DNA of 64,000 nt from Nitrospirae bacterium GWB2_47_37 (GTDB taxonomy: Bacteria; Nitrospirota; Thermodesulfovibrionia; Thermodesulfovibrionales; Dissulfurispiraceae): assembly GCA_001803635.1 (NCBI GenBank), contig MHDU01000001.1:1-64000 (forward strand), read 5' to 3'. Both the position numbers and the translations under genes were made by a program. This document shows positions 1 to 64,000 of the stretch, in pieces. Every line of letters starts with the position of its first letter. Within the stretch, counting starts at the first letter, position 1. Under the pieces are notes generated by a model. The model worked only from the letters and a program-made list of their open reading frames with translations. It was not told the DNA's origin and made no database searches.

Positions 1-277
1 TAATATCTCCGCTCTCGATGTGATGATCCTTCATCGATGCCTTATCCACATATACCAAAGCGCCCATGTCTATGCAGTCCTTTATCCCTTCTTCGATGCT
101 CGAGTATTCGGTACCGGACACGTCATGACCTTTGCGGGCAGCAGCCGCGCCTCCGTCAACGAGTATGAGTTTTACATCCATCTCGTTGGTTAACCCGCCG
201 AGGGCATGTCGTATAGCCTCGGATGTATCGACAGAGCCGTAAGGCGGCCTCCTTAATATTATGCTTATGCTTCCCAT
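1..277 (-). CDS. DsrE/DsrF-like small sulfur-relay protein (3' end outside window)
   Basis: The reading frame starts at an ATG (275-277) preceded by an AGGAGGA ribosome binding site that overlaps the stop codon of the upstream gene, and runs off the window after 92 residues. The N-terminus MGSISIILRRPPYGSVDTSE, followed by a hydrophobic strand ending in VDGG and a C-terminal half with MGALVYVD, resembles the alternating strand/helix DsrE/DsrF/TusC fold. Members of that fold carry persulfide sulfur or act in small-thiol chemistry in the cytoplasm. One cysteine (in the segment IKDCID) is visible. It lies 8 bp behind the DsrE selenoprotein gene and is almost certainly in the same operon. The family is judged from pattern only; the exact subfamily cannot be named because the C-terminus is missing. 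Confidence 0.72.
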   Translation of the reverse strand, partial: MGSISIILRRPPYGSVDTSEAIRHALGGLTNEMDVKLILVDGGAAAARKGHDVSGTEYSSIEEGIKDCIDMGALVYVDKASMKDHHIESGDI

Positions 278-285
278 AATTCCTC

Positions 286-630
286 CTATACGCCGAAATT
301 CAAAAACACCGGATTTGTCTTTATGACATTGAAAAGCCCCTTAAGAGAACTCATCTCTCCTCCCTCCACCGAATCCTCGCCCGCAAGACCGCGGGTCTTC
401 ATGCAGCCCGTTCATATATCCACTTTAAGCCCTCTGCCTACAAGGTCTTCGAGCATTGACAGGGACTGCGGGAGTTGCCCCTTGACTATGGAGAACACGC
501 CGTCGCCCGAAGCCGCAAGCCTTACCTTGCCGCCTTTTTTCAGCGCTGCATCGGCCAGCTTGAAAATAGTATGGGTATTCTCAAAACTGTAAGGCGTTGT
601 CGAAAGAAACATAACGATTTCCTTTTCCAT
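286..630 (-). CDS. DsrE-family protein with in-frame UGA, probable selenoprotein (U73-x-x-C76)
   Basis: Read conventionally the gene stops at a TGA (412-414) after 72 residues, in the middle of the fold. Reading the TGA as selenocysteine gives a 114-residue protein ending at TAG (286-288), the normal length for DsrE-family proteins. The sequence around the TGA reads GLKVDI-U-TGCMKTRGL. DsrE homologues carry a conserved Cys at the end of this strand followed by C-x-K-x-RG, so the UGA sits exactly at the expected catalytic cysteine and forms a UxxC redox motif. A short GC-rich hairpin with a GG-starting loop lies 21 nt after the UGA. The start ATG (628-630) overlaps the ArsR stop (TAATG) and has a GGAGG site. 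DsrE proteins bind or move persulfide sulfur; the substrate here is unknown. Alternative: a sequencing error changing TGC or TGT to TGA, or a pseudogene. Confidence 0.78.
380..395 (-). promoter_or_regulatory. Bacterial SECIS-like stem-loop after the UGA
   Basis: On the minus strand the bases CCCGC pair with GCGGG around the six-base loop GGTCTT. The loop starts 21 nt after the UGA. Known bacterial SECIS elements lie inside the coding sequence just after UGA, with the apical loop about 16-37 nt downstream and a G among the first two loop bases; both hold here. The stem is only five base pairs and an alternative fold (GACC/GGTC) exists, so this is supportive rather than decisive. Confidence 0.58.
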
Positions 631-971
631 TAATGCCTCCTTTTACCCGGATATTTGCCTTTTTTTGTAACGGGACAACAGGCAGGAGCGGGCAACTCCT
701 CTATATAGTCCTTATTTAAGAGTTTAATAATGTCGGGGATTATGGGATCCCGCAGAAAGTAACACCTGAGCCTTCCATCCATATAATAGTCGATAACTCC
801 GTACCTTCTTAAAAGGGACAGGTGCTGGGATACATTCGGCTGGCTTATTTCGAGGAATTCCTCGAAATCGGTCACGCACTTCACTCCTTTAGTAAGTTCG
901 TCGAGTATCCTCACCCGCACGGGATGCGCGATGATTTTTAAAAGCTCTATTCTCCTGCCTAATGAACGCAT
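630..971 (-). CDS. ArsR-family winged-helix repressor
   Basis: A 113-residue protein with the ArsR/SmtB layout: an N-terminal helix pair containing HPVRVRILDEL, a recognition region ISQPNVSQHLSLLRRYG, and a beta wing YYMDGRLRCYFL. The start chosen is the ATG at 969-971, which has a GGAGG site; a longer frame upstream lacks one. Cysteines are at C32 (KCVTDF, where metal-sensing relatives carry CVC), C70 in the wing and C98-C99 in the tail. These are candidate thiol or metal sensing residues, but the full CVC site is not present. It heads the operon with two DsrE-type genes, so it probably regulates them and itself. The inducer (reactive sulfur, selenium or a metal) is inferred only. Confidence 0.87.
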   Translation of the reverse strand: MRSLGRRIELLKIIAHPVRVRILDELTKGVKCVTDFEEFLEISQPNVSQHLSLLRRYGVIDYYMDGRLRCYFLRDPIIPDIIKLLNKDYIEELPAPACCPVTKKGKYPGKRRH

Positions 972-1001
972 AGAAACCTGACCTCCGCTTTGATATATTA
1001 A

Positions 1002-1031
1002 AATATAAGAATGTTTGAATATATTTGTCAA
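1002..1031 (-). promoter_or_regulatory. Promoter of the arsR-dsrE operon
   Basis: On the minus strand TTGACA (1026-1031) is followed after 18 bp by TATATT (1002-1007), about 30 bp before the arsR start. The spacer and the region after it are AT-rich with imperfect dyads built on ATATTCAAACATTC, the type of site ArsR proteins usually occupy. Autoregulation is likely but not shown. Confidence 0.62.
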
Positions 1032-1043
1032 GAAAAAAAGTTA

Positions 1044-2144
1044 TTAGTAAAGTTTGGTCTTCGAATAGAAAAACGGCTTGAGCGTTTTGAGCGCCAGCAC
1101 CGAGACTATAGGCTTTAAGATCCACGATGTCCTCGATTTGCTCCCGAGACACCGCTTGCAGTAAGGATGAACCGGCTTAAATCTTTTGAAACCTTCTACT
1201 ATCCTCCCGACCTCATCCGATGAAAGCACTTCTTTCAGCGATGATTCATGAAGGTTACCTATTTTGGTGCGCCCGTCAAAATCAACGCAGCATAACGCGA
1301 CATCGCCGTTATGGAGAACAGCGAAGTGATCACGCATGCCGAAACAGTATCCTGCCCATGCGTCCCGAACGCTTTCATCATCAAAGGCGTGTCCCCAGTC
1401 CTCAAGCATATAGGTCTCGAAAAACACATTCGGATATATCTCCACTACGTTCCATTTATATGAGACAAGCTTTTCTATCCTCTTCATAGCCTCATCTCTC
1501 TTATCTCTCTCAACGCCGAGCATGTCATAGATGCGTCCCGCCCAATACCTGAAGGTGTCCCTGAGTTCCCCTGCCGACGAAATAACTTTTATCGGGCCTA
1601 TCCTCTTTTCCATGTTTTTTTTGCGAAATCTTGTGTTCAAAAACCGGAACTTAAAAATTGTCTCTTTATGCCGCTCGTGATACGAAGAGAAAAATTGCAG
1701 GATGCCGTTCAGATACTCTTCAAATGTCAGCTTGCCGGCCTTTCTCAAAACAAAAGAGCGTTCATCGGGCGTTTGCAGGGAAATATCCACCTGATGCAGA
1801 TCGTAATCGAGGAGTCTTTTGCCGGTCTTTCCGCCGAGACCGCCGCCGTTGGTGGTAAGGCCTACCTTAAGTCCTTTGTCCTGCGCGTGGGACAGAATTT
1901 CAAAAAAATCGGGATGCAGCGTCGGCTCTCCCATAACGTGAAGGGTAACTTTTTCGCATATATTGTTTTCCCTGAGTTCATCGATAATTTTTTTTGCCAT
2001 TACGGTATCCATATAACCGTATTTTCTCTTCATCTCCGATTTCGGGCAGAATACGCAGTTAAAGTCGCATACGTTAGTCAATTCCATATGAACTCTCTGG
2101 AGGGGGATTTCGATATGACCGAAGCGCTGCTTTATCGTTGCCAT
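1044..2144 (-). CDS. Radical SAM protein with C-terminal SPASM-type cluster domain
   Basis: 366 residues. The N-terminal CxxxCxxC motif (C26, C30, C33 in NVCDFNCVFCPKSEM) binds the 4Fe-4S cluster that cleaves S-adenosylmethionine; GEPTLHPDF is the usual SAM-contact strand. The C-terminal part has cysteines in AGYCFG, DVALCCVDFDG and HPYCKRCLG, a SPASM-like arrangement for extra clusters, common in peptide-modifying and cofactor-synthesis enzymes. No short precursor peptide was recognised beside it, so the substrate is unknown. The frame starts at an ATG without a Shine-Dalgarno site and about 6 bp after a -10-like box. It lies upstream of the arsR operon on the same strand, with a 72-bp gap holding the arsR promoter. 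Confidence 0.9.
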   Translation of the reverse strand: MATIKQRFGHIEIPLQRVHMELTNVCDFNCVFCPKSEMKRKYGYMDTVMAKKIIDELRENNICEKVTLHVMGEPTLHPDFFEILSHAQDKGLKVGLTTNGGGLGGKTGKRLLDYDLHQVDISLQTPDERSFVLRKAGKLTFEEYLNGILQFFSSYHERHKETIFKFRFLNTRFRKKNMEKRIGPIKVISSAGELRDTFRYWAGRIYDMLGVERDKRDEAMKRIEKLVSYKWNVVEIYPNVFFETYMLEDWGHAFDDESVRDAWAGYCFGMRDHFAVLHNGDVALCCVDFDGRTKIGNLHESSLKEVLSSDEVGRIVEGFKRFKPVHPYCKRCLGSKSRTSWILKPIVSVLALKTLKPFFYSKTKLY

Positions 2145-2150
2145 TTTTTA

Positions 2151-2179
2151 AACTAACAGAAGCCTTCCGATAGTGTCAA
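2151..2179 (-). promoter_or_regulatory. Promoter of the radical SAM gene, start-proximal
   Basis: Minus strand TTGACA (2174-2179), 17-bp spacer, TTAGTT (2151-2156), then 6 bp to the ATG. No Shine-Dalgarno is visible, so the transcript would begin at or next to the start codon. The -35 box is perfect, the -10 box weak. Confidence 0.48.
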
Positions 2180-2205
2180 CGCAAGGGACTATCCATAATC
2201 AGCAG

Positions 2206-2368
2206 GCAAGGCAGGTATGGATGAGAAGCCTTTAGCAGCGATACCTCAACGCCGACCCCTCCAGCCGTTTAAGGGCAACTTCAATATAACCCTTACAATA
2301 AACAATATAAACAGGCATCTAATAATCTTATCGCATTGCGAAAGGCTTTGCAGCCGTGCCTGCCTTGC
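2206..2368. repeat. Repeat family 1, copy A (163 bp, inverted ends)
   Basis: The ends are inverted repeats about 28 bp long: GCAAGGCAGG-TATGG-ATGAGAAGCCTTT on the left, and on the right a sequence whose complement reads GCAAGGCAGG-CACGG-CTGCAAAGCCTTT. A second copy in opposite orientation is at 53270-53430 and shares most of the interior, for example ATAAACAGGCATCTAATAAT. No open reading frame of note lies inside. It sits between the divergent radical SAM and tsaC genes. It behaves like a small non-autonomous mobile element or a structured intergenic repeat. Confidence 0.82.
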
Positions 2369-2372
2369 TCAA

Positions 2373-2400
2373 TTACGAATTATGAATGTTATATTATAAT
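2373..2400 (+). promoter_or_regulatory. Start-proximal promoter of tsaC
   Basis: A consensus TATAAT (2395-2400) lies only 5 bp before the tsaC ATG, with a weak -35-like TTACGA at 2373-2378. No ribosome binding site fits between them, so a leaderless mRNA is the simplest reading. Confidence 0.48.
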
Positions 2401-2405
2401 TAACC

Positions 2406-3011
2406 ATGATATTAAAGCTTACGAAAGAAAATATCGCCGAGGTTATGAATGCCGCAATAGCCGTTCTTGAAAAAGGCGGCATAGTCGCTTATCCCACGGA
2501 AAGCTTCTACGGCCTCGGCGTAAAATACGACATCGAACCGGCGCTCAAAAGACTGTACGAAATAAAACAACGCCCGAAAGAAAAGGCTATGCCTTTGATC
2601 ATAGGAAGCGTCGAACAGTTGCCGCTGCTTACCGATTATATAAGCGATTCGGCAAAAGAACTCATGGCGAAATTCTGGCCCGGCCCTTTAACCGTGCTTT
2701 TTAATGCCCGCGGCGGCCTTTCCGGATATATAACATCCGGGAATAAAACGGCGGTCAGGATTCCGGGAGAATCGTTCGCGCTCGAACTGGCCAAAGCTGC
2801 CGGATTCCCGATAACGGCAACGAGCGCGAATATATCGGGCATGCCTCCTGCCGCCTGCGCCTCGACGGTAACGGATTATTTCGCCGACGCCGTCGATCTG
2901 ATAATTGATGGGGGAGGAACAAAAGGCGGATTGCCGTCTACAATAATCGACAGCACGGGAAGTGCGCCCCGCATTCTGAGAAGGGGTGCGGTCGATGCGG
3001 ATTCCCTATAA
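2406..3011 (+). CDS. tsaC: L-threonylcarbamoyladenylate synthase (Sua5/YciO/YrdC family)
   Basis: 201 residues, the short single-domain form. It makes threonylcarbamoyl-AMP from threonine, bicarbonate and ATP, the first step of the tRNA t6A37 modification. Visible signatures are GGIVAYPTESFYGLG near residue 25, the substrate-binding KQRPKEKAMPLI near residue 54, WPGPLTVLF near residue 90, and the nucleotide-binding TATSANISG near residue 138. It lacks the C-terminal Sua5 domain. YciO paralogues look alike, so the assignment to TsaC rather than YciO is likely but not certain. It appears monocistronic; the next gene has its own promoter. Confidence 0.85.
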   Translation: MILKLTKENIAEVMNAAIAVLEKGGIVAYPTESFYGLGVKYDIEPALKRLYEIKQRPKEKAMPLIIGSVEQLPLLTDYISDSAKELMAKFWPGPLTVLFNARGGLSGYITSGNKTAVRIPGESFALELAKAAGFPITATSANISGMPPAACASTVTDYFADAVDLIIDGGGTKGGLPSTIIDSTGSAPRILRRGAVDADSL

Positions 3012-3063
3012 AGCCTTTATACAGGCCCTTTTAAATACCGCATAACATGATAGTCCTTTTTAT

Positions 3064-3094
3064 CGAACAATCGTTCCTAAAAATAGAATGTTCT
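3064..3094. promoter_or_regulatory. Two short dyads, one resembling a GAAC-N4-GTTC SOS box
   Basis: CGAACAATCGTTCC (3064-3077) matches the Bacillus-type LexA box at all but one position, and TAGAATGTTCTA (3083-3094) is a perfect 12-bp palindrome. They lie about 40-70 bp upstream of the promoter of the next gene. Similarity to a LexA site may be chance. Confidence 0.25.
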
Positions 3095-3132
3095 ATAAAA
3101 AACAACCTTCGTTTTAAAAAGTAATTTTCTTG

Positions 3133-3161
3133 TTGACAAAAAGAAAATTATATGGTATCGT
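3133..3161 (+). promoter_or_regulatory. Promoter for the winged-helix/NTase gene
   Basis: TTGACA (3133-3138), a 17-bp spacer and TATCGT (3156-3161). The start codon follows 21 bp later with a GAGGGAG ribosome binding site. It probably also drives the two Lys/Ala peptide genes. Confidence 0.56.
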
Positions 3162-3182
3162 TTTATCCATGAGGGAGAAGCA

Positions 3183-3728
3183 ATGCTGAAAAGCTTATTC
3201 TCATCATCGATCAGAGCCGATGTCCTGTCGCTGTTGCTGAACAGCCCGGACGAAAAATTTTACGTAAGGGAAGTCGCAAGGCTCCTGCGGAAAAACCCGT
3301 CCGGCGTCAAAAGAGAACTCGACAAACTGGAAGAAATGGGTCTCTTGTTCAGCGAGAGGGTAGCCAACCTTAAATACTTCCAAGCCAACAAAGAATCTTC
3401 CCTGTTTTCCGAATTGAAAGACCTGATCGCTAAATCCCTCGGACTCCCCGGCGCGCTTAAAAGCCTTTTCAGGGCAAACGATGTAAAATCGGCATTTATT
3501 TACGGCGCATACGCGGAAGGAGAAGAAACACCCACCGTTGATCTCATTGTAGTCGGACATTTCACGCCCTCCCTCCTGACGGGGCTCCACGATATCGAAA
3601 AAAATTTCGGCAAAAGAATAAACTGCACCGTAATAGAAGAAGACGAATATAAGATAAAAAAGAAAAAGGACGCTGCATTGAAGCGCATCTTTGCAGAAAA
3701 AAGGATTACCTTGCTGGGAAGGATTTAG
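3183..3728 (+). CDS. Winged-helix regulator with nucleotidyltransferase-like C-terminal domain
   Basis: 181 residues. Residues 1-65 form a winged helix (VREVARLLRKNPSGVKRELDKLEEMGLL). Residues about 95-130 (FIYGAYAEGEETPTVDLIVVG) match the core strand pattern of minimal nucleotidyltransferases, but the usual G-S and paired acidic residues (G-S...D-x-D) are reduced to GAY and VDL. The domain therefore probably binds a ligand rather than catalysing transfer. Related two-domain proteins are annotated as transcriptional regulators of unknown signal. Only 56 bp separate it from the Lys/Ala peptide genes, suggesting one transcript. Confidence 0.72.
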   Translation: MLKSLFSSSIRADVLSLLLNSPDEKFYVREVARLLRKNPSGVKRELDKLEEMGLLFSERVANLKYFQANKESSLFSELKDLIAKSLGLPGALKSLFRANDVKSAFIYGAYAEGEETPTVDLIVVGHFTPSLLTGLHDIEKNFGKRINCTVIEEDEYKIKKKKDAALKRIFAEKRITLLGRI

Positions 3729-3784
3729 GTTTTTAAAAGCTCCCTCGGGCAAGCGCTCCGGGCGGTAGAAAGGAGGTGAAGAAG

Positions 3785-3850
3785 ATGGCGGCAAAGAAAA
3801 AAGCAGCAGCAAAGAAGGCTCCGGCTAAGAAGGCAGCAAAGAAGAAATAG
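3785..3850 (+). CDS. Tiny Lys/Ala-rich histone-H1-like peptide 1 (21 aa)
   Basis: The frame encodes MAAKKKAAAKKAPAKKAAKK followed by a final K, with no other residue types than Met, Ala, Lys and one Pro. An AAAGGAGGTGA ribosome binding site, close to perfect anti-SD complementarity, lies 6 bp before the ATG, which supports real and strong translation. The composition matches the KKAAP repeats of the C-terminal tails of bacterial H1-like proteins (HctB, AlgP), so nucleic-acid or polyphosphate binding is likely. The peptide has no globular domain. Function is inferred from composition. Confidence 0.74.
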   Translation: MAAKKKAAAKKAPAKKAAKKK

Positions 3851-3893
3851 CGACATCTAAAATGCGTGTTAACAATGAAAGGAGGTGAATAGA

Positions 3894-3977
3894 ATGGCAG
3901 CAGCAAAAAAGAAAGCTCCGGCTAAGAAGGCAGCGGCAAAGAAGCCGGCAGCTAAGAAGGCAGCGAAGAAGAAATAA
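3894..3977 (+). CDS. Tiny Lys/Ala-rich histone-H1-like peptide 2 (27 aa)
   Basis: Second of a tandem pair, 43 bp after the first. It encodes 27 residues: MAAAKKKAPAKKAAAKK, then PAAKKAAKKK. It again has an AAAGGAGGTGA site before the ATG. It shares its last KAAKKK and the KAPAKKAA core with peptide 1, suggesting duplication. The pair ends at a strong terminator 33 bp downstream. It could neutralise DNA, RNA or polyphosphate; no direct evidence distinguishes these. Confidence 0.78.
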   Translation: MAAAKKKAPAKKAAAKKPAAKKAAKKK

Positions 3978-4009
3978 GGAAAGTCGAACTGGGAATGTAC
4001 GATTTTTTA

Positions 4010-4082
4010 GGGAATACCCAAAACAACTAAGTTTGGCAAAAACTCTCGAGTTGGTTTTGAGTTGGGTATTCCCCTTTTTTTT
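4010..4082 (+). terminator. Intrinsic terminator after the Lys/Ala peptide pair
   Basis: GGGAATACCCAA (4010-4021) pairs with TTGGGTATTCCC (4062-4073), with a second inner stem possible (AACAACT with AGTTGGTTT). A run of T follows from 4075. The T tract overlaps the stop codon of lpxC on the other strand. Confidence 0.82.
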
Positions 4083-4977
4083 AACTATAGTTTAAAACTT
4101 GTTGAGGTAAATGGTCAACTTCCGAGACAAGACTCCAGCAATCCACGCAGGAAATGAGCTTTTTCAGAAAATTTATATTAGCCGTATGTCCGGCCTTTTC
4201 GAGCATGATATGACCCTGTATAGGAAACCCTATAAGTGACAAATCTCCAATAGAATCAAGGATTTTATGCCTTACGAACTCGTCATCGAACCTAAGCCCG
4301 GCAGCATTCAGGATACCGTCGTCACCGACGATTACGGCATTATCGAGAGAGCCTCCTTTTGCCAGACCGTTTGCCCTGAGTTGCTCCACGTCGCTGAGAA
4401 AACCGAAGGTTCTTGCCGGAGCGATCTCCTTAATAAAGCTCTTTTCATCTATATCCAGCGTTAATTCCTGATGTCCCGGCATGCGATGCCCGAAGTTTAT
4501 ATAGTACGATATGCGGCTGCCGTCGTAAGGCAGCGCAACTATCCGGGCATGGGCATCTTCATAAACAACCGGCTTGGTGATCTTTATAAACGGCATCTTT
4601 TTGCCCTGCTTTGCTATGCCTGCCTCAAGTATGATCCCCACAAGCTCCGTAGAACTTCCGTCCAGTATGGGGATTTCAGGACCGTCAACCTCTACGATAA
4701 GGTTATCGATGCCGAGACCGGCCGCTGCCGCAAGCAGATGCTCCACCGTCTTTATCTTTACAATGTCGGAGCCGTTTATAAAACCGATAGTCGTGGCAAA
4801 GGCCGTGTCGACAACGGAATTTATGTTCGCCCTTATTATAGCGCCTTTGTCTATTCTGCAAAAGACTATGCCCGTATCCCGGGCAGCAGGCTTCAGCCGC
4901 ACGTTTGCATATTTTCCGGTATGCAACCCTATGCCCTGAAAGACTACCTCTTTTTTAATTGTTCTCTGCAATCTCAT
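4081..4977 (-). CDS. lpxC: UDP-3-O-acyl-N-acetylglucosamine deacetylase
   Basis: 298 residues, normal length. LpxC removes the N-acetyl group in the first committed step of lipid A synthesis. The zinc ligands are visible: H80 in KTVEHLLAA, H237 and D241 in DDEFVRHKILDSIGDL, and the catalytic H264 in AGHTANI. PEIPILDGSS and the ARTFGF segment are also typical. The ATG has no clear Shine-Dalgarno. The gene converges with the Lys/Ala peptide operon and shares its terminator region. Its presence indicates an LPS-bearing outer membrane. Confidence 0.97.
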   Translation of the reverse strand: MRLQRTIKKEVVFQGIGLHTGKYANVRLKPAARDTGIVFCRIDKGAIIRANINSVVDTAFATTIGFINGSDIVKIKTVEHLLAAAAGLGIDNLIVEVDGPEIPILDGSSTELVGIILEAGIAKQGKKMPFIKITKPVVYEDAHARIVALPYDGSRISYYINFGHRMPGHQELTLDIDEKSFIKEIAPARTFGFLSDVEQLRANGLAKGGSLDNAVIVGDDGILNAAGLRFDDEFVRHKILDSIGDLSLIGFPIQGHIMLEKAGHTANINFLKKLISCVDCWSLVSEVDHLPQQVLNYS

Positions 4978-5091
4978 AGGACATTAAGTATTGCAAATAC
5001 CATGCCTGCTAAAAACCAAGTAAAAACAAGCTGATATAAATAAAAAAATGTTGTTTAGTTTCTATTGTGTGTAATATTTACCACACCAAAA

Positions 5092-6480
5092 CTATGAGTT
5101 TACTTCGCCTCCGACCGTCATTTCAGGAATCCTGAGGGTCGGCAGGGCATCCGATACCGGCACTCCCTGCCCGTCCTTACCGCAGGTGCCTATGGAAAAT
5201 CCGAGGTCGGATGCGACCATATCTATGGATTTTAAAACCTCCGGACCGTTCCCGATAAGAGTAGCGCCCCTCACAAGCTCGCCGATTCCGCCGTTATCTA
5301 TAAGATACCCTTCTTGAACGTCGAAAACAAAATCTCCTGTGACGGTGTTTACCTGCCCTCCACCCATCTTTTTGACCAAAAGACCCCGATGAACGGATTT
5401 TACGACGTCTTCAGGCAACAATGTGCCGGGAGCTATAAATGTGTTTGTCATTCTCGGTACCGGTTTATGCTCATACGATTCTCTTCTGCCGTTGCCCGTC
5501 GATGCGACGCCGTCTACCATTGCGGTATATTTATCGTACATGTAGCCCATAAGTATGCCGTACTTCACAAGAACGTTCCGTCCTGACGGAGTGCCTTCAT
5601 CATCGAACGAAAAAGACCCTCTCCTGTTGGGCAGGGTAGCGTCATCGATAACCGTTATAGCCGGAGAAGCCGCCGGCTGTCCTATCTTCTTGGAATAAAC
5701 GGACAAGCCTTGCTGGGCAAGGTCGGCCTCAAGACCGTGGCCTATAGCTTCGTGGATCATTGTGCCGCCGGCCTCCGATGCGATAACTACCGGCATCCTG
5801 CCGCCCGGCGCCCGCCCCGCCTTCAGCATAATTACAGCCCTCGCCGCGGCTTTAAGGGCAACCGCATCAAGAGGATTATTGTCGAATAACTCATACCCGA
5901 TAAGGCCCCCTACCGGCTCATAGCCCGTTTGAATCACGTCTCCGTCCACGGCGATCACATGCGCCATTCCCAGCGTATGGACGCGTTCATCTTCCGCTAT
6001 ATAGCCTTCCGACGTAAAAACCTTTATCTTCTGGAAAGAATCCCTATAAATAACGGTGACCTGTTTTATTTTATTGTCGAATCTCCTCGCTGCATTGTTT
6101 CCCGATCTGACGAGATCGATTTTTTTAGACATGGCAACCGTATCCGGAGGTATTTTAATTAGAAATTTTGTCTCCGGCAACCTTTTCTTCATATCGATAA
6201 CGCCGTATTTTTCGGAACCGGCCGCCGCTTTGCTGACGGTACCGGCGAGATCCATCAGCGTGTCTTCCGTAAAATCATTGCTGAAGGCGTACACAGTCCT
6301 ACCGTTATATATAAGCCTGATGCCTATCCCGGCAACGGTTCCTGTAATAACCTTCTCTATTTTATCATCCTCCAATTGAACGGCCGAAGACCTTCTCTGT
6401 TCGATAAATATATCTGCGTATTCCCCTCCGTTTGAAAGGGCCTTTCTGATCAGCCTTTGTAAAATCCCGTCGTCTACCAT
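5092..6480 (-). CDS. tldD: TldD family zinc metalloprotease
   Basis: 462 residues from the ATG at 6478-6480, which has a GGAGGA site; an in-frame ATG 17 codons upstream lacks one. The metal-binding motif HEAIGHGLEAD (HExxxH) lies near the middle, preceded by EAGGTM. The C-terminal half contains TNTFIAPG and the GGGQVNT glycine strand of the family. TldD pairs with TldE/PmbA to trim leader peptides or unfolded peptides in the cytoplasm. No tldE/pmbA gene is in this window, so the partner is elsewhere or the protein works alone. Confidence 0.92.
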   Translation of the reverse strand: MVDDGILQRLIRKALSNGGEYADIFIEQRRSSAVQLEDDKIEKVITGTVAGIGIRLIYNGRTVYAFSNDFTEDTLMDLAGTVSKAAAGSEKYGVIDMKKRLPETKFLIKIPPDTVAMSKKIDLVRSGNNAARRFDNKIKQVTVIYRDSFQKIKVFTSEGYIAEDERVHTLGMAHVIAVDGDVIQTGYEPVGGLIGYELFDNNPLDAVALKAAARAVIMLKAGRAPGGRMPVVIASEAGGTMIHEAIGHGLEADLAQQGLSVYSKKIGQPAASPAITVIDDATLPNRRGSFSFDDEGTPSGRNVLVKYGILMGYMYDKYTAMVDGVASTGNGRRESYEHKPVPRMTNTFIAPGTLLPEDVVKSVHRGLLVKKMGGGQVNTVTGDFVFDVQEGYLIDNGGIGELVRGATLIGNGPEVLKSIDMVASDLGFSIGTCGKDGQGVPVSDALPTLRIPEMTVGGEVNS

Positions 6481-6535
6481 CGAAAATCCTCCGCGTAAAA
6501 ATATATTTTCATAATAACATAACCGCAACAATTTC

Positions 6536-6569
6536 CCTGCACCATAACCCGTAATTACGGTAATGCAGG
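6536..6569. promoter_or_regulatory. Nested palindrome between tldD and mtnP
   Basis: CCTGCA (6536-6541) and TGCAGG (6564-6569) flank the perfect palindrome CCGTAATTACGG (6549-6560). It lies between divergent genes, 50-100 bp from each start. It could be an operator or a remnant of a small repeat; the neighbouring GCAGGCACGG also occurs at the right end of repeat family 1. Confidence 0.32.
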
Positions 6570-6601
6570 CACGGCTTAAGGGATTAAGAACAATAATTTC
6601 C

Positions 6602-6631
6602 TTGCACTAAAAATTCCGCATACCATAAAAT
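6602..6631 (+). promoter_or_regulatory. Start-proximal promoter of mtnP
   Basis: TTGCAC (6602-6607), an 18-bp spacer, TAAAAT (6626-6631), then 6 bp to the ATG. No ribosome binding site fits, so a leaderless transcript is likely. Confidence 0.42.
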
Positions 6632-6637
6632 AACCGC

Positions 6638-7423
6638 ATGAGAATAGGCTTGATAGGCGGAAGCGGTCTCTACGAAATCGAGGGTCTGGAAACGACGAAA
6701 GAGGTCTCCGTTGCTACGCCCTACGGCGAGCCTTCAGCCGTTTACAAAATAGGAACGATAGGTGCGAAAGAAATAATCTTCCTTTCGAGGCACGGCGCAC
6801 ACCACAACATACCTCCGCATAAGATAAACTACAGGGCGAATATCTGGGGCTTCAAGCACCTTGGCGTAGAGAGGATCATATCCGTAAACTCCGTAGGCGG
6901 AATAAACAAAAACCTATCTCCCGGCGATATTGTGCTTCCGGATCAGATAATAGACCTGACCCTCGGAGCAAGAGAATCGACTTTTTATGATAAGGATACG
7001 GTTATCCATGTAGACTTCACAAATCCATACTGCCCGGAAATGGGAGAGGTATTAATAAAGGCATCACATGCCGTAAAATTACCCATAAAGACTTCGGGCA
7101 CTTATGTGTGCACAAACGGACCGAGGCTCGAAACAGCCGGAGAGATACGGTTTTTCTCTATAATAGGAGCCGATGTCGTGGGCATGACCGCAATGCCGGA
7201 GGCGGCGCTCGCGCGGGAGTTGGAAATATGCGTTTCGGGAATATCCGTTGTAACCAATCCGGCGGCGGGAACTTCCGAAGAGAAACTCACGGTCACGGAA
7301 GTGATAGAGACAATGAAAAAATCCGCGGAACGGATAAAGTCCTTAATCAAAGAGGCAGTCGTAACCATTCCATCATCCCGGAACTGTCCATGTAAAGACG
7401 CGCTGAAAGACGCCGAATTGTAA
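6638..7423 (+). CDS. mtnP: MTAP-family nucleoside phosphorylase, probably 6-oxopurine/methylthioinosine type
   Basis: 261 residues of the phosphorylase superfamily that splits methylthioadenosine-type nucleosides with phosphate. Visible motifs are GLIGGSGLY at the N-terminus, SRHGAHHNIPPH (phosphate/ribose site), CTNGPRLETAGEIRF and VGMTAMPEAALARE. The base-contact segment reads VVTNPAAG: an Asn stands where true MTA phosphorylases have Asp. By analogy with known family members Asn favours 6-oxopurines, so methylthioinosine or guanosine/inosine may be the real substrate. The C-terminal tail has a CPC motif. The gene appears monocistronic. Confidence 0.88.
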   Translation: MRIGLIGGSGLYEIEGLETTKEVSVATPYGEPSAVYKIGTIGAKEIIFLSRHGAHHNIPPHKINYRANIWGFKHLGVERIISVNSVGGINKNLSPGDIVLPDQIIDLTLGARESTFYDKDTVIHVDFTNPYCPEMGEVLIKASHAVKLPIKTSGTYVCTNGPRLETAGEIRFFSIIGADVVGMTAMPEAALARELEICVSGISVVTNPAAGTSEEKLTVTEVIETMKKSAERIKSLIKEAVVTIPSSRNCPCKDALKDAEL

Positions 7424-7443
7424 CGGCAATCCCCTTTAATTCC

Positions 7444-7473
7444 TTGACACTATTCGTTAAATCCTATTATCAT
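7444..7473 (+). promoter_or_regulatory. Promoter of the yebC-DUF502-glmU-glmS run
   Basis: TTGACA (7444-7449) with -10 candidates TATCAT (7468-7473, 18-bp spacing) or TATTAT (7465-7470). A GGAGGT ribosome binding site precedes the yebC ATG at 7503. Confidence 0.6.
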
Positions 7474-7502
7474 AAAATGTTCTAAAATTTTTGGAGGTCA
7501 GC

Positions 7503-8252
7503 ATGTCAGGTCATTCCAAGTGGTCACAAATAAAACATAAAAAGGCCAATACCGACTCAAAACGCGGAAAGATTTTCACAAAAATCGTAAAAGAAATCAC
7601 TGTTGCGGCAAGGAGCGGAGGAGGAGATCCTGACGGAAATCCAAGACTGAGGACCGCGATAGAAAAGGCCAAAGAAGTGAATATGCCCGCTGATAATATA
7701 AAAAAGGCCGTCATGAAAGGCACAGGCGAATTGCCCGGGACAACGTATGAAGAGATCATTTATGAAGGATACGGCCCCGGCGGTGTCGCACTGCTCATCG
7801 AAGCGCTCACGGACAATAAGAACAGGACGGTCTCGGAAATCAGGCACACATTGTCGAAAAACGGCGGAAATATGGGCGAGGCCGGATGCGTCTCATGGAT
7901 ATTCGAAAAGAAAGGATATATCCTCGTCGAGAAGTCAAAGGTCGATGAGGACACATTGATGTCGGTAGTCCTCGATGCCGGCGCGGATGACATGAAAAAC
8001 GATCCTAAAGAGGATAATTATGAAATCATAGCCTCTCCCGAAAATTTGGCCTCTGTAAAAAAATCTATCGAAAATCAAAAAATACCGGTCGCTTTATCCG
8101 AAATCACCATGCTTCCCAAAAACTATGTGCCTATAGAGGGCAGCGCGGCGGATCAGATGGTAAGGCTGGTGGACGCTCTCGAAGACAACGACGACGTCCA
8201 GAATGTATACGCCAACTTCGACATGCCCGAAGACGCAATGGCAAAGGCTTAA
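7503..8252 (+). CDS. yebC: YebC/PmpR/TACO1-family protein
   Basis: 249 residues. The start is the ATG giving [14 protein letters not shown], the invariant family N-terminus; a TTG 12 bp upstream is part of the ribosome binding region. Further hallmarks are [35 protein letters not shown] and YEGYGPGG. YebC proteins have been described as regulators and, more recently, as ribosome-associated factors that ease translation of difficult motifs. It is immediately followed by the DUF502 gene (no gap), indicating co-transcription. The usual ruvC neighbour is not present. Confidence 0.96.
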
Positions 8253-8870
8253 ATGGTCGAATCCATACATATCACATTCAAGAGAAAATTTTTGGCAGGC
8301 CTTATAGTTACCGTCCCCGCGGTCATAACCATATTCGTCCTCGCAGGCATATTCAGATTCGTCGACGGCATTTTGGGCCCGTTCTTCGACTTTTTCCTCG
8401 GCGAGCGTATAGCCGGTCTGGGATTCATCACGGCGGTCGTCATTATATTTTTGATCGGCATAGTCTCGACAAATGTATTCGGCAAACGGATATTAGGCCT
8501 CGTGGACAGAATCTTTCTGAAAATCCCCGTCTTTAAGAGCATTTACAATGCCATAAAACAGCTTGTAGACGCCTTCTCCCCGGACGATAAAAGCTCATTC
8601 AAAAAATTCGTCATCGTCGAATATCCGAGACAAGGGGCATACGCCTTCGGTTTTCTTACAAAGGAATGCACTGTGCATTCCGGAAAAGAAACCCGTCTGA
8701 AGGCCGTATATATCCCTACAAACAACCTTTATTTAGGAGAGATCGTCCTGCTCGGAGAAGAGAGCATAACCTATACCGACATATCGATAGAGGACGGCAT
8801 AAAGATAATCCTTTCGGGCGGTATAGCCGCCCCTTCGAGCATCGTTGCAACGCAAGGAGAGACCAGGTGA
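8253..8870 (+). CDS. DUF502 family membrane protein
   Basis: 205 residues with two membrane segments (about residues 14-35 and 55-78) followed by a soluble C-terminal domain containing PVFKSIYNAIKQLVDAFS and VYIPTNNLYLGEIVL, both typical of DUF502. The role of this inner-membrane family is not established. The ATG follows the yebC stop directly, and its last codons overlap the GTG start of glmU, so translation of the three is probably coupled. Confidence 0.9.
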   Translation: MVESIHITFKRKFLAGLIVTVPAVITIFVLAGIFRFVDGILGPFFDFFLGERIAGLGFITAVVIIFLIGIVSTNVFGKRILGLVDRIFLKIPVFKSIYNAIKQLVDAFSPDDKSSFKKFVIVEYPRQGAYAFGFLTKECTVHSGKETRLKAVYIPTNNLYLGEIVLLGEESITYTDISIEDGIKIILSGGIAAPSSIVATQGETR

Positions 8871-10264
8871 GGCATCCGTTATCCGTAGTAATCTTAGCGG
8901 CCGGTCTCGGCACGAGGATGAAATCATCAACACCGAAGGTCCTGCATAAGATATACGGCAAACCCATGATTCAATGCGTTGCAGATGCCGTATCAAAGCT
9001 TAAATCATCTCATAACATAATTGTAATAAGCCCGAACACCGAAGATGTAAAGGCTGTTCTCAAGGGATACAATATTACATTAGCAGTACAAAAAGAGCCT
9101 AAAGGCACGGGCGACGCGCTCAGATCCGCCGCTCAAAAATTAAAGGGATTCGACGGCACTCTGCTTGTATTGAACGGAGACACGCCGCTCATAAGCCCTG
9201 CGATGCTCCAAAACTTCCTTAGACTCCACAGGCAAAATAAAAATGACCTCTCGCTGATATCATTCACCGTAGAAGGCAGTCATTCGTATGGGAGGATAAT
9301 TCGAGAGGACGGAAGGCTAAAGGCGATAATAGAGGACAAGGACGCCGATAAAGAACAGAAAAAAATAAAAGAGGTCAACAGCGGCATATACGCGATGAAC
9401 TCAAATCTGCTTGGACTGTTGAAGGAAATAAAGATAAACAATAAAAAGGGAGAATATTATCTTACGGATATAATCGGCATAGCGGTGAAAAACGGTTATA
9501 AGGCCGGCGCTTATCCGCTCGGGAACGAAACGGAATTGACGGGCATAAATACCCGCGAAGACCTTTATAAAGCCGGCCTTTACATCAGGGACATGATCGT
9601 ATCGGGATTGATGCGCAACGGCGTCTCGTTTGTGGATGCGTCCTCCGTATTCATAAACCCCGATGCGAAAATCGGCGCCGATACCGTAATCTATCCGAAC
9701 GTGCATATAGAGGGCAAAACCGTAATCGGCAAGGGCTGCACGATATATCCTAATGCACGGATAACGGACGCTAATATCGGCAACAATGTGATTATAAAGG
9801 ACTCCACCGTAATTGAATCATCAACTATAAAGGATAAGGCAGCTATAGGCCCGTTTGCCCATATAAGACCGGGCTCCATAATCGGCCCGTCGGCAAAAAT
9901 CGGAAATTTCGTCGAGATAAAAAAATCCGTCATCGGCGAAGGCACAAAGGCATCGCACCTCAGTTATTTAGGGGATGCGGAAATAGGCAGGCATGCGAAC
10001 ATCGGAGCGGGCACGATAACCTGCAACTACGACGGAAAAAACAAGCATAAAACGATAATCGAAGACGATGTGTTTGTCGGAAGCGACAGCCAGATCGTCG
10101 CGCCTGTAAAAGTAGGGAAAGGCGCGTATGTGGGAGCGGGCTCCACTATCACAAAAGACGTTCCGCCTCTGTCCTTGGCCATAACGAGAACGGAACAAAG
10201 GCATATAGAAAAATGGGCCGTTAGAAAAATGAAACAGAAAAAGGTGGAAAGGGCGAAAAGGTGA
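8867..10264 (+). CDS. glmU: Bifunctional N-acetylglucosamine-1-phosphate uridyltransferase / glucosamine-1-phosphate acetyltransferase
   Basis: 465 residues from a GTG that overlaps the upstream stop (GTGA), with an AAGGAGAG site. The reading frame is open further upstream but only as antiphase to DUF502. The N-terminal pyrophosphorylase domain has LAAGLGTRMKSSTPKVLH, GTGDAL and LNGDTPL. The C-terminal half is a left-handed beta helix of hexapeptide repeats with the acetyltransferase segment ending in NYDGKNKHKT and DVFVGSDSQIVAPV. It makes UDP-GlcNAc for peptidoglycan and lipid A, the product used by LpxA/LpxC. glmS follows 4 bp later and supplies its precursor. Confidence 0.97.
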   Translation: MRHPLSVVILAAGLGTRMKSSTPKVLHKIYGKPMIQCVADAVSKLKSSHNIIVISPNTEDVKAVLKGYNITLAVQKEPKGTGDALRSAAQKLKGFDGTLLVLNGDTPLISPAMLQNFLRLHRQNKNDLSLISFTVEGSHSYGRIIREDGRLKAIIEDKDADKEQKKIKEVNSGIYAMNSNLLGLLKEIKINNKKGEYYLTDIIGIAVKNGYKAGAYPLGNETELTGINTREDLYKAGLYIRDMIVSGLMRNGVSFVDASSVFINPDAKIGADTVIYPNVHIEGKTVIGKGCTIYPNARITDANIGNNVIIKDSTVIESSTIKDKAAIGPFAHIRPGSIIGPSAKIGNFVEIKKSVIGEGTKASHLSYLGDAEIGRHANIGAGTITCNYDGKNKHKTIIEDDVFVGSDSQIVAPVKVGKGAYVGAGSTITKDVPPLSLAITRTEQRHIEKWAVRKMKQKKVERAKR

Positions 10265-10268
10265 AGTT

Positions 10269-12107
10269 ATGTGCGGAATAATAGGATATATCGGCAATAA
10301 GAACGCCATACCATTCGTCATGGACGGGCTGAAACGCCTCGAATACAGGGGCTATGACTCCGCCGGGATAGCATACTTTTCGGAAGGCGCCATAGAGATC
10401 AAAAGATGCAAAGGCAAAATTCATGACCTCGAAAATATAATCGGCAATCTCAATCTCTCAAGCAATATCGCCGTCGGCCATACGAGATGGGCCACCCACG
10501 GCAGGCCTTCGGATGAAAACGCGCACCCTCACAGATCCGACGGGATAGTCATTGTCCATAACGGTATAATAGAAAATTACATCGAACTCAAACACAGGCT
10601 TCAAAAAGAAGGCTTCGTGTTCGCGTCGGAGACCGATACTGAGGTCCTGTGCCACCTTATAAACTCGAAGCTCAAAAACCAAAACTCAAAACTCTCGCTG
10701 GAGGACGCGGTAAAGGCGACGATTAAAGAAATTAAAGGCGCATATGCGTTTGCGGTAATCTATGAAAAAGAGCCCGATAAGGTAATCGCGGTAAGAAAGG
10801 AAAGCCCGCTCGTCATAGGGCTCGGCGACGGAGAATACTTCTTAGCCTCGGACGTCCCGGCATTTCTAAGCCGTTCAAAGGAAGTCATATTCCTCGATAA
10901 CGATGAAATGGCGATCATTCGCAGGGACGGCGTGATCATTACCGATTTCGACGGCGCTCCGATCAATAAAAATGTCGTTACCGTTTCATGGAGCCCTTCA
11001 ATGGCTGAAAAGGGGGGCTACCGTCATTTTATGCTCAAGGAGATATACGAACAGCCGAGGGCGATAGCCGATACCATCAGGGGCAGGGTACTGCCGGAAA
11101 AGGGAGAGGTCACACTCGAAGAGTTCGGACTCACCGCAGACTATATAAAAAAGATCGACAAGATATTCATCACGGCATGCGGCACATCGTATCATGCAGG
11201 TATCGTCGGCAAATACATGATAGAAGAGACCGCCCGGATACCGGTAGAGGTAGATATAGCGTCGGAATTCAGATACAGGGATCCGATAATGAAGGGCACT
11301 ACTCTCTTTATAGCGATAACCCAATCGGGAGAGACCGCCGATACGCTCGCGGCCTTGCGGGAAGCAAAGCGGCTCGGCGCGAAAACATTGAGCATATGCA
11401 ATGTAATCGGCAGCACGGCATCCCGCGAATCGGATTTCGTATTCTACACGCATTCCGGTCCCGAAATCGGCGTGGCATCGACAAAGGCGTTCACGACACA
11501 GATAGTTGCCCTATACCTTCTGGCGATAGCTTTGGGTAAAGAGAGAGGCATACTGCCCGATGAAGCCTCGTCATCCCTTATCGAAGAACTCCTGCATCTG
11601 CCGGTCAAGGCGGAACAGGCGCTCGAACTCGACGGCGAGATAAACGCCATAGCAAAAGAACTCTTCAAGGCAAAGGACTTTCTGTTCTTAGGCAGGGGAA
11701 TACTATATCCCATAGCCCTCGAAGGCGCGTTGAAACTGAAAGAGATCTCGTACATCCATGCTGAAGGATATCCGGCAGGAGAGATGAAGCACGGCCCCAT
11801 AGCCCTTATCGACGAGGAAGTTCCGGTGCTGATACTGGCCCCTTCCGGAAGACTTTACGAGAAGGCCCTGTCCAACATGGAAGAGGCGAAAAGCAGAGGG
11901 GGCGCCATCATAGCCGTTACTTCAACCGATAACGCCTCGGCAAAGAACCTTTCCAAATATTCGATAGCGATTAACAAAAGCAACGATTATCTGAACACGG
12001 TACTGCTCACTATTCCTCTCCAACTGCTCGCGTATCATATCGCCGTGCTGAGGGGCTGCGACGTGGATCAACCGAGGAATTTAGCCAAAAGCGTAACGGT
12101 AGAATAA
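10269..12107 (+). CDS. glmS: Glutamine-fructose-6-phosphate aminotransferase (isomerizing)
   Basis: 612 residues. The catalytic N-terminal Cys is in MCGIIGYIG. The glutaminase domain has RGYDSAGIA, GHTRWATHG and HPHRSDGIVIVHNGIIEN; two SIS sugar-isomerase domains follow, with CGTSYHAG, TQSGETADTLAAL, STKAFTTQ and KLKEISYIHAEG. The C-terminus ends DQPRNLAKSVTVE as in the family. It makes glucosamine-6-phosphate for amino-sugar synthesis. It lies in the glmU operon. No glmS ribozyme or leader is present because only 4 bp separate the genes. Confidence 0.98.
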   Translation: MCGIIGYIGNKNAIPFVMDGLKRLEYRGYDSAGIAYFSEGAIEIKRCKGKIHDLENIIGNLNLSSNIAVGHTRWATHGRPSDENAHPHRSDGIVIVHNGIIENYIELKHRLQKEGFVFASETDTEVLCHLINSKLKNQNSKLSLEDAVKATIKEIKGAYAFAVIYEKEPDKVIAVRKESPLVIGLGDGEYFLASDVPAFLSRSKEVIFLDNDEMAIIRRDGVIITDFDGAPINKNVVTVSWSPSMAEKGGYRHFMLKEIYEQPRAIADTIRGRVLPEKGEVTLEEFGLTADYIKKIDKIFITACGTSYHAGIVGKYMIEETARIPVEVDIASEFRYRDPIMKGTTLFIAITQSGETADTLAALREAKRLGAKTLSICNVIGSTASRESDFVFYTHSGPEIGVASTKAFTTQIVALYLLAIALGKERGILPDEASSSLIEELLHLPVKAEQALELDGEINAIAKELFKAKDFLFLGRGILYPIALEGALKLKEISYIHAEGYPAGEMKHGPIALIDEEVPVLILAPSGRLYEKALSNMEEAKSRGGAIIAVTSTDNASAKNLSKYSIAINKSNDYLNTVLLTIPLQLLAYHIAVLRGCDVDQPRNLAKSVTVE

Positions 12108-12136
12108 GTAATTATGTTATAATAGGGAGACCAACG

Positions 12137-14242
12137 ATGGCTAAAGATGTCTTATTAGAAGATATTAACCCGCAGCAAAAAGAGGCGATCATACATTCAA
12201 AGGGACCTCTCCTTGTGCTTGCCGGCGCAGGCAGCGGTAAGACACGCGTCATCACCCGCAAATTCGCCTACCTCGTAAAGAAAAAGAAATACCGCCCGTC
12301 GTCAATCTTCACCGTCACCTTCACCAATAAAGCCGCAGGCGAGATGAAAGAAAGAATACGCGGCTTCATAGATCAGGATATCAAGCAGTCATGGGTAGGA
12401 ACGTTCCATTCGCAGTGCAACAAAATTCTCAGGAAAGAGATCACCGCCCTCGGATACAAGCCCGATTTTTCGATCTACGATGACAGCGATCAGTGCAATC
12501 TCATCCGCCACATATTAAAGGAATTAAAAATATACGAGGCCCTTTATAAAGGGGTTGCCTCGCGGATCAGCATACTCAAGTCATCGCTCGTATCGCCTCA
12601 GGAATTCCTGTCGCAGGGAGACGGCTTCAGCTTCGATGAGAAATTAGGAAGGGTATACCTGAAATATCAGGACGAATTAAAGAGATGCAACGCGCTCGAT
12701 TTCGACGACATGATAATGCTTACGGTCAAGCTCTTCGAAGATCACCCTAAGATACGCAATAAATATCATGAGCTGTTCCCTTATATACTCGTGGATGAAT
12801 TTCAGGACACGAACCGGGCGCAATACAGGCTGCTTCAACTGCTGACATCGGCCGAAAAGAATATCTGCGCGGTCGGAGACGACGACCAAAGCATCTATAA
12901 ATTCAGGGGCGCGGACGTAAGCAATATACTCAACTTTGAAAAAGACTTCCCGGACGCGAAGATAATAAAGCTTGAGCAGAACTACAGGTCTACACAGAAT
13001 ATTTTAGACGTCTCCGGCGCCGTCATAGCAAAAAACCCTAAAAGAAAGTCCAAAAAACTCTGGACGGAGAAGGGCTGCGGAGAAAAAATCTTTTACTGCA
13101 GGACTAACTCCGAAGAGGAAGAGGCAAAATACGTCGCGCGCTCCATAAAAGACCTCTATTTAAAAGGCAATTACGAATATAAGGACTTTGCCGTTCTTTA
13201 CCGCATAAACCTTCAGGCGCGCGCTATTGAAGACGCCTTGCGGGGAGAAACAATCCCCTATCACGTGGTCAGCGGCATAAGCTTCTATCACAGAAAAGAG
13301 ATAAAGGACATTATCTCATACATGAAACTCATCATCAATCGTGACGATAACGTAAGCCTGAGAAGGATAATAAACAGTCCGTCGAGGGGCATAGGAGCGT
13401 CAACGATTTCCAAAATAGAGCAGGAGGCAAAGAAGAGTTCGCAAGGCCTTTTTGCGGCCGCAAAATCCATGCTTAAGGCAAACAGCGTGGCTGCGTCGAT
13501 CAAAGACAAGTTGAGCGAATTAGTTAAAACCATAGAGCGCATTTCCGCAACCTCCTATAAAACCGCCGCCGACATGCTCAAGGATATCGTAGAACGCACC
13601 GGATACATAGATGAAATCGAAGAAGAAAGACTGCAGAATATACTCGAACTCGTGTCTTCCGCGGAAAATATCCATGTCAAAGACTTCGCGGACAGGGTAT
13701 CCCTCTTAGCGGTAAACGACGAGCCGGAACATAAAGCATCCGTCTCTCTTATGACCCTGCACAGCGCAAAGGGACTCGAATTCCCGGTGGTTTTCATCAT
13801 AGGCATGGAAGAGGGGATTCTCCCTTATTTCAAGGCCATTGACGACGTATCGGAGATGCAGGAAGAACGTAGGCTTTTCTATGTAGGTATGACGCGGGCC
13901 AAAGATGTGCTGTGTCTGACCGGAGTAAAAAGGAGGAGGCTCTATTCAAAGGTTCAGGAACAGGAGCCGTCGCACTTCTTGCGGGATATCCCCAAGGAGT
14001 GTTGCCACTGGGTAGAAAAGATCCAGCAAAAACAGGAAACAGCGCAGGGACCGATTAAAGTTCCTCCAAAGAAAATCGCACCGTTGTATATTATCGGAAG
14101 CCGCGTAAAGCATCCGTCATGGGGCGTGGGCATTGTCAGGGACTGTTGCGGCGAAGGGACCGACGCCAAGATAACCGTTAATTTTCCGGGTATCGGGTTG
14201 AAACGTCTGGCCGCAAAATTCGCAAACCTCGAAAAAATGTAA
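12137..14242 (+). CDS. uvrD: UvrD/PcrA-type superfamily 1 DNA helicase
   Basis: 701 residues. Helicase motifs in order are NPQQKEAI, GAGSGKT (Walker A), TFTNKAAGEMKERI, DEFQDTN (Walker B), GDDDQSIYKFRGA, LEQNYRS, SLMTLHSAKGLEF and YVGMTRAKD. A C-terminal SH3/Tudor-like segment (GSRVKHPSWGVGIV) is typical of PcrA/UvrD and mediates protein contacts. It unwinds DNA 3'-5' in excision repair and clears replication obstacles. A TATAAT box (12118-12123) lies just before the GGGAGA ribosome binding site, giving an independent promoter. gatC follows after 7 bp. Confidence 0.95.
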   Translation: MAKDVLLEDINPQQKEAIIHSKGPLLVLAGAGSGKTRVITRKFAYLVKKKKYRPSSIFTVTFTNKAAGEMKERIRGFIDQDIKQSWVGTFHSQCNKILRKEITALGYKPDFSIYDDSDQCNLIRHILKELKIYEALYKGVASRISILKSSLVSPQEFLSQGDGFSFDEKLGRVYLKYQDELKRCNALDFDDMIMLTVKLFEDHPKIRNKYHELFPYILVDEFQDTNRAQYRLLQLLTSAEKNICAVGDDDQSIYKFRGADVSNILNFEKDFPDAKIIKLEQNYRSTQNILDVSGAVIAKNPKRKSKKLWTEKGCGEKIFYCRTNSEEEEAKYVARSIKDLYLKGNYEYKDFAVLYRINLQARAIEDALRGETIPYHVVSGISFYHRKEIKDIISYMKLIINRDDNVSLRRIINSPSRGIGASTISKIEQEAKKSSQGLFAAAKSMLKANSVAASIKDKLSELVKTIERISATSYKTAADMLKDIVERTGYIDEIEEERLQNILELVSSAENIHVKDFADRVSLLAVNDEPEHKASVSLMTLHSAKGLEFPVVFIIGMEEGILPYFKAIDDVSEMQEERRLFYVGMTRAKDVLCLTGVKRRRLYSKVQEQEPSHFLRDIPKECCHWVEKIQQKQETAQGPIKVPPKKIAPLYIIGSRVKHPSWGVGIVRDCCGEGTDAKITVNFPGIGLKRLAAKFANLEKM

Positions 14243-14249
14243 GGTATAA

Positions 14250-14537
14250 ATGAAAATAACACAGGAAGACGTCAAACATATCGCGCGGCTTTCACGGCTG
14301 TATTTGTCCGATGAAGAGACAGGCACCTTCGGCGGCCAGTTAAATTCCATCATAGAGTACGTCGAACAGTTAAGCGGTCTCGATACAAGCAACGTGGAGC
14401 CGACGTCGCACGTAATACCGCTGAATAATGTGATGCGGGACGATACAATGAAACCTTCCCTTCCCGTAGAAGAGGCGCTTAAAAACGCAGCGGACGCGAC
14501 GGAAAAGTTCTACAGGGTCCCGAAGATAATAGAATAA
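14250..14537 (+). CDS. gatC: Asp-tRNA(Asn)/Glu-tRNA(Gln) amidotransferase subunit C
   Basis: 95 residues with the GatC signature: VKHIARLSRLYLSDEE, then LNSIIEYVEQLSGLDTSNVEPTSHV and a C-terminal FYRVPKIIE. GatC is the small stabilising subunit wrapped around GatA in GatCAB, which amidates mischarged Glu-tRNA(Gln) or Asp-tRNA(Asn). Its partners gatA and gatB are in this window at 61.0-63.9 kb, almost 47 kb away and without gatC, so the complex is encoded at two loci. It sits between uvrD and panD. Confidence 0.94.
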   Translation: MKITQEDVKHIARLSRLYLSDEETGTFGGQLNSIIEYVEQLSGLDTSNVEPTSHVIPLNNVMRDDTMKPSLPVEEALKNAADATEKFYRVPKIIE

Positions 14538-14552
14538 AAGGAAAACCTCGCA

Positions 14553-14903
14553 ATGCTCAGATGTTTCTTAAGATCAAAGATACACATGGCGACAGTTACA
14601 GAGTCGAACCTTGCCTATGAGGGAAGCATCACTATAGATAAAGAACTCATGGACATGGCCGGCATACTTCCCTACGAACAGGTTATGATAAGCAACATGA
14701 ACAACGGCGAGCGGTTTGAAACTTATGTAATACAGGGTAAACCGGGATCGAGAGAATTTTGCCTGAACGGCCCGACGGCAAGAAAAGGGGCCGTAGGCGA
14801 TAAGATAATAATATTCTCATACTGCTATACGACTGTTGATGAAATGAAGGACTTCAAGCCGAATATAGTCAAACTCGACGACAAAAACAATCCTCTAAAA
14901 TAG
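14553..14903 (+). CDS. panD: Aspartate 1-decarboxylase
   Basis: 116 residues. The family pattern MLRCFLRSKIHMATVTESNL and YEGSITID is present; cleavage before Ser25 (in EGS) would create the pyruvoyl cofactor. Later motifs NGERFETYVI and LNGPTARKGAVGDKIIIFSY also fit. PanD makes beta-alanine for pantothenate and coenzyme A. An AAAAGGAAAA stretch serves as ribosome binding site. The 3' end overlaps the bioD 3' end on the other strand by 9 bp. Confidence 0.97.
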   Translation: MLRCFLRSKIHMATVTESNLAYEGSITIDKELMDMAGILPYEQVMISNMNNGERFETYVIQGKPGSREFCLNGPTARKGAVGDKIIIFSYCYTTVDEMKDFKPNIVKLDDKNNPLK

Positions 14904-15626
14904 ACCCGTTATCTCAAGATGTTTCAGCGCGGCATTTTCAATATTATTTTTTGTAATATCCTCTATATACGGCAGCATCCCGATTATCGGCACGGGACAT
15001 AATTCTTTCAACACCTCTGGATTTGTCTTTTCGGCAAGACTGTTTTCCGGAGGATTATTGAAGTTAATAATAACTCCGAGGATATTGATCCCTTCCCTTA
15101 ACGCGTAATTAACGGTCAAAAGCGTGTGATTGATCGTTCCAATCGTCGGACGTGCAACAACTACAACAGAAAGTTTTAAGTCCTTTATCAAATCCGCAAC
15201 AAAATAAACCTTCCGCCCCTTTGCCTTTTGCCTCTTTGCAATCGGAACGAGCAGCCCGCCTACCCCCTCGATAACCATAAAATCGTATTCTTTTGACAAT
15301 AGCTTATACGCATCAAAAATCTTTTTTATCTCTATAGGCCTTTTCTCGATCTTCGATGCAACCATCGGCGCAAGCGGATGCTCGAAGCGAATAGGCGTGA
15401 TCAAATTTATCGGATCGTCCATCCCCGCCATCTCTTTCAAAAAGATTCCATCGGAAGGAATCAATCCCTTGCCTCTTGTTTTTATGCATCCCGTTTCTAT
15501 CGGTTTCATAGCGCCGGCCTTCACGCCTTTTTTGATCATCGCCCTGATTATCGCGGCAGAAACGACAGTCTTGCCGACTCCCGTATCCGTGCCTGTTATG
15601 AAAACGCCTTTCGACATGATTTTCAT
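14895..15626 (-). CDS. bioD: Dethiobiotin synthetase
   Basis: 243 residues starting at the ATG at 15624-15626, which overlaps the SDR stop (ATGA) and has an AGCAGGA site; an in-frame ATG three codons later is a possible alternative. The much longer upstream frame is antiphase to the SDR gene and was ignored. The P-loop GTDTGVGKTVVSAA, the KPIETGC strand and VIEGVGGLLVPI are diagnostic. It closes the ureido ring of biotin using CO2 and ATP. No other bio gene is in the window. Confidence 0.96.
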   Translation of the reverse strand: MKIMSKGVFITGTDTGVGKTVVSAAIIRAMIKKGVKAGAMKPIETGCIKTRGKGLIPSDGIFLKEMAGMDDPINLITPIRFEHPLAPMVASKIEKRPIEIKKIFDAYKLLSKEYDFMVIEGVGGLLVPIAKRQKAKGRKVYFVADLIKDLKLSVVVVARPTIGTINHTLLTVNYALREGINILGVIINFNNPPENSLAEKTNPEVLKELCPVPIIGMLPYIEDITKNNIENAALKHLEITGLF

Positions 15627-16333
15627 ACAATCCTGCTTTCGAGGCAAAACACCTGCCCCGTTATATTTCCCGTGCTTGCAAGATAAACCATAAATCTCGC
15701 CGTTTCCTTCGGGTCTGAAAGTACATTTAAAAGGCTCGCCTCTTTCGCTCTCTTTAAGGCGTCCTCCGCCTTTATCCCCATTTTTGTAGGCATATATCCG
15801 GGCAGGATCGCATTCACCCTTATGCCGTGCTCCGCAAGCTCGACGGCGGCAGTCTTTGTCAAACCGAGCAAAGCCCCCTTTGAAGCGCTGTATGCCGCCT
15901 GCCCCTCTTTTCCCTTCAAGCCCGAATATGACGATATATTGATAATATGCCCTCCATTCTTCATCAGCGGAGCGAATGCCTTTATGCAATTAAAAGCGCC
16001 CTTGAGATTAACATTCACTATCCTGTCCCAATCCTTTTCGTCTTGCTTTATCAATAACGCATCTTTTGTTATTCCGGCATTATTGACGAGGACATCCACC
16101 CTGCCCCATTCTTTATAGACATATTCCGCCATTGCCGAAACTTCATCGGGGTCGGCGACATCCGCTTTTACCGTCAACACCCGGTCTCCCATCGTTTCAG
16201 CGAGTTCCCGCGCCTGTTTCCCTGATTCGAAATAATTTATAACGATGCAGTAACCATTCTCATGGAATGCCTTCGCGATCTCCCTGCCTAAACCGCCTGC
16301 GCCGCCTGTTATTACAGCAACCTTATTCGTCAT
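15623..16333 (-). CDS. Short-chain dehydrogenase/reductase coupled to bioD
   Basis: 236 residues, classical SDR: TGGAGGLGREIA (NAD(P) binding), NNAG at about residue 90, catalytic Ser in INISSYSG, and YSASK. It resembles FabG-like 3-oxoacyl-ACP reductases. The stop codon overlaps the bioD start, so the two are translated together. This suggests a reductive step in pimeloyl synthesis, but that is inference from position; a general FabG-like role is equally possible. The ATG is preceded by AGGG, closer than usual. Confidence 0.9.
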   Translation of the reverse strand: MTNKVAVITGGAGGLGREIAKAFHENGYCIVINYFESGKQARELAETMGDRVLTVKADVADPDEVSAMAEYVYKEWGRVDVLVNNAGITKDALLIKQDEKDWDRIVNVNLKGAFNCIKAFAPLMKNGGHIINISSYSGLKGKEGQAAYSASKGALLGLTKTAAVELAEHGIRVNAILPGYMPTKMGIKAEDALKRAKEASLLNVLSDPKETARFMVYLASTGNITGQVFCLESRIV

Positions 16334-16428
16334 AACCCTGTAGTTAATGGTATAATATTAAAGCCATTTAATCAGTCAGGCTGTCCTGCCCGGCTTTACC
16401 GTACCTATTTTAAGTGATTGGAGGAAAC

Positions 16429-16986
16429 ATGGCAAGGTTTGAAGAAATTCAGATGACTCTGGCCGAGTCCGCTAAAAAATATTTAGAAATATATAACATG
16501 CAGGTATTTATCGAGCAGTTTACCCTCGACAGGGAAAACAAGTTTTCCCTAACCCTCCCCGACATGGGGCAGCCGTTTCCGGTATCGGCAACGGTATCTT
16601 TTTTTTACGACGCGTTTCAGACAGGGGTAACGCTCTACGAAGAAGATCTTTCCGATGAAGAGGACAACGACGTAGACACCTCCATAGAACTGGAAATTAT
16701 CGTAAGGTTGCCGATAATGGAGGGCTATCCCGATGTAGAGGCGCTGCTCGATGAGATAGAAGAAGAATATCCGGACGCGGAGCCCTATCTTTCCGTGAGG
16801 GAAACTTTCGGCGGAGAAAAGCCCTTCAAGGAATACGAGATAGTCTATAATTACGACATCGACGCCGAGGATGTAACGGACAAAGAACTGTTCGACGAGA
16901 TATTCGAGGAATTGAGGGGGATCCTTGATCTGGTATACAAAAGGACAAAGGATTACACCGACCTCTCGTGGTACGGTGAAGAATGA
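16429..16986 (+). CDS. Acidic protein of unknown function
   Basis: 185 residues from an ATG with a GGAGG site; an upstream GTG in frame lies within the binding region. No domain is recognised. The protein is strongly acidic (EEDLSDEEDNDVD, EIEEEYPDAEPY, DIDAEDVTDKELFDEIFEE), has no signal peptide or membrane segment and only simple alpha/beta alternation. Its stop overlaps the start of the HAD phosphatase gene (ATGA), so the two are coupled and may act together. Confidence 0.76.
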   Translation: MARFEEIQMTLAESAKKYLEIYNMQVFIEQFTLDRENKFSLTLPDMGQPFPVSATVSFFYDAFQTGVTLYEEDLSDEEDNDVDTSIELEIIVRLPIMEGYPDVEALLDEIEEEYPDAEPYLSVRETFGGEKPFKEYEIVYNYDIDAEDVTDKELFDEIFEELRGILDLVYKRTKDYTDLSWYGEE

Positions 16987-17639
16987 TACCCTTGAACGAT
17001 ATCAAATTCGTCCTCCTCGACATGGACGGCACATTGCTGGATAAATATTTCGACGACTATTTCTGGGAACACCTCGTGCCCGAGAAATACGCCGAAAAAC
17101 ATCATATGACATTCGGCAAGGCAAAGGAAGAGTTGTTGTCGAAATACAAGGTGCATGAAGGCACTTTAAACTGGACGGATATAGATTTCTGGTCGAAAGA
17201 GCTTCATCTGGACATCCCGGCGTTGAAGGAACAGATAAAACACCTTATCGAGGTCCATCCGCATGTGGAGGATTTTCTGAAAATGCTGAGAAGGCATAAG
17301 AAAAAGGTGTACATGGTAACCAACGCTCATTACAAGGTTCTGGATATAAAACTGAAAAAAACCGAGATAGGCAAATATTTCGACAGGTGCATCACATCCT
17401 TTGAAATGGGCTATCCAAAAGAAATGCTCGAATTCTGGAATAAGACGGAAAAACTGCTGAAGTTCGACAGGGAAAATACACTCTTTATAGATGACACTGC
17501 AGAGATACTCAAAACGGCTCAAAACTTCGGGATCAAACACCTGCTCCTGAAGACAAGGGCTAATTCCAAGAAACATGACAAGCCTGTGGACGGCTTTCGG
17601 GTTTTAGAGAATTTTAAAGAACTCCTAACTCTTTCCTAA
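16983..17639 (+). CDS. HAD-superfamily nucleotidase (YrfG/GMP-IMP nucleotidase type)
   Basis: 218 residues. HAD motif I is DMDGTLLD, motif II is YMVTNAH, motif III is the Lys in YPKEM, and motif IV is LFIDDTAEIL. The segment after motif I (KYFDDYFWEHLVPEKYAEKH) is characteristic of the YrfG group, which hydrolyses GMP and IMP. Substrate is inferred from similarity. It is translationally coupled to the upstream acidic protein and its 3' end overlaps the convergent gene by 26 bp. Confidence 0.86.
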   Translation: MIPLNDIKFVLLDMDGTLLDKYFDDYFWEHLVPEKYAEKHHMTFGKAKEELLSKYKVHEGTLNWTDIDFWSKELHLDIPALKEQIKHLIEVHPHVEDFLKMLRRHKKKVYMVTNAHYKVLDIKLKKTEIGKYFDRCITSFEMGYPKEMLEFWNKTEKLLKFDRENTLFIDDTAEILKTAQNFGIKHLLLKTRANSKKHDKPVDGFRVLENFKELLTLS

Positions 17640-17982
17640 GCCATCCTTCGACTTTTTTATTGATCGGATACATGCCGAAATAAGCCTTGGCCTTATTCTC
17701 CTCTACGGCCTCAATAAGCAATTCCTGCGGTATTTCGTCTATCTTCGCCAGGGTCTCGGCATAATCCACCGCCGTATGGCGCATCAAAAAAAGGATAGGC
17801 TTCTCATTCATAGTGTCTATATAAAAGATATACCCTTTAATGGGCTTTCTTTTCTGCACTCCCTCGTCGGTTATCTTTTGCCTCGGCTCCATCAACTCCT
17901 TAGGCTCAAGATCCCACAGTATATTTTCTATAACAAAGGGCTCTTCTTTTATTTCGTCTAAAGATAAAACCTTATTGTACAT
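17614..17982 (-). CDS. Conserved-looking protein of unknown function (122 aa)
   Basis: No domain is recognised. It has a charged N-terminus with ENILWDLEPKELMEPRQK, a central strand KGYIFYIDTMNEKPILFLMRH and a C-terminal helix pair. There is no signal peptide or cysteine cluster. It follows the 117-residue gene by 18 bp on the same strand, so the two probably form a small operon. An intact reading frame with an AAAGGAG-like site supports a real gene. Confidence 0.7.
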   Translation of the reverse strand: MYNKVLSLDEIKEEPFVIENILWDLEPKELMEPRQKITDEGVQKRKPIKGYIFYIDTMNEKPILFLMRHTAVDYAETLAKIDEIPQELLIEAVEENKAKAYFGMYPINKKVEGWLRKELGVL

Positions 17983-18000
17983 CGTAAGATAACTCCTTTA

Positions 18001-18354
18001 TCAGGCGGTTCCCATAGGGCTGCCTGAATTGCTTGTTCTATAGACCTCTGCCGCCGTTATTCCTACATCCTCAAGCATCTCCATGTTAGCCGCATCTATA
18101 ACCTTAAGTGGAACCTTCAGAGCCTCCGCTATCTGCGGGAGAGGCATGCCGCCGGCATAATGCATCTCTGCGATCATAACCTTAAGGGTGTCGTCCACAA
18201 CGAACTTTTTCAAGCCGGCATCCATATCAACCACGCCGCACGCCTCATTAAAGTTCAGGCCGTTCTTCATCCCGTCCCTTATCTTTGTCATAGCCTCATT
18301 GTATATTTTGCTTTCCTCAGGGGTGTATTCCTTATATTCATGGTTATCGGACAT
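18001..18354 (-). CDS. Unknown protein with helix-turn-helix-like segment (117 aa)
   Basis: Small soluble protein, N-terminus YTPEESKIYNEAMTKIRDGM, one Cys (EACGVVDMD). The segment MPLPQIAEALKVPLKVIDAA is helix-turn-helix-like, so DNA binding is possible, but the family is not recognised. A GAGGAGATTG site precedes the ATG. It lies upstream of the 122-residue unknown and just downstream of the acyl-activating fusion gene. Confidence 0.7.
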   Translation of the reverse strand: MSDNHEYKEYTPEESKIYNEAMTKIRDGMKNGLNFNEACGVVDMDAGLKKFVVDDTLKVMIAEMHYAGGMPLPQIAEALKVPLKVIDAANMEMLEDVGITAAEVYRTSNSGSPMGTA

Positions 18355-18407
18355 TACAATCTCCTCTCTCTACCTGTTTCTCTTAAATTAACACATCACG
18401 CGCAGTT

Positions 18408-21002
18408 TTATCTATTTTCGGAGAGCGTTATTACCCTCTTCCTCAATTCATCCGCGAAAAACCGGTATTCATCGGTATCCGCCGGTTTAAGGCTCATATC
18501 CATGTCGAATGCCGAAACGGGCTTCCCGAAGAGAACCTCTATTTTCGCGGGTCTTATAAACTTCGAGCCCCTCGGCATCGCCTCAAAAGTCCCTTTGATG
18601 TATGCGGGTACGACAGGGATATTCAGTTCAACGGCGAGGATGCCTATGCCTTTTTTGAACTCCATAAGACTTCCGTCAAAGGATCGCCCTCCTTCGGGGA
18701 ATACGCACAGGGCCTTTTTATTTTTAAGAACATACGCGGACATCTGCAATGCCTTGTGCAGATATGTCTCCATGTCTATCGGAATAACATGACTTACCCT
18801 CGCGAACCATGACTTGAGACCTCCGGTGAAGTATCTCCGGAATCCGAGAAAATAAAGGCCTTTAAAGGTCTTAAAAGAAACTGATGAGGCTATGACAAAA
18901 CCGTCTAAAAAGCTCGTATGATTCGGAGCGATAACAAAAACTCCGCCTGCCGGTATGTTCTCAGCGCCCTTAATATCGAGCCTGAAAAAAAGCTTAAAGA
19001 TGATTTTTTGCATTAACAAAAAAATATACGCTGCCGCAACTTCCGTACGGCTGAAAGAAAAACCTATCTTTTTCGCATCTTCCATCGAAGGCTCTTTTTC
19101 GAGCATATCCGTCCATGAAATACGGGCGCCTTGTTTCTCAATCCCTTTCTCCGCGTATGCTTTTATCCTTGCAACCACATCGCCTACCGTCTGCACCTCC
19201 GATGTAAATGTCGCAGGCAGGCTTATTGAAAAAATCGTTTCAAGGGCGGATGCAAGCTCTATTCTTTTTAATGAATCGAAACCTAAGTCGAGTTCGAGGT
19301 TATCCGAAGACATTATCCTTATTTCATCTTTAATCAACGATTTTATTGTTCCCGCAACCCTTCTTCCGACTTCGTCTTCATGAAGGTCTTTGTCCTCACC
19401 TCTAACCTCACCGGCTTCGCTCCCGGCTTTTGCAAGGTCTTTGATCATAAACCTTCTCAGCTTTCCGAGGGGCGTGCGCGGCAACGGCTCCCGATAAAGA
19501 GTGATTCCCTGAACGCGCGTATATTCTGGGATCCTCATAGAAACCTCGTTTATCCTCCACTTCAAGTCTTCGGAGACATTCCCTATCAATGCTTTTTTCG
19601 CATATTCAAAATCCGGAACGATCACGGCATGAAGCTGCCCTTCCCTTTCTGTAATGCATATCTCTTTAATAAGCGAAATAGAGGCGTAAAACTTTTCAAC
19701 ATCTTCGGGATAGACGTTTTTCCCGGAACTTAATACTATAACTTCCTTTTTGCGGCCTGTGATAAAAACATAGCCTTCGTCGTCCATATATCCGACGTCG
19801 CCCGTCAGAAGCCGGCCTTCTTTTATTGTCTCGTCCGTGGCTGTCCGATTTTTATAATATCCTTTCATAACCATAGGACCTTTAACCGTTATCTCGCCGT
19901 CATCGTTTATCTTTATCTCCACATCGGGCAAGGGCTTCCCCACAGATCCGGGCTTTCTCTTTTCAGCGGGATTAAAGGTTATAACAGGAGATGTTTCGGT
20001 TAATCCGTATCCTTCAAGGACTGTAAAACCTATGGCTTCCATGTCCTCCATAACGGAGGGATCAAGCCGGGCGCCTCCGCATGCGAAGAACTTTAACATG
20101 GGAAAATTTTTATGAACCGAATTAAAAACAATCCTGCCGATGTTTATATCCGTAACTCTCCGCGCCGCGCCGCATACCTTCATGAGCCATAAGAGGATTT
20201 GCCCCTTCTCTCTGATCTTTGAAACAATGCCATTCCTTATCATCTCAAGCAGTCTCGGCACTGCAATTGCAATGGTTGTATTCTTATCCCTTATTGCCGC
20301 TGCGAGTTCGGCGGCCTTCAAACCGGGACTAAATGTAACGGTAGCCCCCAAAAACAAGGGCACAAGAAAAGTGCACATGAATGGATATGTATGATGCAAC
20401 GGAAGGACCGAGAGGACATTGTCATTATGCGTAACAACCCGGACCTGAATAACTGCGGCGGCATCCGAGCAGAAGTTTTCATGTGTAAGCATCACGCCCT
20501 TGGGCTTTCCGGTAGTGCCGGAGGTATAGATTATGGAGGCGATGTCATCGGGAGAAATGAGTGAATAGGTGAATGAGTGGATGGGTGAATGGGTAAATGG
20601 AGTGGCATCAAAATTTATTCCCTTTATAGCATTTTCTTGTATTACACTTAAGACATTGGGTTCCGTCTTAGAGCTATAAAAAACTATTTTCGTTTCCGAA
20701 TCAATAAGCAGATTTCTGATTTCATCGCTGCCGAGTTGCATGTCTATGGGCACGGCAATGCCGCCAGCCATAACTATCGCCATGTAAGCAGCGCACCATT
20801 CCGGCCTGTTCTCACAAACTATGGCAGCCCTGTCGCCTTTATTCAGGCCGTTTTCAGCAAGAGAGGATGCGATATTTTTCGACAGCGAAAAAAATTCTTC
20901 GTATGTCATGCCCTTCCATGAGCCGTCGAAATAATTAAACGCAATCCGGTCTTTATTATTTTTTACGGAAGATAGGAATAATGATGGGATGGTGTTATGC
21001 AT
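18408..21002 (-). CDS. Three-part protein: AMP-forming acyl synthetase, acyl carrier domain, PlsC acyltransferase
   Basis: 864 residues. Residues 1-510 are an acyl-activating enzyme with IIYTSGTTGKPKGV, GYGLTETSP and TGDVGYMDDEGYVFITGR. Residues about 540-620 are an acyl carrier domain with DLGFDSLKRIELA, whose Ser would carry phosphopantetheine. The C-terminal 240 residues are a PlsC acyltransferase with NHTSFLDG and FPEGGRSFDG. The order suggests activation of a free fatty acid, loading on the built-in carrier, and transfer to a glycerophospholipid or other acceptor at the membrane. An imperfect octanucleotide tandem repeat is in the linker before the P-loop. Its start overlaps the stop of the upstream gene by 8 bp. 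Confidence 0.91.
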   Translation of the reverse strand: MHNTIPSLFLSSVKNNKDRIAFNYFDGSWKGMTYEEFFSLSKNIASSLAENGLNKGDRAAIVCENRPEWCAAYMAIVMAGGIAVPIDMQLGSDEIRNLLIDSETKIVFYSSKTEPNVLSVIQENAIKGINFDATPFTHSPIHSFTYSLISPDDIASIIYTSGTTGKPKGVMLTHENFCSDAAAVIQVRVVTHNDNVLSVLPLHHTYPFMCTFLVPLFLGATVTFSPGLKAAELAAAIRDKNTTIAIAVPRLLEMIRNGIVSKIREKGQILLWLMKVCGAARRVTDINIGRIVFNSVHKNFPMLKFFACGGARLDPSVMEDMEAIGFTVLEGYGLTETSPVITFNPAEKRKPGSVGKPLPDVEIKINDDGEITVKGPMVMKGYYKNRTATDETIKEGRLLTGDVGYMDDEGYVFITGRKKEVIVLSSGKNVYPEDVEKFYASISLIKEICITEREGQLHAVIVPDFEYAKKALIGNVSEDLKWRINEVSMRIPEYTRVQGITLYREPLPRTPLGKLRRFMIKDLAKAGSEAGEVRGEDKDLHEDEVGRRVAGTIKSLIKDEIRIMSSDNLELDLGFDSLKRIELASALETIFSISLPATFTSEVQTVGDVVARIKAYAEKGIEKQGARISWTDMLEKEPSMEDAKKIGFSFSRTEVAAAYIFLLMQKIIFKLFFRLDIKGAENIPAGGVFVIAPNHTSFLDGFVIASSVSFKTFKGLYFLGFRRYFTGGLKSWFARVSHVIPIDMETYLHKALQMSAYVLKNKKALCVFPEGGRSFDGSLMEFKKGIGILAVELNIPVVPAYIKGTFEAMPRGSKFIRPAKIEVLFGKPVSAFDMDMSLKPADTDEYRFFADELRKRVITLSENR
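20561..20600. repeat. Five imperfect 8-bp tandem repeats inside the acyl synthetase gene
   Basis: Five consecutive octamers: GTGAATAG, GTGAATGA, GTGGATGG, GTGAATGG, GTAAATGG (plus strand). They encode a variable His/Ser/Thr-rich linker. Eight is not a multiple of three, so gain or loss of one unit would shift the frame. Confidence 0.62.
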
Positions 21003-21540
21003 TTATGTTTTTGCTATCCTTTTTCACTTTCTCTTTAAGTCGCGCCATTACTTCTTCAAGCGGAATGGTTTTTACCTTGCCGGTCTTAACATCCTCTACG
21101 CGCTTTTTAAGCTTATTAAATTCTCTTCTGATTTTATTCTGGGTAATGCCCATAAAAGTCATTTCCCATAGGCAGTGAGCTATGATTTCCTCTTTTGGCA
21201 TCTTTTTGAGAACATGAGGAGAAATCTGGTATCCAAGCCACTTCGACCAAGCTGTAAACTCAAGGGCATATGATTGCCTGACATCCTTTTCCAATATACC
21301 GCTTACATCAAAATATGCGTTTTTACCTCTGCCGACTTTCGTTATGTCAATAATCATCCCTTCTTTATCGCATCTCGGACGTAACCGTTTTAAGGTCTCA
21401 AAAACATTCTTGTATCCGATGATGTTCTTTCTTTGATCTGGATACAGCATTAAGAGCGCAGCTTTCACATTCCTGAAGGCGCAAGCCTGCACTATATCTT
21501 TGAGCAATACCTTTAATGCTTTGTCGTTATGTATCGGCAT
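20995..21540 (-). CDS. Unrecognised protein, possibly DUF6557-like (181 aa)
   Basis: Soluble, mostly helical, basic C-terminus (ARLKEKVKKDSK). Segments that look conserved are AALLMLYPDQ, YALEFTAWSKWLGYQIS, and LWEMTFMGITQNKIRREFNKL. The last part resembles small DUF6557-type proteins, but I am not sure. It overlaps the acyl synthetase start by 8 bp and follows the DUF4062/DnaB-like gene by 48 bp, so it may belong to either. It marks one edge of the AT-rich patch. Confidence 0.7.
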   Translation of the reverse strand: MPIHNDKALKVLLKDIVQACAFRNVKAALLMLYPDQRKNIIGYKNVFETLKRLRPRCDKEGMIIDITKVGRGKNAYFDVSGILEKDVRQSYALEFTAWSKWLGYQISPHVLKKMPKEEIIAHCLWEMTFMGITQNKIRREFNKLKKRVEDVKTGKVKTIPLEEVMARLKEKVKKDSKNINA

Positions 21541-21588
21541 AAACTAAATGTCCCCGTCACCTCTCGTTTCATCTCTATTTCCCCATAG

Positions 21589-23001
21589 TCATTCTTCTGC
21601 GCCAGGGTCTCTATATATTCCAACTACTTTGCTTATTTCAGGCTGGAACAGTGCGGTTGTAGTAAAACTATAGCTATCGTAGTTTTTATCAACAATAACA
21701 TCAAGCTCACGCCATCCCGACATTAGCATCGGGTCTTTCCTTAGACGTAATAAAATAAAAATATCGGATTCATTATAAATATCTGTTTTACTCTTAAGCT
21801 CCTTTACGGAGTGATCCAAAAAATCGTGATTTGCAAGTTGATATGTCGAGATAATTGGAACCTTTAATGTTCTGGATAGCTGCCGGAGTTCCCTTCCTAT
21901 TATTCCTGACGAGCATTTCGTGTGATTGATATCGTCAATCAAAACAAGTTCTATGTTGCTTTGCTCCTTCATTTTTGATATCTGAGCATATAGGCCATCT
22001 ATATCAGGCATATAAGTATCATCCACAAAAATACTTGCATCGGCTAACTTTCCAGCAGCATGTGTCAGGCTGGGCCAATTGTCTCTACTAAGCTTCCCCT
22101 CTCTTATTTGCCAAACAGGTACTGACGATTCATTAGATAAAATCCTTTGCATAATTTCATGTTTATTTGTTTTTGTTGAAAATAAAAACAGTGGCGTCGA
22201 ATTAATTACTGAGGTGAAGTTAATAAGTGTAATCAAGATAGATGTCTTACCCGACATTCCAAAGCTGGCAATTGTTAATAAACTCACATCTTCTATTTTA
22301 ACTAATGATTCGTCTAACTCTGGAATTCCAAAGCCTATTTTAGGGGGTTGTTCAAAAGTATCATAGGCTTCCTCCACTTTTTTAAATACATCTTTTACCA
22401 TGCTTCTCGAAGTCGCAGGTGAAGGCAATACTGCTTTAATTTTTTCTTTTTGAATAGTCTTTGGAGATTTTAAATAAATCGTTAGCCATGCATTTATATG
22501 TTCGTTGATCAGATTTCTAAACTCATCTATTATGGAGTATTCCTTGTATAATGCAACCCCCTCGATGGTACTCTTAAATTTGATTATCTTTCTTAACTCT
22601 TCAAGATCATCTTCAGTCTTCGGTGGTGAGGGTTCTCGGAAATAGACTTTAATAGATGGATTCCCTGTTTTTTGTTTCCGCTCATAAGATAAAGAAAATT
22701 CTTCCATCGTGCCTGATGGAAATTTCTCGGTAGGAGCACCAAATTTATTCCAAAAAGCAACAATCACTAAATCAGCATCTTCATATAATCTATTGATAAT
22801 ACTTTGGGGATTCTCAGCTTCAGGATAAGCGTAATCCTCCCATTTTATTGCTCTGAGATAAAATCCTTCCTGATCGCCTCTTGCTCGGTTAAGTGATTCT
22901 ATTACATCAATGAATATTTTACGTTCTTCTTTTGTATCATTAGGCGATGCCATAAAAATCTTTATCTCTGTCATTGTGTTTTTATCAGGTACATCTTCCA
23001 T
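21589..23001 (-). CDS. DUF4062-like N-terminal domain fused to a DnaB-type RecA ATPase domain
   Basis: 470 residues. Residues about 10-175 have the layout found at the head of many STAND/defence proteins: IKIFMASPNDTKEERKIF, then ADLVIVAFWNKFGAPT and FPSGTMEEF. Residues about 220-465 match the C-terminal domain of replicative helicase DnaB: FGIPELDESL, a P-loop SFGMSGKT (246-253), the Walker B LVLIDDINH, LSRTLKVPIISTYQLA, and a final ESDIFILLRLRKD. The DnaB N-terminal domain is missing. The gene is AT-rich compared with its flanks, has a GGGGGGTGAG site, and lies beside an ORF6N gene. A role in conflict with phage or plasmid replication is inferred. Confidence 0.76.
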   Translation of the reverse strand: MEDVPDKNTMTEIKIFMASPNDTKEERKIFIDVIESLNRARGDQEGFYLRAIKWEDYAYPEAENPQSIINRLYEDADLVIVAFWNKFGAPTEKFPSGTMEEFSLSYERKQKTGNPSIKVYFREPSPPKTEDDLEELRKIIKFKSTIEGVALYKEYSIIDEFRNLINEHINAWLTIYLKSPKTIQKEKIKAVLPSPATSRSMVKDVFKKVEEAYDTFEQPPKIGFGIPELDESLVKIEDVSLLTIASFGMSGKTSILITLINFTSVINSTPLFLFSTKTNKHEIMQRILSNESSVPVWQIREGKLSRDNWPSLTHAAGKLADASIFVDDTYMPDIDGLYAQISKMKEQSNIELVLIDDINHTKCSSGIIGRELRQLSRTLKVPIISTYQLANHDFLDHSVKELKSKTDIYNESDIFILLRLRKDPMLMSGWRELDVIVDKNYDSYSFTTTALFQPEISKVVGIYRDPGAEE

Positions 23002-23050
23002 TTTTTCTCACCCCCCTGCTTCCATCATTTTCAAACATTATACCCCCCTT

Positions 23051-23578
23051 TCACTCATCCTTTCCCCTCCGAAATCCTATTTGTCTCTTTTTCGGCGGCT
23101 CAGGCGAGGCCATTAACTGCCGTATCGCACTGAAGATCGCTTTTATTTCATTGTCATGTTTTTCTATCTTTCGTTCAAGCTGCGCCAATTTATAAGCAAG
23201 TTCTTTATTCGTGGATATTATCTCCCGCAGTTTAACAAAGGCTCTCATTATTGCAATGTTTATTTTTATAGCCTGTTCGCTATTGAGTATACTGGAAAGC
23301 ATGGCAACTCCTTGCTCTGTGAATGCATAGGGCAAAGAGCCGCCAAAATACTTCCTATGTGGTATCACATTTTGTGATACCAGTTGTTCAGCTTCAGATT
23401 CGTTTATCTGAAACATAAAATCTTCAGGGAATCTATGGCTGTTTCTTTTTACGGCCTGATTTAACGTCCTCGTTTCAACGCCGTAAAGCTCTGCAAGGTG
23501 CATGCTTAACATAACTTTTTGGCTTCGGATTAAATATATTCTTCTTTCTATTACTTCTATCGGAATAACCGTATCCAT
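23051..23578 (-). CDS. ORF6N domain DNA-binding protein
   Basis: 175 residues. The N-terminal ORF6N signature runs from VIERRIYLIRSQKVMLS through LAELYGVETRTLNQAVKRN and HRFPEDFMFQ to LPYAFTEQGVAMLSSIL. A coiled coil follows (ELAYKLAQLERKIEKHDNEI) and a basic tail. ORF6N proteins are typical of phages and mobile islands, where they act as antirepressors or regulators; many chromosomal copies are orphans. It precedes the DUF4062/DnaB-like gene by 49 bp and has a GGAGGAG site. Confidence 0.87.
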   Translation of the reverse strand: MDTVIPIEVIERRIYLIRSQKVMLSMHLAELYGVETRTLNQAVKRNSHRFPEDFMFQINESEAEQLVSQNVIPHRKYFGGSLPYAFTEQGVAMLSSILNSEQAIKINIAIMRAFVKLREIISTNKELAYKLAQLERKIEKHDNEIKAIFSAIRQLMASPEPPKKRQIGFRRGKDE

Positions 23579-23601
23579 TACTCCTCCAGTCAGCTTAAAA
23601 T

Positions 23602-24387
23602 TTACCTTAACAGTTTCAACGCCTTTTCATGGAGTTGCATATTTCCTGACGCAAGGAGAGGAGCGCTTCTGTTAAGTCCAAGCTCTGTGTCATCTATCGA
23701 ATTTCCGTTTATGTCCGTAAAAATACCTCCGGCCTCTTTCACCAAAAGATAACCTCCGGCAAAATCAAAGCTCCTCGATGGAGAAGGCGTAACAAATACG
23801 CTTGCAGCGCCGTAGGCTAAATATGCTATATCCATAGCCATCGCGCCGAGGCAGCGAGTTCTCCACGCCTCACCAAGCAGTTTCATAATCTTTGGAATAT
23901 CGTTCTTCGGACTCTGCGCCTCGTAAGCAATCAAATAAATGGTGTCATCCTTTTGCGTGTAAATCCTTTCTCCGTTGAAGAATGCGCCCTTACCTTTCTC
24001 GGCCCAGAATTCGTCCCCTGTGAGAAGGTTCATTATATAGGCAAGCGAAACGCCGCCGATCTTAGCTCCGTCCGCAACCGCAATAGACGTGCAGTAGAAA
24101 GGTATGCCCGTGATTGCGTTTTTGCTCCCGTCAATCGGGTCTATAATTACTTTTCTGCCTCCGCCCTTGATTTCCTTAAGCCCTGCCTCTTCCGAGACTA
24201 TGCTCAACGGTTCGCCGAGGTCTTCCAAAGAGCCGATTATAATATCTTCTGCTTTCTTGTCGATGGGAAATGTCTTGTCTCCTCCTGCTCCTTTTCCGAG
24301 GGCTTCGGACGCAAAGGGCTTGAGTCTTGTCTTGCCTATTTCAGCGAACAGGCGCTTGCCGATATATCTGAGATCTTCTATTTTCAT
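23602..24387 (-). CDS. Inositol-monophosphatase-family phosphatase, candidate histidinol-phosphatase
   Basis: 261 residues. Metal-binding motifs are SEEAGLKEI, IDPIDGSKNAITGIPFYCTSIA and SFDFAGGYLLVKEAGG; the last usually begins with WD in inositol monophosphatases, here FD. The family removes phosphate from inositol-phosphate, fructose-bisphosphate, PAP or histidinol-phosphate. It is divergent from hisC-hisB and shares a promoter region with it. hisB here is only the dehydratase domain, so a separate histidinol-phosphatase is needed; this gene is a good candidate (HisN type), but this is inference. Confidence 0.86.
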   Translation of the reverse strand: MKIEDLRYIGKRLFAEIGKTRLKPFASEALGKGAGGDKTFPIDKKAEDIIIGSLEDLGEPLSIVSEEAGLKEIKGGGRKVIIDPIDGSKNAITGIPFYCTSIAVADGAKIGGVSLAYIMNLLTGDEFWAEKGKGAFFNGERIYTQKDDTIYLIAYEAQSPKNDIPKIMKLLGEAWRTRCLGAMAMDIAYLAYGAASVFVTPSPSRSFDFAGGYLLVKEAGGIFTDINGNSIDDTELGLNRSAPLLASGNMQLHEKALKLLR

Positions 24388-24395
24388 ATACGCTC

Positions 24396-24446
24396 ATTAT
24401 ACCCGACAACCCGCGCATTGACAATGGTTCTCCGCCAATTTATTAT
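24396..24446. promoter_or_regulatory. Back-to-back divergent promoters sharing one -35 box
   Basis: TTGACAA at 24418-24424 serves both strands. Plus: TTGACA (24418-24423), 17 bp, TATTAT (24441-24446), 8 bp to the hisC ATG. Minus: TTGTCA (24419-24424), 17 bp, TATAAT (24396-24401), 8 bp to the phosphatase ATG. Neither gene has a Shine-Dalgarno, so both mRNAs should be leaderless, and the two polymerases cannot bind at once. Confidence 0.76.
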
Positions 24447-24454
24447 AAAGGGCG

Positions 24455-25510
24455 ATGAAAACCATAGACTTTACAAAACTCGCGAGACGAAATATACGCT
24501 CGCTCAAGCCGTATGAGGCAAAGGAAATACCGTGCAAAGTGAAACTTGATGCCAATGAAAGCCCGTATTCGCTCCCTGAAAATATTTTCATGAAGAAAAA
24601 TATTTTCAGGAGCCTTAACCGCTATCCCGACCCCGATGCAAAGGAGTTGAAAAAAACCGTCGCAAAAAATTTCAAGGTAAACATTGGAAACATACTTTTA
24701 GGCAACGGTTCGGATGAATTGATCTATTACCTGATAACCGCATTCGAAGGGCCTGTGCTGTATCCCGTCCCCACGTTCTCGATGTACGGGATAATTTCGA
24801 AGGCGTCTGGCGAGAAGGCTATCGGAATTCCGTTGGATAAAGACTTCGATCTCGATACGGACAAAATGCTTGCGGCCGTAAAAAAATATAATCCCAAGCT
24901 TGTATTCCTGAGTTCACCGAACAATCCGACAGGCAACTGCTTTTCCGCAGACAGGATATTGAAAATTATCGAAGCATCAAAAGGCATAGTTGTTGTTGAC
25001 GAGGCGTACCAGCCCTTTTCGAGCGAAAAAGGTTTTCTGCCGTTATTAGGGGATTATAAAAACTTAGCAATTCTGAGGACACTGAGCAAAATAGGTTTCG
25101 CTGCCCTGAGAGTAGGATTTTTAATCGGCGATCCGGGCATGATTAAAGAGGTCAATAAAGTGAGGCTTCCGTTCAATCTTAATTCTGCATCCCAGGCCTT
25201 GGCATTAGAGGCATTCAAGCGGAAAAAAATCGTGAATTCCCAAATAAAAAACATCACGTCGGAGAGGGAAAGGCTTTTAGAGGAATTGGATAATATCGGC
25301 GGCATATCGCCCTATCCGTCGGAAGCCAACTTCATACTGTTCAGGGCAAAAAACGCAAATATCGTATATCATAGATTGATAAAAGAAGGCGTGCTTATAA
25401 GAAATCTCGGCAAGGCCATAAAGGACGCACTGAGGGTAACGATTGGGACACCGGAAGAGAACGGTTTTTTTATAACGGCATTAAGAAAATCTGTCGGAGG
25501 AAAGAAATGA
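24455..25510 (+). CDS. hisC: Histidinol-phosphate aminotransferase
   Basis: 351 residues, PLP fold-type I. Hallmarks: [49 protein letters not shown], and [18 protein letters not shown] holding the Schiff-base Lys. It converts imidazole-acetol phosphate to histidinol phosphate. It overlaps hisB by 4 bp (ATGA), so translation is coupled. The start codon follows a near-consensus promoter at leaderless distance. Confidence 0.94.
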
Positions 25511-26094
25511 GGAAGGCCAAAATTGAAAGAAAGACAAAAGAGACAACCATCGTCGCTGAAATAAACCTCGACGGAAATGGAAAATACTCGATAAACACAT
25601 CCATACCTTTCCTCGACCACATGCTCTCTTTGATGTGCAAACACGGGCTTTTCGACACGAAACTCAAGGCAAAGGGAGACATCGAGATCGACGACCATCA
25701 CACCGTTGAAGACGTGGGCATAGTCCTCGGCAAGGCTATAAAACAGGCGCTCGGAGATATGAAAAGCATTTCGAGATACGGACAGGCATCTGTGCCCATG
25801 GATGAGGCGCTCGCGACGGTCAGCGTAGATATAAGCGGCAGGCCGTATCTTGTCTATAAAGCGGAATTCCCAAAGAAAAGCAAATTAAAGGATTTCGATC
25901 CCGACCTTATAGAGGATTTCCTGCACGCCTTTGTGAGCAACTGCGGCATTACGCTGCATGTGAACGTCCTTTACGGCAGGAATACGCACCATATAATCGA
26001 AGCAGTATTCAAGGGAATCGGAAGGGCATTACGGCAGGCGGTAACGATTGATCCCAGAGTGAAGGGACTGCCGACTACTAAAGGGAAACTGTAG
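25507..26094 (+). CDS. hisB: Imidazoleglycerol-phosphate dehydratase
   Basis: 195 residues, the monofunctional form. Metal-site motifs [27 protein letters not shown] and the second repeat [27 protein letters not shown] in two segments are complete. The C-terminal end [14 protein letters not shown] is normal. No N-terminal HAD phosphatase domain is present, unlike E. coli HisB. It forms an operon with hisC and converges with the AsmA-like gene, 8 bp away. Confidence 0.97.
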
Positions 26095-26102
26095 GCTAAC
26101 TT

Positions 26103-27095
26103 TTACTTTATCGCCGGCAACAGTCCGCCGATACCCGTTAACACGTCTTCGACCGGCGAGGTAATAGCCCTTCCAAGCTCGTCGAATACTTTCTTTTTGA
26201 ACGCTTCCTTCAGGTTATTCTGAAGATTGTTCCATTTGCCCCAGACATGAAAACCGACCTCTACCGTATCTTTCTTCTTTATTAAATCTATGACGAGGGG
26301 CGCGGATACCCCCATCAAAACGCCTTTTGTCTCTATATCCATATTCCTGATTTTAAGCACGGAAGGGGCCTTTACATATCCTCTATCGACGCTGAAGTTC
26401 GAATCGAGATTAAGCCTTCCTTTTTTAACCTTCACGTCGCCTTTCATGTACGGTTTTAATAAGGTCATATCCATATCCTTTATGGATAAATTGCCGGTAA
26501 AAGCCGCGTCGAATATATTCCCTTCGGATTTTATAGCCGCGCTCCCGTTATTAGGCAGTTTTGCCGAGGCGTCAATGGCTGTTTTGCCGGGCCGTAAAAT
26601 AGACTGACTGCTTTTCGCCTCGATGCGGACATTTGTGAGATCGATATTGAAACCCTTAATATCGTCCTTAAAAAGTATAGTCCCGTTGTTCACTTTTATG
26701 GTCTTTACTATAAACTCGACCGCTTGTTTTTTATCTTCTTTCTTTTTGAAGACAGGCAAAAGCCATTTGCCGTTCTTGGTCTTTCTAAGGGCGAGGATTG
26801 GAGAGTCCATTTCTATCTCTTTAATATCGAGCTTTTTCCTTAAGAGACTCCAAAAATACGGCCTTATCGTAATTTTTTTTACTGTGAGGAAGTCGGAACC
26901 TTCAGGAGTTTTAACACCGATATCGTCGGCGACTACGGCAGTCCATCCTATCTTCAGATGTCCGACCGAAACATCCGGGCCGAGCGCCGCGCCTATTTTC
27001 TCCTTAACGAAAGAGTCGAGAGGGAAAAACAATATGAGTCCAGCTATCGATAAGACGAGTATTAACGCAAGCCCGATTATAACCTTTTTCAACAT
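26103..27095 (-). CDS. AsmA/DUF748-like membrane-anchored protein
   Basis: 330 residues. An N-terminal membrane anchor (VIIGLALILVLSIAGLILFF) is followed by repetitive beta-strand sequence with VGHLKIGW, DIKEIEMDSPILALRKTKNGKW and ITIRPYF, the pattern of AsmA and DUF748 proteins, which bridge or service the periplasm and outer membrane lipids. Family membership is by pattern, the function is not known. It is convergent with hisB and divergent from the M50 protease gene. A possible TTGATA/TTTATA promoter lies directly before its ATG. Confidence 0.77.
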   Translation of the reverse strand: MLKKVIIGLALILVLSIAGLILFFPLDSFVKEKIGAALGPDVSVGHLKIGWTAVVADDIGVKTPEGSDFLTVKKITIRPYFWSLLRKKLDIKEIEMDSPILALRKTKNGKWLLPVFKKKEDKKQAVEFIVKTIKVNNGTILFKDDIKGFNIDLTNVRIEAKSSQSILRPGKTAIDASAKLPNNGSAAIKSEGNIFDAAFTGNLSIKDMDMTLLKPYMKGDVKVKKGRLNLDSNFSVDRGYVKAPSVLKIRNMDIETKGVLMGVSAPLVIDLIKKKDTVEVGFHVWGKWNNLQNNLKEAFKKKVFDELGRAITSPVEDVLTGIGGLLPAIK

Positions 27096-27138
27096 GCTAT
27101 ATAAAAACAGATTTCCATGATATTATCAAGGCAAACAG

Positions 27139-27147
27139 TGGTATAAT
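27139..27147 (+). promoter_or_regulatory. Extended -10 promoter of the M50 protease gene
   Basis: TGG plus TATAAT (27142-27147) forms an extended -10 box; 7 bp then separate it from the ATG. No convincing -35 box or ribosome binding site is visible. Confidence 0.5.
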
Positions 27148-27154
27148 ACCCTTT

Positions 27155-28270
27155 ATGAACATGTCGCTCCAGACAGGCTCCCTGAAAATAGCGACGATCA
27201 TGGGAATACCCATAAGGGTTCACTTCTCATGGCTCATTATCTTCGGGCTCATAACATGGTCTTTATCCACGTTCTATTTCCCGAAGGCCGCGCCCCAGCT
27301 GCCTGTCTCGGCCTATTGGATAAACGGGGCGGTAGCGGCGCTGCTGCTCTTTGCATCGGTCGCCTTCCATGAACTTTCTCATTCATTTGTAGCCCTTAAA
27401 TATAACCTTCCCATCATCAACATAACGCTGTTCATCTTTGGAGGAGTAGCGCAGATGAAGGGCGAGCCTCCGCACCCGAAGGCCGAATTAAGAATAGCTA
27501 TTGCAGGGCCTTTGTCGAGCTTTTTCCTGTCGCTGATTTTTGCCGCGGCCTATAATGTAGCAGACGCGCAGGTTACAAAAGCCCTGTTTCTGTATCTCGC
27601 GCAACTGAACTTCATCCTCGGAGCGTTTAATTTAATACCCGGTTTCCCTATGGACGGGGGGAGAGTCGTAAGGGCGTTCCTGTGGAAAAAAACAAACGAC
27701 TTCTTTTACGCGACTCGCAGGGCGGCGAATTACGGGCAGAAGATCGCGATGTTCTTTATAATCTTCGGAATATTTTCCATATTTACCGGATTTCCGGGAG
27801 GCCTATGGCTGATGCTCATTGGCTGGTTCCTTTATTCCGCGGCGCAGTCAAGCTATCAGCAGGTAAGCCTTCAGGAAACGCTCAACGGTATTAAAGTGCG
27901 GAATATAATGGTAAAAGACATTGTAACTATGTCATCAAGTCTGACAATAGACGCCGCCGTCAACGACTATTTCCTGAAATACGGATACGGCGGATTTCCT
28001 GTAATGGATGACGGCTCTTTCCTCGGCTTCGTGACGCTGAGAGAAATAAAGGACGTTCCAAAAGAAAAATGGACGGATGTAAAAGTGTCCGGAATATTTA
28101 TACCGCACGACAAAAGGTGGGAGGTCTCGGAAGAAGACGGGGCTATGAAGGCGCTTGAATTAATGATCGGCGAAGACAAGGGAAGGCTGGTAGTCAAGGA
28201 TAAAGGCCGGATAATCGGACTTATTACGAGAAACGGTATAGCGCGGTATATCCAGATTATGAGCAGGTAA
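27155..28270 (+). CDS. Site-2 protease family (M50) membrane metalloprotease with CBS pair
   Basis: 371 residues. HELSH (H72, E73, H76) and NLIPGFPMDGGR are the zinc site inside a multi-pass membrane domain (about residues 1-225). Two CBS repeats follow (VRNIMVKDIVTMSSSLTID, KVSGIFIPHDKRWEVSEEDG), which may sense adenosine nucleotides. The family cleaves membrane-bound substrates; the target here is unknown. ATG at 27155 or 27161 is possible, neither with a ribosome binding site. thyX follows 18 bp later and is probably co-transcribed. Confidence 0.92.
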   Translation: MNMSLQTGSLKIATIMGIPIRVHFSWLIIFGLITWSLSTFYFPKAAPQLPVSAYWINGAVAALLLFASVAFHELSHSFVALKYNLPIINITLFIFGGVAQMKGEPPHPKAELRIAIAGPLSSFFLSLIFAAAYNVADAQVTKALFLYLAQLNFILGAFNLIPGFPMDGGRVVRAFLWKKTNDFFYATRRAANYGQKIAMFFIIFGIFSIFTGFPGGLWLMLIGWFLYSAAQSSYQQVSLQETLNGIKVRNIMVKDIVTMSSSLTIDAAVNDYFLKYGYGGFPVMDDGSFLGFVTLREIKDVPKEKWTDVKVSGIFIPHDKRWEVSEEDGAMKALELMIGEDKGRLVVKDKGRIIGLITRNGIARYIQIMSR

Positions 28271-28288
28271 TACGAAAGGAGATACAAG

Positions 28289-29014
28289 ATGTCTGAGGCA
28301 AAACTAAAGGTTATTTTATTAAAACATACGCCGAATCCTGAAGAGACGGTCGCGATGGCGGCAAAGCTCTGCTACAGCCCTTCGGATATCGGATCGTTAA
28401 AAGAAAAAATCGAGGCAAAAGACCAGAAGGTATTTGTCGAAAAGCTCATGAAGATGGGGCATATGAGCCCGATCGAACACTCGTCGTTCACTTTTGCTAT
28501 TGAAGGCATATCGAGGGCGTGCTCGCACCAACTCGTAAGGCACAGGCTTGCGTCATACTCCCAGCAGTCTCAAAGGTATGTAAGCGAAGAAACGGGTTTT
28601 GATTATGTAATTCCCCCGGTAATCAAAGAGGACAAAGAACTCAGCAAATACTTCAAATCGTTCATGGCAGAGGCTCAGAAGGCGTATAATCATATCGTAA
28701 AGAGCCTTAATGAAAAAGGGATTAAAGGAGAATCGGCAAATCAGGATGCCCGTTTTGTGCTGCCCAACGCGGCAGAGACAAAGATAATAGTAACGATGAA
28801 CGCACGGGAACTTCTGCACTTCTTCAAGCAGCGGTGCTGCAACCGAGCGCAGTGGGAGATAAGAAAGATGGCGGAAGAGATGCTGAAACTCGTGAAGAAG
28901 GCGTCTCCTGTAATATTCGAAAAAGCGGGCCCCGGCTGCCTCTACGCCCCCTGCCCCGAGGGTGAATACACCTGCGGAAAGATAAAGGAGGTAAGAAAAA
29001 AATATGCTCGATGA
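28289..29014 (+). CDS. thyX: Flavin-dependent thymidylate synthase
   Basis: 241 residues. The ThyX signature RHRLASYSQQSQRY near residue 84 binds FAD and dUMP; SPIEHSSFTFAIEG and LPNAAETKIIVTMNAREL also fit. It makes dTMP from dUMP using methylenetetrahydrofolate and FADH2, and replaces ThyA in many anaerobes. The C-terminal Cys-rich tail (GCLYAPCPEGEYTCGK) is common in this subgroup. It has an AAAGGAGA site and overlaps the next gene by 11 bp. Confidence 0.97.
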   Translation: MSEAKLKVILLKHTPNPEETVAMAAKLCYSPSDIGSLKEKIEAKDQKVFVEKLMKMGHMSPIEHSSFTFAIEGISRACSHQLVRHRLASYSQQSQRYVSEETGFDYVIPPVIKEDKELSKYFKSFMAEAQKAYNHIVKSLNEKGIKGESANQDARFVLPNAAETKIIVTMNARELLHFFKQRCCNRAQWEIRKMAEEMLKLVKKASPVIFEKAGPGCLYAPCPEGEYTCGKIKEVRKKYAR

Positions 29015-30233
29015 AAAACAAAAACTTTTCCAGATAATAGATCTGGGACATGAAATCGCGCAGGTCAAAGACGTGGATATCCTTCTCGAAAGGATCTTGA
29101 CCATAGCGCGTCAATTCGTAAACGCCGACGCGGGCTCCATTTATATCAAAGAAGACAACCGCCTCAAATTCAGCTATACCCAGAACGACACATTACAGAA
29201 CAAGCTTCCTACAGGACACAAGCTTATCTATTCCACATTTTCGATACCCGTAAACAACGAATCGATATCGGGTTACGTAGCGGGCAACGGAACTATGCTT
29301 AACATCGAGGACGTGTACAAAATTCCCGACAATGTCCCGTATTCATTCAATAAAGGATACGATGAAATAAGCGGCTACCGCACAAAATCAATGCTCACGT
29401 TCCCGATGACAACAACCCGGGATCAGGTAATAGGCGTTCTCCAGCTTATTAACGCGAAGGACAGAGACGGCAATATCCTGTCATTTGTAAAGGAAGACGA
29501 GCCCTTTGTAAAACACTTCGCCAACAACGCCGCAATAGCTATCGAGAGGGCACAGTTGACGAGGGCTATTATCCTGAGAATGATAAAAATGGCGGAACTT
29601 CGCGACCCCAAAGAGACAGGGGCGCATGTAAACCGTGTCGCCGCTTATTCCATAGAGATCTATGAGAAATGGGCGCTGGGCCGCGGCATTCCGGTCGACG
29701 AGATAGAAAAGAATAAGGATATCATGAGAATAGCCGGCATGCTGCATGACGTAGGCAAGGTAGCCATTTCGGACGTTATCCTGAAAAAACCGGGAAAACT
29801 CGATGCCGACGAATACGAGATAATGAAACAGCATACGTTCTTAGGCGCGCGGCTCTTTACTGACCAGTATTCCGATTTCGACGAGGCGTCATCCCTTGTA
29901 GCGTTAAACCACCATGAGAGATGGGACGGTAACGGATATCCGGGTTACATAAATCCCTTTACGGGCCATCCTATTGTCGGATATCAACTGAAAGAGGGCA
30001 AGGTACCCGGCAAAAAAGGAGAGGACATACCGGCCTTCGGCAGGATAGTCGCTATTGCGGACGTGTATGACGCTCTAAGCTGCAAGAGGGTATATAAAGA
30101 GCCGTGGGATGAGGACAGGGTTTTGGAGACATTGAAAAGCGAGCGAGGGAAACAATTCGACCCGGAGATGATAGACGCGTTCTTCGACAGCCTCGATATA
30201 ATCAAATCCGTCAGCAGCCGTTATCCGGAATAG
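29004..30233 (+). CDS. GAF domain-HD-GYP phosphodiesterase
   Basis: 409 residues. Residues about 20-185 are a GAF sensor domain (LERILTIARQFVNADAGSIY, IGVLQLINAKD). The HD-GYP domain has LRDPKETGAHVNRVA, MLHDVGKVAISD, HHERWDGNGYPGY (GYP present) and ADVYDALSCKR. HD-GYP enzymes degrade cyclic-di-GMP, so this is likely a ligand- or redox-tuned phosphodiesterase. The start lies inside the 3' end of thyX with its own AAAGGAGG. The 3' end is 4 bp from the convergent ATP-grasp gene. Confidence 0.95.
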   Translation: MLDEKQKLFQIIDLGHEIAQVKDVDILLERILTIARQFVNADAGSIYIKEDNRLKFSYTQNDTLQNKLPTGHKLIYSTFSIPVNNESISGYVAGNGTMLNIEDVYKIPDNVPYSFNKGYDEISGYRTKSMLTFPMTTTRDQVIGVLQLINAKDRDGNILSFVKEDEPFVKHFANNAAIAIERAQLTRAIILRMIKMAELRDPKETGAHVNRVAAYSIEIYEKWALGRGIPVDEIEKNKDIMRIAGMLHDVGKVAISDVILKKPGKLDADEYEIMKQHTFLGARLFTDQYSDFDEASSLVALNHHERWDGNGYPGYINPFTGHPIVGYQLKEGKVPGKKGEDIPAFGRIVAIADVYDALSCKRVYKEPWDEDRVLETLKSERGKQFDPEMIDAFFDSLDIIKSVSSRYPE

Positions 30234-30237
30234 GTAA

Positions 30238-30936
30238 CTAACCGGTCATCTCCATCTTGGCGTCGAGTATCATTGCCCCTTGCGGGTAAAGGGCAACCGG
30301 ATTCAAGTCAATCTCTTTAATCATATTCGTTGCCGTTATTTCCGATACCGCGATGATTATATCAGCAAGCGCATCGATATCCACAGAAGGACTTCCCCTA
30401 TATCCCTCCAGAAGCTTATAGCCCTTAACCTGCTTTATCAGCCAGAAGGCATTGTCTCTATCGAGAGGCGCAAGGCCGAAAGCCACGTCCTTGAAAAGCT
30501 CCACAAATACGCCGCCGAGCCCGAACATGACTATAGGCCCGAATTGCCTGTCTACAACGCCTCCGACAATCACCTCAAGACCTTTAGAAGCCATTTCTTC
30601 CACAAGCACGCCTTCGGCATTGTCGATCATCATCAATTCGGAAACAGCCTTATTCAGTTCGTCTTCGTTGTTTATACCGAGCCTTACTCCTTTGACGTCG
30701 CTCTTTGAGGTTATTTTCGCGGATGAGACCTTCACGGCAAGAGGATAAGTAACGGCTAATGACTGAATAAAGGCTGAAAGGTCAACATCTTTAGGAATAA
30801 ATATCCCTTTCGGCACGGGCAATCCCATATTTTTCAAGAGACCTTTGACCTCGTGCTCTACAAATACGTTTTTCCCCTTGTTTTTCAAGAAAAAATCCTT
30901 CAGGGCATCAAAAGAAAGATTGCCGGTTGCCGTCAT
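30238..30936 (-). CDS. ADP-forming acyl-CoA synthetase, ATP-grasp (beta) subunit
   Basis: 232 residues with the ATP-grasp pattern of the acetate-CoA ligase (ADP-forming) beta chain: EHEVKGLLKNMGLPVPKG, AVKVSSAKITSKSDVKGV, and EEMASKGLEVIVGGVVDRQFGP, ending with EIDLNPVALY. It would pair with a CoA-binding alpha chain. A matching alpha gene lies 7.7 kb downstream at 38597-39940 on the same strand, so the two subunits are encoded separately. The enzyme makes acetate and ATP from acetyl-CoA, or the reverse. No ribosome binding site is clear; a TATGAT box lies about 11 bp before the ATG. Confidence 0.88.
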   Translation of the reverse strand: MTATGNLSFDALKDFFLKNKGKNVFVEHEVKGLLKNMGLPVPKGIFIPKDVDLSAFIQSLAVTYPLAVKVSSAKITSKSDVKGVRLGINNEDELNKAVSELMMIDNAEGVLVEEMASKGLEVIVGGVVDRQFGPIVMFGLGGVFVELFKDVAFGLAPLDRDNAFWLIKQVKGYKLLEGYRGSPSVDIDALADIIIAVSEITATNMIKEIDLNPVALYPQGAMILDAKMEMTG

Positions 30937-31049
30937 ATATAAAGTTTATCATAACGATAAAAAAAAGACCCCACCTTTACCGCATTTTATGCTAAAATCC
31001 TTTCATAATTAAAAATCCATTCAAATCCATACATTATCGGGAGGGCACT

Positions 31050-31838
31050 ATGAAGTTTTCAGCAGTCTTGATTTCATGCATCATGTTTTTTGCGGTATCC
31101 GTTTTTGCGGCAGATCCTTCGGGGCTCGATATCATGAAAGAACAGAAGAAAAGGCACGAGGCGACGCAGGAATACGAAAAAATAAAAATGGTATTGATCG
31201 ACAGCTCCAATAACAAGGAAACACGCGATATGAAACGATACGCCAAAAAAGGCGGCGCCGGCCTTTCCAAATTTCTCGCCCGTTTTGAAGGGCCTGCGGA
31301 CATCAAAGGAACAGCGCTTCTTACATGGGAACAAAAAGGAAGGGAAGACGACCAGTGGCTTTATCTCCCCGCGTACGGACAGAAGCTCAAAAGAATAGCA
31401 GGAGGCAATAAAAAGGGATATTTCATGGGAACGGATTTCTCCTATGAAGACCTCCGGCCCGAAAAACTCGACGACCACACGTACAATGTCATAAAAAAAG
31501 AAAAGTTCGACAACAAAGACTGTTATGTCATCGAGTCGCTGCCGTCAACGGATGAGGAGAAGAGGAGTTCCGCTTACGCAAAACGTATTATGTGGGTTAC
31601 CGTCGATACCTTTGTAACCCTGAAAACAGATTTTTACGACCACAGCATGAAACTGCTTAAAACACAAACCGCCCATGACGTAAAAACAGTCAAAGGCAAC
31701 ATGATGAGGGCCGGCAAGGTATTGATGACCCATCACCAGAATAAGCACCAGACCCTCATGGGGCTTGCCGAACGCAAAATAGATGAAAACATTGACGACT
31801 CGGTATTCACCGAAAGAGCCGTCACAAGCTTTAAATAA
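31050..31838 (+). CDS. Outer-membrane lipoprotein-sorting (LolA-like) periplasmic protein
   Basis: 262 residues. Signal peptide residues 1-20 (VSVFAA cleavage). The family pattern KRYAKKGGAGLSKFLARFEGPADIKGTALLTWEQKG, seen in two parts, then DDQWLYLPAYGQKLKRI and GTDFSYEDL is that of the lipid-binding LolA-like proteins encoded beside RND exporters. It starts a three-gene cluster with an RND transporter and a porin-like protein, so it probably shuttles lipid or a hydrophobic compound in the periplasm. A GGGAGGG site precedes the ATG. Confidence 0.83.
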   Translation: MKFSAVLISCIMFFAVSVFAADPSGLDIMKEQKKRHEATQEYEKIKMVLIDSSNNKETRDMKRYAKKGGAGLSKFLARFEGPADIKGTALLTWEQKGREDDQWLYLPAYGQKLKRIAGGNKKGYFMGTDFSYEDLRPEKLDDHTYNVIKKEKFDNKDCYVIESLPSTDEEKRSSAYAKRIMWVTVDTFVTLKTDFYDHSMKLLKTQTAHDVKTVKGNMMRAGKVLMTHHQNKHQTLMGLAERKIDENIDDSVFTERAVTSFK

Positions 31839-31870
31839 TTTAAAATAAGAGCAGGGGGGGAGAACAAGCC

Positions 31871-34618
31871 ATGAATATGGAAAAACTTGTCCGGCTGTCC
31901 TATGACAGGCCGTGGCTGATAGTCGTTATAGTCGCATTAATAACCGCCGCCCTGATTTATCCCGCCATGCACCTGAAGATAGATGTATCGAGCGACAGGT
32001 TCATGGCAAGGAATTCTCCGGAAAAAGTGAAGTATGAGGAGACCAAAAAGACATTCGGCTCGGATGTCCTTTCTTTTGTCTACATCAAGGACAACGAACT
32101 TTTTTCGGAAAAGAAACTCAGCCGCCTGCGTTCCATGTTCGATACCCTCGCAAATATGAAAGGGGTAGAAAAAGCCGAAAGCCTCTTCACCATCAATAAT
32201 ATAAAGGGACAGGAGGGAATGCTCGATACCGCGCCGCTTTTAGACATTATTCCGTCCGATCAAAATGAACTCTCGGCAAAACGGAAAGACTCCATAGACA
32301 ACCCGCTTATCCATAAAAGCTTCATCTCGTCCGACGGCACTACCACGGTCATATCTCTCTATCTTAGCCGCGACAAAAGCGACGATAAATTCGACAGCAA
32401 GATAAAAAAAGAAATAGAAAAGGTCCTATTGGAATATAAAAAAGATTTTAAGGAGGTATTCCAGACAGGCGCGCCTTTTGTTAATACCTCCATGTCCGAA
32501 TATATCGTCCAAGATCAGTTTGTGCTCGTTCCGGTCGGGGTCGGCGTTCTGCTTATGACCATCATGCTGACCCTCGGCAATGTCCACGGCGCAATAGTGC
32601 CTATGATCAGCGCAGGCATAAGCATCGTCTGGACATTCGGCGTAATGCAGATTCTCGGCATACCGATAAACCCTCTGACGGCTATAGTCCCCGCGATCAT
32701 GATAGTGATAGGAGCAACAGAAGACACCCACATGGTCTCGGAATTTCTGGAGTCCGTCTCAAAAGGCGAATCCCATCGTGATGCGGTGCTGAAAGGCATC
32801 GGAGAAAAGCTCAGCACCGCCTTCTTACTTACGGCGTTTACGACAGTGATAGGATTCGGCTCCATAGCCTTCACGGATGTAGTAATTCTTCAGGACTTCG
32901 GCATAGCCTCCGCCGTAGGCTTCTTCCTCAACTTCTTTATTTCGATAAGCATGACGACGGTGTATCTCAGGTTTTTCGGAAACGCTGTGGCGAAAAAAGG
33001 CTTTCGTGAAGAGTCTCATGGGAACAGGATACTCGACGGAATCGTAAATAAAGCTATACAATGGGGCTATCAATACAAGAAAAGAATAATAATCGTAAGC
33101 CTTTCCCTTGCCGCAATATCCTTAATCGCTACAGCATTTATTTATGTGAACAACGATGTCATATCGTATTTCAGGAAAAGCTCCCCTATCGTGAAGGCCT
33201 CGGACAAGATGCATCGGGACCTCGCGGGGCAGAATATATTCTATATCGTTTTAGAAAAGGATGCCGGAGCCTTCAGGAACGCCGCAAACCTCAAAAAAAT
33301 AGAGGAACTCGAATCATATTTAAAGAATATGAAAAAATTCGATACCGTTATAGGTCTGCCCGACTATATGGCGCTTGTAAATAAAGGAATGCAGAACGGC
33401 GATCCCGCGTATCATAAAGTCCCGGACGCGGACAACCTGATAGCCCAGTATCTTTTATTTTTTCAGCGCAGCGACATCGAACGTTTCGTATCCGGAGATT
33501 TCTCCAAGATGAACATTATGGTGCGCCACAATATCAGTTCCTCCACGGAGCTGAATAATATCATCGAAAAAATCAAGAAAGATCTAAGCACGGACCGCTT
33601 CGGCAAATACAACAGCACGCTGATCACAGGCGAAGGGGTTTTGATCGCGGAAGCTGCCGAGAATTTCATATCCGGACAGATAACCTCTCTCGGCTCTACG
33701 GCGGTAGTCATATCCCTGATAATGGCGCTTCTTTTCCTTTCATGGAAGGCGGGACTCATCGTTCTAATCCCTAACCTCATGCCGGTTCTCATCTTCTTCG
33801 GCCTGATGGGAGTCGGAGGCATCCCCCTAAACGCCGGAACCGTTATGGTGGCTGCGGTTACCATAGGCATTGCCGTTGATGACACAACGGTATTTATGGT
33901 CCTCTATAATAAACACCTCAAGGAATACGGAGATGAAAAACGCGCTCTCAAGGAAACGCTGCTTGCGGAAATAAAACCGATATTCATATCGAGCGTCTCG
34001 CTGGCCGCCGGGTTCAGCACGCTGATGTTCTCGAATTTCGTGCCCATAGCTCAGTTCGGGGCATTAAGCGCGTTTGTCATGGTTATCGCGTTCGGCACAG
34101 AGCTTTTCATGACCCCTCTTACTCTCTCCTCCGTAAGGCTCATAACCTTGTGGGATGCCATAGGACTGGAATTGAGGGACCGCCTTATCAAGCAGTCCAT
34201 ATTTTTCGAAGGCATGTCCAAGTTACAAATAAGAAGGCTTATCCTGATGTCCCATATGGTCGATGCAAAAGCCGGAGAGCACTTGATACGGGAGGGAACC
34301 CCCGGAGACAAGATGTATGTTGTAATAAACGGGGAATTGTCGGTCTCCAGACTGTATGACGGAAAGAGAATGGATATTGCAAAACTGGAAGCAGGAGACA
34401 TATTCGGAGAGATAGCGCTCGTGAGCAGTCATCCGAGGACTGCGGATGTCTTTGCCGCGACCGATACTAAGCTTCTCTCTCTCGACTGGACGAGCCTCGA
34501 AAGACTTAGAAAACTCAGCCCATTCATTTCCTCCAAGCTGTTTATGAATGTATCGAAGATTTTAGGAAACAGGGTCATAGAGACGACGGAAAAGATGGTA
34601 TGCCAAAATTCAAACTAA
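31871..34618 (+). CDS. RND/MMPL-family exporter with C-terminal cyclic-nucleotide-binding domain
   Basis: 915 residues. Two membrane halves, each with one leading segment and five clustered segments, with RND-type motifs (ATEDTHMVSEFLESVSKG and AVDDTTVFMVLYNKHLKE). The last 120 residues are a cyclic-nucleotide-binding fold: AGEHLIREGTPGDKMYVVINGELSV, in parts, then EAGDIFGEIALVSSHPRTADV with the usual phosphate-binding GEIAL and R. Such a regulatory cap on an RND pump is unusual. The cluster probably exports a lipid or hydrophobic compound. The 3' end overlaps the porin gene by 19 bp. Confidence 0.9.
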   Translation: MNMEKLVRLSYDRPWLIVVIVALITAALIYPAMHLKIDVSSDRFMARNSPEKVKYEETKKTFGSDVLSFVYIKDNELFSEKKLSRLRSMFDTLANMKGVEKAESLFTINNIKGQEGMLDTAPLLDIIPSDQNELSAKRKDSIDNPLIHKSFISSDGTTTVISLYLSRDKSDDKFDSKIKKEIEKVLLEYKKDFKEVFQTGAPFVNTSMSEYIVQDQFVLVPVGVGVLLMTIMLTLGNVHGAIVPMISAGISIVWTFGVMQILGIPINPLTAIVPAIMIVIGATEDTHMVSEFLESVSKGESHRDAVLKGIGEKLSTAFLLTAFTTVIGFGSIAFTDVVILQDFGIASAVGFFLNFFISISMTTVYLRFFGNAVAKKGFREESHGNRILDGIVNKAIQWGYQYKKRIIIVSLSLAAISLIATAFIYVNNDVISYFRKSSPIVKASDKMHRDLAGQNIFYIVLEKDAGAFRNAANLKKIEELESYLKNMKKFDTVIGLPDYMALVNKGMQNGDPAYHKVPDADNLIAQYLLFFQRSDIERFVSGDFSKMNIMVRHNISSSTELNNIIEKIKKDLSTDRFGKYNSTLITGEGVLIAEAAENFISGQITSLGSTAVVISLIMALLFLSWKAGLIVLIPNLMPVLIFFGLMGVGGIPLNAGTVMVAAVTIGIAVDDTTVFMVLYNKHLKEYGDEKRALKETLLAEIKPIFISSVSLAAGFSTLMFSNFVPIAQFGALSAFVMVIAFGTELFMTPLTLSSVRLITLWDAIGLELRDRLIKQSIFFEGMSKLQIRRLILMSHMVDAKAGEHLIREGTPGDKMYVVINGELSVSRLYDGKRMDIAKLEAGDIFGEIALVSSHPRTADVFAATDTKLLSLDWTSLERLRKLSPFISSKLFMNVSKILGNRVIETTEKMVCQNSN

Positions 34619-36003
34619 GACTCCTGCCGGCGATCGTCTATTCCGTCATTATGCTGGGCTGTCTTTTTCCGTCAACCGCGTCTCCGCAGGATATGCCCAA
34701 GATAGACGACCTCGATGCCCTTTTGTCCGCCGATAAACCGGCGGGACAGGAGAAACAAAACCCCTTTTATAAGGCGCTCAAACAGGCAAAGTGGACATGG
34801 GTCGCAACCGGCTATAATTTCACTAAAAACAACGAAAACCAGAGTCAGAGCAACGGAGACGATACTAAATTCAGGCAGGCTTACACGCAGTTATTGATGG
34901 ACACGTGGCTCGAAGTGGAGGGCTTTGAGACAAAAATAGACCTTGTTCTGCAATACGGCTCCGAAAGGGATCAATACGGCGGCAGCCGTATTATATACCA
35001 GTCGCAGTTGTATCTGAAAAAAAAGATAGGCGATTCCGACATAATCGCGGGATATAAGTATATCGAAGACGGCATCAGCATCTTATACTCTCCTGCAAAA
35101 AGGATTGCAAGGGCCGATGGCGATCACCCGACAGACCCGGACAAGCTGGGGGTATGGCAAGGGTCATGGACGTATTACTCTTCAGGAAATAACAGCACCG
35201 AGCTTAGAATAATGCCTTATTTTGAGAAATCCCGCACACCTCCCGATTCTTCACGCTGGATGGCTGTAAAAGGCGACTATAACCTTGTAGGAGTCAATCT
35301 CCCTACAGATCCGGCAACAGGCCAAAGCTATCAGGCCGAAGACAAAAAAATACAGCACGGATTCAGAGACATAGGCTACATGCTTAAACAGAAAATGACC
35401 GTGGAGAACACCGACTTTTTTGTGAGCGCGTACGGGGGGTATCTGCCTAATCCGCTGATCAAAAAGGCTTCGGAAACCAAATACGAAAAGGTCTATATAA
35501 AAGGCGGGCTTATTGCGGGCGGTTTTTCGACCGTAAGCGGGAAGTGGGAATGGCACGGGGAAATCCTTTACAATATACCCGAAAACCATAAGGACGACAG
35601 GTATATCAATTACGTCTTCGGAACGGAATACGACATAAATCTCCTTCTCGGCATCGGCGGCATAGATTCCGCGAAGCTCACCGCCGAATACGCAAATGAA
35701 TGGGTGGTTGAAGGCAAAGACCATCCGGATTACACAATAAATGATCCGGCCACGCGTTTAGGCCGCAACGCTATATATATACTCCAAAAGGTCGATATAA
35801 ACGACAAAAATAAGGTTTCTTACGGAGCGACATATCATATATCGAAAAAAGATAATGCCCACCGTATAAGCTACGAGTATAAATTCGGAGAAGGCAATTC
35901 CGCCGAAACGGCGTACGAATGGTTCAACGGAAAAGACGAAACGCACTTCGGACGTTGGAGAGAAAACGACCGGCTTATATTCAAGTTCACAAAGAAATTC
36001 TGA
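34600..36003 (+). CDS. Outer-membrane beta-barrel (DUF1302/porin-like) component
   Basis: 467 residues. N-terminal signal sequence (LLPAIVYSVIMLGCLFPSTASPQ, in part a lipoprotein-like LGC), then many short amphipathic strands rich in aromatic residues, ending in LIFKFTKKF with a terminal Phe, a barrel end signal. It resembles the DUF1302-type channel encoded with RND exporters and LolA-like proteins. It overlaps the exporter gene by 19 bp, so both are coupled. The specific family is judged from context and pattern. Confidence 0.74.
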   Translation: MPKFKLRLLPAIVYSVIMLGCLFPSTASPQDMPKIDDLDALLSADKPAGQEKQNPFYKALKQAKWTWVATGYNFTKNNENQSQSNGDDTKFRQAYTQLLMDTWLEVEGFETKIDLVLQYGSERDQYGGSRIIYQSQLYLKKKIGDSDIIAGYKYIEDGISILYSPAKRIARADGDHPTDPDKLGVWQGSWTYYSSGNNSTELRIMPYFEKSRTPPDSSRWMAVKGDYNLVGVNLPTDPATGQSYQAEDKKIQHGFRDIGYMLKQKMTVENTDFFVSAYGGYLPNPLIKKASETKYEKVYIKGGLIAGGFSTVSGKWEWHGEILYNIPENHKDDRYINYVFGTEYDINLLLGIGGIDSAKLTAEYANEWVVEGKDHPDYTINDPATRLGRNAIYILQKVDINDKNKVSYGATYHISKKDNAHRISYEYKFGEGNSAETAYEWFNGKDETHFGRWRENDRLIFKFTKKF

Positions 36004-36018
36004 CGGAAATTTCATCGG

Positions 36019-37515
36019 ATGAAAAAATTTTCAACGATACTTTTATTTATCTCTGTCCTGACGATTATTCTTTCACTGTTCGGACAAGCATGGTCATCGG
36101 AAAGCAGCCTTGAAAAAATCAAAAAACGAGGTTATCTGTTATGGGGCTCAGACGCGGAAGGCGGCGCGCCGTATGTATTCCCCGATCCTAAAGACCCGTC
36201 AAAATTAATAGGCTTTGAGGTCGACCTTGCGAATGCGATAGCAAAAGAATTGGGCATTGAAGCCCGGCAGTCGCAGAACGCATGGGACAGCCTTATCCCT
36301 GCGCTCAAGAGGAATGATTTCGACATAGCAATGAACGGCATTGAGATAACGCCGCAAAGAGAGACGGAAGTCTTGTTTTCAAAACCTTATTACATTTATA
36401 CCGAACAGCTTGTCATAAGAAAAAACGAGACCCTCATAAAAAGTATCAGTGACCTGAAAGGCAAAAAAGTCGGCACTCTTTCAGGAGCGGTGGCTCAGGA
36501 TATACTGATGAAAATCGAAGGCGTTGATTTGAAAGTTTATTCCGGACAGGTCGAGCCTTACGAAGACCTCGCTATCGGAAGGCTTGATGCGGTGCTGTTG
36601 GATCTCCCGATAGCGGCTTATTACGCAAAACCGAACCCTAAACTGAAATTTACAGGCCATCCTGTCGGAGAAGGATTCTACGGGATCGCGATAAAAAAAA
36701 GAGACGCCGAATTAAAAAATGAAATAGACGAAATCCTGATTAAGCTGTTTAAAACCGGAGAATTGAAAAGGATTTACGAAAAATGGAATTTATGGAACGA
36801 TACTCAGGAAAAATTATTCGAGGCATTGAAGGGATCGAAGGCTTATGTAAGCCTCGAAGAGTCCCAAAAGGCCCCTATATACACATTCTTCCCTAATCTT
36901 ATAAAAGGGGCCGGCATAACGATTCTCATATCGGTTTCATCAATGCTCCTGGCCGTTGTTGTCGGCCTTATTCTTGCGCTCATGAAAATTTACGGCAGAC
37001 CGCCTTTAAGCACCGCAGCCTCCGCGTACATAGAAATTTATAGGGGCACACCGCTTTTAATTCAGCTTTACATCCTATATTACGGCCTTCCGAATATAGG
37101 CATATCATTGAGCCCCCTTGCCGCCGCCTTTATAGGTCTGGGAATGAACTATGCCGCTTATGAAGCGGAGCTTTACAGGGCCGGAATCAATGCGGTGCCG
37201 AAAGGCCAGATGGAGGCCGCGCTTTCATTAGGCATGACGCGGGGGCTTGCCGTAAAAAGGGTTATCATGCCGCAGGCAGCCAAAATAGCGCTGCCGGGCG
37301 TTACCAATGATTTTATCGCCCTCTTTAAAGATTCGTCACTCGTATCCGTCATAGCGATGGTCGAGTTGACCAAGACATACAGCATACTCGCCGCGACAAC
37401 ATTGAGATTTTTCGAACTCGGGCTCATCACCGCTGTCCTCTACTTTGCCATGAGCTATCCGTTATCTCTGCTCGCAAGGAGACTCGAGAAGAAACTGAAA
37501 GGATCCAGGAGATGA
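36019..37515 (+). CDS. Amino-acid ABC transporter: substrate-binding protein fused to permease
   Basis: 498 residues. Signal peptide residues 1-26, then a type-3 solute-binding domain ([51 protein letters not shown]) to about 265, and a permease domain with the EAA-loop pattern [21 protein letters not shown]. The fused layout is known in polar amino-acid importers. It overlaps its ATPase gene by 4 bp (ATGA) and probably imports glutamine, arginine or a similar amino acid. The exact ligand is not deducible. Confidence 0.92.
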
Positions 37516-38267
37516 TAAGAGCAAGCAACCTGCATAAATATTATGATGATCAGCCCCTTTTTAAAGGCATAAACCTCGATATTAAAAAAGGAGAAGCGGT
37601 CGTTCTTATAGGTCCTTCCGGCAGCGGGAAAAGCACGTTTTTAAGATGCATAAACGCCCTCGAACATTTTCAGGAAGGCGAAATAGACGTTGATAACATA
37701 GAACTGCATTCCATAAATAGACTAAAGCCGGGTAAAGAGGATATGGAAGCTGTCAGGAAGATAAGGCTCAAGGTTGGAATGGTGTTTCAGCAATTCAATC
37801 TCTTTCCGCACATGACCGTTCTCGAAAACATAATCGAAGCTCCGATAAGAGTGCTCAATACGGATAAAAATAAGGCCGTTGAAGATGCAATTGCTTTATT
37901 GAAAAGGGTAAATCTCGAAGGAAAAATCAACAGCTATCCTGACGAATTGTCGGGAGGAGAACAACAGCGGGTCGCCATAGCGCGCGCATTGGCAATGAAG
38001 CCGGAGGCAATGCTCTTTGACGAGCCTACATCCTCGCTCGATCCGGAAATGGTAGGCGAGGTGCTTTCAGTCATAAAAAACCTTGTTGAGGAAGGCATGA
38101 CCACCTTAATCGCCACTCATGAGATGGGGTTTGCCGGAGAGGTTGCGGACAGGGTGGTCGTATTCGATAAGGGAGATATAATAGAGGTCGGAAGTCCTGA
38201 AGAAATATTCACGAATCCCAAAAAAGAAAGGACAAAAATATTTTTGAGCAGAATATTGAAACGATAG
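37512..38267 (+). CDS. Polar amino-acid ABC transporter ATPase
   Basis: 251 residues. Walker [11 protein letters not shown]-loop [18 protein letters not shown], signature [16 protein letters not shown], Walker [15 protein letters not shown] and the H-loop ATHEMGFA are intact. It belongs to the GlnQ/HisP group and powers the fused binding-protein/permease upstream, with which it is translationally coupled. Confidence 0.94.
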
Positions 38268-38368
38268 CAATGGAGAGAAAAGTGCGGCGACCCTCGCCAC
38301 GCTCATGACTGCGGCAGTCGCAGGGACATTTTTCACCAACGGCTCTATACTTTTAGGGAAATAATATC

Positions 38369-38397
38369 TTCAAATAAATTTCAAAACGTGATATATT
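38369..38397 (+). promoter_or_regulatory. Promoter of Lys/Ala peptide 3
   Basis: TTCAAA (38369-38374), 17 bp, TATATT (38392-38397) with TGA before it as an extended -10. The peptide gene begins 36 bp later. Confidence 0.5.
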
Positions 38398-38432
38398 TTT
38401 AATATAGAAGAAAACAGAGGAGGTGATACCTG

Positions 38433-38522
38433 ATGGCATGCAAATCGAAAGGTCCTTGCGGTCCGGCTAAAAAGGCTACCGCTAAAAAGACAACTGCAAA
38501 AAAACCGGCAAAGAAAAAATAA
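38433..38522 (+). CDS. Tiny Lys/Ala/Thr-rich peptide 3 with two cysteines (29 aa)
   Basis: The frame encodes MACKSKGPCGPAKKATAKK then TTAKKPAKKK. It has a GAGGAGGTGA site 7 bp before the ATG, an upstream promoter and a terminator downstream, so it is a complete small transcription unit. It shares the KKAxAKK repeat with peptides 1 and 2 but adds an N-terminal CxxxxxC (C3, C9), which could bind metal or form a disulfide. It is a candidate small nucleic-acid-binding peptide. Confidence 0.76.
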   Translation: MACKSKGPCGPAKKATAKKTTAKKPAKKK

Positions 38523-38545
38523 CAATTAACCGTATCTAAAACAGA

Positions 38546-38598
38546 AAAACCGCTCTCCCGGATCATAATCGGAATATGATTAGAGAGGGCGGTTTTTT
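38546..38598. terminator. Terminator between peptide 3 and the acyl-CoA synthetase gene
   Basis: AAAACCGCTCTC pairs with GAGAGGGCGGTTTT around a variable loop, followed by T on the plus strand and preceded by A-rich sequence, so it can act in both directions. The T run overlaps the stop codon of the minus-strand gene. Confidence 0.72.
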
Positions 38599-39940
38599 AT
38601 TCCAGCAATGCCTTTAATCCCCTCACGGATCTTTCCGGAGACGGATATACCGGTATCTTTATTTTTTCAAGAGAAGAAATCAACTTCTTTGCAACACCGT
38701 TTCTGGGAATATGGAAAACCATCGGCTTATCGATATCTGGTCTTACGGTTTTAATCATATCCGCCAATCTTTCGGTTATCCCCATGACATTAGGCAACGC
38801 AATGATCACAAAACCGTCATAATCGTCCTTAAGTTCATTAAGAGCCGTGATATAATCTTCGTCCTTTACCTGAGCGGTAAGGTCGATGGGGTTGTTGACC
38901 CCGTAAAAATACGGGAATACCCGTCTGAGCTTTTCAGCCTTATCATCCGGCAATTTGGCGACCTCAAGGCCTTGAATCACGCATTCATCAGCGGCAAGCA
39001 CGCCCGATCCTCCGCCGTTAGTTATAATGCAGACACGATTGCCTCCCGCAGGCCTTTGATACGATAATGCCTTTACCGCGTCTATCAATTCGTCGAAGTC
39101 CGCTGTCTCCCTTATTCCGAACTGCTTGAGGATGGAATGGAAAACCTCATATTTGCCCGCAAGCCTTCCGGTATGAGAGAATGCCGCGGCCTGCCCGCTT
39201 GCGCCTTTGCCTGCCTTGAGAATTAGAAGGGATTTTTTAGCCGACAGCATCTTTGCCTTTTCGATGAATTTCCTGCCGTCGCCCAGAGATTCTATGTATG
39301 AGATCACGACATCCGTATTTTTGTCTCCTGCAAAATATTCATATATGTCCAATTCGTCTATGTCTACGGCATTGCCGTAGCCTATCGCCTTTGACACGCC
39401 TGCATTCGTTTCCCTTACGGCGCTGAGAAGGCAGCTTAATATAGCGCCGCTCTGCGACACGACGGACACGTTTCCTTTCTTGGGTCTTTTCAGTCTTTCA
39501 TAAGGAAGGAAAAAAGTGTCGAGATTATGATACGGATTGTATAATCCCATGCAGTTAGGGCCGAGTATCCTAACGCCGATATCTTCCCCTATTTTTTTAA
39601 CCTCTTCCTGAAGTCCGGTCTGCCCTATCTCCGCAAAGCCTGAGGCGGCAATTATCACGCTCTTTGACTTGCCTGCAAGCCCGTTGAGAATTTCAGGAAC
39701 TTCGGACGCGGGTCTCATTACTATGGTCAGATCGACAGCTTCAGGAATATCCCGCATCGAGCCGTATGACTTCAAGCCCATAAGCTCCCCGTATTTAGGA
39801 TTAATCGGATAAACCCTGCCCCTGAATTTAAGCAGGTTTTTGAGTATCACGCCGCCTAGCTTTTCCTCGCTGTGCGCAGCGCCGATAAGGGCGATGGATT
39901 TCGGCTTAAAAAGATAATCGAGACTCTTATTGTTATCCAT
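38597..39940 (-). CDS. ADP-forming acyl-CoA synthetase, CoA-binding (alpha) subunit
   Basis: 447 residues. CoA-binding domain: SIALIGAAHSEEKLGGVILK, INPKYGEL and ILGPNCMGLYNP. The succinyl-CoA-ligase-like domain has VSQSGAILSC and LKAGKGASGQAAAFSHTG, with a phospho-His near the SHTG segment. It is the alpha chain; the beta chain at 30238-30936 would complete it. The ATG follows an extended -10 promoter by 7 bp and lacks a ribosome binding site. The start lies 50 bp from the divergent TA operator. Confidence 0.9.
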   Translation of the reverse strand: MDNNKSLDYLFKPKSIALIGAAHSEEKLGGVILKNLLKFRGRVYPINPKYGELMGLKSYGSMRDIPEAVDLTIVMRPASEVPEILNGLAGKSKSVIIAASGFAEIGQTGLQEEVKKIGEDIGVRILGPNCMGLYNPYHNLDTFFLPYERLKRPKKGNVSVVSQSGAILSCLLSAVRETNAGVSKAIGYGNAVDIDELDIYEYFAGDKNTDVVISYIESLGDGRKFIEKAKMLSAKKSLLILKAGKGASGQAAAFSHTGRLAGKYEVFHSILKQFGIRETADFDELIDAVKALSYQRPAGGNRVCIITNGGGSGVLAADECVIQGLEVAKLPDDKAEKLRRVFPYFYGVNNPIDLTAQVKDEDYITALNELKDDYDGFVIIALPNVMGITERLADMIKTVRPDIDKPMVFHIPRNGVAKKLISSLEKIKIPVYPSPERSVRGLKALLE

Positions 39941-39947
39941 AGGTTAT

Positions 39948-39956
39948 ATTATACCA
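39948..39956 (-). promoter_or_regulatory. Extended -10 promoter of the acyl-CoA synthetase alpha gene
   Basis: On the minus strand TGG-TATAAT (TATAAT at 39948-39953) lies 7 bp before the ATG, so the transcript probably starts at the start codon. No good -35 box is present. Confidence 0.5.
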
Positions 39957-39989
39957 GCTATACAAAACACGAACTCACATGCCCGCTTT

Positions 39990-40016
39990 TTATGTTATAA
40001 TCGTGTTATAACATAA
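39990..40016. promoter_or_regulatory. Operator of the toxin-antitoxin operon
   Basis: Perfect inverted repeat TTATGTTATAA (39990-40000) and TTATAACATAA (40006-40016), 5-bp spacer, 12 bp upstream of the MazE-like gene. This is the expected kind of site for autoregulation by an AbrB-fold antitoxin, which binds as a dimer. The arms include TATAA sequences that can serve as the -10 box. Confidence 0.76.
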
Positions 40017-40028
40017 TAGGATATAACC

Positions 40029-40277
40029 ATGCACAGGAAATTATGCTCCATAGGAAACAGTCAGGGGGTATCAATACCGCGTGAGATGATTGAAAAGCTC
40101 AACCTCTCTGTCGGCTCCGAAGTGGATGTTACGCTCGATAAGTCCGGAGAAAGGATTATTCTTGAGCCTGTAAAAAAGAAAGGATATCCCGAGGGCATAG
40201 ACAGGGAATTCGTTTCGCAGGTGAATGAATTTATCGAAAAATACCGTCCGGCTCTGAAAGAACTTGCGAAAGGATAA
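40029..40277 (+). CDS. AbrB/MazE-fold antitoxin, Doc-partner type
   Basis: 82 residues. AbrB swapped-hairpin domain: KLCSIGNSQGVSIPREMIEKLNL and VGSEVDVTLDKSGERIILEP. The C-terminus FIEKYRPALKELAKG is the toxin-binding tail usually seen in antitoxins that pair with Fic/Doc-type toxins. No Doc gene follows; the next genes look like a RelB/RelE-type pair. So this is either an orphan antitoxin or a hybrid operon. A perfect operator lies upstream. Confidence 0.88.
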   Translation: MHRKLCSIGNSQGVSIPREMIEKLNLSVGSEVDVTLDKSGERIILEPVKKKGYPEGIDREFVSQVNEFIEKYRPALKELAKG

Positions 40278-40281
40278 CAAT

Positions 40282-40491
40282 ATGCAAAAAGCATTATCTG
40301 CCGAACTTAAAAAAGTAGCAAAAGACAGAGTCAGATTTGAAATAACAAAAGAGAACTATGAGGCATTCTGCAATGCCGTAGGTCTCTACAAGAAAGATTT
40401 TATCGAGACTCTCAAAAAATCCGAAGCAGATCACAAAGCCGGCCATATAACAAAGAGGAAGTCCCTTCTTGAAATCATAAAAAAAGTATGA
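40282..40491 (+). CDS. Probable RelB-like antitoxin (69 aa)
   Basis: The start is the ATG at 40282, 4 bp after the MazE-like stop; an upstream start in frame is less likely. The protein is helical and charged (KELKKVAK-type N-terminus, ENYEAFCNAVGLYKKDFIETL, and EADHKAGHITKRKSLLEI), the last resembling antitoxin C-termini. It overlaps the RelE-type gene by 4 bp (ATGA), the classic layout of a TA pair. Family membership is inferred mainly from position. Confidence 0.66.
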   Translation: MQKALSAELKKVAKDRVRFEITKENYEAFCNAVGLYKKDFIETLKKSEADHKAGHITKRKSLLEIIKKV

Positions 40492-40769
40492 CAGAAATCT
40501 ACACCACTGCCACTTTCGATGCGCTATTTCTTAAACTTCCAAAGAAAATCCAAACTAAAACAGAAGAAAAGACAAGACTATTCAGAGAAAATCCCTTTAA
40601 TCCTATTCTTAGAACAGAAAAACTTCATCCAAGAGGGCATGATGTCTGGAGTTTCCGGATTGACATCCATTATAGAATTGTATTCAACTTTACGGGGAAG
40701 GACACGGTAGAATTCCGATTCATAGGACATCACAATCAAATCTACGATTACAATATTTTCAGGGAGTAA
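40488..40769 (+). CDS. RelE/YoeB-like mRNA interferase toxin
   Basis: 93 residues. Typical order: IYTTATFDALFLKLPKKIQTK, then NPFNPILRTEKLHPRGHDVWSFRID, YRIVFNF and VEFRFIGHHNQIYDY. Arg and His residues near the C-terminus are of the kind used for ribosome-dependent mRNA cleavage. Paired with the preceding small gene. It would be an active toxin if the His and Tyr at the end are intact, which they appear to be. Confidence 0.87.
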   Translation: MTEIYTTATFDALFLKLPKKIQTKTEEKTRLFRENPFNPILRTEKLHPRGHDVWSFRIDIHYRIVFNFTGKDTVEFRFIGHHNQIYDYNIFRE

Positions 40770-40789
40770 TACAAAATATCCCCGAAAAA

Positions 40790-41455
40790 ATGGATATCAG
40801 CAATAACATAAAAGACTATTTAAATGATCGGTCACCGATTAAAAGATATGCGTCTTTTGATTATTGCTATAATTATTTCCGCTATTTTTATGAGCACAAT
40901 AATATAGAAGCTATTGCAAACCCTACAACTGTTCAACTCAGTTGTCTGCAACTTGGCTTTTATCTCGCCAGTTGGGGAATGTTACGAGGCTCATCTTTCC
41001 TATTACAAAAAAGTGTTAAGCATTACGAGCAACTAATATCTGCTATCGCTAAAATGCCAAAAGTTTGTTGGGAGATTGATCTTAATACTTACTCAGATGT
41101 AAGCATTTCATTGTTACTTGAAATTTATAAACATATTTTTAGTTCTCTTGGTGAAAATGACGAATATGCATCTGCCACATTGATTACAAAAATAATGCTT
41201 GGAGTCTTTGGCAATGTCCCTGCATTAGATGATAATTTTTGCAAAGGTTTCGGTTGTGGTAAACATTTCAGTAAATCATTATTGCAAAAAATTTCGGAGT
41301 TCTATAATGCCAACAAGGAAGAGGTTGATAAGCATAAAATTAAAACGATTGATTTTAGCACAGGTACGGAAACTACCCGTTACTACACTAAAGCAAAATT
41401 AATTGACATGGTCGGATTTATTGAGGGGATTAGAAAATCCAGAAAACAGCTTTAA
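40790..41455 (+). CDS. Hypothetical protein of a widely spread accessory family (221 aa)
   Basis: 221 residues, low GC and no clear domain. Segments that look conserved are RYASFDYCYNYFRYF, SCLQLGFYLASWGMLRGSSFLL, LITKIMLGVFGNVPALD and KLIDMVGFIEGIRK. Such proteins appear in many accessory regions but have no established function. It starts 20 bp after the RelE-type toxin, so it may be part of the TA island. Composition is more AT-rich than the flanking core genes. Confidence 0.75.
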   Translation: MDISNNIKDYLNDRSPIKRYASFDYCYNYFRYFYEHNNIEAIANPTTVQLSCLQLGFYLASWGMLRGSSFLLQKSVKHYEQLISAIAKMPKVCWEIDLNTYSDVSISLLLEIYKHIFSSLGENDEYASATLITKIMLGVFGNVPALDDNFCKGFGCGKHFSKSLLQKISEFYNANKEEVDKHKIKTIDFSTGTETTRYYTKAKLIDMVGFIEGIRKSRKQL

Positions 41456-41498
41456 AGAATAGGACAATTACCTTGCAGAATCATATAAGTTTTATCCC

Positions 41499-42674
41499 TT
41501 ACGCGCTCTCTATAAACAACAGCGCCGGATCTTCGAGGTAACGGATTACCTTCGACAAAAATAGGGACGCATCGACTCCGTCCGTAACCCTGTGGTCGAA
41601 TGTCAGCGAGATGGGAAGTATCTTCCTGATAACTATCTGCCCGTCCTTGACCCACGGCTTGTCCGCAATCCTCCCCGTGCCGAAAATAGCTACATCAGGA
41701 TAGTTGATGATGGGAGTTGCGAATGTGCCGCCGAAATGCCCGTAATTGGTAATGGTGAACGAACTGCCTTTAATTTCTTCCAGCTTTATCTTTCGATCCC
41801 TCGCCTTCCGGCCTAAATCCTGAATGTCGGAGGCAAGTTCGAGGATCGTCTTTTTATCCGTATTCCTTATCACGGGAACCATCAGGCCGTCAGGCGTATC
41901 GACTGCAATGCCCATATTGTAATATTTCTTTATGATTACTTCTTCCCTTTCATCATCTATGGATGCGTTGAGTCTCGGATGTTCCGCGAGCGCGTGCTGG
42001 ATGGCCTTTATAAAAAACGGAATGAACGTCAAATGTATCCCTTTCTGAAGCAGCTCTTTTTTTTCCCTCTCACGCAGGTTCCAGAGTTCCGTAATATCGG
42101 CCTCGTCCATACCTGTAACAAATGCCGTCATCCTCTGGGATTGAATAAGGTTTTTTGCTATTGTCCTTCGCAATCCCCTCAACGGTATTTTCTCTATGAC
42201 GCCATAGATATCTTCCGCCTTTTTGGCCTTTCCGGACGCATCAATAATGTCATCTTTTGTAATGCTTCCTCCCGGGCCCGAGCCTTTCACAGCCTCAATC
42301 TTAACTCCCAACTCTTTAGCTAATGCCCTGACTGCCGGTGTCGCGAGTATTTCATCTTCTTCTTCCGGCAAGACTCCGACAACCGAGACGGATTTCGGTC
42401 TCTCTTCTGCCATAGGTTTTTCTTCTACCGCCTCTCCTGATTCGGCAATAATCATTAAGACCTCTCCTACCTTTGCCATATCGCCGATGTCTTTGTTGAT
42501 TTTAAGCACCCTTCCTTTTTTCGGCGAAGGCACTTCAACGACTGCCTTATCGGTCTCTACCTCAAGAATGGTCTGATGCTCATCAACGGAATCGCCTTCT
42601 TTAACGAGCCATTTCCGTATCTCGCCCTCCGTAATTCCCTCTCCCAAATCCGGCAGCACAAAATCAAATGGCAT
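41499..42674 (-). CDS. Dihydrolipoamide acyltransferase (E2) of a 2-oxoacid dehydrogenase
   Basis: 391 residues. Lipoyl domain with the lipoylated K43 in EVETDKAVVEV, an E3-binding domain (ATPAVRALAKELGV, GPGGSITKDDI), and a catalytic domain with FTITNYG, GIAVDTPDGLMVPV and LTFDHRVTDG (His and Asp of the active site). It accepts acyl groups from the E1 pair at 43765-45784. Pyruvate or a branched-chain acid is possible. A GAGGAGGT site precedes the ATG. A TraB gene on the opposite strand lies between E1 and E2; no E3 (lipoamide dehydrogenase) is in the window. Confidence 0.95.
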   Translation of the reverse strand: MPFDFVLPDLGEGITEGEIRKWLVKEGDSVDEHQTILEVETDKAVVEVPSPKKGRVLKINKDIGDMAKVGEVLMIIAESGEAVEEKPMAEERPKSVSVVGVLPEEEDEILATPAVRALAKELGVKIEAVKGSGPGGSITKDDIIDASGKAKKAEDIYGVIEKIPLRGLRRTIAKNLIQSQRMTAFVTGMDEADITELWNLREREKKELLQKGIHLTFIPFFIKAIQHALAEHPRLNASIDDEREEVIIKKYYNMGIAVDTPDGLMVPVIRNTDKKTILELASDIQDLGRKARDRKIKLEEIKGSSFTITNYGHFGGTFATPIINYPDVAIFGTGRIADKPWVKDGQIVIRKILPISLTFDHRVTDGVDASLFLSKVIRYLEDPALLFIESA

Positions 42675-42747
42675 AGTACCTCCTCGTTACCGTCAATCGC
42701 TTGATATAAAGAATATCATGTGGGATGCTTACAGTCAATCATTGTCA

Positions 42748-42806
42748 ACATATAGAGCAGGTCTGTCTCAATGACTTTATCGGTTGAGCAGACATGCTCT
42801 ATATGT
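42748..42806. repeat. Long inverted repeat between the E2 and TraB genes
   Basis: ACATATAGAGCA (42748-42759) pairs perfectly with TGCTCTATATGT (42795-42806); inside, GTCTGTCTCAA pairs with TTGAGCAGAC with a single bulge. The loop is 12 nt. The stem has about 22 base pairs. No T run follows, so it is not a standard terminator. It stands between divergent promoters, upstream of both genes. Confidence 0.82.
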
Positions 42807-42861
42807 CATTTCGTATTACGACATTATGATATAATTAGAAAAATTTGCTTAAGGGGTTCTC

Positions 42862-43758
42862 ATGAAAAAAATAGTATCCAGATTTTTGCCTCTTTTTTTA
42901 ATCCTCTTTCTACTCGACGCGTCTCTTTATACCTGCAATTCTCTTGCCCAAAGCCGAAAGACTTTTTTATGGAAAGCTCAATCAAAGACGGCAATCGTTT
43001 ATGTTCTCGGCTCCCTGCATCTCATGAAAAAAGAATCCTATCCGCTCGACAGCAGGATTGAAAATGCCTTCGAGCAATCGAACGTCCTTGCGGTAGAGGC
43101 GAACATCAACAATATAGCCGGAATGGACCTGCAAAAATTAATGCAAAATGCCTTTTATCCGGGGACAGAGACGCTCGAAAGGCATGTCTCAAAAGAGACT
43201 TACGAACTGATAAAAAAAGAGACCGCAGGTCCCGGAATACCGTTTGAATTGATAATCAAACAAAAACCGTGGTTTTTATCGCTAACTCTGACCTCTCTGC
43301 AACTCTCGAAATTCGGATTCGACCCGAACTACGGAATAGACAATTATTTTCTACAGAAATCCATCGGCAAAAAGAAGATAACGGAACTCGAAAGCATAGA
43401 TTATCAGCTTACCCTGCTTTCAGGGTTCTCCGAAAAGGAGCAGGAATTATTCTTATTGCATACTTTAAGGGATATGAAAACAATCGGGCGGGAAATCGAC
43501 AATCTGCTTCGCGCGTGGACATCCGGAGATGTAAAGGGCATAGAATCTCTGCTGTTAAAAGGCGCTGAAAGCAGAGGCATGGAGCATATTTATGAAAAAT
43601 TATTTTACGAGAGAAACAGGAACATGGCCTCTAAAATCGAAGGATTCCTCAAAACAAGGGAAACCTATTTTGTTGTGATAGGCGCAGGACATCTTGTGGG
43701 GAATAAAGGGATTATAGAAATTCTCAAAAGGAAAGGGTACATTGTCGAACAGATATGA
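42862..43758 (+). CDS. TraB/GumN family protein
   Basis: 298 residues. N-terminal signal or anchor (FLPLFLILFLLDASLYTC), then the TraB motifs IVYVLGSLHLMKKESYPLD, and near the C-terminus YFVVIGAGHLVGNKGI. Family members are proposed metalloproteases or thioredoxin-linked proteins; the function is not settled. An AAGGGG site and a TATAAT box (42830-42835) lie upstream. The gene sits on the opposite strand between the E2 and E1 genes. Confidence 0.88.
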   Translation: MKKIVSRFLPLFLILFLLDASLYTCNSLAQSRKTFLWKAQSKTAIVYVLGSLHLMKKESYPLDSRIENAFEQSNVLAVEANINNIAGMDLQKLMQNAFYPGTETLERHVSKETYELIKKETAGPGIPFELIIKQKPWFLSLTLTSLQLSKFGFDPNYGIDNYFLQKSIGKKKITELESIDYQLTLLSGFSEKEQELFLLHTLRDMKTIGREIDNLLRAWTSGDVKGIESLLLKGAESRGMEHIYEKLFYERNRNMASKIEGFLKTRETYFVVIGAGHLVGNKGIIEILKRKGYIVEQI

Positions 43759-43764
43759 TTGAGG

Positions 43765-44727
43765 CTAATATTTCATTGCCTCTTCAATGCCCTTTCTAAT
43801 CCTCTCCACGGTCGGAATGTAATAATCCTCCAGTTTCGGCAGGGGCATAACAACATCATAACCCGTTACCCTGATTATCGGGGCTTTTAAATATAGTATT
43901 TCATCCTCCGCAATGGTCGCTGAAATCTCCGCGCCGAATCCTCCGGTCTTAGAAGCCTCGTGAACAATCATGACCCTTCCCGTTTTTTTCACCGATTTAA
44001 ATATCGTTTCTTCATCGAATGGATTCAGCGTCATTAAATCTATGACCTCAGCGTCAAATCCCCCAACCGCCTGCAAACTCCTGTGCAGCATGCTTCCCCA
44101 TGAAATCACCGTTATATCCTTGCCTTCCTGAACAACCCTCGCCTTTCCGAGAGGTATGGCATACTCGCCTTCAGGAACCTCCTCTTTTATAAGACGATAG
44201 AGTCTCGTAGATTCGAGAAAAATCACCGGATCGGGGTCTCTGATGGATGATATCAATAAGCCCTTTGCATTGTAAGGAGATGAAGGCACGACCACCTTCA
44301 CGCCCGGCATATGGCAGAATAACGCCTCCGTGCTTTCGGAATGTAGCTCCGGAGCCTTTATGCCGGCGCCGTACGGCGCTCTCACAACAATAGGGCATGT
44401 AAACCTTCCGCGCGAACGCGAACGTACCCTTGCCGCATGAGAAAATATCTGATCGATGGCCGGATAGATGAAACCCATGAATTGTATCTCAGCAATGGGC
44501 TTTAAGCCGTACAGCGCCATGCCGATTGCGGAACCGGCAATAACGGATTCTGCAAGCGGCGTATCGATTACCCTCTCAGCGCCGAACTCCTCCAAAAGCC
44601 CTTCTGTAACCCTGAATACTCCGCCGTCCCTTCCAACATCTTCGCCTAAAATAACGACATTCTTATCCCTCTGCATTTCTTCTCTCAATGCAAGGTTTAT
44701 CGCCTGAACCATATTGAGCTTCGGCAT
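43765..44727 (-). CDS. pdhB: 2-Oxoacid dehydrogenase E1 beta subunit
   Basis: 320 residues. ILGEDVGRDGGVFRVTEGL, DTPLAESVIAGSAIGMALYGL and HAARVRSRSRGRFTCPIVVRAPYG are typical; VISWGSM and IVHEASKTGGFGAEI mark the C-terminal domain. It joins the alpha subunit to form the thiamine-diphosphate E1 heterotetramer. The start lies one base after the alpha stop. Pyruvate is the likely substrate, a branched-chain acid is possible. Confidence 0.93.
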   Translation of the reverse strand: MPKLNMVQAINLALREEMQRDKNVVILGEDVGRDGGVFRVTEGLLEEFGAERVIDTPLAESVIAGSAIGMALYGLKPIAEIQFMGFIYPAIDQIFSHAARVRSRSRGRFTCPIVVRAPYGAGIKAPELHSESTEALFCHMPGVKVVVPSSPYNAKGLLISSIRDPDPVIFLESTRLYRLIKEEVPEGEYAIPLGKARVVQEGKDITVISWGSMLHRSLQAVGGFDAEVIDLMTLNPFDEETIFKSVKKTGRVMIVHEASKTGGFGAEISATIAEDEILYLKAPIIRVTGYDVVMPLPKLEDYYIPTVERIRKGIEEAMKY

Positions 44728-44728
44728 A

Positions 44729-45784
44729 TCAGAAGTCCCTCATCTCTTTTATTTGTCTCGGCGTAAGTTTTTCGTATGTATATGTGAACATATCCTTCGG
44801 CTCCGGATGTTCTATTGCCTCTGCCGTCCTTATAGCCTCATCGACTACAGTCTTTGCCTTTTCCTCAACCTCTTTCTGATATTGCTCGCTCCACAATCCG
44901 TTTTTCTCCATAAACAACCGCAATCTCAAAATCGGGTCTTTGGCTTTCCACGCGTCCACTTCTTCCTTTGTCCTGTATCTCGCAGCATCATCGGCTGTCG
45001 TATGGTCGGACATCCTGTATGTAAAGCATTCTATAAATGTGGGGCCGTCTCCGCGCCGTGCCTTATCTACGGCCTCTTTTGTGGCCTTATAAACCGCAAA
45101 AATGTCGTTGCCGTCCACCTGAACGCCTTCAAAACCGTAGGCTGCCGCTTTTTGCGCGATAGTCTTTGACGCCGTCTGCCTCTCCCTCGGCACCGATATT
45201 GCCCATTGGTTATTCTGGCAGATAAAGACTACGGGTAGTTTGAAGACCCCGGCCATATTCATGCTCTCGTGGAAATCCCCTTCCGACGTGCCGCCGTCCC
45301 CGAAATAGCAGGCCACTGCAATCTTATCTCCCTTATATTTAGCGGCCATAGCAGCGCCTGCCGCGTGCGGAGTCTGGGTTCCTACCGGGACGCATACAGG
45401 AAAGATATTCAATCCCTCCGGACATTTTACTCCCCTCTCATCGCCGCCCCAATATTGAAACAGCATATGAAGGGGATAGCCCATAGTAATATACACACCC
45501 ATTTCCCTGAATGACGGGAATATCCAGTCGGATTTTTCGAGCGCAAGGGCGCTGCCTATCTGGGATGCCTCCTGACCAAAAATTGATGCATAAGTGCCCA
45601 TCCTTCCCTCCCGCTGCAGGCTCAAGGCATGATGGTCAAAGGTTCTTGAAAGGGTAAGCAATTCATACATCCCCTTTATTTCAATATCGGACAGGGCAGG
45701 CATTAGGGATTCGTCAACATTCCCCTTTTCATCGAGAATGTCGAGGCGCTTTATATCGATTGTTTCTATGACTCTCACCGGCAT
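44729..45784 (-). CDS. pdhA: 2-Oxoacid dehydrogenase E1 alpha subunit
   Basis: 351 residues from the ATG at 45782-45784. An upstream TTG in frame lies inside the promoter and is rejected. Thiamine-diphosphate site: YFGDGGTSEGDFHESMN, and FICQNNQWAIS; YRMSDHTTADDAARYR is the phosphorylation-loop-like region. It decarboxylates pyruvate or a related acid and passes the acyl group to E2. Start without a ribosome binding site, 7 bp after a -10 box, so probably leaderless. Confidence 0.94.
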   Translation of the reverse strand: MPVRVIETIDIKRLDILDEKGNVDESLMPALSDIEIKGMYELLTLSRTFDHHALSLQREGRMGTYASIFGQEASQIGSALALEKSDWIFPSFREMGVYITMGYPLHMLFQYWGGDERGVKCPEGLNIFPVCVPVGTQTPHAAGAAMAAKYKGDKIAVACYFGDGGTSEGDFHESMNMAGVFKLPVVFICQNNQWAISVPRERQTASKTIAQKAAAYGFEGVQVDGNDIFAVYKATKEAVDKARRGDGPTFIECFTYRMSDHTTADDAARYRTKEEVDAWKAKDPILRLRLFMEKNGLWSEQYQKEVEEKAKTVVDEAIRTAEAIEHPEPKDMFTYTYEKLTPRQIKEMRDF

Positions 45785-45791
45785 CAATAAA

Positions 45792-45820
45792 AGAATATCA
45801 CGAGGCAATATTACAGTCAA
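45792..45820 (-). promoter_or_regulatory. Promoter of the E1 alpha-beta operon
   Basis: Minus strand TTGACT (45815-45820), 17 bp, TATTCT (45792-45797) preceded by TGA as an extended -10, then 7 bp to the ATG. It settles the start choice and indicates a leaderless mRNA. Confidence 0.62.
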
Positions 45821-45836
45821 ATCCTTCAAGAAAGGT

Positions 45837-46280
45837 TTATCTCAGTCCAAGGCATTTCAGTATAATGCCTAAATATTTATTAACCGGATTATCCCTGCTT
45901 AAAAAGGAGATAACAGGCGATTTCCGTGTCTGAAGCTTGATAAGTTCGTCTATTATCTCCCTGTTTATCTCATGTTTTAACCCTGTCCTGAATGCAAGTA
46001 TTGCCGTTCCTCTATCGCCCGCGTGAAGATATATCCTGCCGAGATTAAGATAGTGAAGGGGATTATCGGGTTCCAGTTTGACTGCGTCTTCGCATAATTC
46101 GATTGCCTTGCGGATCTGCCCCCGTTCTTTTGCCGTGCAGTAAGCGAAATAGGAAAGATAAAGAGGCTTATAATCGAGTTGAAGCGCCTTCTCGAAATTC
46201 ACGAGCGCGGAAAGCCCTTGCCCCTGAGCGAGTTCGCTCAAGCCTTTTTTGAAAAATTCTTCAGGTCCCTCAATCGGCAT
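45837..46280 (-). CDS. Tetratricopeptide repeat protein
   Basis: 147 residues with TPR units: ALVNFEKALQLDYKPLYLSYF, AIELCEDAVKLEPDNPLHYLNLG and RIYLHAGDRGTAILAFRTGLKH, in parts. No signal peptide. TPR proteins make protein contacts; no partner is obvious. It lies 20 bp after lspA on the same strand and may belong to the ileS-lspA run. Confidence 0.82.
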   Translation of the reverse strand: MPIEGPEEFFKKGLSELAQGQGLSALVNFEKALQLDYKPLYLSYFAYCTAKERGQIRKAIELCEDAVKLEPDNPLHYLNLGRIYLHAGDRGTAILAFRTGLKHEINREIIDELIKLQTRKSPVISFLSRDNPVNKYLGIILKCLGLR

Positions 46281-46300
46281 CTTAATACCATTTTACTATT

Positions 46301-46771
46301 TTATGAGACATTCTGCACTTTATCGGACTTTTTAACGTCAAAAAATAATTTAACAGTGAGAAGCATAATCCCTATAGTCAGGGCGGAATCGGCTACGTTA
46401 AATGCAGGCCAGTGGAATCTCCCGATGTAAAAATCCAGAAAATCTATGACATAGCCGTGGATAACTCTGTCGACAAAATTTCCCGCTGCGCCGCCGAGGA
46501 TGAGAGAAAAGGCAAGCCTGTTATCCTTATCTTTTATTATGAGAACCGTTACAAAAACCATTGCCGCCGCGGCAATTACTATAAAGAAAAAATTTCCGAG
46601 GCTCTTGAACATGCCGAAGGCGGAACCGATATTCTCGACATAAACAATATTGAAAAAGGGCAACACTTCGATTATCCGATAGGGAGAAATATTCGCCTTA
46701 ACGACATATTTTGTTGTCTGGTCTAAGACAAAAACAAGCAGGGAAATAAGAAAGGCTCTATTTAATTGCAT
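46301..46771 (-). CDS. lspA: Lipoprotein signal peptidase
   Basis: 156 residues, four membrane segments. Catalytic Asp motifs: [19 protein letters not shown] and [11 protein letters not shown]. It cleaves prolipoproteins after lipidation, which is needed by lipoproteins such as RlpA here. Its start overlaps the ileS 3' end by 14 bp, a common ileS-lspA arrangement. Confidence 0.97.
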
Positions 46772-49538
46772 TATGACATCTTTCGCAGACGTGGGGATGA
46801 TCTTCGAACTTACCTACGGATAAGCTCCAATTCCAGCACCTTCCGCACTTGCCGCCCGACGCCCTTTCGACTTTTATGAACATATCCTTAATCTCTGTGC
46901 TCTCATAAACGTCGCCGGCCCTTTGACTTAGCGGATGGATTTCAACATCCGAGACGATGAAAAGCGCGGGCAAGAAGTCTCTATACGCCTGCAAAAGAGT
47001 CAGTTCTTCATCAGGCATATAGAATATCAACTTCGCTTCAAGGGCATTGCCGATAAATTTATCCTTTCTTTTTATCTCAAGCGCCTTATTGGCCTCGTCT
47101 CTTATAACGATAAGTTTCTCCCATCTCTTTTCCAAAGCCTCATCTGAAAATCGTTCATCCGATTCCGGAAATCCCGCTAAAAAAACGCTCTCATCTTTTT
47201 TACCGGGAATATAACCCCATATTTCCTCTGCGGTAAACGAAAGCACCGGAGCCATAAGCCTCGTCATGTCGGTCAATATCCTATACATCACCCACTGCGA
47301 AGCGCGCCTTTCAATGGAATCCTTTCTGAAAGTGTAAAGGCGGTCTTTCAATATATCGAGATAAAAAGAACTCATATCCACAATGCAGAAATTATATAGG
47401 GAATGAAACGCCTCGTGGAAGTTGAAATCCTCATAGGCTTCCGTGACCTTTCGGATCAGACTCTGTAGCCTGCTCATAGCCCATCTGTCTATTTCAAGGA
47501 GATTCGCGCTGTAGTCTTTTCCGTCAAAATCGGAAATATTCCCTAACAGGAACCTCCCGGTATTCCTGATCTTCCTGTAAGCCTCCGTAAGCCGGCTGAT
47601 TATCTCCTTCGACAGCCTTACATCATCGCTGTAATCCTCCGCAAACACCCACAATCTTAAAATGTCCGCGCCGTTTGCCTTTATGATTTCCTGCGGCGAT
47701 ATAACGTTCCCGATGGACTTGGACATCTTCTTGCCCTGCCCGTCAACGGTAAACCCGTGCGTAAGCACTATGCTGTAAGGGGCCTTATTTCTCGTGCCTA
47801 CCGAAGCAAGAAGCGAACTCTGAAACCAGCCCCTGTGCTGGTCGCTGCCTTCGAGATACATTGCGGCAGGCCATGAAAGCCTCTCGTCATTCTCCAGCAC
47901 CGCCGCGTGGCTCACTCCGGAATCGAACCATACATCGAGAATGTCCTTCTCTTTTTTTAGAGATGAACTGCCGCATTTTGGACATTTCGCCCCGCTCCCA
48001 AGAAGCTCGTCCACAGACATTTTAAACCATATATCCGCCCCATGCTCCTCTGTCAGCTTCACGATCTTATCGAATAAATTATCGCCATTTATAAAATCTC
48101 CGCAGTCCTCGCATGTGATAAGGGTAATAGGCACTCCCCACGACCTCTGCCTCGAAATACACCAATCCGGCCTGCCGGAGACCATACCGTAAATCCTCTC
48201 TCTTCCCCATGCCGGGATCCACTCGACCCTCTCTATCTCCTTAAGGCTTTTCACTCTGAGATTTCCTCTTTCCATCGATATGAACCACTGCGCGGTTGCC
48301 CTGAATATGACCGGCTTTTTGCATCTCCAGCAGTGCGGATAGGAATGCCTGACTTTTTCAACGCCTAAAAGGGCATTCTTTTCTTTTAATGTCCCTATAA
48401 TCCCTTCATTCGCCTTGAAAACGAATTGCCCCTCGAACTCCGGGACATGCTTTGTGAACTTGCCCCTGTCATCGACAGGAGCGTATATGTCGAGTCCGTA
48501 TTTAAGCCCTGCCTCATAGTCGTCCTCGCCGTGACCCGGCGCTATATGGACAATGCCCGAGCCTTCGCCGACAGCGACAAAATCGCCTAAAATAACCTTA
48601 GATTCCCTCTCTATGAACGGATGCCTTGCCCTCATGCCTTCGAGCTTTTCGCCCGAAACCTTCAGAACAACATCTCCTTTGATAATACCCTTTTCTTTCA
48701 GGCCTTCAAGATTATCCTCGGCAACTATATGGATCTCTCCATCATCCTCAACAGCGGCATAGCTAAGTTCGGGATGCACTGCGAGCGCGAGGTTTGCGGG
48801 TAATGTCCACGGTGTTGTAGTCCATATTACGATATATACTTTCTTGCCTGTCAGTTGGGGCAAATATTTGGAAACGTCTTCATCGAGCACCTGAAATCTT
48901 ACGAAAACCGAAGGCGACTCCTTCTCGGCGTATTCAACCTCCGCCTCCGCTAAAGCCGTAACGCATGAAGGGCACCAGTGCACGGGCTTTTTGCCTTTAT
49001 AGACAGCGCCGTTCTTTACGAATCTGAGAAACTCCCTTACAATGGAAGCCTCGTAGTTATAGGACATTGTGAGATATGGCTTATCCCAATCGCCGAATAC
49101 TCCGAGCCTTTTGAATTCTTCTCTCTGAATATTCACGAATTTATCCGCGTATTCCCTGCAAAGCTGCCTCTTTTTTAAAACATCAACCTGCTCTTTTTTA
49201 TCTCCAAGATTCTTATCAACCTGAAGCTCTATGGGAAGGCCGTGGCAGTCCCATCCCGGAACATACGGGGAATAGAAGCCCCGCATCGACTTATATTTAA
49301 CGATTATATCTTTTAGAATTTTGTTCAGCGCGTGGCCTATATGGATATTGCCGTTTGCATAGGGCGGGCCGTCATGAAGGATAAAACTTTTAGTGCCCCT
49401 ATTTTTTTGCTGAATCTTTTGGTAGATATTCTTCTCATCCCAAAATTTCAGCATTTCAGGCTCCCTCTGATTGAGGTTAGCCTTCATGGGAAAGTCCGTT
49501 TGCGGCAGATTAAGCGTGTCTTTGTAATCAATCGGCAT
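46758..49538 (-). CDS. ileS: Isoleucyl-tRNA synthetase
   Basis: 926 residues, class I. HIGH motif in [21 protein letters not shown] in the editing region, [10 protein letters not shown], and the KMSKS loop [10 protein letters not shown]. The C-terminus has a zinc finger (CGRCWNWS and HPHVCERCH) as in bacterial IleRS. Charges tRNA-Ile and hydrolyses Val-AMP. No T-box leader is apparent upstream. Confidence 0.98.
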
Positions 49539-49585
49539 AACAGAAAAGTTACCACTAACAGTATTATGCTGTCAAGAAAAGGTGT

Positions 49586-50014
49586 TTATTTTATTTCCAG
49601 AAGCCGTGTCTCGAATATGAGCATCTTGCCTGCTAAAGGATGATTGCAGTCCATAGTGTATGAAGTTTCCGACTTGCCGATAATAGTAGCCATTACCGGC
49701 ATTCCGTCGGCACGGAACATCTGCACCTGCCGGCCTGTTTCAAAGTCTATATTCGCGCCCATTTTGTCTTTGGGAAATTCAAAAACCCTCTCTTCCTCGC
49801 GAGGCCCGTATCCAAACTCCGGAGCAACCTTTATAACCTTTGTCTCGCCGCAGGCCATTCCGATAACTCCCTGCTCAAGACCGGGGATAAGTTCGCCCTC
49901 TCCGACGGTAAATTCAAGGGGTTTGCCTCCCTCGGACGAATCGAATACCGCCCCGTCCTCCAGTTTTCCGGTGTAATTGATGCTGATTGTATCGCCCTGC
50001 TTTACTGTAGCCAT
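49586..50014 (-). CDS. slyD: SlyD-like FKBP-type peptidyl-prolyl isomerase
   Basis: 142 residues. FKBP strands: TISINYTGKLEDGAVFDSS, PLEFTVGEGELIPGLEQGVIGM and CNHPLAGKMLIFE at the C-terminus, with the IF (insert-in-flap) domain (APEFGYG to GMPVMATI) between. It assists protein folding and can bind nickel in relatives with a His-rich tail, which is absent here. It has an AAGGAG site. Confidence 0.94.
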   Translation of the reverse strand: MATVKQGDTISINYTGKLEDGAVFDSSEGGKPLEFTVGEGELIPGLEQGVIGMACGETKVIKVAPEFGYGPREEERVFEFPKDKMGANIDFETGRQVQMFRADGMPVMATIIGKSETSYTMDCNHPLAGKMLIFETRLLEIK

Positions 50015-50083
50015 GTTCGCTCCTTAATTTTTGATTGTTTATTATAACCGTTCGGGAAAAAAAATTACGAAAGTTTTTTATGC

Positions 50084-51517
50084 TCAATCAAACAATAAAA
50101 GAAAATGCGGAAGCGGGATATAAAAAAGCCTATCCCTTGTTCCAAAATCATTCCAGTTTTTTGTGACCACAATCCCTGTCGAACATCTCAACCGTTCACA
50201 GAAGTTTCTAATAGTGTTCAATCCGGCGCTGTCAATGTCCTCCTTATACTTCACTTCGACAGGAAGATATTTGCCGGCGCCTGCATGCACAATAAAATCC
50301 ACTTCGTATCCCTTTTCTCTAAAGTAGCTGATATTAACCGTCCCCTCCCATTTTTTAAGCGCATTGAAAACAAGGTTTTCCGCATAAAGACCAAGTGCTT
50401 GAGAATTTTTCAAGAGGCTCTCCTGAATTCGCAATATAGCATTTCTAAGCGCAAGGTCAACAAGATAACACTTGATATTGCCGCGCCTAACTTTTACGGC
50501 ACTTTTTGTAAACTTTTCAACATGATGTATGAGGTCAGTCATTTCAAGAAGAGGAAAATATTTTTCGATACTCGCCCTGTTAATACCCAAATCTTTTGAT
50601 AGCTGCTGAAAACTTATTTCCCGTCCCGGATATTCCAGCAACGATATGTAAAATCTTTTCAGCATTTCAGGTTTTCTCAATTCCACCGCCAACACAAGGT
50701 CTTCGAGAATTACTTTCTCGACCTGATTGTCAAAAAGATATGATTGTTTGGTTTCCCAGTCAGGCAGGCTCCACACTTCAGGGAAACCGCCTTCAATAAA
50801 AAATCTATCAAGATGCTTATTGATATTAAGCCGCAACTCCTGAGGTATCGGCGATATAGAAACCTTCTGCAAATCTGCGTACTCCGGGTGTTTTGTAAAC
50901 ATTCCCATAACAGCTTCGCCGGTTTTATAAATTTTATCGAAGCTGCTTATCAGTTGAGAATCATTGCGATTATGAAATAACAAAAATTCCCTGAAAGAAA
51001 AAGGGAGAATATGGAAATCCTTTATACGCCCCAAAAGGCTCTCCCTGCTCTTCTTGAATATCGGAGAGGATGCCGAACCGGAAACAGCAAATCTGACAGG
51101 ATAGTGGAGGTCATAATATTTCTTCAGAAAAAGCTCCCACTTCTCAAACCGCTGTATCTCATCCAAAAAAACATATATCATTCCACCACCAGCTCGCGTC
51201 CTTGATTCATCCATCATCGTATCGAAAAACCTATCATGATTAACATCAGAACGCAACAGGGCAGGATCATCCATCGAGTAATAAATTATTTTGTCAGGCT
51301 CTATACCTTCACCGATCAACTTTCTGATAATCTGCCTGATAATGGTACTTTTCCCAACCCTTCTGGGGCCTGTAATTGAGATAATTTGCGGGACTCCCAT
51401 CAATCCTTGAAAGATTTCATTGAATATGGGACGATGAAATGATGGAAGTCTCTCAAAGGCTGTATCAGAATTTTCCCACCAAGGGTTATATGGTAACAAT
51501 AACTCTTTGTATTGCAA
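50084..51517 (-). CDS. AAA-type ATPase with DUF4143 (AAA_14)
   Basis: 477 residues. P-loop GPRRVGKSTI, IYVFLDEIQRFEKWE (Walker B) and the sensor SGSASS. The C-terminal half has the nuclease-like DUF4143 pattern, ending in LRCSTGIVVTKN. Such proteins are common in bacteria and mobile regions and their function is uncertain. The gene is AT-rich and isolated, with a 458-bp gap upstream. Accessory origin is likely. Confidence 0.9.
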   Translation of the reverse strand: MQYKELLLPYNPWWENSDTAFERLPSFHRPIFNEIFQGLMGVPQIISITGPRRVGKSTIIRQIIRKLIGEGIEPDKIIYYSMDDPALLRSDVNHDRFFDTMMDESRTRAGGGMIYVFLDEIQRFEKWELFLKKYYDLHYPVRFAVSGSASSPIFKKSRESLLGRIKDFHILPFSFREFLLFHNRNDSQLISSFDKIYKTGEAVMGMFTKHPEYADLQKVSISPIPQELRLNINKHLDRFFIEGGFPEVWSLPDWETKQSYLFDNQVEKVILEDLVLAVELRKPEMLKRFYISLLEYPGREISFQQLSKDLGINRASIEKYFPLLEMTDLIHHVEKFTKSAVKVRRGNIKCYLVDLALRNAILRIQESLLKNSQALGLYAENLVFNALKKWEGTVNISYFREKGYEVDFIVHAGAGKYLPVEVKYKEDIDSAGLNTIRNFCERLRCSTGIVVTKNWNDFGTRDRLFYIPLPHFLLLFD

Positions 51518-51755
51518 TTACAATATCCTCCTCTTCCAATTATGCTTATTATATATAGCATATTTGGGAAACAATGTAAAGCAATTTATTTTCAAATAGA
51601 TTTTAACAGCAAGGAGAAGGTAAGGCTGATTTCAATTTAAGACCCAATAAAGCAATCATGTGCATTAATGCATGACAGCCACTAAATATGGACCGATAAA
51701 AGCTTCAAAAAATCAATAACATATGATTAGATTAAATTTGCATCGAGTCAAAATA
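51518..51755. other. AT-rich intergenic spacer upstream of the nuclease promoter
   Basis: This 238-bp stretch follows the ATPase start. I see no gene, no tRNA and no convincing inverted repeat. It contains a GCATTAATGC palindrome and ribosome-binding-like purines without a following start. The promoter and leader of the nuclease gene follow. Confidence 0.5.
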
Positions 51756-51784
51756 TTGACAAGGCCTTTATTTTATGATAAGAT
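51756..51784 (+). promoter_or_regulatory. Promoter of the nuclease leader transcript
   Basis: TTGACA (51756-51761), 17 bp, TAAGAT (51779-51784). The predicted start is near 51791, giving a leader of about 185 nt before the nuclease ATG, long compared with the rest of this window. Confidence 0.62.
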
Positions 51785-51803
51785 TTGGTTGCAGTCGATG
51801 TAA

Positions 51804-51943
51804 CAAAGCCCGACTGGTTTCCAGTCGGGCTTTGGGGCGCACCCTAATGGCAGGCGCAGATAATGTAAGTATTATCATCATAAAACAGATTGCACGATTT
51901 TTTCAATCTGCCTGTTTTAAACGCCTGCAACTACGGGTATGCC
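51804..51943 (+). promoter_or_regulatory. Structured 5' leader RNA of the SNase-like gene
   Basis: Seen in sequence: a 14-bp hairpin 51804-51834 (CAAAGCCCGACTGG, loop TTT, complement). Next P1: GGCGCACCC (51836-51844) with GGGTATGCC (51935-51943), one mismatch. Inside it P2: GCAGGCG (51850-51856) with CGCCTGC (51922-51928). Inside that P3: GATAAT/ATTATC (51859-51876), and P4: CAGATTG/CAATCTG (51886-51910). This makes a multibranched fold with an internal loop TAATG opposite AACTAC. A riboswitch or protein-binding leader is possible; no known family was recognised. The AAAGGAGG site lies 20 nt downstream. Confidence 0.55.
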
Positions 51944-51975
51944 TTCCAAAAATTTTATCAAAGGAGGTAAACACC

Positions 51976-52251
51976 ATGTTCGACACAATTAGAGGATCGG
52001 TATCCAGTGTTATCGATGGAGATACTTTTGATATGAACATCTCTCATGTTGGAAATCACAATCGCTACAAGTATAACAGTATCGAACGCGTACGGCTTGC
52101 AGATATCGACAAGCCTGAACTCAACACAATTTCAGGGCAGAGATCCAAACTTCTTCTTCAACTAAAACTGTTGAGCAAAGAAGTGCGTTGTCTTATCCAG
52201 GCAAGAGATGAGTATGGACGAGTTGTAGCTAAAGTGCATATTCTAAATTAA
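51976..52251 (+). CDS. Short SNase-type (thermonuclease) domain protein
   Basis: 91 residues from the ATG preceded by AAAGGAGGTAAACACC; a longer frame upstream covers the leader and was rejected. The staphylococcal-nuclease active site is complete: VIDGDT (calcium-binding Asp), VRLADIDKPE (Arg, Asp, Glu) and DEYGRVVAKV (second Arg). It ends right after that strand, so the C-terminal helix of the usual fold (about 40 residues) is missing. No signal peptide. It may be a minimal nuclease or a nucleic-acid-binding derivative. It is a single-gene unit with its own terminator. Confidence 0.86.
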   Translation: MFDTIRGSVSSVIDGDTFDMNISHVGNHNRYKYNSIERVRLADIDKPELNTISGQRSKLLLQLKLLSKEVRCLIQARDEYGRVVAKVHILN

Positions 52252-52253
52252 CT

Positions 52254-52282
52254 AAAAAGGGAGGGGAACCCCCTCCCTTTTT
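52254..52282 (+). terminator. Terminator of the SNase-like gene
   Basis: AAAAAGGGAGGGG pairs with CCCCTCCCTTTTT across a three-base loop, with a T run. It begins 2 bp after the stop codon. Confidence 0.87.
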
Positions 52283-52328
52283 CTTAAACTTTCAATTCTG
52301 CCTTTATTTATATTCTTAGGTCTGCAAT

Positions 52329-52346
52329 AGACTTTCCTGAAAGTCT
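52329..52346. promoter_or_regulatory. Dyad AGACTTTC-CT-GAAAGTCT before nfo
   Basis: A perfect 8-bp inverted repeat followed by GTTTTTG. It can be a weak terminator, or an operator overlapping the -35 area of nfo, since TATATT (52361-52366) lies 5 bp before the nfo ATG. The sequence does not decide between them. Confidence 0.42.
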
Positions 52347-52371
52347 GTTTTTGTTTATTGTATATTAGCGT

Positions 52372-53223
52372 ATGTCGGATTTAATGAGAAGGCTCGGTGT
52401 TCACACATCAATAGCAGGCGGGGTTCATTTATCCATTGAACGGGCAAGAGAGCTTGGGTGTAATACCATCCAGATATTTTCGCACAATCCGAGGCAATGG
52501 CTTGTCGGTGAAACCGACAAGGAACAGACCGCTCAATTTAAAGCTATGAGAGAGGCATACGACATCAATCCGGTGTATATACATACTTCTTATCTCATAA
52601 ACCTTGCGGCTTCCAATTCCGATATCCTCGATAAATCCATACGTCTTCTAATTCATGAGCTTGATCTGGCAGATGCGTTGGGTGCCGATTATGTGGTGCT
52701 GCATACAGGCAGCGCATCGCAGGATACTGAAGAAAATGGACGAAAAAGGGCGATAGAAGCGCTCAAAATAATTTCAAAGAGAAAAACATGGAATGCAAAA
52801 CTACTGCTCGAAAATACCGCAGGAGAAAGAGGCGATATATCCTCGCATATGAAAGATATTGCGGAAATTATTGATAATGCAAACAGCACGCTAATCGGCG
52901 GGGTCTGCATAGATACCTGCCATGCCTTTGCGGCAGGATATGACATAACAAACAACAAGGGCTTAGAAGAGCTTGTGGATGAAATAGGGCGTTATCTCGG
53001 AACAGAAAGCGTAAAACTCATCCACCTCAATGATTCAAAAAAAGGGCATGGTTCTCATGTTGACAGGCATGAGCATATAGGAGAGGGGGGCATCGGGAAA
53101 CGAGGATTAAAAATGTTTATAAACCATCCGGCGTTTAAAACGGTTCCCCTAATACTCGAAACCCCTAAAAAAGCCGAAGATGACGATCCGAGAAATCTAA
53201 AGATCGTAAAGGGTCTGTTCTAA
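52372..53223 (+). CDS. nfo: Endonuclease IV (AP endonuclease)
   Basis: 283 residues. Typical zinc-site motifs: GVHTSIAGGV, IQIFSHNPRQW, YIHTSYLINLA, VVLHTGSA, LLLENTAGERG, IDTCHAFAAGYD, IHLNDSKKGHGSHVDRHEHIG. It nicks DNA at abasic sites in base-excision repair. No ribosome binding site; the start follows a -10-like TATATT by 5 bp. It converges toward repeat family 1 copy B and argB. Confidence 0.97.
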   Translation: MSDLMRRLGVHTSIAGGVHLSIERARELGCNTIQIFSHNPRQWLVGETDKEQTAQFKAMREAYDINPVYIHTSYLINLAASNSDILDKSIRLLIHELDLADALGADYVVLHTGSASQDTEENGRKRAIEALKIISKRKTWNAKLLLENTAGERGDISSHMKDIAEIIDNANSTLIGGVCIDTCHAFAAGYDITNNKGLEELVDEIGRYLGTESVKLIHLNDSKKGHGSHVDRHEHIGEGGIGKRGLKMFINHPAFKTVPLILETPKKAEDDDPRNLKIVKGLF

Positions 53224-53269
53224 GGCAGGACATTGTATTTAAGCGGAAATACTGTACCCTATCAAATAA

Positions 53270-53430
53270 CGAAGCAAGCACGGCTTCAAAGCCTTTCACA
53301 ATGCGATAAAATTATTAGATGCCTGTTTATACTGTTTAATGCAGAGGCTATGCTGAAGTTGCCCTCAAACGGCGGGAGGGTTCGGCGCTAAGGTATCACT
53401 GTTAAAGGCTTTTCAGCCATACCTGCTTCG
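53270..53430. repeat. Repeat family 1, copy B (161 bp, opposite orientation to copy A)
   Basis: Its inverted ends are CGAAGCA...TGCTTCG (53270-53276 and 53424-53430), extending inward through AAAGCCTTT and AAAGGCTTT. Read in reverse complement it matches copy A along its length, including GTATAAACAGGCATCTAATAATTTTATCGCATTG in pieces. The outer stem bases differ from copy A (GCAAGGCA against CGAAGCA) but stay complementary within each copy. It lies between nfo and argB, which converge. Confidence 0.82.
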
Positions 53431-53453
53431 CAATATAAATACATCGCTGAGGA

Positions 53454-54332
53454 TTACGCTACTATCTCCGTGCCGATTCCCTCTTTAGTGAATATCTCCA
53501 AAAGCAGACAGTGTGCAATCCTGCCGTCAACGATATGCGTCTTTTTCACTCCCGAATCAACAGCCCGTGTGCATGCCTGCACCTTCGGAAGCATGCCGCC
53601 CGAAACAGTACCGTCATCGATGAGTTCCTTAATACCCTTTTTATTTACGGATGATATTACATCGCCCTTTTTATTCTTTATCCCCGGCACATCCGTAAGC
53701 AATATCAACTTTTCGGCTTTCAAGGCCGACGCAATAGCGGATGCCACATAATCCGCATTGATGTTGAATGCCTCGCCCTTGCTTCCTACGCCGATAGGCG
53801 AAATAACTGGGATGAATCCGTCCTTTTCGAGAGAACCCAATATTTCAGGCGCAACCGAATCAACCTCACCGACAAGGCCTATATCTATTATCTCTTCTTC
53901 CCCTGAAGGAGCGGATTTTCTTAATACCTTCTTCTTTGCCTTAATAAGGCCTCCGTCCTTGCCGCTCAAACCGGCGGCCTTGCCGCCATGACTATTAATC
54001 AACGATACTATCTCCTTATTTACAAGCCCTCCGAGTACCATCTCAACAATATCCATCGTCTCTTTGTCCGTTACCCGCTGTCCCTGAATAAATGCAGGCT
54101 CCTTGCCCATCTTCTTCATGGTTTCGCTTATTTTCGGTCCCCCTCCGTGAACTATGACAGGCTTTATGCCGATAAAGCTCAAGAGAACCACATCCTGAGC
54201 AAAAGAGTCTTTTAATTTTTCTTCTATCTGCGCGGCTCCTCCGTATTTGATAACAAATGTCTTTCCATAAAAATTCCTGATATACGGCAACGCCTCAATC
54301 AGCACGTTCGCCTTCTCTATAAGCTTTTTCAT
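53454..54332 (-). CDS. argB: Acetylglutamate kinase
   Basis: 292 residues. [56 protein letters not shown] and [25 protein letters not shown] mark the amino-acid-kinase fold. It phosphorylates N-acetylglutamate in arginine synthesis and is often feedback regulated by arginine. It lies downstream of rlpA with an 18-bp gap, at the end of the hslVU run. Confidence 0.97.
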
Positions 54333-54350
54333 AATAAATAGCCTCTTAAT

Positions 54351-55160
54351 TTATATCTGCTGCTCGAATTTCGTTACCATCACGTTATATCCCTCATTCG
54401 CGAGGGCATTGCCTATTTTAGCCGCGTCCGCCTTGTTATTGAACTTCCCGATCCGCACCCTGTAATATTGAGCGCCGCCTACATTCGCCTCGATAACATA
54501 AACATTCTTATGATTTATTTCCAGCGCGGCCTTCAGCCTTTTTGCGTTGGCTTCATCCCTGAAAGAGCCTACCTGAATGGTCAAAATTCCGTTTGATGCG
54601 CCGTAACGGATATATTTCACATATCTCAAATCCCTGCCCAGCGGTTCGACAATTACATGCCCTGTTCCGGGACCGATAAGGTCTATCTTCCGCGCCGCGG
54701 CATATGAAAGGTCGAGATCGCGTCCGGCTATAAACGGTCCCCTGTCGTTTACCGTGCATTCGACCTCTTTCTCGTTCTTCGGATTAACAACCCTCAGCTT
54801 CGTTCCGAATGGATATTCCTTGTGCGCGCATGTCAGTGCGTACATGTTGAACAATTCCCCGGAAGATGTGGGCCTCCCGTGAAAATCGGGCCCATACCAC
54901 GATGCTAAAATACCTTTCCTGTCGCCTTTGAATTTCTCAAAACCCGCGTGTTTCTCTTTTCCCGGTTTTTCCACAGCCTTCCCCGAATGTTTTTCCTCGG
55001 TCTCCGGAGAAATACTTACAGGAGCGGTCTCAAATCTGGCGGCAGTGCACGAAGCAAGGAAAAAGGCTATAGGCAACAGGCAATAGACGAGGTTCGCCGG
55101 CCTTCGCCTTTCGTCCTTTGCCGTTTGCCCTTTAAAGTATATACCTGCTGAGGTCTTCAT
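54351..55160 (-). CDS. rlpA: RlpA-like lipoprotein with SPOR domain
   Basis: 269 residues. Lipobox in FFLASC with the Cys as acyl site. The double-psi beta-barrel has [36 protein letters not shown] and [22 protein letters not shown] with the catalytic Asp. The C-terminal SPOR domain ([36 protein letters not shown]) binds septal glycan. RlpA is a lytic transglycosylase or scaffold at septa. The start overlaps the hslU end by 29 bp and has a long n-region, so a downstream start is possible. Confidence 0.9.
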
Positions 55161-56472
55161 CCTTTACCACATCCGAAAGTTTTTGTCTCACGTATTCCCT
55201 GTCTATATTTATCTTCTCGTCTTTCATGTCCGGAGCATTAAATGATACGTCCTCCAGAAGCCTCTCCAATACTGTATGAAGCCTCCTCGCGCCGATATTC
55301 TCGGTCTTTTCGTTCACAGCGGCCGCTATATCGGCAATCTCCTCTATAGAGTCGGCGGCAAAATCAAGCCTCACATCTTCGGTTTCCAAAAGGGCCGTGT
55401 ATTGTTTTATGAGGGCATTGTGCGGCTCCGTGAGTATCCTTATAAATTCATTCTTTCCGAGGGACTCGAGTTCAACCCTGATTGGAAACCTTCCCTGAAG
55501 TTCAGGGATGAGATCCGACGGCTTTGCTATATGAAAGGCGCCTGCCGCGATGAACAATATGTGTTCTGTTTTTACAGGCCCGTGCTTGGTCGCAACCGTA
55601 GAACCTTCGACAATAGGCAGCATATCGCGCTGAACGCCTTCTCTCGACACGTCCGGCCCATGACCGTGTCCCCTGCTCGCAACCTTGTCTATCTCGTCTA
55701 TGAAAACAATGCCTGCCTGCTCTACCCTCTCTACCGCCTCTTTTGTGACCTTTTCCATGTCTATCAGCTTATTCGCCTCTTCCTGAATCAATATCATAAG
55801 AGCCTCGGAGACCTTAACTTTTTTTCTCTTCGCCTTTTCGGGAAGGAAACTGCCGAGCATCTCCTTTAAGTTAATCTCGAGTTCCTCCATGCCGATATTG
55901 GATATGACGCCGAAGGGCATTGTCTTTTCCCTGACCTCTATATCCACGTATCTCGAATCGAGCTTGCCTTCTTTCAATTGCGCCCTCAAGCGTTCCCTCG
56001 TGTCTTTGTAGCTTTCTTTGTCCTCTTCCTCGGAAACGGCTCCACGCGCGGGTTTCTGCGGCGGCAATAAAAGATCGAGCACCCTGTCTTCGGCAAGGGT
56101 CTTCGCCTTTTCCTGCACCTTAGCCGTATGCTCGGTCTTCACCATGTTCAGCGAGATCTCCATAAGGTCCCTTATCATGGACTCCACATCGCGCCCCACA
56201 TAACCGACTTCCGTGAATTTAGATGCCTCAATCTTTAAAAAGGGCGCTCCGGCAAGCCGCGCGAGCCTCCTTGCAATTTCGGTCTTACCCACGCCTGTCG
56301 GCCCTATCATGATTATATTCTTGGGGAGGACTTCGTCTTTGAGGTCGGGAGACAGCCTCTGCCTCCTCCATCTGTTTCTAAGGGCGATCGCAACGGCCTT
56401 TTTCGCCTTATTCTGACCGATGATATATTTATCCAGTTCTTCTACTATTTTCTTAGGTGTAAAGTTATCCAT
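55132..56472 (-). CDS. hslU: HslU ATPase of the HslUV protease
   Basis: 446 residues. Walker [28 protein letters not shown], Walker [10 protein letters not shown], and the sensor regions [11 protein letters not shown] and [14 protein letters not shown]. It unfolds substrates and feeds them to HslV. Its start overlaps hslV by 8 bp. Confidence 0.98.
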
Positions 56473-56998
56473 TCAGTTCCTCTAACGTAATATTTTTATT
56501 CGTGTATATGCAGATGTCGGCCGCGATATCCATAGCCTTTTTCACTATATCTACGGAATCGAGTTCCGTATTTTCATATAAAGCCCGCGCTGCAGACTGA
56601 GCGTACGTGCCGCCGGATCCTATGGCCGCAACGCCGTCTTCGGGCTCTATCACATCTCCCGTCCCCGAAAGTATGAGCGTGTGTTCACTGTCGGCTATTA
56701 TGAGCAAGGCCTCGAGCCGCCGCAATATTTTATCCGTGCGCCAGTCTTTTGCCAACTCCACTGCGGCCCTTGTTATATTGCCCCTGTACGTTTCGAGCTT
56801 TGCCTCGAATTTTTCAAAAAGCGTAAAGGCATCCGCCGTGGCTCCTGCAAAGCCCGCAAGTATTTTATCATTATACATCTTCCGTATCTTTTTGGCATTA
56901 TGCTTTAGGACTGTATTACCCATCGTTACCTGCCCGTCGCTGGCTATGGCGACCTTGCCGTTGCGCCTTACGCATAAAATCGTTGTGCCGTGAAACAT
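56465..56998 (-). CDS. hslV: HslV peptidase of the HslUV protease
   Basis: 177 residues from the ATG at 56996-56998 with AGGAGGAGAT upstream; an earlier in-frame ATG lies within the binding site. After processing, the N-terminal Thr in [10 protein letters not shown] is the nucleophile. GDGQVTMGN-type sequence ([22 protein letters not shown]) and [11 protein letters not shown] are typical. Proteasome-like dodecamer with HslU. Confidence 0.97.
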
Positions 56999-57031
56999 AT
57001 CTCCTCCTTCGTTCATTATTCCAATGCTCCG

Positions 57032-57952
57032 TTACTCCGTTTTATTATCTTCATCCGCTAACGGATGCGCCTTGTCGTATACGTCTATCAAATGTCCTAT
57101 ATCGAGATGGGTGTATTTCTGAGTAGTCGAAAGAGATGAATGCCCCAAAAGTTCCTGAATCACCCTCAAATCCGCACCTCCGAGCAGCATGTGAGTGGCA
57201 AACGAATGCCTGATGGCATGAGGGCCTATCTGTCCGTCAATGCCCATTGCGCGGGCGTATTTAACAACGATCCTTCGCATCTGCCTGTCCGTAAGCCTAT
57301 CTCCGTCCCTGTTGAGAAAAAATGCCGTGTCGCCGTCCGGAATCGATTTCTTCTTTTTGAAAAGCTTCCTCTCTATGATGTAGGACTTCAATGCATCGAG
57401 GGCCTTATTGCCGACAGGGACTATCCTCTCTTTTTTCCCTTTTCCCCTGACCTTAACAAGACCTTCCCTTATATTCAGGTCGTCTATATTAAGGCCGGCC
57501 GCTTCGCTTACCCTCAGTCCGCTCGAATAGAGGAGTTCCAATATCGCCCTGTCCCTTACAGGCAAAAGCCCTATGCCTTCCGGAGTTTGAACGAGATTGA
57601 ACACGTCGTCAACCGACAGGAAATTAGGAAGATGCTTCGGCGCCTTGGGCGAGGGGACAAGCTTTGCCTGGTTTATCTTTACATAACCCTCGTCATAAAG
57701 GTAGCTGAAAAAAGACCTCAGGGTCGCGAGCTTTCTCGAAACGGTGGTCTTTGATCTCCCGGTTGTTATCTGATGCGAGACAAATCCCCTGATGTCTATC
57801 ATATCTATATCTTTAGGGCCGGCTACGCAGTAACCGGCAAAATCCTCTAAATCTTTTCCATACGCCCTGAGTGTATGTACGGAGACATTCCTTTCGACCT
57901 CAAGGTATTTGAGAAATTTCTGAATATATGTTTGTAAATTTTCAGTAGACAT
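57032..57952 (-). CDS. xerC: Tyrosine recombinase XerC
   Basis: 306 residues. N-terminal SAM-like DNA-binding domain (FLKYLEVERNVSVHTLRAY, in part) and catalytic domain with LYSSGLRVSEAAGLNI (first Arg), HAIRHSFATHMLLGG (His-x-x-Arg), and GHSSLSTTQKYTH (Tyr). It resolves chromosome dimers at dif. It lies between trmFO and hslV, as in the conserved order. Confidence 0.94.
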   Translation of the reverse strand: MSTENLQTYIQKFLKYLEVERNVSVHTLRAYGKDLEDFAGYCVAGPKDIDMIDIRGFVSHQITTGRSKTTVSRKLATLRSFFSYLYDEGYVKINQAKLVPSPKAPKHLPNFLSVDDVFNLVQTPEGIGLLPVRDRAILELLYSSGLRVSEAAGLNIDDLNIREGLVKVRGKGKKERIVPVGNKALDALKSYIIERKLFKKKKSIPDGDTAFFLNRDGDRLTDRQMRRIVVKYARAMGIDGQIGPHAIRHSFATHMLLGGADLRVIQELLGHSSLSTTQKYTHLDIGHLIDVYDKAHPLADEDNKTE

Positions 57953-57976
57953 AATTTTCTTTTACTTATTGAGATA

Positions 57977-59302
57977 TTATATATCGCCTATAACATTTTG
58001 AACATACCCTTCCCACTCCTTTATCGCAATCTCCGCAATCCGCTGCCTTCTAATCTTTTTATCTCTTATCTTTAAGACTTCTTCGCCCGCAGGCATCAAT
58101 CCGAAATTTATATTGCTCGGCTGAAAGTTTTCCGGGTCTGATTCCGTTATATGCGCAAGCAGAGAGCCGTGAGCCGACGCCCTCGGAGGACAGACCGCAT
58201 CTTTGGATTGCATCCTTCGCGCCGCGTTTATGCCCGCTATCAAGCCCATTGCCGTAGACTCTATATACCCTTCGACTCCGGTAATCTGGCCCGCAAGATA
58301 CAGGCTGCTTTTATTTTTCAAAGACAAATCCTTCTGCAAATATCTCGGCGAATTTATGTATGTGTTTCTGTGAATGCTTCCGAGCCTGAGAAACTCTGCA
58401 TTCTCAAGGCCGGGTATGAGCCTGAAGACCTTTTTCTGCTCCGGCCGGCGGAGTCTTGTCTGGAAACCTACCATATTATAAGCCGTTTTCCCCCTGTTTT
58501 CCGGCCTTAACTGGACGACCGCATACGGTATCTTTCCTGTTTTCGGATCGATAAGTCCGACGGGCTTTAAAGGCCCGAATCTCAAGGTATCCCTTCCCCT
58601 ATGCGCCATTACCTCAACCGGCATGCAGCCCTCAAAAACCTTTATGTCCTCGAAGTCCCTTGCCGTCACAGTGTCCGCATCCATAAGCGCATCGTAAAAC
58701 CTGTCGTATTCCTCTTTATTCATAGGGCAGTTCGCATAGTCGTCGCCGCCCTTGCCGTAGCGCGAAGAAAGGTATGCCTTAGAGTAGTCTATGCTCTCGG
58801 CATCGAGGATAGGAGCTATGGCGTCATAGAAGTGGAGATGACCCTCGCCTAAAATAGATTTCAGGGAATCCGCCATATTGCTTGACGTAAGAGGGCCTGT
58901 AGCTATGATGGCAGTTGTGTCCGGCAACTCCGTGACTTCTCTTTTTATAACTTTAATAGCCGGATGCTTTTCTACGACCTCCGTTATGAAATCGGAAAAA
59001 ATCGTCCTATCCACGGCAAACGCCGAGCCGGCGGAAACTTCCGACTGCTTAGCCGCATTCATTACCAAAGAGCCGGCAATCTGGAGTTCCCGTTTTAAAA
59101 GGCCGGGGCCTGTATTCATTTCTTTTGACCGTAATGAATTGGAGCATACGAGCTCCGCCAGCGAACCCGTCTTATGGGCCTCCGTCGTCCTTTCGGGCCG
59201 CATTTCGAAAAGCAACACATTGACGCCGAGCCTTGCAGCCTGCCACGCGGCCTCGCAGCCCGCCAAACCTCCGCCTATGACTATTAATTCTTCTTTATCC
59301 AT
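57977..59302 (-). CDS. trmFO: tRNA m5U54 methyltransferase (folate/FAD-dependent)
   Basis: 441 residues. GGGLAGCEAAWQAARLGVNV binds FAD; ELVCSNSLRS and GSAFAVDRTIFSDFITE are typical. The catalytic Cys is expected in the CSNSL segment. It methylates U54 in the T loop of tRNAs using methylenetetrahydrofolate, unlike TrmA. TrmFO is frequent in Gram-positive and several deep Gram-negative groups. It heads the run toward xerC-hslVU and is divergent from ilvE. Confidence 0.96.
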   Translation of the reverse strand: MDKEELIVIGGGLAGCEAAWQAARLGVNVLLFEMRPERTTEAHKTGSLAELVCSNSLRSKEMNTGPGLLKRELQIAGSLVMNAAKQSEVSAGSAFAVDRTIFSDFITEVVEKHPAIKVIKREVTELPDTTAIIATGPLTSSNMADSLKSILGEGHLHFYDAIAPILDAESIDYSKAYLSSRYGKGGDDYANCPMNKEEYDRFYDALMDADTVTARDFEDIKVFEGCMPVEVMAHRGRDTLRFGPLKPVGLIDPKTGKIPYAVVQLRPENRGKTAYNMVGFQTRLRRPEQKKVFRLIPGLENAEFLRLGSIHRNTYINSPRYLQKDLSLKNKSSLYLAGQITGVEGYIESTAMGLIAGINAARRMQSKDAVCPPRASAHGSLLAHITESDPENFQPSNINFGLMPAGEEVLKIRDKKIRRQRIAEIAIKEWEGYVQNVIGDI

Positions 59303-59327
59303 ATACCGTCAAAACCTCACTTTCTCA

Positions 59328-59357
59328 TTGACACAGCCGATACGCTACTGGTATAAA
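59328..59357 (+). promoter_or_regulatory. Promoter of ilvE
   Basis: TTGACA (59328-59333), 18-bp spacer, TATAAA (59352-59357) with TGG before it (extended -10), then 9 bp to the ATG. No ribosome binding site is present, so the leader is at most a few nucleotides. Confidence 0.6.
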
Positions 59358-59366
59358 TAATAACTT

Positions 59367-60284
59367 ATGATACCTAAAACAGAAAAGATATGGATGGACG
59401 GAAAATTCGTAAAATGGGACGACGCGAATATTCACGTCATGACGCATACGCTTCATTACGGCCTCGGAGCGTTCGAAGGCATAAGATGTTACAACACGCC
59501 GAAAGGACCTGCGGTATTCAGGCTCGACGAACACGTAGAGAGGCTTTTCCAATCAGCGCATATATTCCTTTTAGATATTCCTTTTTCGCGGAATGATATT
59601 AAAAAAGCGATCATAGACACTGTTAAGGCGAATAAATTAAAGGAATGCTATATCAGGCCGCTGGTATACATCGGCTACGGCGCGATGGGACTCTATCCGA
59701 AAGGGAATCCTATACGGGTAGCGGTTGCCGCATGGCCGTGGGGCGCGTATCTCGGAGAGGAAGGACTCGAAAAAGGAATCAAGGTAAAGGTTTCATCATA
59801 TATAAGAAACCACGTAAATGCGAATATGACGAGGGGCAAGATATGCGGTTATTATGTTAATTCGCAGATAGCTAAGAAAGAGGCCATATCCTGCGGTTAT
59901 GACGAGGCGTTATTGCTCGATACCGAGGGATACGTCTCTGAAGGCAGCGGTGAAAATATTTTTATCGTAAGAAACGGCGTGCTTAAAACTACCCCTTTGA
60001 CCTCTATCCTTGAAGGCATAACAAGGGACAGCATTACGACCATCGCAAAAGACAACAGGATCGGCGTTAAAGAAGAAAGATTCACGCGGGATGAGGTATA
60101 TATCGCGGACGAGGCGTTCTTTACGGGAACGGCGGCCGAGGTCACGCCCATACGGGAGTTGGACGGAAGAAAAATAGGAGAAGGAAAGGCCGGCAAGATA
60201 ACCAAGAAGCTCCAGTCCGTGTTCTTCGACATCGTCAAGGGCAAAAACAAAAAATACGAAAAATGGCTCACCTACGTTAAATAA
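59367..60284 (+). CDS. ilvE: Branched-chain amino-acid aminotransferase
   Basis: 305 residues, fold-type IV PLP enzyme. [50 protein letters not shown], and [41 protein letters not shown] are typical. It transfers amino groups to the 2-oxoacids of Val, Leu and Ile. No other ilv gene is in the window. Start is leaderless-like. Confidence 0.94.
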
Positions 60285-60503
60285 TTAAACCCAAATTGAG
60301 CGATTCTAATCCCAAATATATGTCAGGCGCTGCGAAAAGACTTTAAACCACGCACTTGCAAAGGCATTTATCTTATATCCGTGAGCTGCAATATTGGTAA
60401 CTTGTTGGGTAATGCTTTTATAATCTCTCATATACACTTGAATCAACACTTTTTAAAGTCTTGCAGCAGTACCTGACATATATAATCGCTCAACTTAGGT
60501 TAA
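60285..60503. repeat. Repeat element 2: 219 bp with about 55-bp inverted ends
   Basis: The left arm carries TTGAGCGATT, ATATATGTCAGG and AGACTTTAAA in order, and the right arm carries their complements TTTAAAGTCT, CCTGACATATAT and AATCGCTCAA in reverse order, with a 10-bp insertion in the left arm. The interior of about 100 bp has no gene. It lies directly after the ilvE stop. It looks like a MITE-like element or a large hairpin and is not related to family 1. Confidence 0.76.
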
Positions 60504-60505
60504 AT

Positions 60506-60539
60506 AAAAAAAGGCGGCATGTACAAGCCGCCTTTTTTT
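60506..60539. terminator. Bidirectional terminator between ilvE and the cytochrome gene
   Basis: AAGGCGGC (60511-60518) pairs with GCCGCCTT (60527-60534), flanked by A and T runs on both sides, so it can stop both convergent transcripts. Confidence 0.86.
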
Positions 60540-60553
60540 ATCCCTTTCGGATA

Positions 60554-60862
60554 TTATTTCTTATGACATTTCGCGCAGTTTCCGTCGGTTTTGAATGCCT
60601 TTGTACCGTTATGGCATGAATAACAGAACTTGTCGCTCTTGTGATCCGCCATTTTAATCTTAGCCTCCCTCTTCATCTGGAAGAGTTTGGTATGGCAGTC
60701 ATTACACTTGGCGCCTTTGTCCGCGTGAATCTTGCCGTCAAATGCAACCTTTCCCAATGCCCCGCCTTTAAACTCCGCGGTCTTTCCCGGAGGGACCGCC
60801 ATAGCGCTGCCTACAAAAACAACCGCTATCATGATAGCCAATATAGCCGTTAAAATCCTCAT
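60554..60862 (-). CDS. Triheme c7-type cytochrome
   Basis: 102 residues. Signal peptide residues 1-22 (VGSAMA cleavage). Three CxxCH heme motifs: CNDCH, CYSCH and CAKCH, with two further His (KIHADKG, MADHKSDK) as distal ligands. Length and spacing fit small c7/PpcA-like periplasmic cytochromes. It transfers electrons in the periplasm. An AAGGGGGTG site precedes the ATG. No other cytochrome gene is adjacent. Confidence 0.92.
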   Translation of the reverse strand: MRILTAILAIMIAVVFVGSAMAVPPGKTAEFKGGALGKVAFDGKIHADKGAKCNDCHTKLFQMKREAKIKMADHKSDKFCYSCHNGTKAFKTDGNCAKCHKK

Positions 60863-60904
60863 ATCTTCACCCCCTTTCTTTAGCTGTATTTATGAATTAG
60901 CAAC

Positions 60905-60923
60905 TAACATGCCACGCATGTTA
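60905..60923. promoter_or_regulatory. Dyad TAACATGC-CAC-GCATGTTA upstream of the cytochrome gene
   Basis: A perfect 8-bp inverted repeat with a 3-bp spacer, centred 52 bp before the cytochrome start on the minus strand. It is a plausible regulator-binding site. The binding protein is unknown. Confidence 0.5.
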
Positions 60924-61053
60924 ATCCATATTTAGCAATAAAATAACACCTTGAATCGCCTAAAAATATCCTCTTTTTAGAATAATATTCCTTTTTTCAG
61001 GATTTTTCAACCGGCATAATATTATATCGCGCCGCCATAAATTTTCAAGCGTC

Positions 61054-62487
61054 TCAGCCTAATTTCTTCTTCAGCAGTTCGTTGACCATCTGCGGATTGG
61101 CCTTTCCCTTTGTAGCCTTCATTATCTGCCCTACGAAGAATCCGAGCAATTTTTCATCCCCTGCCTTAAATCTCTCCACCTCTTTGGAATTCTTTGAAAT
61201 AATTTCGTCGACAGCCTTTTCTATCGCCCCTGAGTCGCTTATCTGGACAAGCCCTTTTTCCTTTACTACGGCATCTGCATCCTTTCCGGTCTTATACATC
61301 TCCTCAAAAACGGTCTTTGCTGTCTTACCGCTTATTGTGCCATTGTCGATAAGCTTAAGCATCTCCACAAGCTGTATAGGTTTTAGAGTGCACTCCTCGA
61401 TCCCTTTATTTTCTTCATTAAGAAGTCTCGTAAGATCGCCCATCATCCAGTTGGAGACCGCCTTGGGCTGCCCCCCTAACTTGAAAGCTTCTTCAAACCA
61501 TGTTGCAACAGCTTTTTCGGAGGTGAGGAAATCGGCATCGTATTCGGGCAGGCCGTAGTCGGAAACAAACCTCTCCCTCTTCGCATCCGGCAGTTCAGGA
61601 AGCGAAGATTTGATCTCGTCTACCCATTGCCCGCTCACAACCATCGGAACGAGATCCGGCTCCGGGAAATAACGGTAGTCGTGCGCCTCTTCCTTAGACC
61701 TCATCGAGTGCGTAACACCTGCCGCCGAATCCCACAGCCTCGTCTCCTGCATTACCTTTCCGCCCTCTTCGAGAATCTTTATCTGCCTCTTTATCTCATA
61801 CTCTATCGCCTTCTCTACAAACCTGAACGAATTAATGTTCTTCAGCTCCGCCCTTATTCCGAATTCCTTTTGTCCTATAGGCCTCACAGACACATTGGCG
61901 TCGCATCTCAGGGAGCCCTGCTCCATGTTGCCGTCGCATACTCCAAGATAGCGAAGGATTGTCCTCAGCTTTTTCATGTATTCGGCAGCCTCTTTAGGGC
62001 TTCTGATATCGGGCTCCGAGACTATCTCCATCAATGGAACTCCGGTGCGGTTCAAATCCACAAAACTGTAGGGGCCTCCGCCTTCATGGATATTTTTACC
62101 CGCGTCTTCTTCCATATGGATCCGCGTGATGCCGATTCTCTTCACCTCTCCGTCAACGACGATCTCCACATGCCCGTGCTCGCATATGGGAAGTTCATAC
62201 TGGCTTATCTGATAACCTTTCGGAAGATCGGGATAAAAATAATTCTTTCTCGCAAACCTGCTGTATGGAGAAATTTTGCAGTTCGTCGCAAGGCCTGTCT
62301 TTATCGAAAACTCAAACGCCTTTTTGTTGAGCACCGGCAATACGCCGGGCATGCCTATACAGACCTGGCATGTCTGCGTATTCGGCCCGGAGCCGAATTT
62401 TGTGGAGCACCCGCAGAATATCTTCGTATCTGTGGACATCTGCGCGTGGACCTCAAGGCCTATGACCGCTTCATACTTGCCGCTCAT
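61054..62487 (-). CDS. gatB: Asp-tRNA(Asn)/Glu-tRNA(Gln) amidotransferase subunit B
   Basis: 477 residues. [67 protein letters not shown] and [18 protein letters not shown] mark the kinase-like cradle; a YqeY-like tail ends KKKLG. It phosphorylates the mischarged tRNA carboxylate for amidation. It overlaps gatA by 4 bp. GatC is at 14.3 kb. Confidence 0.97.
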
Positions 62488-63941
62488 AGCGCAGGCATCC
62501 TTGTGTGCCGGCCGGCGCTTTGTTCGTAAGCGTAAGCAGCCTTCAAAATAACGCCTTCGTCAAAATGCCTGCCTATCATCTGAAGACCTATGGGCAGGTT
62601 GTTTTTTGTGAAACCGCACGGTATTGAAATAGCCGGAACTCCGGCAAGGTTTACGGATATTGTGAATATATCCGATAAATACATCTGAAGCGGGTCCGTA
62701 GCCTTCTCTCCGACCTTAAACGCGGCGCCGGGCGATGTGGGAGTAACGATTACATCTACCGCTTTGAATGCGTTGTCGAAATCCTGTTTTATGAGTGTCC
62801 TTATCTGCTGTCCCTTTTTATAGTAAGCATCGTAATAGCCCGCTGAAAGCGCGTAAGTGCCGAGCATTATCCTTCTTTTAACCTCTGCGCCGAATCCCTG
62901 AGACCGTGTATTCATATACATTTCCAACAAATCCTTGCCGCCCAGCGCCCTGAATCCATATTTAACTCCGTCATACCTCGCTAAATTCGAAGACGCCTCG
63001 GATGTAGCCAATATGTAATACGCGGCGACGGCATAGCCTGTATGGGGAAGGGAAACCTCAACCGGGATCGCTCCCAATGATTCGAGCTTCTTTATTGCCG
63101 AGCGAACCGCGTCATCCACATCTTTATCCATTCCTTCAATAAAATATTCCTTTGGAATGCCTATCTTCAGGCCCTTTATATCCTGACCGAGAAACTTTGC
63201 AAAATCAGGAACCTCAGCAGGCGCCGACGTTGAATCGAGCGGGTCATGCCCTGCTACGGCATTCAGCATTATCGCAGTGTCGGTGACATTCTTTGTGATA
63301 GGGCCTATCTGGTCAAGAGAAGATGCGAAGGCTACAAGACCGTATCTCGAAACCCTTCCGTACGTCGGTTTTAAACCCACAACGCCGCAAAGCGCCGCAG
63401 GCTGGCGTATCGAGCCGCCGGTATCGGAACCGAGCGCCGCTATGCATTCATTCGCCGCTACCGCTGCCGCGGAACCCCCGCTGCTTCCTCCGGGGACTCG
63501 CTCCAAATCCCACGGATTGCGCGTTGTATGGAAACCTGAATTTTCGGTCGAAGACCCCATCGCAAACTCATCCAGATTCGTCTTCCCTGTAAGAATGTAT
63601 CCCTGTTCTTTAAGGCGTGCCGTTACGGTGCTTTCATAAGGCGGTTTGAAATTATAAAGTATCTTTGAGGCGCAGGTGGTCAATATGCCCTTTGTGCACA
63701 TATTGTCCTTTACGGCAACAGGAATTCCGGTCAGGAGAGAAGCCTTGCCTGATAGAATCGCCTGCTCCGCATCTTTTGCCGTTTCATAAGCGCTGTCTTT
63801 CGTTATTGTAATGTAAGCCTTAACTTTATCTTCTACGGCATCGATGCGTTTATAAACGTCATCAAGGACTTCCTGAGGCTTTATTTCCCTGTTGTCCAAC
63901 AGACTTCTTAATTCAGAAACCGTTAATTCATTGAGCTTCAA
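62484..63941 (-). CDS. gatA: Asp-tRNA(Asn)/Glu-tRNA(Gln) amidotransferase subunit A
   Basis: 485 residues. Amidase signature with the Lys-Ser-Ser triad: [10 protein letters not shown] (Lys), [11 protein letters not shown] and [30 protein letters not shown] is the conserved glutaminase-type segment. It releases ammonia from glutamine and channels it to GatB. An AGGAGGAAT site lies upstream at 63948-63960. Promoter sequence, if any, is beyond the window. Confidence 0.97.
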
Positions 63942-64000
63942 AGTATTCCTCCTCGCCGACTCCTCAACTCAAAAACTCGATAGTAATTCTATCACACTCT

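Follow-up and report, generated by a model that had tools for sequence, protein, structure and literature searches.

Lysine-rich mini-genes and an apparent winged-helix pseudo-nucleotidyltransferase gene at a conserved locus beside lpxC in Nitrospirota

The window analysed here, a 64-kb stretch of DNA from a member of the Thermodesulfovibrionales (Nitrospirota) by comparison with named GTDB contigs, contains two tandem mini-genes for lysine-rich peptides of 21 and 27 residues which, on comparison with related genomes, are real and strongly conserved genes. They follow a gene for what is apparently a catalytically dead winged-helix nucleotidyltransferase (a pseudoenzyme), hereafter called the regulator. 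A preliminary description had already read the short frames as genes, and their conserved frame, Shine-Dalgarno (SD) sequence and stop uphold that part of its interpretation. Its comparison with an H1-like tail, and the suggested binding of DNA, RNA or polyphosphate, is plausible. What it overlooked was the operon, with its winged-helix protein carrying a degenerate minimal nucleotidyltransferase (MNT) domain, a putatively ancestral HEPN gene and a position adjacent to lpxC.

Mini-genes for lysine-rich peptides

Peptide 1 (21 aa, MAAKKKAAAKKAPAKKAAKKK followed by a stop; 3785-3850, forward strand) and peptide 2 (27 aa, MAAAKKKAPAKKAAAKKPAAKKAAKKK followed by a stop; 3894-3977, forward strand) were defined by translation and by their orthologues. 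As the preliminary description had proposed, translation, positions and hairpin confirm that both consist exclusively of M, A, K and P, that each is preceded by the SD sequence GAAAGGAGGTGA (3768-3779 and 3877-3888, forward strand), and that they share a single terminator. The frame of peptide 1 starts ~57 nt past the stop of the 181-codon regulator gene (3183-3728). These SD sequences stand out by their sequence and rarity: AAAGGRGGTGA has 3 copies in the 64-kb window versus 0.03 expected, and GAAAGGRGGTGA followed by ATG within 3-9 nt has six occurrences in the 2.47-Mb genome against zero for the reversed control pattern, ‘near-perfect’ being judged here against the usual bacterial anti-SD, as a pattern search did not find the 16S 3′ end of this genome. 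The only other near-perfect GAAAGGRGGTGA starts (G000 C1:60860, C2:440, C38:46326 and C61:13606) precede genes for small proteins with signal-peptide-like N-termini, one CxxCH cytochrome-like, one lipoprotein-like and two Met-rich.

When the entire window was scanned uniformly for small K-rich frames, the matches were peptides 1 and 2, a related mini-gene at 38433 and a trivial 9-aa frame, and nothing else. The related K/A mini-gene, which includes cysteines (MACKSKGPCGPAKKATAKKTTAKKPAKKK, 29 aa; 38433-38522, forward strand), is preceded by GAGGAGGTGA, carries a terminator-like hairpin of its own and is found with 87-90% DNA identity in two genomes of the same genus and more weakly in G004. 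Contig C13 of the same genome (L131:3901-4053) encodes a 50-aa pure K/A/P/V repeat protein (beginning MATAKKAAPKKAAPKK) with its own ribosome binding site, and a radical-SAM gene and an Rne/Rng-like gene lie downstream.

A DNA search of 40 relatives matched 32 of them, mostly through the SD sequence and peptide 2. Among 80 named loci, where the search began at the upstream gene and covered its downstream side only, a filter recovered a K/A-rich frame in 78; the other two have long valine-containing versions, one of which (L088) is cut by a contig end. All 20 of the deeper relatives sampled, which include other classes, also carry such a frame. When one uniform filter was applied to regulator loci, 99 of 104 were peptide-positive, and the five negatives comprise L088 and four peptide-less paralogues. 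The preliminary description had named conservation of frame and ribosome binding site in relatives as a test of its proposal, and frame, SD sequence and stop are kept in every relative examined unless a contig end truncates the locus, with GTG or TTG as the start codon in a few orthologues. A tandem duplicate like that of the window is present at L003, L004, L023 and L024.

Across the order, the pattern of SD sequence, start and lysines occurs in 106 of 176 genomes (the reversed pattern in 0 of 176) and 97 of 126 good genomes have the regulator, counts that are inflated by the kinship of the sequences and come from genomes that are mostly metagenome bins. Genomes with a regulator but without the pattern are in part those whose SD sequence is GAGAGGGGGTGA. 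Two families, f3 and f10 (35 genomes), lack both the peptide pattern and the regulator, apart from a remote regulator paralogue in G095. The in-depth search covered one phylum, with plasmid loci as the sole outgroup. Among 100 regulator loci, the peptide was never seen as the tail of a longer protein or fused to the regulator, and no peptide family in Pfam or NCBIfam scored above its cut-off.

Comparison of similar orthologues of equal length gives 163, 80 and 496 differences at codon positions 1, 2 and 3, with 374 synonymous versus 176 amino-acid-changing codon differences in the same pairs; these counts are summed over pairs and so are non-independent, but the third-position bias is clear. 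Orthologues consist of 47% K, 32% A and 12% T, and range in length from 13 to 160 aa, and the only conserved feature of residue order is KK spaced by A, P or T. Low-complexity genes change length by replication slippage, so the length freedom of the peptides may be partly mutational. Taken further, low complexity and variable length would fit slippage-prone DNA or a non-coding RNA that has no peptide function, an explanation we find scarcely credible given the invariable retention of start, SD sequence and stop, the synonymous excess and the empty reversed control. Rfam gave no credible match to a known RNA family across 2900-4200.

Transcript and candidate control elements

A promoter scan identified TTGACA and TATCGT separated by 17 nt (3133-3161, forward strand), with the -35 element covered by a conserved palindrome of the TTTGTTGACAAA type. 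Upstream lies a candidate operator array (3065-3113, forward strand) of three elements, GAACAATCGTTC (3065-3076), GAATGTTC (3086-3093) and CAACCTTCGTT (3103-3113), whose centres are ~19 bp apart in the window. In an alignment of 12 orthologous promoters, GAACAATCGTTC, GAATGTTC and CAACTTTCGTT, again ~19 bp apart, are followed by TTTTTGTTGACA and the -10 element, and this arrangement is well conserved. The TTTGT-TG-ACAAA palindrome over the -35 element is present in 41 of 77 upstream regions versus 0.25 in shuffles; a simple pattern for the GAAC box finds it in ~30 of the 77, mainly in close relatives, and in none of the regions of most distant relatives. The promoter element TTTTNTTGTTGACAAA has one exact match genome-wide and the GAACRATYGTTC box occurs once in the whole genome, in this promoter region; no regulon beyond the operon itself was found with these elements, and their single-copy status suggests autoregulation rather than a regulon. 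A LexA box is an unlikely identity for the GAAC box, because the latter is unique in the genome.

Scans for promoters and terminators returned no such site between 3728 and 3785, and the operon is therefore most simply read as a single transcript that starts at the strong promoter (3133-3161). This transcript would end at a terminator (4010-4082, forward strand) recognised as an inverted repeat, whose hairpin arms occupy 4010-4026 and 4057-4073 and lead into a T run, just before the convergent lpxC gene (4081-4977, reverse strand), which is the next gene 3′ of the operon. The fold of 3975-4085, terminator included, has a predicted energy of -33 kcal/mol, and columns 4010-4080 show zero substitutions relative to L021, a relative of the same genus; a simple terminator scan missed the 4010-4073 hairpin, whose loop is longer than that scan allows. 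Together, the strong promoter, the near-perfect SD sequences and the strength of the terminator suggest that the peptides are made in large amounts.

A second hairpin lies in 3729-3767 of the window. Over the equivalent segments of 85 loci its mean z is -2.2, and in most of them it ends 0-5 nt 5′ of the peptide SD sequence. Its 5′ arm (CCCC/CUCC) could pair with the SD sequence instead, in the manner of a translational switch. The position of this hairpin would also suit lysine-rich mini-frames that act in cis, as a leader, an attenuator or an mRNA-stability element, with the peptide as a by-product. We regard this as improbable, since the mini-frames are the last genes of their unit and the composition of the chain is kept while its codons differ. 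A leader requires a gene after it, and with lpxC convergent and no same-strand gene downstream, a leader peptide or attenuator is rejected.

Descent of the regulator from HTH-MNT-HEPN operons

Pfam, AlphaFold, Foldseek and hhalign describe the product of operon gene 1 (3183-3728, forward strand; 181 aa) as a winged-helix protein with a degenerate MNT domain. Pfam HTH_5 matches it at 22.2 bits (cut-off 22) and Polbeta matches weakly. Searched with an AlphaFold model of pLDDT 87, Foldseek returned ArsR/MarR repressors as the best PDB matches, with the HTH part covered and a probability of 1.00 for AntR, HlyU and SqrR. The winged-helix N-terminal fold is thus common to the regulator and the ArsR/MarR repressors, which have a metal or ligand site where the regulator has its C-terminal pseudo-nucleotidyltransferase domain. 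Alignment to intact HTH-MNT proteins by hhalign (probability 100%, E 1.9e-45) indicates that this domain shares ancestry with MNT nucleotidyltransferases. The HTH core, KNPSGVKRELD, is almost invariant.

In the MntA/HepT system, AMP is transferred by means of the GSX10DXD motif and a HEPN tyrosine is the acceptor (PMC7641770). The window regulator has GA...TxD where MNT proteins have GSX10DXD, and the complete motif is found in 0 of 100 peptide-linked MNT proteins versus 10 of 10 peptide-less relatives, the latter being four chromosomal paralogues and six plasmid loci. HEPN proteins show the same division, with R[HN]xxxY in 0 of 11 peptide-linked versus 8 of 8 peptide-less copies. These losses indicate that enzyme and acceptor were lost together, in the peptide-bearing lineage.

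HEPN genes are present in the deep branches (L143-L148, L151-L154 and L162), where the HEPN gene overlaps the end of the regulator gene and the peptide gene lies 3′ of HEPN. In six of these loci (L144, L152, L146, L143, L147 and L162), HEPN is followed by a tandem array of two or three peptide genes, with a separate SD sequence for every copy (shown in L146), and some peptides of these six and of L145, L153 and L154 are Cys-terminated. HEPN is missing from all 80 named loci, and in the window none lies in the interval from 3728 to lpxC; a candidate HEPN at L081 was an artefact, another frame of the peptide gene. Separate HTH-MNT paralogues at L132-L134, some in genomes that also carry the peptide locus, have an intact catalytic motif and a HEPN-type gene after them, have no peptide and resemble ordinary toxin-antitoxin modules.

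The locus thus resembles Class II MNT-HEPN modules (MntA/HepT; PF05168 HEPN plus PF01909 MNT, HTH-MNT fusions included) in the profile homology of its regulator, in the HEPN gene of its deep branches and in gene order. It differs in that those modules have an intact GSX10DXD motif, which is lost in every peptide-linked copy, and an adjacent HEPN with R[HN]xxxY or RX4HXY, which is lost in the HEPN proteins here, HEPN itself being gone in the order to which the window belongs. A third gene, for the peptide, has been added here, and the papers searched contained neither this three-part module nor a lysine-rich third gene of MNT-HEPN nor these peptides. Finally, the patchy, mobile distribution expected of MNT-HEPN (type VII) modules is not seen: convergent lpxC lies downstream in 84 of 100 loci, deep branches and other classes of the phylum among them, the regulator is widespread in the order, and the locus is nearly always single-copy. 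Its place beside lpxC across the phylum indicates a vertically inherited resident.

Apparently, then, catalysis disappeared from an MNT-HEPN toxin-antitoxin module, which acquired a polycationic peptide and afterwards shed HEPN; the direction of change (peptide gain, HEPN loss) is read from the distribution. Descent from HTH-MNT-HEPN operons is clear and would fit a module that has remained a toxin-antitoxin system, with its polycationic peptide as the toxic or the neutralising part; this is very improbable in view of the lost MNT and HEPN motifs, the absence of HEPN from the window and a non-mobile locus syntenic with lpxC.

Putative function of the peptides

With roughly even confidence, we propose that this vertically inherited, two-part operon is one in which the regulator binds its own promoter and sets the dose of peptides that, like histone H1 tails, bind DNA, RNA or polyphosphate. 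The regulator would act at the conserved promoter elements, and the peptides, disordered polycations with lysine at about half of their positions, would work like free-standing H1 tails, binding by charge and compacting or clustering the polyanion. The probable outcome is a coat on nucleic acid or polyphosphate. A chain that combines this lysine content with free length and loose residue order is most simply explained as a charge-driven polyanion binder, and tolerance of lengths from 13 to 160 residues fits charge-based rather than sequence-specific binding.

The K/A/P-rich chain of the H1-like tails of AlgP, PhaF and HctB is present, by composition, in all orthologues, which share with those tails a KAAK- or KPAA-type composition, expected disorder and polycationic character. 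The peptides differ in being free-standing, without an N-terminal domain, and in sharing an operon with a regulator. No Pfam model matches them, and the curated H1-like NCBIfam model hist_H1_lk_Burk gives 11.9 bits against a cut-off of 80. Support comes from AlgP, whose KPAA peptides bind DNA and whose tail determines where polyphosphate granules lie (PMC9239181). Against the proposal, a general nucleic-acid counter-ion needs no regulator of its own, polyamines could take its place, and the 13-residue versions are little charged and may be weak binders. The GAAC box pattern is also missing from most distant relatives, and slippage may account for part of the length freedom.

The strict operon pairing in 99 of 104 regulator loci, and the joint absence of regulator and peptide from families f3 and f10, would be expected if the peptide were instead a partner of the regulator. 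It would then bind this pseudo-MNT/HTH protein, together with HEPN in loci that have it, and tune the DNA binding of the regulator as an antitoxin-like factor or co-repressor. We consider this unlikely, because the regulator is itself rich in K and R (KIKKKKDAALKRIFAEKR), which makes charge attraction unlikely, and because a free length of 13-160 aa and this composition are unusual for a specific protein interface.

If polyanion binding is taken at its widest, a retired toxin-antitoxin operon would have become a core chromosomal module, phylum-wide, in which a catalytically dead regulator controls the shortest known bacterial family of chromatin- or condensate-forming proteins, free polycationic peptides of as few as 13 residues, apparently overlooked because their genes are so small. 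We advance this larger proposal only tentatively.

Genes of 13-27 residues, far below the usual limits of gene finders, can persist across a bacterial phylum, and this locus lets one trace how an enzyme-based toxin-antitoxin module gave way to a module of non-enzymatic regulator and peptide. Since it is nearly always single-copy and adjoins lpxC, it should be easy to find, delete and test in culturable members. Should the peptides prove to bind DNA, RNA or polyphosphate, few dedicated proteins of this kind would be smaller, and they would offer a simple natural system in which to study charge-driven compaction in cells.
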